Source: a virus. From it: DNA of 20,310 nucleotides. Position numbers and translations under genes: made by a program. Location of the stretch: positions 1 through 20,310 of the IMG/VR virus record IMGVR_UViG_3300043567_000463, one strand, 5' to 3'. This document shows positions 1 through 20,310 of the stretch, one piece after another (position 1 is the stretch's first letter; the number at the start of each line of letters is the position of its first letter). The notes under the pieces are model-generated. The model was not told the DNA's origin. It saw only the letters and a list, made by a program, of their open reading frames with translations, and searched no databases.

Positions 1-159
1 TGCCGCAGCGGGCTTGGCGACATCGACGGCTAAGCTGGTGATTCCAGACGTAGACGCCGCAGAGATTGTGCCTCCACTGATCGTCGCACCCGTGATGGTT
101 GTGCCAGCCACGAGTTCGGGATCAGAGAAGGCAACACCGACAGGTTTAGTGTTAGGCAT
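1..159 (-). CDS. Small phage structural-looking protein, partial (C-terminus cut)
   Basis: The gene begins at an ATG (157-159) preceded by a clear AGGAGAAGG ribosome binding site and runs off the left window edge, so only the first 53 residues are visible. The visible part starts MPNTKPVGVAFSDPEL and is then rich in Gly, Thr, Ser, Ala and Ile (GTTITGATISGGTISAAS), a beta-strand repeat-like composition common in phage decoration and fibre proteins. It is the last visible gene of the leftward head operon, 15 bases after the 160-residue gene. I do not recognise a named family. A virion surface or decoration role is inferred only from position and composition. Confidence 0.8.
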   Translation of the reverse strand, partial: MPNTKPVGVAFSDPELVAGTTITGATISGGTISAASTSGITSLAVDVAKPAAA

Positions 160-174
160 TGCCTTCTCCTAGTG

Positions 175-657
175 TTAAGCGATGCGATAGATCGTGTAAG
201 CCGCCGTGCCCGTCTTGCGGAAACGGAAGATGGCCGAAGACGGGTTGGTCGTCGTCGCGCCGTCGATCAGAACCGCGCTGCCGACGATGGTGTTGCCGGT
301 GCCAGCGCCGAACGTCACATCGTTAGCGGCGTTGTCGCCGATATTAATGAAGCTAACGTCGAAGCTGGTATTGACGGCAACGCTTGGAAAAGCGGCGTCG
401 ATCAACGCGCCCGTCGGGAACGTGTAGGTGCCTGCATCCGTGCCGCCGGAATCAATTGTGACGATGCCGGTCGACAGATTAGCCGCCGTAATCGTAACGG
501 TCGCGCCGGTCAGATCGGCAGACGCAGCCTGAGCGCGCATAAGCGGCTCGCCGCGAACGCCCGCCGAAAACTGATAGCCGCCCGTGCCCTGCGAAAGCGG
601 CGGGTTCGGGCCAAACGATTCGAGCGGATAAGAAGCGCCCTGAGTAGTGATAGCCAT
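175..657 (-). CDS. Hypothetical phage protein downstream of coat gene, possible head decoration protein
   Basis: 160 residues, starting at an ATG with AAGGAG nine bases upstream. The first 45 residues look extended and flexible (Pro/Gly rich). The rest is rich in Thr, Val, Gly and Ala with alternating hydrophobic residues (ATVTITAANLSTGIVTID, TFGAGTGNTIVG), which suggests an all-beta fold. No signal peptide, membrane segment or catalytic motif is seen. It lies directly after the major capsid gene, separated by a terminator-like hairpin. A head decoration or minor structural role is the natural guess from position and fold type, but no family is recognised, so this is inference. Confidence 0.85.
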   Translation of the reverse strand: MAITTQGASYPLESFGPNPPLSQGTGGYQFSAGVRGEPLMRAQAASADLTGATVTITAANLSTGIVTIDSGGTDAGTYTFPTGALIDAAFPSVAVNTSFDVSFINIGDNAANDVTFGAGTGNTIVGSAVLIDGATTTNPSSAIFRFRKTGTAAYTIYRIA

Positions 658-684
658 GATTCAATGCTCCTTAATTTGAGAGGA

Positions 685-706
685 AGAAGGGGCCGAAGCC
701 CCTTCT
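685..706 (-). terminator. Hairpin after the major capsid gene, likely partial terminator
   Basis: A perfect 9-bp stem (AGAAGGGGC/GCCCCTTCT) closed by a four-base loop lies two bases beyond the coat stop codon. Read on the minus strand the loop is TTCG, a very stable tetraloop, followed by TTCCTCT rather than a full T-run. It may act as a leaky terminator or as a 3' stabilising structure for the coat mRNA. The next gene has its own strong ribosome binding site. Confidence 0.55.
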
Positions 707-707
707 G

Positions 708-1904
708 TTAGCCCCAAAGGCGAACCGCCATCTGCGGACGAATGACGCTGTACCCATACAGAACGTCAATACGGCAGGGCAGTCGGTCGTTGTTGATGTC
801 ATACTGACGGACAACGCGGAGCGAGATACCATTGTGAACTTGGCGCGAGGCCATGTCGACGCCCTGCGGAAGCAGGAGATCGGCCGTGGCGAACGCGATG
901 GCGTCCTTGTGGTAGATCATGTTCTGCGGGTACTGCGTCGAAGCAGCGCCGAAGAACGTGACAGCCTTACCGGAGACCGGCAGAGCGTCGACCGTGGCAA
1001 GAGCCTGCGAAGCCGAATACATCGCCGGGACAGTGACCGAAGCGGTGGTCGACGCCGTAACGTCAGCCAGAGCAACGAACTGAAACAGCGAGCCGGTCGA
1101 CTCACGGGTCTGCGGGTTGACGGCATAGCAGTCGGCAATCGTGAACACGTCGCCGGCCTTAATAACCGTCGAGCCAAGGCCCGTCAGGACGATGGTGGTC
1201 GCGCCTTCGGTCGTGACCGAGGTGCTGACCGTCACGGTGCCCGTGCGCGAGCCAGTCGTGAACTGCTTGATCGACTGCGACATATTCAGCTCTTCATAGC
1301 CGAGAATGCCTTCGCCGAAGATGCCGTTCTTAAACTGCTTCGAAATGGCCGAAACAGGGTTGAACAGGCCCTTCATGCCTTCGATCAGCGACGCGTTAGC
1401 GGCCGGGTTGACCGTCGCGTAGCGCGGCGACATGACAGCGGCGTTCTCGTTCAGCTTCTGCTGCGCCTGCAACAGAACGAGCGAGGTGGCCGGGGTCGTG
1501 CCGGGTGTGCCGACCGAGTTGCCGATATATTTGAAGCTATTGGCAACGTCAGCGTCGATGCTGGAAGCAAGCTGCGAAATACGCGGCTTCAGCACGCGTT
1601 CCGCGAAGTCGTCCAACTGCATCGTCAGTTCAGCAGTCGTGAAGTTGACGCCGATGTGCTTCTGCGACGAAACGGTCAGGGTCGTGTACTGCTCGTTGTC
1701 GTCCTGAACCTGAAGCGCAGCGCCGTCCGTGACCAGAGCGCGGTCGGGCAGGCGGATACGCAGGGTCGAGCCGATCTTAGCGCCTTCGACGGCGAAAGAA
1801 TCGTCATACTGACGGTTGACGGTGCGGGTCAGGACAAGGTTGTTTTCTAATATTTCCAAAGCCTTGCGTGTAATCATGTCAATAGTAAGAAGTGAGTTAC
1901 TCAT
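708..1904 (-). CDS. Major capsid protein, P22 coat-like
   Basis: 398 residues, close to the P22 gene 5 coat protein in length. The N-terminus (SNSLLTIDMITRKALEILEN) is the typical P22-coat start, followed by an N-arm and E-loop type region (TLRIRLPDRA, then HIGVNFTTAELTMQLDDFAER). A Gly/Thr/Val-rich stretch lies at about residues 215-290, and the end (YDINNDRLPCRIDVLYGYSVIRP) is also typical. The family forms the HK97-fold shell with the help of a scaffold protein, encoded here just upstream. The start is the ATG with AAAGGA eight bases before it. A hairpin follows the stop codon. Coat and scaffold genes are separated by an inserted HNH gene. The P22-coat assignment is from recognised sequence pattern. 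Confidence 0.93.
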   Translation of the reverse strand: MSNSLLTIDMITRKALEILENNLVLTRTVNRQYDDSFAVEGAKIGSTLRIRLPDRALVTDGAALQVQDDNEQYTTLTVSSQKHIGVNFTTAELTMQLDDFAERVLKPRISQLASSIDADVANSFKYIGNSVGTPGTTPATSLVLLQAQQKLNENAAVMSPRYATVNPAANASLIEGMKGLFNPVSAISKQFKNGIFGEGILGYEELNMSQSIKQFTTGSRTGTVTVSTSVTTEGATTIVLTGLGSTVIKAGDVFTIADCYAVNPQTRESTGSLFQFVALADVTASTTASVTVPAMYSASQALATVDALPVSGKAVTFFGAASTQYPQNMIYHKDAIAFATADLLLPQGVDMASRQVHNGISLRVVRQYDINNDRLPCRIDVLYGYSVIRPQMAVRLWG

Positions 1905-1924
1905 CTTGTAGTCCTTTCAAGAAG

Positions 1925-2434
1925 CTAGGAAGACTGGTGAGGGCAAACGCCGCCGTTTTTATGTTTGCCTATCTGACAGTTCATACAAAGAACTTGATAC
2001 CCGGTAGGAAAACCATTTTTTCTGAGCCATCCATAGAAAGCTGTCCCGCTTCCTGCGTAAAGCCCTGATTTTCTTTCTTTGGCACCGTCGTTATCTATGT
2101 GATCTATAGATAGGAACATAGGCTCTGTCTCTCCGCAACAAGAACATTTATAGCCGCCATAAGCCGCAAATACCTGTTCTTTACACCGAGCGTTAATTCG
2201 ATTGGTCTTATCCCGTTCCGCTTGCCGCATAGCGGCTACTTCTTCAGGTGTTCCATTCGCTAACTTTCGGTTGCGCCATTCGCGGGCATGTTCACGGGAT
2301 TTCTCCCGGTTATTTTCCCGCCAATCGCGCATACGCAGATTGACTTTTTCCCGGTTTCGTTCGCGGTATCGCGCTGCCGCTTCTCTGTTACGTTGCCGCT
2401 TCAGATCATCAGCAGTTTGATCTTCACTCTCCAT
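1925..2434 (-). CDS. HNH endonuclease-like protein inserted between scaffold and coat genes
   Basis: 169 residues from the preferred start at 2434. An in-frame ATG lies 12 bases upstream at 2446, but GGAGG sits inside that extension at ideal distance from the second ATG. The first ~60 residues are strongly basic and helical with Arg/Glu/Asn repeats (RYRERNREK, WRENNREKSREHAREWRNRK). The C-terminal half carries a zinc-bound HNH core: CSCC at about 97-100, an IDHIDNDG motif at about 110, and CMNC at about 150. Such enzymes nick or cut DNA and often act as homing endonucleases. It lies between scaffold and coat, and its DNA is more AT-rich than either neighbour, which fits recent gain. No intron or intein is seen around it. 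Confidence 0.85.
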   Translation of the reverse strand: MESEDQTADDLKRQRNREAAARYRERNREKVNLRMRDWRENNREKSREHAREWRNRKLANGTPEEVAAMRQAERDKTNRINARCKEQVFAAYGGYKCSCCGETEPMFLSIDHIDNDGAKERKSGLYAGSGTAFYGWLRKNGFPTGYQVLCMNCQIGKHKNGGVCPHQSS

Positions 2435-2481
2435 TTCTGCCTCCATTTTCGAGTTATCATACTCGACAATGGCGGCTTAGT

Positions 2482-3261
2482 CTATCGTCTGTTCTGCGCT
2501 TCCCACTTCTTGATCTGTCTTTGCCGTTCCGCTTCTATCCAATCCGACGTTGACATTGACTTTAATGACCGAGGGTCAGTCGTATCATAACGCGGGCCTG
2601 AGTTTGACCGGGTAGCTGTGACAGGAGCAAGAGGTGCGGGCGCGGTTGAGGTTCTCTTAACCGGCGGATTGTCGGCCAATTTGGCTTCAATCTTTCCGAT
2701 CTCTTTTGCCTGCAAGACTGGCGGCAAATTAGCTATCCGTTGGGCTTCTTTCGGATTAGACCCAAGGTGATAGATCACTTCGGGGCCAATATCGGAAGCC
2801 TGGATAGCTTGGGCCATAATGTCCGTGACGGGAAGGTTAGGATTATACGCGACTTGTTCAAAGTCCTCGTAACGATCCCGCGCTTCTTCTTCGCGGTCTT
2901 TATAGCTGTCTAAGATCGCGGCTTGCTGCTTTGCGGCCTCTCGCTGCGCTAGAAGCTGTTGAGCGCGCTGTTCAGCCAATGCTTCCGCATAATGCTGAGC
3001 GTTCTCAAAATCATCCGGCGCGGGTGGAGGTGCGGCCGGCTGTTGACGAGCCTGCTGCTCCGCAAGCCGTTGGGCCTGCTCTCTTTCCCATTTGCGCTGT
3101 TCTCTTGCAAGGCGCTTGCTGACAATCGCGTCCAACTCTTCTTGAGAGAACGATTTTGTCGGCTGCTGTTCCTCCGGCGTCGCTTCCACAGATTCCGGTG
3201 CTGCCGTAGCTTCCGGTTCCGGCGCGGGGCTGATCTCCGCTACAGCCTGTTCATCTTCCAT
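2482..3261 (-). CDS. Capsid scaffolding protein
   Basis: 259 residues from ATG at 3261. A GTG six bases upstream (3267) is an alternative start, but AGGTG fits the ATG better. The N-terminus is acidic and Pro/Ala/Glu rich. A KSFSQEELDAIVSKRLA motif at about residue 37 and a long Gln/Ala/Arg/Glu coiled-coil (about 55-130) follow, then a Pro-rich linker and a basic C-terminal helix (SDWIEAERQRQIKKWEAQNRR). This architecture is typical of scaffold proteins of P22-like and related podoviruses, in which the charged C-terminal helix docks onto the coat protein inside the procapsid. Position upstream of the coat gene and downstream of portal supports the call. No protease domain is visible, so scaffold exit rather than cleavage is likely. 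Confidence 0.85.
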   Translation of the reverse strand: MEDEQAVAEISPAPEPEATAAPESVEATPEEQQPTKSFSQEELDAIVSKRLAREQRKWEREQAQRLAEQQARQQPAAPPPAPDDFENAQHYAEALAEQRAQQLLAQREAAKQQAAILDSYKDREEEARDRYEDFEQVAYNPNLPVTDIMAQAIQASDIGPEVIYHLGSNPKEAQRIANLPPVLQAKEIGKIEAKLADNPPVKRTSTAPAPLAPVTATRSNSGPRYDTTDPRSLKSMSTSDWIEAERQRQIKKWEAQNRR

Positions 3262-3297
3262 TTTCACCTAGCTTTCCGGCCAGTCGGTTAATCGAAA

Positions 3298-3453
3298 TTA
3301 CTCTTCTTCGGCTTTGTCGTCAATAAGACCTTTACCGATCTCTTGAATCTTAGCCGCAAGCGGCAGCGCTTCACTAGCGACGGTCAAGCCTCCGGCTTTG
3401 GTCGCAATGTCCAGCAACTGCAACAGCTTGTTTAGTTCTTCTACTGTAAACAT
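3298..3453 (-). CDS. Small phage protein, 51 residues
   Basis: The start is an ATG at 3453 preceded by GGAGAAGGTA, a strong ribosome binding site. The protein is 51 residues: MFTVEELNKLLQLLDI, then a Thr/Ala/Gly helix, and an acidic tail ending DDKAEEE. It is predicted to be two short amphipathic helices. It lies between the scaffold gene (36 bases downstream) and the 109-residue gene, and a 10-bp inverted repeat sits directly upstream of its ribosome binding site. No family is recognised. The ribosome binding site and the tight packing in the head operon argue that it is translated. Confidence 0.75.
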   Translation of the reverse strand: MFTVEELNKLLQLLDIATKAGGLTVASEALPLAAKIQEIGKGLIDDKAEEE

Positions 3454-3468
3454 TACCTTCTCCAAGGT

Positions 3469-3505
3469 GTTCGCCCGGTGGAGAACTGACGCGGGCCGGG
3501 CGAAC
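3469..3505 (-). repeat. 10-bp inverted repeat upstream of the 51-residue gene
   Basis: GTTCGCCCGG (3469-3478) and CCGGGCGAAC (3496-3505) are perfect inverted arms with a 17-base spacer. In the leftward mRNA this hairpin lies between the 109-residue gene and the ribosome binding site of the 51-residue gene, about 16 bases before its ATG. No T-run follows, so it is not a classic terminator. An RNA processing, stabilising or protein-binding site is possible. Confidence 0.6.
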
Positions 3506-3525
3506 GTCCTCCCGCGCCAATCTTG

Positions 3526-3855
3526 TTACGCCTGCCAGGGCAGCGGCGGCGAAACCACGGGCGGATTGATCTGGTTAGCGATCTGCTGATCAAGCGCTGC
3601 GACCTGCGCCGCAAGCGTTTCAGGGCCGAACGCCTCTTCAAGCCAGCCGATAACCTGCGCTTCCGTCAAATCGGCATAGGGCGTGAACGGCGCTTCGGCG
3701 TCGAGCGTCACAGCCTGTGAACCGTATATATCCGCGTTATAGGTGCCGTCAGTCGCCTGACGCCGCCAGTGGACGGTGAACACAACGTCCGTGTGGCCGT
3801 CCTGTTGCGGGTATGCGTCAAGCTGTGAGATTACCCATGTGTATGTGTTAGCCAT
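3526..3855 (-). CDS. Conserved phage protein of unknown function (DUF7936-like)
   Basis: 109 residues, starting MANTYTWVISQLDAYPQQDGHTDVVFTVHWRR with AAGGAAC upstream of the ATG. The N-terminal ~60 residues look like a small beta domain. The second half is a helix (TEAQVIGWLEEAFGPETLAAQVAALDQQIANQ) ending in a Pro-rich tail (NPPVVSPPLPW). This start and Pro-rich end match my recollection of the DUF7936 family found in many phage genomes. Function is unknown. It follows the fibre-like gene by nine bases and may be co-translated with it, so an accessory or assembly role for that fibre is possible but unproven. Confidence 0.85.
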   Translation of the reverse strand: MANTYTWVISQLDAYPQQDGHTDVVFTVHWRRQATDGTYNADIYGSQAVTLDAEAPFTPYADLTEAQVIGWLEEAFGPETLAAQVAALDQQIANQINPPVVSPPLPWQA

Positions 3856-3864
3856 GGTAGTTCC

Positions 3865-5295
3865 TTATGCGTTTGCGATAGTCGTAACGGTTCCAGAAGA
3901 ACCACGGTATTTCAGCGCGCCGCCTTCTACGTAGAGGTAACCTCCACCGCTAAAGTTAGCCGCAGGAACAGACGTAGAGTTTTTGATGCCTATATTTCCG
4001 CTGGCGTCAATCCTAGCGCGCTCGGCTGAATCGGTGGTGAACACTATTGGGTACGCACCAGATGAGTATAAAACTCTTCCGTATGCACCGGCAGAAAAAC
4101 CAGAGCCTGTAGAATTATCTATACCAAAGTAAAAATCACCGCTTGTATTTTTGGCTTGAAATACTGAATAGTTTGTTGTGCCGTTTAATTGAACTCTACA
4201 AGTCGAAGCGCCTGTGTTAGATAAAGTTAATACGCCAGCGCTACTAGTCGTCCCAACCAGCAGATCACCCGATGCTGTCAGCGTCATCGCCTGCGTGAAG
4301 CTGATGGCATTGCCTGCGGTGCCGGAGGGTGCTGTATGCCAAGTGTGAATGCCGTCATTTTGCTGATAGTATGACGCCGGTTTACTAGAAACGTCGTATT
4401 TATAGCCGCCATCAAAATAGGCGTTGCTTAACACAAAGATGTTTCCGCTTGTTGTCGCACTCCAAACGCTACTACCCGTAAATCCAACACTAAACGCTTT
4501 TCCTGTAGACCATGTTCTCGGCGTAACACCCAGTCCTAAATTTCCTGCGGCGTCTAGGCGCATTAACTCGTTAGCGGAAAATGAACCGTTTAGGTTTGAT
4601 TGTCCAAAGGTAAGCGCGTTACTTGGATTACCAATATAGAAATGCTGGTATGAGCCAGAGGTATTAGTGAATGTCTGATATACAGCAGACGTTCCTCCAG
4701 ACAGGTTGAATGCTGTAATTGGCGACGAAGTGCCAACGCCCACCAGCCCGCCGGAGGTGATACGCATACGCTCTGTATCTGATGTGGAAAACAAGATTGG
4801 CGCGCTGGCGCTATTCCACATCACTAGCCCATAAGCAGAACCGAAAGGCGATCCGCCACTACCGTCCATACCAACGTATGCTATGCTACTACCGACCCTA
4901 TATTGAGTGTAGACAGGGTTTGTATCTGTGGACGAGTATATACGCATCTGAGAGGACGCACCTGCTACGTCCAGTTTTAGAACTGGCGAACTTGTTCCAA
5001 TGCCAAGCCGACTATTTGCGCTGTCCCAAAACAGACTACTGCTATTCCCAAACGCACCCGTCCCATTGCCAAACGGAATGTAGCCAGCGGTAAGCGAGGT
5101 GAGGCCGGTGCCGCCGGACGCAACGCCGAGCGGCGTGGTCGTAAGCGTCAGGGCCGCCGCCGACATGGTGCGGCCCGCCGTAAGATCCGAGATAGCGACT
5201 TTCTTGGTCGTGCTGGACTGCACGATAGGCAGAACTTCCGTTCCTGCGACAGGCGTCGTAGCAGCGGGAAGAGCGGAGATTTTTACGTCAGCCAT
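3865..5295 (-). CDS. Fibre-like virion protein with repeated GIGTSSP modules
   Basis: 476 residues with AAGGAC before the ATG. The N-terminus (MADVKISALPAATTPVAGTE, then LPIVQSSTTKKVAISDLT) is an attachment-type segment seen in many phage fibre and tip proteins. A Gly-rich stretch (GVASGGTGLTSLTAGY) follows. The rest consists of beta-rich units punctuated by SRLGIGTSSP, LVGVGTSSP, NLGLGVTP and NIGIKNS motifs, each after a region of Gly/Ser/Thr/Tyr. These repeats are characteristic of trimeric fibre shafts. The end (GGGYLYVEGGALKYRGSSGTVTTIANA) is a typical terminus without an intramolecular chaperone. It sits between portal and scaffold genes, so it may be a head fibre rather than a tail fibre. 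Its middle is more AT-rich than the neighbouring genes. Confidence 0.82.
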   Translation of the reverse strand: MADVKISALPAATTPVAGTEVLPIVQSSTTKKVAISDLTAGRTMSAAALTLTTTPLGVASGGTGLTSLTAGYIPFGNGTGAFGNSSSLFWDSANSRLGIGTSSPVLKLDVAGASSQMRIYSSTDTNPVYTQYRVGSSIAYVGMDGSGGSPFGSAYGLVMWNSASAPILFSTSDTERMRITSGGLVGVGTSSPITAFNLSGGTSAVYQTFTNTSGSYQHFYIGNPSNALTFGQSNLNGSFSANELMRLDAAGNLGLGVTPRTWSTGKAFSVGFTGSSVWSATTSGNIFVLSNAYFDGGYKYDVSSKPASYYQQNDGIHTWHTAPSGTAGNAISFTQAMTLTASGDLLVGTTSSAGVLTLSNTGASTCRVQLNGTTNYSVFQAKNTSGDFYFGIDNSTGSGFSAGAYGRVLYSSGAYPIVFTTDSAERARIDASGNIGIKNSTSVPAANFSGGGYLYVEGGALKYRGSSGTVTTIANA

Positions 5296-5306
5296 TCGAG
5301 TAGTCC

Positions 5307-5465
5307 TTAAAGAAGAATAAGCCCGCCGTCCTCCTGGACGAGATTAGCGCCGGCTTCCGTCGCCAGATTTGCCGTTAGATCGGTCTCGCCCTTACCCGAG
5401 GTAAGAGATACGATACCGCCCAACCCAAGAGCCAGAGCGTTTCGGAGTGCGACGCCCCAGCTCAT
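5307..5465 (-). CDS. Small phage protein, 52 residues
   Basis: Starts at ATG 5463-5465, overlapping the TGA of the upstream 100-residue gene in an ATGA junction, so it is probably translationally coupled. The 52 residues (MSWGVALRNALALGLGGIVS, then TSGKGETDLTANLATEAG, ending DGGLILL) begin with a moderately hydrophobic stretch. A single weak membrane or hydrophobic helix is possible but too Gly-rich to be sure. It ends 11 bases before the fibre-like gene. No family is recognised. Confidence 0.72.
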   Translation of the reverse strand: MSWGVALRNALALGLGGIVSLTSGKGETDLTANLATEAGANLVQEDGGLILL

Positions 5466-5764
5466 CGTATGTTAATCGGCTTGCAGTAGATGTCGCCGCC
5501 CGTGCCGACCTGAATAGCACTAACACGCCACGGCGCACCCGTCCCCGAAGGCACAGTAAACGGAATCGGCGTGTTCGCCGGAATCGGCGTAGAAGCCGTC
5601 GTAGCCGTGACGCCCTCGCCGACAATCACATAGCATTCCGTCGTCGACCAGATAACGACGCCCTGCGGACCTGCGGGCCACGTCGCGGTAGAGCCGGCCG
5701 TGCCGGTATAGCTGACCGTTCGGGCCGGAAAGTTGCCGTCAGCAAGCGGATTCAGAAGTTCCAT
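5462..5764 (-). CDS. Hypothetical phage structural-looking protein, 100 residues
   Basis: Starts MELLNPLADGNFPARTVSYTGTAG at an ATG with GAGG upstream. It is rich in Gly, Thr, Pro and Val with short beta-like segments (GVVIWSTTECYVIVGEGVTAT, then PFTVPSGTGAPWRVSAIQVG). This pattern resembles small virion surface proteins found next to fibre genes. It is linked by ATGA to the 52-residue gene and lies seven bases after the ferritin-like gene. No specific family is recognised, and the structural role is inferred. Confidence 0.82.
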   Translation of the reverse strand: MELLNPLADGNFPARTVSYTGTAGSTATWPAGPQGVVIWSTTECYVIVGEGVTATTASTPIPANTPIPFTVPSGTGAPWRVSAIQVGTGGDIYCKPINIR

Positions 5765-5771
5765 ATCAGCC

Positions 5772-6128
5772 TCACGCCAAGAATTTCAATTTATACAGCG
5801 TTTTCAGATACAAGCCAACTATCTCGTCGACAATGTTCTGAATAGCCGTGTCGTCGCCGAACTCTTCGCGGCCTTTTTCGATCTTTTTCAGCGAATCTTC
5901 AAGAAATTCAACGACATTTCCTGTTTTTTCAGCCGAATGAAGCGTAATTGGCCCGATCAGACCATGCCGGCCCTGATAGGTTTCCACCAAATCATCGGCC
6001 AAATCTATGATTTTGGGGTAAAACGAGCCCAAAGCCTTATGTTTGGCGTAAGACCGCGTGTTGAGATGCACAGAATGCGTCACGTCGCGCGCTAAGAACA
6101 AGTGTCCGATCAGATCCGCGCAGCTCAT
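5772..6128 (-). CDS. Ferritin/Dps-like helical phage protein (DUF5856-like)
   Basis: 118 residues, almost entirely helical. The pattern RDVTHSVHLNTRSYAKHKALG, then FYPKIIDLADDLVETYQGRHG, resembles the ferritin-like DUF5856 proteins common in phages, where His and Glu/Asp residues of a four-helix bundle are spaced like those of Dps proteins. Whether it binds iron cannot be judged. Its ATG overlaps the TGA of the HNH/AP2 gene (ATGA). No further ribosome binding site is obvious, so coupling is likely. It sits within the head module, suggesting a late, possibly virion-associated role. The assignment is from recalled family pattern, at moderate certainty. Confidence 0.8.
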   Translation of the reverse strand: MSCADLIGHLFLARDVTHSVHLNTRSYAKHKALGSFYPKIIDLADDLVETYQGRHGLIGPITLHSAEKTGNVVEFLEDSLKKIEKGREEFGDDTAIQNIVDEIVGLYLKTLYKLKFLA

Positions 6129-6607
6129 GCCACCCTCGCAAATTCGCCGTGATATTTGTCACGGGCTTCCGAAGCCACAAGAGCGGCTAGTTCAAGGTCT
6201 TCAAAATACCCAAAATGGCGTATTTTATTGTTTACGGACAGGGAAACACCCCATTTATTCAATCTTTTATGCCAGCACACATTTTTTACGCCAGAAGTAT
6301 TATCTTTTCGCTTTTTTGCATTCTGAGCGTTACCTAAATGCGTAGCGGCGCGAAGATTTTCAGAACGATTATTCGATATATTTCCGTCTATATGGTCGAT
6401 AATATTGGCCATATATCCATGAAACATTAAAAATATGAGCCTATGCGCTTTATAAATCTTACGCGCATATTGAATGTGCGTGTATCCCCGTTTGCCGGCA
6501 TATCCGGCTATAGATCCTCGCGGCGTTTTTGCCGGATTTGTCGGATTCTTCCAATAAAGAACGCCGTCTCTGTATTCAAACAGATGATGTGCTAATTCGG
6601 CGTTCAT
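6125..6607 (-). CDS. HNH endonuclease with C-terminal AP2 domain
   Basis: 160 residues. Residues 1-50 form an N-terminal unit with an FEYRDGVLYWK motif. The HNH core spans about 54-90 (AHRLIFLMFHGY, then IIDHIDGNISNNRSENLR), with His55, Asp71-His72 and Asn80/Asn84 as candidate catalytic and metal residues. An AP2-type DNA-binding domain follows at about 103-157 (NTSGVKNVCWHKRLNKW, ... HFGYFEDLELAALVASEARD). This HNH_3 plus AP2 layout is a well-known phage homing endonuclease type. Both ends are in ATGA overlaps: with the portal stop upstream and the ferritin-like start downstream. The DNA is clearly more AT-rich than the portal gene, pointing to horizontal gain despite the perfect fit. Confidence 0.92.
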   Translation of the reverse strand: MNAELAHHLFEYRDGVLYWKNPTNPAKTPRGSIAGYAGKRGYTHIQYARKIYKAHRLIFLMFHGYMANIIDHIDGNISNNRSENLRAATHLGNAQNAKKRKDNTSGVKNVCWHKRLNKWGVSLSVNNKIRHFGYFEDLELAALVASEARDKYHGEFARVA

Positions 6608-8733
6608 TGAGGCTCCATTCCCGGCAAAGTCTGCATGGGAGTGTTTCGCGGAACTATATCGCCCGTATCCAAAGCAGCGGCAATAGTTCCCTGAACTATA
6701 TCACTAATCTGCTCTGGCGACAAACCAGCCTGCATGGCCGAAAGACGTTTTGTCTCGGCGTCGTAAGCCTTGATCTGCGCGTTCTGCTCGTCAATCGCCA
6801 ATTTCTGCATTTCATACGACTGCATGAGCTGCTGAATCTGAGCGTTGGTCTGCTCCATCATCTGCGACATTTGAACGATCTGCTGCCGCATAGCCTGCGC
6901 TTCCGGCGATTCGTCCGTATCCTGAAGCACCTTCGGGTCGAGCATCTTTTCGAACCGCTTGGCCATCGTCTCCGCGCCTGGCCAGTCCATGTTCTTGACG
7001 AACAGATCGCCCGCGACGCCCCAGAGAGCCGGGTTTGTCTGGAGGATCTGGCCCATCGTGTCCATGGCCTCCTGCTTACGGGTCATGTAGCTGGGGCCAG
7101 ACGACACATGCACGTCGTAGGTGCCGACGTTCGGGTTGTAGATCTTCATGATCTCAATACCCTGCTCGTCGACGATCTTGCGCACGGCCTCCGGCTGCTG
7201 CGGATTGATCCGCGCCATACCGACTTCGCCCTCGACATTGATGATTCGAGCGACGCGCTGCGTGTCATAGATCTTCGGAATCAGATCGACGAGCTGACGG
7301 GCGACGTATTTTACCGCGCGGGCGAGGTTGTCGACATAATGATAAGTGCTCGTGTCGCCTTGCCGCTCCCGAGCGAGGATCGCACGACCCGTCCGTTCGT
7401 TGGAAGTCGCCCCAATGCTACTGTCGTATTGGCCAGTGGTCGACTTAATGTCTTCGCCTGCGCCCATTTTGGCTTGGATAAGGCCCGTTTGAGCCATCGG
7501 AGGCTGGGCGCGTTCAGGTAGCGGAAGCGGGTTTCCAGCTCCGTCAGTGACATCAGGATTGACCTCCAGATACGGCCAGTTGTTCGTATTGGCCGTCTTC
7601 CAGTTAATTTCATAACCTTCGAACTGGCCGCCATAGCCAATGAAGGGCGCTTTAGGAGCCAGCGCCAGCATTTCCGCTTCCTGGCTGACCCAGTAGTTAT
7701 ACATGCGCTGCGCGTCTTTGGCGTTGCGCACCAGACCGCTAATGTAGATCTGACCGTCGACCTCGAATTCGTTGCCGATCACGCGAATGACGGGGATGTA
7801 TTTGCCCGCCCATTCCCGCTCTTCCAGCACCTCATAGCCATTAGTCTTAATCCACATGACCTTGCGGCGGTCGCTTTCACGGCTACGCAACGGCTTCCCA
7901 TAGGCGCTCTTTAGCCGACGATCCTCCGGCGTGCCATCGAACGCCGTGATGTTGTCTGGGTAAAGATTCAGCTTCGCCTTCTGCATATCAACGTAGAAAT
8001 ACTCAGCGATGCGCACCGTTTCTTGGCTGACCCACATGCTCAGCGTCTGGTCGCCCACACCCTGCGACATCATGCCAGTCACAGGCGTCGCGTCTGGGTA
8101 CATGCGCTCGTATTCAGCCTTCGGAATGTCTTCCGTAATAAAGCAATAGTTCGCGTCCTGACCGCACGGATCTTGAATCATCGGGTCCATGTAGACGCTG
8201 AAGCTGCTACGGACGCGACCGATCTTGATGTCCTGCTCGAAAGAGTCCTCTTTCGTGTATTCGGTCAGGATGCGGATATAGCCTTCGCCGTAGGTGACTT
8301 GGTTATCACAGGCCGTGTCATAGGCAACATCGGCGTCCGACATATACTCAATGTGCCGCACGATACCGTCGAAGATCTCCGCGACTTCCGGGTCGGCGTT
8401 CTCATCGGCTGGGATAACGCGCGCGGTCGGGCGGTTTTGGCGTTGCTCGTTCGTGACCAGCCTGACGTGTTGGGGCAGCTTGTTAATCGTCAGGCACGGC
8501 CGTGCGTTGATCGTCTGGCCTTGCACCGCGCCGCGTGTCGCCAGCACGTCCGCCGGCCATTGCCACGCGTTGTCCGGCGAGCCCGCCATGAAGCGCAGAT
8601 CGTCTAGCTCGTCTTCGCGGCTGTCTGAATAGGCCGCCATCGCCACCGTAAAGCGGTGACGCATGGTCGCCAGACGGTCATCATCTGGATTGTCGGAGAC
8701 TTTGCCAGCGGCAATTACGTCGTCACTTGCCAC
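6604..8733 (-). CDS. Portal protein, P22-like
   Basis: 709 residues, near the 725 of P22 gp1. Typical features are: DSREDELDDLRFMAGSPDNAWQW near the start, NKLPQHVRLVTNEQRQNRP at about residue 85, the central stem and wing region with SFSVYMDPMIQDP, and SQEAEMLALAPKAPF, SSIGATSNERTGRAI and VKYVARQLVDLIPKIYD motifs. A C-terminal helical part with a Gln/Met-rich coiled coil (about 615-665) corresponds to the P22 barrel. The dodecameric portal is the DNA entry vertex where terminase docks. The start is GTG at 8733, overlapping the preceding small gene by 11 bases. No strong ribosome binding site is seen, so coupling is likely. Confidence 0.94.
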   Translation of the reverse strand: MASDDVIAAGKVSDNPDDDRLATMRHRFTVAMAAYSDSREDELDDLRFMAGSPDNAWQWPADVLATRGAVQGQTINARPCLTINKLPQHVRLVTNEQRQNRPTARVIPADENADPEVAEIFDGIVRHIEYMSDADVAYDTACDNQVTYGEGYIRILTEYTKEDSFEQDIKIGRVRSSFSVYMDPMIQDPCGQDANYCFITEDIPKAEYERMYPDATPVTGMMSQGVGDQTLSMWVSQETVRIAEYFYVDMQKAKLNLYPDNITAFDGTPEDRRLKSAYGKPLRSRESDRRKVMWIKTNGYEVLEEREWAGKYIPVIRVIGNEFEVDGQIYISGLVRNAKDAQRMYNYWVSQEAEMLALAPKAPFIGYGGQFEGYEINWKTANTNNWPYLEVNPDVTDGAGNPLPLPERAQPPMAQTGLIQAKMGAGEDIKSTTGQYDSSIGATSNERTGRAILARERQGDTSTYHYVDNLARAVKYVARQLVDLIPKIYDTQRVARIINVEGEVGMARINPQQPEAVRKIVDEQGIEIMKIYNPNVGTYDVHVSSGPSYMTRKQEAMDTMGQILQTNPALWGVAGDLFVKNMDWPGAETMAKRFEKMLDPKVLQDTDESPEAQAMRQQIVQMSQMMEQTNAQIQQLMQSYEMQKLAIDEQNAQIKAYDAETKRLSAMQAGLSPEQISDIVQGTIAAALDTGDIVPRNTPMQTLPGMEPQ

Positions 8734-8887
8734 AAGACTTGCCCTTGCTCATCTTGCCCGGCTTGGCAGCCGCGCGCTTGGTAGCGTATGCTATCGCAAC
8801 GCTTTGTTTTACGGGTTTCCCCGCTTTGATCTCAGCGGCGACGTTCTTACGGAACGCGTTCTTTGATGTTGACTTAACTAACGGCAT
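8723..8887 (-). CDS. Small basic phage protein, 54 residues
   Basis: 54 residues from ATG 8885-8887, whose A overlaps the TAA of the upstream gene (TAATG). The protein is Lys/Ala rich: VKSTSKNAFRKNVAAEIKAG, then KPVKQSVAIAYATKRAAA, ending SKGKSCGK. The 'AEIKAGKPxKQSVAIA' pattern is common in small basic proteins encoded near portal or terminase genes in many phages. Function is unknown, and DNA or RNA binding is plausible from charge. Its last 11 bases overlap the GTG start of the portal gene. Confidence 0.82.
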   Translation of the reverse strand: MPLVKSTSKNAFRKNVAAEIKAGKPVKQSVAIAYATKRAAAKPGKMSKGKSCGK

Positions 8888-9042
8888 TAGCGTTTTCCCT
8901 TAGCTGTCTTAGCAGATTGTTTGAACGCCTTGGCGGTCGGTGCGCCCTCTGCACCCGGCTTGCGCATCTTCTCGCCTGACCCGGCCTTGATGCGCGCCCG
9001 CTTAGCGTGAATGTTGGCGTAGAGCCCCGGCTTACTTGCCAC
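8887..9042 (-). CDS. Small basic phage protein, 51 residues
   Basis: 51 residues starting at GTG 9040-9042 inside the end of the upstream gene. The sequence MASKPGLYANIHAKRARIK, AGSGEKMRKPGAEGAPTA, KAFKQSAKTAKGKR matches a small conserved phage protein type (GLYANIHAKR...GSGEKMRKPG...PTAKAF) of unknown function. It is strongly basic. The pattern strongly supports translation although it is short and starts with GTG. It overlaps upstream by 11 bases and downstream by TAATG, so the three basic proteins and portal form one coupled unit. Confidence 0.85.
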   Translation of the reverse strand: MASKPGLYANIHAKRARIKAGSGEKMRKPGAEGAPTAKAFKQSAKTAKGKR

Positions 9043-9283
9043 AGTTCCACCTCTTCATGCTGGCCTTCGCCCGCTCTGCGTTCTTCGACTTAGCGACCAC
9101 GCCGCCCATGCGCGCACAGAACGACTTTTTACGCCCCTCATCGGCCTTGGTCTTAGGGTTGGGAGCCGGCGGCTTGAGCTTGCTGCCCGTCGCGGCGTTA
9201 TACTTAGCCCGGCCCTTGGCCGTCAGCCCAGCGCCCGCCTTAGTCGACAGCTTCTCGCCACGTCCTACTGACAGCGATACCAT
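9032..9283 (-). CDS. Small basic phage protein (DUF6321-like)
   Basis: 83 residues, starting at the ATG immediately after the TerL stop (TAGATG). The core GAGLTAKGRAKYNAATGSKLKPPAP, here broken as GLTAKGRAKYNAATG and SKLKPPAPNPKT, followed by RKKSFCARMGGVV and a Lys/Arg-rich end (SMKRWNCGK), matches the DUF6321 pattern as I recall it. Several phages carry such proteins next to terminase or portal. Function is unknown, and the basic charge suggests nucleic acid contact. It is coupled to the next gene by an 11-base overlap. Confidence 0.88.
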   Translation of the reverse strand: MVSLSVGRGEKLSTKAGAGLTAKGRAKYNAATGSKLKPPAPNPKTKADEGRKKSFCARMGGVVAKSKNAERAKASMKRWNCGK

Positions 9284-10837
9284 CTAGTGTCCCATCCATC
9301 CTGAAGAGGCTGCGTTGCCACCATAACTGACGCGTGGTCTGTTGTCCATTGGTCTAGCCTCCCTGTGCGCCACCGGATACGCGAACGTCACCGCGATAGC
9401 GTCGGCGGCGTCGGGGCTCGCCAGCCCTCTCGCCTTCATGTCTTTCTTGCTTTCTAGGAATATAGTCCCTTTACTGTCGGGCTTCATCATGGGGCCTGTA
9501 AGATCGGACTTTAGGAATCGGTCGTTTGGTATGCTGGCGGTCTTCAGCCATTCCCGCATGGCGTGCCACATCTCGGCGCGCTTGTTCCCGAACATGATCG
9601 GTTTGCTTGAGCGCTGTCCGAAGTTCACGCCCCGGATCTTGTATCGCTGCTCCTTCAGCCGGTCGACCACGCCTGCGCCCAGGCCGCCCTCGTCCACGAC
9701 GACGAGCGCTGGGCGGAACTCTTCGATGATGTCGATGACGCGCCCCACGACCTCCATCGTGTCGTCACCCCTGTATCGCCGGATAGCGATAATATCGCGC
9801 CCTTGTCGAATGGCGATGACCGTGGCGTCCGCTCCGAACCGCGCCGGGTCGACACCCACGATTATCGGTGCCGTCTGGTCTTTTTGTGGTTCGCGTGTCT
9901 GCGCTTCCATGACCAGTGATGACGGTATGAACTGGTCATCGCTCGCGTTCGGGAAGGCTCCGTAGACCTCGACGTGAGCTTGAGCGCTGTCGGGGCCGTA
10001 TTCGTCGATAATCTGCTGATAGACTGCCTTATCAGTTCCCTCCACGCTTCTGGCGTCAACAACCTTGTTTCGCCAGAAGTCGCGCTTGTTGTGGAAGCAC
10101 TCGTAGAAGTATCCGCTGTTACGGCGGGGGTTGCTAAAGCTAAGCCAAAAACGATTAGGAGTGTTCTCTGTAAAGAAGCCACTGGCCACCGCCCAGATAG
10201 AGTCATCAATACCGCTGGCTTCGTCGAACACCAGCATGACGCCCGCGAAGTTGTGCACGCCCGCGTAGCTGTCCGGGTTCTCGGCCGACCACAGCCGCCC
10301 CTCGACGCCCCAATAGCGCGTGCCCAGCTTCAGATCCCGCTCGACCAGTTCCGCGATCCACTTGGCCGGCAGCACGCGGGTGGCGCTTACCTCGAACCAA
10401 TGGCTGTTGAGCGACATGCTAAGCCACTTGGTGATCTCGGCCCAGGTGACGCTGCGTAGCTGCGCCTCACTGTTGGCCGACACGATGGTCGTCGAGCCGA
10501 TCCTTGTCGTCAGCATCCAGATCACAAGCCAGCTCACAAGGGCCGACTTGCCGATACCGCGGCCGGAGGACGTGGCCATGCGGAAGGTTTCGAAGTTTCG
10601 AGACAGCGTAGCTGGATCGATGTCGCGGTCGCCGTTTGTTTTAATGTGGTCGCGCAGATCTTGGAGGACTTCTAGCTGCCATTTGCGCGGGCCTGTGAAG
10701 TGTTCGAGCGGCGTGCCAGCCTTACCCCACGGGAACGCCATCCTCACGAACGCGACCGGATCGTTCTTCACCTGCGCCGACCATAAGGTCGCCATCAGCT
10801 TCTGTTCCTCGTCCGCTGAGTAGATCGGCACTTGCAT
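9284..10837 (-). CDS. terL: Terminase large subunit (ATPase and nuclease)
   Basis: 517 residues. The N-terminal ATPase has a Walker A motif SGRGIGKS (91-98), Walker B MLVFDE (201-206), and a coupling-type motif around FWLSFSNPRRNSG (230-242). The C-terminal RNase H-like nuclease has GVDPARFGAD (Asp330), ALVVVDEGGLG (Asp382), and SPDAADA (Asp476/Asp479). The enzyme cuts concatemeric DNA and pumps it through the portal. ATG 10837 is preceded by AAGGAG 10 bases upstream, which supports this start even though it lies 116 bases inside the TerS gene. Whether it packages by headful or cohesive ends cannot be told from this sequence alone. Confidence 0.96.
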   Translation of the reverse strand: MQVPIYSADEEQKLMATLWSAQVKNDPVAFVRMAFPWGKAGTPLEHFTGPRKWQLEVLQDLRDHIKTNGDRDIDPATLSRNFETFRMATSSGRGIGKSALVSWLVIWMLTTRIGSTTIVSANSEAQLRSVTWAEITKWLSMSLNSHWFEVSATRVLPAKWIAELVERDLKLGTRYWGVEGRLWSAENPDSYAGVHNFAGVMLVFDEASGIDDSIWAVASGFFTENTPNRFWLSFSNPRRNSGYFYECFHNKRDFWRNKVVDARSVEGTDKAVYQQIIDEYGPDSAQAHVEVYGAFPNASDDQFIPSSLVMEAQTREPQKDQTAPIIVGVDPARFGADATVIAIRQGRDIIAIRRYRGDDTMEVVGRVIDIIEEFRPALVVVDEGGLGAGVVDRLKEQRYKIRGVNFGQRSSKPIMFGNKRAEMWHAMREWLKTASIPNDRFLKSDLTGPMMKPDSKGTIFLESKKDMKARGLASPDAADAIAVTFAYPVAHREARPMDNRPRVSYGGNAASSGWMGH

Positions 10838-11228
10838 CTAATATCTCTCCTTGGATCACGCGCTGCTGCGCCTCTTCCAGCGCCGCTATGATGGATATGC
10901 GCTGCTCGACCTGCACCTGCACCGACTGCGGGGCCGTCCACTTGTGGACGTGCTTGAGGATGTCCAGCGCCGCTTTGGTGTCGCCGCTGCGGGCGGCGTT
11001 GTGCAGCACCTCGGACATTTCCGCCTCGCCCTCGGCGCGTCCTTTCTGCTCAGCATACTCCGCGATGGGGTCGAACTGCACCAGCCGCCGATACTCGGTC
11101 GGGGTCATGCCCGCGGCGTAGGCGAGCGTGTCGCCCTTTAGCCCTTTGCGGGCGGCGAGATAGATGCGCTCTAGGACGGCTTCCGTCGCCTCTATTTTGC
11201 GCGGCTCGTATGGAAGAGACTCGAACAT
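10722..11228 (-). CDS. terS: Terminase small subunit
   Basis: 168 residues. Residues about 12-60 look like a helix-turn-helix DNA-binding part (ATEAVLERIYLAARKGLKG, TLAYAAGMTPTEYRRLVQ). A helical oligomerisation part follows (AEGEAEMSEVLHNAARSGDTKAALDILKHVHKW). The pattern and position directly upstream of TerL are typical of small terminases that recognise the packaging site. The last ~38 residues (Gly/Arg/Glu rich) are read from DNA that also encodes the TerL N-terminus in another frame. No good ribosome binding site precedes ATG 11228; the upstream mRNA is A/T rich. It is the first gene of the leftward late operon. Confidence 0.88.
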   Translation of the reverse strand: MFESLPYEPRKIEATEAVLERIYLAARKGLKGDTLAYAAGMTPTEYRRLVQFDPIAEYAEQKGRAEGEAEMSEVLHNAARSGDTKAALDILKHVHKWTAPQSVQVQVEQRISIIAALEEAQQRVIQGEILDASADLLSGRGTEADGDLMVGAGEERSGRVREDGVPVG

Positions 11229-11348
11229 AATAAACTTTTTAGCACAGTGCGGTCAGAAAATAAAAATAAAAAAGTTCGCGTGATGGCTACGTATTTCTTA
11301 AAGGAGATCCCCAGGCCCAGACCCCCCCCTATTTGTCAACGCTACCTG

Positions 11349-11373
11349 CGTTAAGGTTAAACGTTAAGGTTAA
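11349..11373 (+). repeat. Tandem 12-base repeat CGTTAAGGTTAA
   Basis: Two perfect copies (11349-11360 and 11362-11373) are separated by one base. A related GGTTAACGTT follows at 11381-11390, containing the palindromes GTTAAC and AACGTT. The 13-base period is close to a helical turn and a bit, which suggests side-by-side protein sites. Confidence 0.75.
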
Positions 11374-11393
11374 TAATTATGGTTAACGTTGAC

Positions 11394-11438
11394 GCCGATC
11401 GGGATCGGCCGAGCGCGGATCATGCTGCATTGCAGCAT
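11394..11438. repeat. Two adjacent perfect palindromes
   Basis: GCCGATC-GG-GATCGGC (11394-11409) and ATGCTGCA-T-TGCAGCAT (11422-11438) are perfect inverted repeats with 2-base and 1-base centres, 12 bases apart. Their tiny centres favour dimer-protein operators or cruciforms over RNA hairpins. Neither is followed by a T-run. Confidence 0.7.
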
Positions 11439-11444
11439 AGTCAA

Positions 11445-11650
11445 ATCGCCATATCGCCATGTGATTTGAGGTCGCGTGGGAATTCCCTATGAGCGAGCCT
11501 GGCCATTTGCGCGGGCGTGGGCGGCGGGGCAATTATCGCCATATCGTCAAATCGCCAAGCAACTTTCATCCGCTCTACATTTATATATTAACTTGTATAC
11601 ATTTATTACATTTACACTAACATATAATAGTAAGATGACGATATGACGAT
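11445..11650. repeat. Iteron-like repeats ATCGCCATATCGYCA flanking an AT-rich tract
   Basis: ATCGCCATATCGCCA at 11445-11459 and ATCGCCATATCGTCA at 11535-11549 are direct copies differing at one base. TGACGATATGACGAT at 11636-11650 is the reverse complement form (ATCGTCATATCGTCA), again with one change from the second copy. TCAAATCGCCA also repeats at 11441-11451 and 11547-11557. The AT-rich tract of about 60 bases lies between the second and the inverted third copy. Confidence 0.75.
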
Positions 11651-11709
11651 AAGCAGGCGTTGCCTGGGGTTAGCGCCGCGTCGTCCATGACGATCTCGCA
11701 ACTATTCCG

Positions 11710-11723
11710 TAACTATATCCACA
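11710..11723 (+). promoter_or_regulatory. TATCCACA motif, copy 1 (DnaA-box-like)
   Basis: TAACTATATCCACA contains ATATCCACA, one base from the E. coli DnaA box TTATCCACA. It lies 87 bases before the start of the first rightward gene. Binding is inferred only. Confidence 0.4.
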
Positions 11724-11768
11724 AAACACCAAAAGATTTATTGCAAAACCCGCCAATCGTGCTATTCA

Positions 11769-11781
11769 TAACATATCCACA
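11769..11781 (+). promoter_or_regulatory. TATCCACA motif, copy 2 (DnaA-box-like)
   Basis: TAACATATCCACA lies 15 bases upstream of the first rightward ATG, just before its GGGGG ribosome binding site. A protein bound here would cover the transcription or translation start region. Confidence 0.45.
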
Positions 11782-11796
11782 ACGTAGGGGGTAAAA

Positions 11797-11907
11797 ATGT
11801 ATCGGGTTTTCGTTTATCGTCACGACGCCTGGCTTTTCGTGGATTCGACGTCCGATCTGGCGGCCGCGCAAGCGCTCGCCGAGCGCGTCGGTGGGGTCGT
11901 GTTGTGA
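11797..11907 (+). CDS. Tiny protein, 36 residues, first gene of rightward cluster
   Basis: ATG 11797 is preceded by TAGGGGG. The product is MYRVFVYRHDAWLFVDSTSD, then LAAAQALAERVGGVVL. It begins with a beta-type segment and continues with an Ala-rich helix. The same MYxV start and V(D/E)xTS..AA.QA motif recur in the next gene, so the two look like diverged tandem copies; that likeness supports translation. It is shorter than the neighbour and may be a truncated copy. No known family is recognised. Confidence 0.6.
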   Translation: MYRVFVYRHDAWLFVDSTSDLAAAQALAERVGGVVL

Positions 11908-11926
11908 TTTTGTTAGCAGGTGCAGC

Positions 11927-12124
11927 ATGTATGAAGTAGCAATACAAACGCGGGATCTAAAGATGACGCGCGTTATAGTGGAGACGAGCAAGGCCGCCGC
12001 AATCCAAGCGGCGCGCCAATGGGCTAAAGAAGCAAGCGCCGACGTGGCGTGGGTTCACGTATTTAGCCTGGCGACGGATTTGTCGGTCGTCTCGTTTCAG
12101 TCGTTAACGTCTCGTTTAGCATAA
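11927..12124 (+). CDS. Small protein, 65 residues, likely paralogue of the preceding gene
   Basis: ATG 11927 has AGCAGG upstream; an in-frame TTG/GTG-type extension to 11891 is less likely because it would overlap the preceding gene and has no ribosome binding site. The product is MYEVAIQTRDLKMTRVIVETS, here split as MYEVAIQTRDLK and MTRVIVETSKAAAIQAARQ, followed by WAKEASADVAWVHVFSLATDL. A beta-beta-alpha-beta small domain is plausible. No known family is recognised. A strong terminator follows three bases after the stop codon. Confidence 0.72.
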   Translation: MYEVAIQTRDLKMTRVIVETSKAAAIQAARQWAKEASADVAWVHVFSLATDLSVVSFQSLTSRLA

Positions 12125-12127
12125 CCG

Positions 12128-12158
12128 AAGGCCGCGCTTTACAAGGGCGCGGCCTTTT
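12128..12158 (+). terminator. Rho-independent terminator
   Basis: Perfect 10-bp stem AAGGCCGCGC/GCGCGGCCTT with a 9-base loop, running into TTTTAT. It ends the transcript of the two tiny paralogous genes, so the following gene probably has its own promoter in 12159-12195 or depends on read-through. Confidence 0.85.
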
Positions 12159-12161
12159 ATG

Positions 12162-12174
12162 TAACATATCCACA
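12162..12174 (+). promoter_or_regulatory. TATCCACA motif, copy 3 (DnaA-box-like)
   Basis: TAACATATCCACA is identical over 13 bases to the copy at 11769-11781. It again sits directly before a ribosome binding site, 21 bases upstream of the ATG at 12196 and just after a terminator. Confidence 0.5.
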
Positions 12175-12195
12175 CTGTATAAGAGAGGAAACGAC

Positions 12196-12432
12196 ATGCG
12201 CCTTCAAAGCAAGCTAGAACAATATGAGCAAATGGTAGCCGCGACGCTGGCGCAATATGGCGTCGCGAAAGGATCAATAACCGAAGGGTGGCAAGCCTGG
12301 CGCGTGGCCGGCAAAGCGGGCGTATTAGACGACGCCTTCGCCATAAGCCGCGACATAACCGATGGGCATATACAAACCGCGCTGGAAAAGATTTTCCCGG
12401 CGGCCGTGTTCAAGGATCCTAAGCGCTATTAA
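12196..12432 (+). CDS. Hypothetical phage protein, 78 residues
   Basis: ATG 12196 is preceded by AGAGAGGAAACGAC, a good ribosome binding site that closely resembles the one at 13762-13773. The product is mostly helical: MRLQSKLEQYEQMVAATLAQ, YGVAKGSITEGWQAWRVAG, then DDAFAISRDITDGHIQTALE and FPAAVFKDPKRY. No known family is recognised. It is a single-gene unit bounded by terminators on both sides, so it is likely transcribed separately, perhaps early. Confidence 0.82.
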   Translation: MRLQSKLEQYEQMVAATLAQYGVAKGSITEGWQAWRVAGKAGVLDDAFAISRDITDGHIQTALEKIFPAAVFKDPKRY

Positions 12433-12436
12433 TCAG

Positions 12437-12468
12437 AGGCGGGGCTTTACGGCCTCGCCTTTTCTTTT
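12437..12468 (+). terminator. Rho-independent terminator
   Basis: AGGCGGGGC pairs with GGCCTCGCCT across a six-base loop (nine pairs including one G-T), then TTTCTTTT. It lies four bases after the stop codon of the 78-residue gene. Confidence 0.82.
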
Positions 12469-12493
12469 GTGACCTTAACCGAGGTGAAGTAAG

Positions 12494-13264
12494 ATGATCA
12501 ATAACTATAGAGAGCTTCTGAAAGCAATAAAGCGCAATCGGTTTACCGGCGTGATTCTATATGAAGGGCCGAGCGCAATCGACGGCGCGCCAGTCGTCGT
12601 TATAGCTAACCGGATAGAAGCGGCGAGCGCTAACGCTAAGACTGGCGCAATGGTTCAGACCTTCATAATCCGCGCCGACGTTAACCCATACCGCGCGCTG
12701 AAAACCGGCCAGGACGAATCGGTTTGCGGCGACTGTCCGCAACGCCCTTTCAAGGGCGGGAAATGTTACGTCGACGTGGCGAAATCAGTCGCCAGCGTTT
12801 ATGGCGCTTATGAGCGCGGCCGATATGCTAAGCCAGGCGTCGACTATGATCCGGCGATTCTACCGGATCTATTCGCCGGCCGGGCTTTTCGTTTGGGCAC
12901 CTATGGGGATCCGGCGGCCGCGCCGTTCCAAATCTGGCGCGCCGCAACTCTGAAAGCCGCTAAAATCACGGGTTACAGCCACCAGTGGAGAGATCCCCGT
13001 TTCCAGGCTTTCGCGCTGCTATGCATGGCGTCTTGCGAGACGGAATCAGATCAATTGCTGGCAAGCGCTTGCGGATGGCGTACGTTTCGCGCCAAGCGCG
13101 CGGCCGAGACTAAGACGACGACTGAAATCGGCTGTCCGGCCGCTAAGGAAAACGGCGCGCGCACGTCGTGCGACCGTTGCGGCTTGTGCGCCGGCAATAC
13201 AAGCGCCAGCAAGCGCGATATCGTCATAAACTTGCACGGTTTTCGTGTCGGCAAAGCCGCTTAG
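12494..13264 (+). CDS. Cys-rich phage protein of unknown function (DUF7227-like)
   Basis: 256 residues; GAGGTGAAGTAAG precedes ATG 12494. After an N-terminal SANAKTGAMVQTFIIRADVNP region (about 45-65) come a CGDCP motif (78-82) and CYV (91-93), an RLGTYGDPAAAPFQIW motif (133-148), YSHQWRDPRFQ (161-171), Cys177 and Cys181, Cys193, Cys214 and a final CDRCGLC (226-232). This order matches DUF7227-type proteins I recall from phages, whose activity is unknown. The eleven or so cysteines suggest one or more zinc or iron-sulphur sites. ATA isoleucine codons are frequent, unlike the head genes. It is the largest gene of the rightward cluster and follows a terminator. Confidence 0.87.
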   Translation: MINNYRELLKAIKRNRFTGVILYEGPSAIDGAPVVVIANRIEAASANAKTGAMVQTFIIRADVNPYRALKTGQDESVCGDCPQRPFKGGKCYVDVAKSVASVYGAYERGRYAKPGVDYDPAILPDLFAGRAFRLGTYGDPAAAPFQIWRAATLKAAKITGYSHQWRDPRFQAFALLCMASCETESDQLLASACGWRTFRAKRAAETKTTTEIGCPAAKENGARTSCDRCGLCAGNTSASKRDIVINLHGFRVGKAA

Positions 13265-13281
13265 CCTAGGGAGTAAAGCAA

Positions 13282-13584
13282 ATGGTAATATCCGAGCAAG
13301 CCGGCCAGGCGTTGTACAAAGCCTGCTATAAGAACGGCCCTCACAAGGGCCGTCTATTAAAGAACCCGCCAAAAGATCCTATAGCGCGCGCGGCCTGGTA
13401 TGGGGCGCAATCGGTCTGCAATCCATACAAGCTATCCATCGGCGCTTTGCTGTTTATGCCGGATGAAGAGCGCGCGATATATCGCGAAGTGGCGAAAATA
13501 TTCGACGACCTGAAAGCGGCCGGTTGGCGGCCGGAAGGGTTAGACCGTGACCGCTATACATTAGAGAGCCTGGGCGCATGGTAA
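13282..13584 (+). CDS. Hypothetical phage protein, 100 residues
   Basis: TAGGGAGTAAAGCAA precedes ATG 13282. The protein contains ALYKACYKNGPHKGRLLKNPP near the start, here with two Cys-less basic loops, then ARAAWYGAQSVCNPYKLSIG and FMPDEERAIYREVAKIFDDL, ending in LDRDRYTLESLGAW. It looks like a compact helical protein. No known family is recognised. Its TGG-TAA end overlaps the next gene's start (ATGGTAATG), so the two are likely co-translated. Confidence 0.82.
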   Translation: MVISEQAGQALYKACYKNGPHKGRLLKNPPKDPIARAAWYGAQSVCNPYKLSIGALLFMPDEERAIYREVAKIFDDLKAAGWRPEGLDRDRYTLESLGAW

Positions 13585-13763
13585 TGGATCCTTTAAACCT
13601 AAACCGATTCGAACCCATAGACGCGAAAGTGAAGGCGCTCGAAAGGGCGCTTTCCGACGCCGTGTGGGATGAAAACGACGTAGCCGTCGACGTGTTAGAG
13701 CGGGAAATCCGCCGGCTTAAAACGCTGCAGGAAAACGGCGAGCAATACGACATGCCATTTTGA
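13578..13763 (+). CDS. Hypothetical coiled-coil phage protein, 61 residues
   Basis: Two starts are possible: ATG 13578 and ATG 13584, the latter forming TAATG with the upstream stop. The product (from VMDPLNLNRFEPIDAKVKAL) is a charged helix with heptad-like Leu/Val spacing (LERALSDAVWDENDVAVDVL, EREIRRLKTLQENGEQ), ending YDMPF. A short coiled coil and a dimer are likely. No known family is recognised. Confidence 0.75.
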   Translation: MVMDPLNLNRFEPIDAKVKALERALSDAVWDENDVAVDVLEREIRRLKTLQENGEQYDMPF

Positions 13764-13773
13764 GGAAACGACC

Positions 13774-13938
13774 ATGCTAGAGATTCAAATTGAGATCCAG
13801 GCGCTTGAGGCGCTTTTAGATCACCTATCCACCGTGGAGCGGCCGCCAGTATTAGATCTGGCCTATAAAACCCTGCAGGACGCCCATATCAATGCGGCCG
13901 AAGAATACTGGACGGAGGTATGGACATGCGGACAATAG
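13774..13938 (+). CDS. Small acidic protein, 54 residues
   Basis: ATG 13774 has TGAGGAAACGACC upstream, almost the same leader as the gene at 12196. The product is MLEIQIEIQALEALLDHLST, then VERPPVLDLAYKTLQDAHIN and AAEEYWTEVWTCGQ. It is acidic and helical. Its last bases overlap the next gene, whose GGAGGT ribosome binding site lies inside this coding region. No known family is recognised. Confidence 0.7.
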   Translation: MLEIQIEIQALEALLDHLSTVERPPVLDLAYKTLQDAHINAAEEYWTEVWTCGQ

Positions 13939-14240
13939 AGATAGACCTTGATCAATTCCAGCCGTGGCCGGAGATATGCGTTTACGTCTATGGAAAGGCG
14001 ACCATCTCATATGAATATGAGCCAAGCGACCCGGATGTAGGTTATAGGGGCGGCGTCACCTATCCAACGGTCGAATCAATAACGATTGAGGCGCACCTGT
14101 CCAAAGACACGGCGCAGACCATCGGCCTGGATCATCCCATGTTCGCGCCCATCGCCAAAATATTAGAGACGACTGATTATGCCGTCGAAGATTGTGAAAA
14201 CGACTGGGCGGATTATAACGCGCATGATTACGAAAACTGA
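13926..14240 (+). CDS. Hypothetical phage protein, 104 residues
   Basis: Two in-frame ATGs exist at 13920 and 13926. GGAGGT (13914-13919) touches the first and sits six bases before the second, so 13926 is the likely start. The protein is acidic and Tyr-rich: a beta-type first half (ICVYVYGKATISYEYEPSDP, TYPTVESITIEAHLS) and an acidic end (DYAVEDCENDWADYNAHDYEN, split as DYAVEDCENDWA and DYNAHDYEN). No known family is recognised. A small strongly acidic protein could act as a DNA mimic, but this is speculation. Confidence 0.78.
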   Translation: MRTIEIDLDQFQPWPEICVYVYGKATISYEYEPSDPDVGYRGGVTYPTVESITIEAHLSKDTAQTIGLDHPMFAPIAKILETTDYAVEDCENDWADYNAHDYEN

Positions 14241-14322
14241 CCTGATCGCCTTTGCCGTGGGGGCGGCGCTGGCTATCCCCGCGCTCGCCCTATTCGTAAC
14301 ATATCTACTGGGGGGCTTATAA
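14224..14322 (+). CDS. Tiny membrane protein, 32 residues
   Basis: ATG 14224 lies inside the end of the preceding gene (17-base overlap) and the stop codon overlaps the next ATG (TAATG). The product is MITKTDLIAFAVGAALAIPA, then LALFVTYLLGGL: a short N-terminal charged piece and one clear membrane helix of about 22 residues. The coupling on both sides supports translation. A small regulator or lysis-related role cannot be told from sequence. Confidence 0.6.
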   Translation: MITKTDLIAFAVGAALAIPALALFVTYLLGGL

Positions 14323-14576
14323 TGCGAGTGCTAATTGCTTGCGAGTTTAGCGGGACGGTGCGGGACGCCTTCACACGGCGCGGTCATTATGCCGTGTCAT
14401 GCGACCTGTTGCCGTCTGAAACGCCCGGCCCGCACCATCAGGGCGACGTGTCTATGATCCTGACCGATGGCTGGGATTTGATGATCGCGCACCCGCCCGG
14501 CCCGGACAGGTGGAAAGAACGGTCACGAACTTACGGAGGCGTCGCGGAAGCGATGGCGGCACAATGGGGAAAATGA
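14322..14576 (+). CDS. Internally deleted DNA methyltransferase-like protein
   Basis: 84 residues. The N-terminal 59 residues follow the SAM-dependent methyltransferase-like family known from phages: MRVLIACEFSGTVRDAF (SAM-site type motif I), CDLLPSETPGPHHQGDV (motifs II-III), WDLMIAHPP (motif IV). In full-length members HPP is followed by Cys-Thr and roughly another 130-150 residues. Here it jumps at about residue 59 to PDRWKERSRTYGGVAEAMAAQWG, which I recognise as the usual C-terminal end of the same family. The reading frame is intact, but the catalytic loop and the middle are gone, so methylation is unlikely. It is coupled by TAATG upstream and ATGA downstream. Confidence 0.85.
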   Translation: MRVLIACEFSGTVRDAFTRRGHYAVSCDLLPSETPGPHHQGDVSMILTDGWDLMIAHPPGPDRWKERSRTYGGVAEAMAAQWGK

Positions 14577-14707
14577 AGGACTATTTTGAGTTTAGCCAGC
14601 TCTTACACTGGCTGTCAGACGAAGCGCTTAACATCCTGCTGGAGACAGAGCGGGACGATTACCGCGCAAAGATCATCCAAAACGAGCTAGAGGCGCGCGG
14701 CAAATGA
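14573..14707 (+). CDS. Small protein, 44 residues
   Basis: ATG 14573 overlaps the previous TGA (ATGA) and has GGGGA just upstream; a longer frame from 14510 or 14564 is less likely. The product is MKDYFEFSQLLHWLSDEALN, then ILLETERDDYRAKIIQNELE and ARGK, a charged helical protein. It ends in an ATGA overlap with the next gene. No known family is recognised. Confidence 0.7.
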   Translation: MKDYFEFSQLLHWLSDEALNILLETERDDYRAKIIQNELEARGK

Positions 14708-14940
14708 CCTACGAAGAATTGAAGCTAGAGCTGCGCAAGAATAGCGGCTATCGCGCTAATGTCGGCAAGGAAGGCGTGAGGGGGTATTTCTTGCAGTTAA
14801 AGGAAGGGGACGACCGAAAGCGCATTGAAGCTATGGTTTCAGTCGCGGTCGAATGTTTCTTTCGGGAGATAAACGGCGAGACAATTCCTTCCGACCTAAC
14901 AAGAGAAATTGAAAATGCTCAAACTAGACCTAACGACTGA
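14704..14940 (+). CDS. Hypothetical protein, 78 residues
   Basis: Starts MTYEELKLELRKNSGYRANV in an ATGA overlap with the upstream gene, and continues KEGVRGYFLQLKEGDDRKRI and EAMVSVAVECFFREINGETI, ending in a polar tail. It is a mixed alpha/beta small protein with no recognised family. Its end overlaps the next gene by 26 bases in another frame. Confidence 0.75.
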   Translation: MTYEELKLELRKNSGYRANVGKEGVRGYFLQLKEGDDRKRIEAMVSVAVECFFREINGETIPSDLTREIENAQTRPND

Positions 14941-15163
14941 GCCCGGCGGGGTCTTGACCCGCTGGAAGGTTGGGGAGGGGCTGTCGCTGCATCGGCGCGA
15001 TGGCACTCTCATAATGAAAATCCATGCGCCCTACGCTGACGAGCGTTCTGTCGTCACGGCGGCGCACGCCCTTAACTTCATGTTCAAGAGTCTGAAACAT
15101 GCGAAAGCAAGAGATGATCGAGGAGATTCGGGAGCTGATCGAGGAAACAGCCCGGAATCATAA
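14915..15163 (+). CDS. Hypothetical protein, 82 residues
   Basis: The likely start is ATG 14915, inside the upstream gene; an in-frame TTG at 14909 is a poorer choice. The product begins MLKLDLTTEPGGVLTRWKVG and continues LSLHRRDGTLIMKIHAPYAD and VVTAAHALNFMFKSLKHAK, a beta-rich start and a helical second half. The last ~20 residues (DDRGDSGADRGNSPES) are read from DNA that also encodes the start of the DnaA-like gene. No known family is recognised. Confidence 0.68.
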   Translation: MLKLDLTTEPGGVLTRWKVGEGLSLHRRDGTLIMKIHAPYADERSVVTAAHALNFMFKSLKHAKARDDRGDSGADRGNSPES

Positions 15164-15344
15164 CCTATCAACCGAGGCCCTGACCGGCCATAACCGGCGC
15201 AAGGGGGTCATCTGGCCCCGGTTCGAGATCATGTGGCGCGCGCGTAACGAGCTAAATGCGCCGCTCCAGCTCATTGGGCAAGTGCTAGGGGGCCGTGACC
15301 ATACGACGGTCATGCACGGGATCAAACGCTATGAAAATCGGTGA
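15099..15344 (+). CDS. Stand-alone DnaA domain IV (DNA-binding) protein
   Basis: 81 residues that correspond only to the C-terminal DNA-binding domain of the replication initiator DnaA. Residues 9-35 form the first helices, followed by the family's typical helix and the signature LGGRDHTTVMHGIKRYE (63-78), which in DnaA makes base contacts with the TTATCCACA box. There is no AAA+ ATPase and no domain I-II, so it cannot itself melt an origin. It may recruit or block host DnaA or act as a regulator. TATCCACA motifs occur about 3 kb upstream, near the candidate origin. It overlaps the previous gene by 65 bases. Confidence 0.88.
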   Translation: MRKQEMIEEIRELIEETARNHNLSTEALTGHNRRKGVIWPRFEIMWRARNELNAPLQLIGQVLGGRDHTTVMHGIKRYENR

Positions 15345-15399
15345 AGCAATGGCAATCTTACTGGCGGTAATAATCGAAATAGTGTTGGGGTTAAAGTGA
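15331..15399 (+). CDS. Tiny hydrophobic peptide, 22 residues
   Basis: ATG 15331 lies inside the end of the DnaA-like gene and the TGA overlaps the next ATG (TGATG). The product MKIGEAMAILLAVIIEIVLG-LK is one hydrophobic helix. It is too short to be certain, but it bridges the two neighbours with overlaps on both sides, as the 32-residue membrane peptide does at 14224. Confidence 0.4.
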   Translation: MKIGEAMAILLAVIIEIVLGLK

Positions 15400-15599
15400 T
15401 GACGTTCGAGGAGCAATATCAGGCCATACAAGCCGTAATACCTGACCTGCCACGCGATGTGCCGGCTTATCAGGTCAATCCACCCCTATGGGCCTTCTGG
15501 CGCACGGTCGAGCCGTGGGCGCAAGAGAGCCCTGTCTTTACTGAAATGGAGATCGTGCGCCGGCTGGACTTGCTTTACATGGGGCAAGGCGTCTGCTAA
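15399..15599 (+). CDS. Hypothetical protein, 66 residues, last gene of rightward cluster
   Basis: ATG 15399 overlaps the preceding TGA; GTG 15396 is an alternative. GGGG lies about ten bases upstream. The product is MTFEEQYQAIQAVIPDLPRD, VPAYQVNPPLWAFWRTVEPW, AQESPVFTEMEIVRRLDLLY, MGQGVC. The Trp- and Pro-rich middle suggests a compact fold. No known family is recognised. A UUCG-loop terminator follows 48 bases later. Confidence 0.78.
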   Translation: MTFEEQYQAIQAVIPDLPRDVPAYQVNPPLWAFWRTVEPWAQESPVFTEMEIVRRLDLLYMGQGVC

Positions 15600-15647
15600 A
15601 AAGGTTTTGACACAGGCTTGTGTCGTTTCCTCCCTATGGTGACTTAG

Positions 15648-15672
15648 CCCCGCTTCGGCGGGGTTTTCTTTT
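15648..15672 (+). terminator. Rho-independent terminator of the rightward cluster
   Basis: CCCCGC-TTCG-GCGGGG followed by TTTTCTTTT. The TTCG loop is very stable. On the opposite strand no T-run follows the stem, so it mainly stops rightward transcripts before they enter the leftward gene ending at 15671. Confidence 0.88.
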
Positions 15673-15910
15673 AGCGCTGCTGTTCACCTACAGCCAAACC
15701 CATGCTCTGCAAATACGGGTAAAGCCAGTCGCGCATGGCGTTCATGCCGTATGGATCTGGTCGACCGTAGGGCGACTGACGAAAACGCGATAGCCAGACC
15801 TGTTTTGGGTCCATCATTTGTGCTAGAGCGTTCAAGTCTTCCTGCCCATAGCCAAAATTATCAGGGCGGCGCGGCGGCAACGGAACGTAATAGTCAAGGT
15901 TATAAGGCAT
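15671..15910 (-). CDS. Hypothetical protein, 79 residues
   Basis: The preferred start is ATG 15908-15910; a longer frame would need a TTG at 15940. The product is MPYNLDYYVPLPPRRPDNFG, then YGQEDLNALAQMMDPKQVWL, SRFRQSPYGRPDPYGMNAMR and DWLYPYLQSMGLAVGEQQR. It is rich in Tyr, Pro and Met, unlike a random frame. No clear ribosome binding site is seen. Its start codon overlaps that of the rightward 95-residue gene in the palindrome CATG. Its stop codon sits in the T-run of the terminator. It could be the last gene of the polymerase/primase operon. No known family is recognised. Confidence 0.6.
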   Translation of the reverse strand: MPYNLDYYVPLPPRRPDNFGYGQEDLNALAQMMDPKQVWLSRFRQSPYGRPDPYGMNAMRDWLYPYLQSMGLAVGEQQR

Positions 15911-16196
15911 GACCGAATCCGAGTTCGAGCGACGCCTCAAGGCGCTTCAGCAGGAAATATCCGAAGCCTATCTTAAAGGATATGCCGAGGCACGGCAACG
16001 GGCGCAGTGGAACCTCACCGCCTGTCTCGACGAGGCAACACGCCTCCGAAACGCCCTGGAATTCGCGCTCGACGAGGTGCAAGACCCTCATCGCCGAGCG
16101 CAAATCCTAATAGCAATGCGACGCCACAGCGAATCAGATCAACGCAACGACACCACATTGTCCGCCCCTCCGGGCTCCACAGCGTCGCGTAGCTGA
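15909..16196 (+). CDS. Hypothetical helical protein, 95 residues
   Basis: Begins MTESEFERRLKALQQEISEA and continues YLKGYAEARQRAQWNLTACL and DEATRLRNALEFALDEVQDP, all charged helix with coiled-coil spacing. The last ~20 residues run antisense to the end of the primase-helicase gene. A weak AAGG lies just upstream. It is the only rightward gene in an otherwise leftward segment, so a local promoter would have to lie within 15673-15908, inside the opposing gene. No known family is recognised. The composition looks coding, but the call is less certain than for the cluster genes. Confidence 0.55.
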   Translation: MTESEFERRLKALQQEISEAYLKGYAEARQRAQWNLTACLDEATRLRNALEFALDEVQDPHRRAQILIAMRRHSESDQRNDTTLSAPPGSTASRS

Positions 16197-18412
16197 CTCT
16201 TGCTCAGCCCGGCCATCTCCGGCCGCACGAATATGTGCCGCTTGGACTTGTGTTTTGGGGAGCAGCACAGCCCCTTGTCAACCCATCCCGCCTCCTTGAG
16301 CGCATGGAACAGCGCCGGCTGCACCAGTTTCATATGGGTCGGCGCGGTCTTCTCCATCTCTTTAATGACCTCGTGCCAAGGGCCGGACAAGATGTCGACG
16401 TTGAACGGCGCTTCGCGCTTTTCGATCAGATGATAGATGAAACTCTCTGCGTTGCTCATGCCGGTGAAGATCAACTTCTGCTTGTATTCGGTCATCATCG
16501 GTATCGCCTGCGGGCCGAAGCCAGACACATCGCGCGCGTATAACCAGCCGGCCACGGCTTCGAACCCGCCGTTTTTATACCAGCCCCAGATCTTATCGGC
16601 TTCGCTCGCCGTCATCTTGGCGCTTTCAGACCAGACGCAGAACCAGCGCCGGTCGTCCGAATCAAGTGTGATCGGCAGATCCTCATTCGTGAACGCCAGC
16701 ATGAACAGGCGATTAACCATCTGATACGGATGCAAGCCTTTGCGATTAATTATCAGTGTCTCCGGCGGCGCGGCGATGATCGGTTTGAGTTTGTTCGCCA
16801 GCGCGCGACGATCCTTCGCCTCCGGCTCTTTCAACTCGTTCAGCACGACAATCTCAGCCTCTAGCTGGTAGCCCCACTGGCTCGACAGGCTGTCATTGTC
16901 GATCAGACCTTTGTTCTTCTCATGCGGGCCGCACACAGACCATATAAACGGTGCCCACATCGTATCTTTACCGCAGCCGCCCTTGCCACCGTGCAGGATC
17001 GCGTGGTTGATCTTGACGCCAGGATTCTGCAACTTAAACGCCATCACATCCCAGATATGATTCAATTCGTCTGCATCCGGCACAAGCCGGCGGCAGTGGT
17101 CGAGCCAGGGCGTCGCATCACCACCGCCCGTGACCTCCGGTCGCGCGTCGCGCCAGACGTTGCCGTAGACAAGCCCATCCTTATGCACCATCCAGTCCTC
17201 GCCGGCGGCATAGGTCAGACCTTTCAGCGCGTAACCGCCCATCGCCTCGCGATTCTCGTCATACCAGATGGACGCCTCAAGACGCCGCGGCTTCTCGCCA
17301 GCGGACTTGCATTCGATATGTCTAAAGATTGCATTAAATGCTTTGCGGCTGATTTCGCTGCACGTCTTTTTATCGAAATAGGCGTCATCGTCGACAATAT
17401 ACGCAAAGCGTTTGTGCCAGCCGGCGCGTTCTTCGCGGCCTGCCTGTTTACGCTCCACGTCAGCGATAGTTTCCTTGCCCTTGTCGGGAAACTCTTCGGT
17501 CGGCGTCAGTTTGTTAATCTTACTGGTATATTCGGCAATGAGGTCGTCACGCAGTCCGGGGATGGCGCGGGGGCCACCCTGTTCCGCCACCCAATCGCAA
17601 AAGAACTTGCTATCAAGACCGTCGCAATGACCATGATGACAACAGAATGAACGATCTTGCGGCTTGTATCGCGCCTCAATGCTGCCATCGGTATGCTCCG
17701 CATGATTCGGGCAGACAACGCCGCACCAACCGGCCGCGTTCGTGCCGGACAGAACAAGACTGTTTTCGCTCAGCCACGCCAGCACCGTGTCGTTACCCGT
17801 GTCTTTTACTCTAAACGTAATAGCCTTTGCGTTTCCGGCATCAACTGGCGTGACGCCGAGCGCAGCGCAGATGTCTTCAAGTCTAAATTCTTTAGTTGAG
17901 TCGAAAGAGACTTGTCTAGCAACAAAATCTTCGCGTCCAGGTTTGCGATTGACTGAGCCTGGTAAACGGCAGTTCCTAACAGCATTAGTTGCGCCGGGAT
18001 CAGTATAGCCAGCATTAGCAATAGCGATAAGCGCGGCACAGTGATCCTCCACGGTCGGTTGTTCGCTGTAAGCATACCAGTATTGATAATTTCCGGGGCT
18101 CGTCTCCACGATAGCGGTAGGATCAAGCGGCGGCACTTTAGATTTAGTGCCAATGTCGTCCAGCATCATAAACAGCACATGCGTGCAGTTCGACATAGAC
18201 GCTGACGGCTTGTCCGGCATACGATCCATAATGAACGAGCCGGTATTCAGAAACCAAGACTCGCCTTCCTTGCGCTTATGCTTTGGCAAGTAAGCCGGCC
18301 ATGTGTATTTAGGCGAGCCGTCCTTATGCAGCTTGCCGGTGTCGATTTGCTTGACAATAAGGGCCGTCTCGCCAGCCGGCGCGAGGCCGGTAAAATAATC
18401 AAAGAGGTTCAT
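16139..18412 (-). CDS. Primase-helicase fusion (RepB/PrimPol-type N-terminus, SF3-like DUF5906 helicase)
   Basis: 757 residues. The N-terminal ~190 residues resemble a RepB-type primase/PrimPol domain, with an acidic pair in VLFMMLDDIG (Asp85/Asp86), PGNYQYWY (106-113), and RNCRLPGSVNRKPG (146-159). A zinc-type cluster follows: Cys230, Cys234, Cys257, Cys258, His259, His260, His262, Cys263. The helicase part has Walker A GGKGGCGKDT (475-484), Walker B IVVLNE (521-526) and a sensor-like MLAFTNEDLPITLDSDDRRW (571-590). Such proteins make primers and unwind DNA at the phage fork. It starts 14 bases inside the 88-residue gene with GGGG six bases before ATG 18412. The polymerase lies two genes upstream in the same operon. 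Confidence 0.92.
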   Translation of the reverse strand: MNLFDYFTGLAPAGETALIVKQIDTGKLHKDGSPKYTWPAYLPKHKRKEGESWFLNTGSFIMDRMPDKPSASMSNCTHVLFMMLDDIGTKSKVPPLDPTAIVETSPGNYQYWYAYSEQPTVEDHCAALIAIANAGYTDPGATNAVRNCRLPGSVNRKPGREDFVARQVSFDSTKEFRLEDICAALGVTPVDAGNAKAITFRVKDTGNDTVLAWLSENSLVLSGTNAAGWCGVVCPNHAEHTDGSIEARYKPQDRSFCCHHGHCDGLDSKFFCDWVAEQGGPRAIPGLRDDLIAEYTSKINKLTPTEEFPDKGKETIADVERKQAGREERAGWHKRFAYIVDDDAYFDKKTCSEISRKAFNAIFRHIECKSAGEKPRRLEASIWYDENREAMGGYALKGLTYAAGEDWMVHKDGLVYGNVWRDARPEVTGGGDATPWLDHCRRLVPDADELNHIWDVMAFKLQNPGVKINHAILHGGKGGCGKDTMWAPFIWSVCGPHEKNKGLIDNDSLSSQWGYQLEAEIVVLNELKEPEAKDRRALANKLKPIIAAPPETLIINRKGLHPYQMVNRLFMLAFTNEDLPITLDSDDRRWFCVWSESAKMTASEADKIWGWYKNGGFEAVAGWLYARDVSGFGPQAIPMMTEYKQKLIFTGMSNAESFIYHLIEKREAPFNVDILSGPWHEVIKEMEKTAPTHMKLVQPALFHALKEAGWVDKGLCCSPKHKSKRHIFVRPEMAGLSKSQLRDAVEPGGADNVVSLR

Positions 18413-18665
18413 TTTTTAACCCCGCGCCAATAATCGCGACCATTTCGCCGATTAACTGTTGTAAATATCCTTCAGCCGCCGTTTCAGCTATGAATCCATC
18501 CGACCCCGCATAAACTTCGTAGGCTTCACGCAGCGCCGCTTCAAGTTCCGCGATGCGGGCGCGTGCTGTCCTGTATTCGCTGTGCATCATGTCAGCTTCT
18601 TTGCGTAACTCCGCAACCAAGTCGCTGTAGTCCAGCGAACTGTCAAACTTTGCTTGACTGTTCAT
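18399..18665 (-). CDS. Small coiled-coil protein, 88 residues
   Basis: The likely start is ATG 18663-18665, overlapping the polymerase TGA (ATGA); a longer frame to 18722 would run inside the polymerase gene. The product is helical: LDYSDLVAELRKEADMMHSE, YRTARARIAELEAALREAYE, then an alanine-rich part and a hydrophobic end (LIGEMVAIIGAGLKNEPL). The Arg/Glu/Leu spacing suggests a coiled coil. It lies between polymerase and primase-helicase, overlapping both, so a replisome accessory role is possible but not shown. Confidence 0.75.
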   Translation of the reverse strand: MNSQAKFDSSLDYSDLVAELRKEADMMHSEYRTARARIAELEAALREAYEVYAGSDGFIAETAAEGYLQQLIGEMVAIIGAGLKNEPL

Positions 18666-20310
18666 TTGCCATATCTTCCCATAATGGTGGCTTCTACTTC
18701 TAACGGCAGACCTTCCGCCCATGCGGGCGGCGTCGTCATCACTTCTTCTAGGAGCGCCTTCGCCTCTTCGGGCCGATCAGACTCCATAACAATTTCATCG
18801 TGAACATGCAGAACAACGTCAGGCAGACGCCGCAAAGCCTCACGTAAAAGATCATGGGCGGTCGCTTGTGTGACGTTCTCGCACGCAAGCCCTCGCCAAA
18901 GCCTGCCACGCGGCCACTCTTTAGCATCCGCCGCAGGCTTCCAAGACGCCTTTGAATAGGTGATCGAACCATCGTCTTCAAACTTGGCGTTCGGGTAGCA
19001 CAGCACGCGGCCGGAAGGGAGAGCATACCAAAGGTGCTGACCGTCAGCCAAGTAAGATATGCGGCCGGCTGTGAATACTCTGCCGGGGTTGCGCAGCGCA
19101 CGAATGTAAGCAACCTCAAGATCAGACCAGAACGGAACCGACCACACATTCGTGCGACGCCATGCGTCTACCATACGTCGTGCCTCTTCTTCAGGAAGGC
19201 TCAACCCATAGACGCGGCCCATCGCAGCGAACGCGCCGATTCCGCCGCCGAATCCGCACGCCAGTTCCTGCACCTTACCAACTTGGCGCTGCGACTTATT
19301 GACACTATCATACGGCACGCGAAACGTAGCGGCTGCGTTGACGACGTAAGGATCTAACTTATCACGGAACTGTTGTAACTTATCCTCACCCCTACCGGAC
19401 AACCATGGATTTACGCGGCCTTCGATGGCCGACCAGTCAGCGACGACGAACTGTTTACCGGGCGCAGGAATCAGGGCGGGCCGTAGCATCCCACGCAGAA
19501 CGTCGGTGACACGGGCTCCATACTTAGGCACGATGGCATGGCTGCGAACCATTGAATGTCGCACGGCTTCTGGGTCATCGGCGCATTTACGTGTGAAGTT
19601 GTGGACTTGCGCACCATATGAGGAAGCACGCCCTGTGGCTGATCCTCCCGCAAAGACGAAAGCCCCTCGAACACGGCCATCGCTGCAAGCAAGATTATCA
19701 AGGCGATCAAATTTAGCAACAGAAGACGCCCAAAGGTCGTCAGCGCATTGTATGACTTCTCTGACATCGGGAGGCACCTCCTCTGGATCGTCTATGGCCA
19801 GTAGGTTAGCCCTGACGGTTTTGTCAATGGAGATCTTGCCGTCTCGCTCCATGAGTTTGAGGGCTTCAGGCCCGACGCGCTCTTGCACCCACAGTCGCAT
19901 TCTAGGACTTCTAACAGTCTCGATCTGACCGTTAGTGATTTTCTTAACAGCAGCTTCGATCTCTTGAAGCTCAGTAGACGCGTATTTGACCGCCGCACGG
20001 CATAGTAGCTGATCGACAAGAACGCCGCGATCATTGATGCGCTCATTAACATGGTAATCCTCCAACTCTTCTGGCGTCAGTTCCCGCATGGCTTTGCTGG
20101 CTGCACGCATTGTTCGCACGTCCTGCTCACAATATTCGATGAGATCTGGGATAAGGTCATCCCTGTAAGGAGGTATGCAACAAGCTCGAACAAGAGCAGC
20201 ACCACGATGATCTTTACGCATGTCCGTGCCAGCAAATCGCGCAACATCTTCTAAACTCCCCGGTGCACAGTTCGCCCGCGCTTGCGCAGCGGTGCAGTAG
20301 AATTGTTCTA
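18662..20310 (-). CDS. polA: DNA polymerase I (family A), 5' end cut by window edge
   Basis: The frame is open to the right edge, so the N-terminus is missing; 549 codons including stop are visible. The first visible part is the end of a 3'-5' exonuclease domain, with the ExoIII-type YCEQD at visible residues 59-63. Polymerase motif A is VVADWSAIEGR (Asp291), the O-helix motif B is RQVGKVQELACGFGGG (Lys345, with Leu349 at the E. coli Phe762 place and Phe353 at the Tyr766 place), and motif C is HVHDE (Asp504). The phage replicative polymerase is therefore of the Leu762 type. The gene ends in ATGA with the 88-residue gene, which is followed by the primase-helicase. Confidence 0.95.
   Translation of the reverse strand, partial: EQFYCTAAQARANCAPGSLEDVARFAGTDMRKDHRGAALVRACCIPPYRDDLIPDLIEYCEQDVRTMRAASKAMRELTPEELEDYHVNERINDRGVLVDQLLCRAAVKYASTELQEIEAAVKKITNGQIETVRSPRMRLWVQERVGPEALKLMERDGKISIDKTVRANLLAIDDPEEVPPDVREVIQCADDLWASSVAKFDRLDNLACSDGRVRGAFVFAGGSATGRASSYGAQVHNFTRKCADDPEAVRHSMVRSHAIVPKYGARVTDVLRGMLRPALIPAPGKQFVVADWSAIEGRVNPWLSGRGEDKLQQFRDKLDPYVVNAAATFRVPYDSVNKSQRQVGKVQELACGFGGGIGAFAAMGRVYGLSLPEEEARRMVDAWRRTNVWSVPFWSDLEVAYIRALRNPGRVFTAGRISYLADGQHLWYALPSGRVLCYPNAKFEDDGSITYSKASWKPAADAKEWPRGRLWRGLACENVTQATAHDLLREALRRLPDVVLHVHDEIVMESDRPEEAKALLEEVMTTPPAWAEGLPLEVEATIMGRYGK

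Follow-up and report, generated by a model that had tools for sequence, protein, structure and literature searches.

A very recent 294-bp in-frame deletion in a phage C5-type DNA methyltransferase gene, very probably a still-open pseudogene

The stretch of DNA analyzed in this study (the window) comprises positions 1 to 20,310 of the virus record IMGVR_UViG_3300043567_000463. On its plus strand, at positions 14322..14576, a phage DNA methyltransferase gene of the C5 type survives as an 84-codon remnant, having lost 294 bp internally without a change of frame; the product of this open reading frame is MRVLIACEFSGTVRDAFTRRGHYAVSCDLLPSETPGPHHQGDVSMILTDGWDLMIAHPPGPDRWKERSRTYGGVAEAMAAQWGK. The retained 5' part (14322..14492, codons 1-57, MRVLIACEFSG...WDLMIAH) contains a motif I-like SAM-site region, the deletion junction (14493..14498) holds the 6-bp repeat CCGCCC, of which one copy remains, at the place where 98 codons are missing, and the retained 3' part (14499..14576) encodes GPDRWKERSRTYGGVAEAMAAQWGK, followed by the stop codon. 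The remnant is flanked on the same strand by a small hydrophobic gene upstream (14179..14322; 47 aa, ending in LLGGL), with which it shares a TAATG overlap at 14320-14324, and by a downstream gene (14573..14707; 44 aa, beginning with MKDYFEFSQLL), with which it shares an ATGA overlap at 14573-14576. Further along, at 15099-15344, the window encodes an 81-aa protein that consists of a stand-alone DnaA domain IV helix-turn-helix (PF08299, E 2.2e-16) and has no ATPase part.

Residues 1-59 of the remnant match the DNA methyltransferase family phrog_757 (profile length 247, E 1.5e-22), its 25-aa tail matches the end of the full-length members of this family, and residues 53-83 align with the final part of phrog_27471. 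The latter family (93 aa) was considered as a possible short-form family and rejected, as its profile covers residues 89-181, the C-terminal half, of this very enzyme. Members of phrog_757 are orphan C5-type enzymes, among them gp12 of phage P-SSP7 and the proteins of Burkholderia phage Bcep1 and Paracoccus phage Shpa; they resemble the remnant over residues 1-59 and the last 25 residues, and are normally of about 180-235 codons. The family is absent from both Pfam and NCBIfam, and searching PDB sequences by profile gave no meaningful match, so that it could be identified by fold only and the fold comparison carries corresponding weight. The AlphaFold model of the full-length relative L002, built with 40 sequences (pLDDT 86.8, pTM 0.85), aligns with DNMT3A (Z 11.4, 175 residues, rmsd 3.3) and M.HhaI (Z 11.3, 177 residues, rmsd 3.5), and on the basis of this model the full-length family is a compact cytosine-C5 methyltransferase. 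The full-length relatives have the fold and the PPC and ENP motifs in common with these two enzymes, whereas the phrog_757-type protein is much shorter (182 aa) and has a very small target-recognition part.

The window product, in contrast, is devoid of any catalytic elements. Cys60 (of HPPC) and Asn100 and Pro101 (of ENP) are invariant in all 40 full-length relatives compared, and all three fall inside the missing part. After the deletion the window reads HPPG in place of HPPC, so that the catalytic Cys of the PPC motif (motif IV) is absent; the ENP/ENV motif (motif VI) lies within the missing 98 codons, and the target-recognition part was deleted together with them. When the structure of the 84-aa form was predicted, its N-terminal half was plausible and moderately confident, and the junction was poor (pLDDT below 50 at residues 64-68); a fold search with this model gave no confident match, the best hit being an unrelated epimerase (E 0.007).

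When aligned at the nucleotide level with the nearest full-length genes (L002-L006, L008, and L009, each of 182 codons), the remnant shows a loss of exactly 294 bp, or 98 codons, in frame. This agrees with the initial annotation, which had described the N-terminus of a methyltransferase running up to WDLMIAHPP and continuing in frame into the C-terminal segment of the family, with the frame and the overlaps with both neighbors intact. The short repeats suspected at the junction are also present, in a sharper form than the CCCG/CCGCC originally suggested: the 294 bp are delimited by two copies of a single 6-bp repeat, CCGCCC, the 5' copy lying in the context CAC-CCGCCC-TGC of the parental gene and the 3' copy in ATG-CCGCCC-GGC. 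Only 0.24% of the possible placements of a deletion of at least 60 bp in the parental gene would have microhomology of at least 6 bp. The missing 294 bp were not found elsewhere in the window.

The closest relatives, the viral contigs L002, L003, and L004, are 100% identical to the remnant over amino acid residues 1-59, and its last 25 residues are nearly identical to those of the nearest intact phages. The remnant differs from L002 at eight of 177 nucleotides 5' of the junction and at four of 81 nucleotides 3' of it; one changed codon is nonsynonymous and the rest are synonymous. In comparison with seven relatives there is one private substitution, a synonymous T to C change at 14534, and the retained 5' part has none. 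As this is the only private substitution and is synonymous, the deletion is very recent; for the same reason the dN/dS ratio since the deletion is unusable.

It is improbable that the full gene is present in the phage and that the contig dropped 294 bp by an artefact of assembly, amplification, or chimera formation. The junction is seen in just one contig, as such an artefact might produce; however, a simple repeat collapse would not yield it, since the 6-bp repeat is too short and the k-mers of metagenome assemblers are far longer than 6 bp. Moreover, the two flanks are equally close to one and the same parental type, which argues against a chimera or a junction of two diverged strains, and this gene has suffered independent deletions elsewhere, in other contigs as well as in the genome of a bacterial isolate.

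The 84-residue length is not a regular form of this family. The spans of 325 distinct homologues with both ends present are 507-708 nt, the exceptions being three further homologues with large internal deletions and a mis-paired tandem copy (L068:2395-3588, in which the intact gene is preceded, about 600 bp upstream, by a truncated 75-codon duplicate of the methyltransferase start). The same short form was looked for in other viral contigs, and neither the exact-junction pattern nor a looser gap pattern detected the window junction in any of them. The sole match to the exact-junction pattern, L082, is due to chance and lies outside any methyltransferase frame. Three contigs (L083-L085) conform to the looser pattern, with WDLMIAHPP and DRW spaced about 20 codons apart, and the census lists no large deletion among them. 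Among isolate phages 103 records were matched, and the candidates examined (Shpa, phi3LM21, MetMV, DB virus 2, PSA11, Swim, and PfAC08) have annotated open reading frames of about 183-227 codons.

To sample the locus independently of the methyltransferase, we anchored it with a DNA pattern that matches the beginning of the downstream gene (MKDYFEF/MKDYYEF), and then inspected the region upstream. Among the 69 usable contigs, 11 have an intact gene, 56 have no gene of this type immediately upstream, one is L469/L346 with the remnant described below, and one is L428, which on its reverse strand retains approximately the last 46 codons only, just upstream of the MKDYFEF gene, where they are joined on behind a different small upstream gene. 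In many contigs without the methyltransferase, the hydrophobic LLGGL gene directly precedes the MKDYFEF gene. In two others (L462:2116-2730 and L481:3583-4197) an unrelated DPPY-type DNA methyltransferase (phrog_11619, E 1.6e-43) is found directly upstream of the MKDYFEF gene, which suggests that the slot may be exchangeable between methyltransferases. Gene loss, remnants, and the DPPY replacement thus mark the slot as an accessory one for methyltransferases, which have been lost and replaced there repeatedly, and the methyltransferase gene is dispensable in this phage group. Among the annotated genes in variable islands of phage genomes, orphan methyltransferases were reported to be the most common type, and deletion-bridging reads were found in nine of 51 cases in metagenomic phage islands (PMC7468147). 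The flexible orphan methyltransferases of that study are likewise present, absent, or replaced among close relatives, and deletions were found; it deals with gene-level variation, whereas here a single intragenic deletion is resolved to the base. Our literature search for internal in-frame deletions in phage methyltransferases found nothing on the point.

Other homologues are damaged as well. L060 has lost 80 codons (116 versus 196) and keeps the PPC motif, its relatives L267-L269 being 100% identical over residues 1-97; L242, from the isolate genome of Tanticharoenia sakaeratensis, has an internal in-frame deletion and a length of 60 codons; and in L346/L469 a larger internal deletion joins FKRH to IHKMPPS, with a TAA stop before the end, leaving a 50-codon remnant. 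Smaller defects, single frameshifts or stops, were seen in L061, L128/L311, L150, L173, L193, and L267; some of them may be sequencing errors. All four large internal deletions (the window, L060, L242, and L346) keep the frame, against a chance expectation of 1/81. This pattern may reflect selection on the stub, selection for leaving the overlapping downstream gene unimpaired, or a search bias, and is only suggestive: our search queries favored alignments contiguous in frame, and since this bias toward in-frame deletions is real and L346 later gained a stop codon, frame-keeping is weak as evidence.

We therefore consider the remnant to be, very probably, a degraded allele of an accessory C5 methyltransferase gene that arose by microhomology-mediated loss and is now a still-open pseudogene. 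The initial annotation had offered two options, a recent pseudogene of this kind and a truncated protein retained, for example, to bind SAM or DNA; the former is favored because the gene is accessory, sister phages show both stages of decay and full absence, and the remnant is too young to show selection. Compared with intact close relatives, parts essential for catalysis are missing; the preserved open reading frame, start, and overlaps and the moderately confident N-terminal prediction speak against a pseudogene, and so, if only suggestively, does the frame-keeping of all four large deletions. The catalytic Cys, the ENP motif, and the target-recognition region went together in a single deletion between the two CCGCCC copies 294 bp apart, which may have arisen by replication slippage or end joining. 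The remnant protein would have lost the ability to methylate DNA, and the phage DNA would presumably be left open to the cognate restriction enzyme. As in the sister phages, the gene is probably being lost. Its frame may have stayed open since the event is too young for more damage, and it may survive because an in-frame deletion would leave the translation of the overlapping downstream gene, putatively coupled to it, undisturbed.

A second reading, that the in-frame deletion was selected and the phage retains the 84-aa product as a small functional protein, which for example binds SAM or DNA or interferes with a host methyltransferase, seems to us very improbable, and no positive evidence for it was obtained. 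The intact open reading frame, the overlaps, and the N-terminal Rossmann-like segment speak for it, as does the fact that three more internal deletions of the same gene kept the frame. However, the ends of these deletions are all different and one contains a stop codon, the window junction occurs in no other record, the model of the 84-aa form lacks a confident structural match and is poorly predicted at the junction, and the sister phages manage without the gene entirely. An ordinary dying gene rather than a new small protein is most likely. A broader version, in which phage C5 methyltransferases are repeatedly selected for in-frame gutting and Rossmann-like stubs keep a non-catalytic role, is extremely doubtful; were it true, such stubs might sequester SAM or interfere with host methyltransferases or restriction.

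Regarded as a degraded allele, the remnant represents the loss of an accessory methyltransferase in a phage caught almost in the act; the junction at base level, the intact parental form, and other stages of decay in sister phages are all in view. It provides an example of how fast accessory phage methyltransferase genes turn over, and alone it alters no general view.

Two further variants of the family concern the catalytic Cys itself. In L053 (3001-3543) and L201, HPPR stands in place of HPPC, so that the Cys is replaced by Arg in genes otherwise intact and full-length; judging from this substitution, both are possibly catalytically dead full-length forms. In Roseicella sp. DB1501 (L253:535-2196, 554 codons), an intein is inserted exactly at the catalytic Cys (HPP/CFAAGTLVLTKDGH...VVVHN/CTALCNSG), with Hint (PF13403, E 2.1e-8) and LAGLIDADG (PF14528, E 3e-4) matches, and the enzyme should be active solely after intein splicing.
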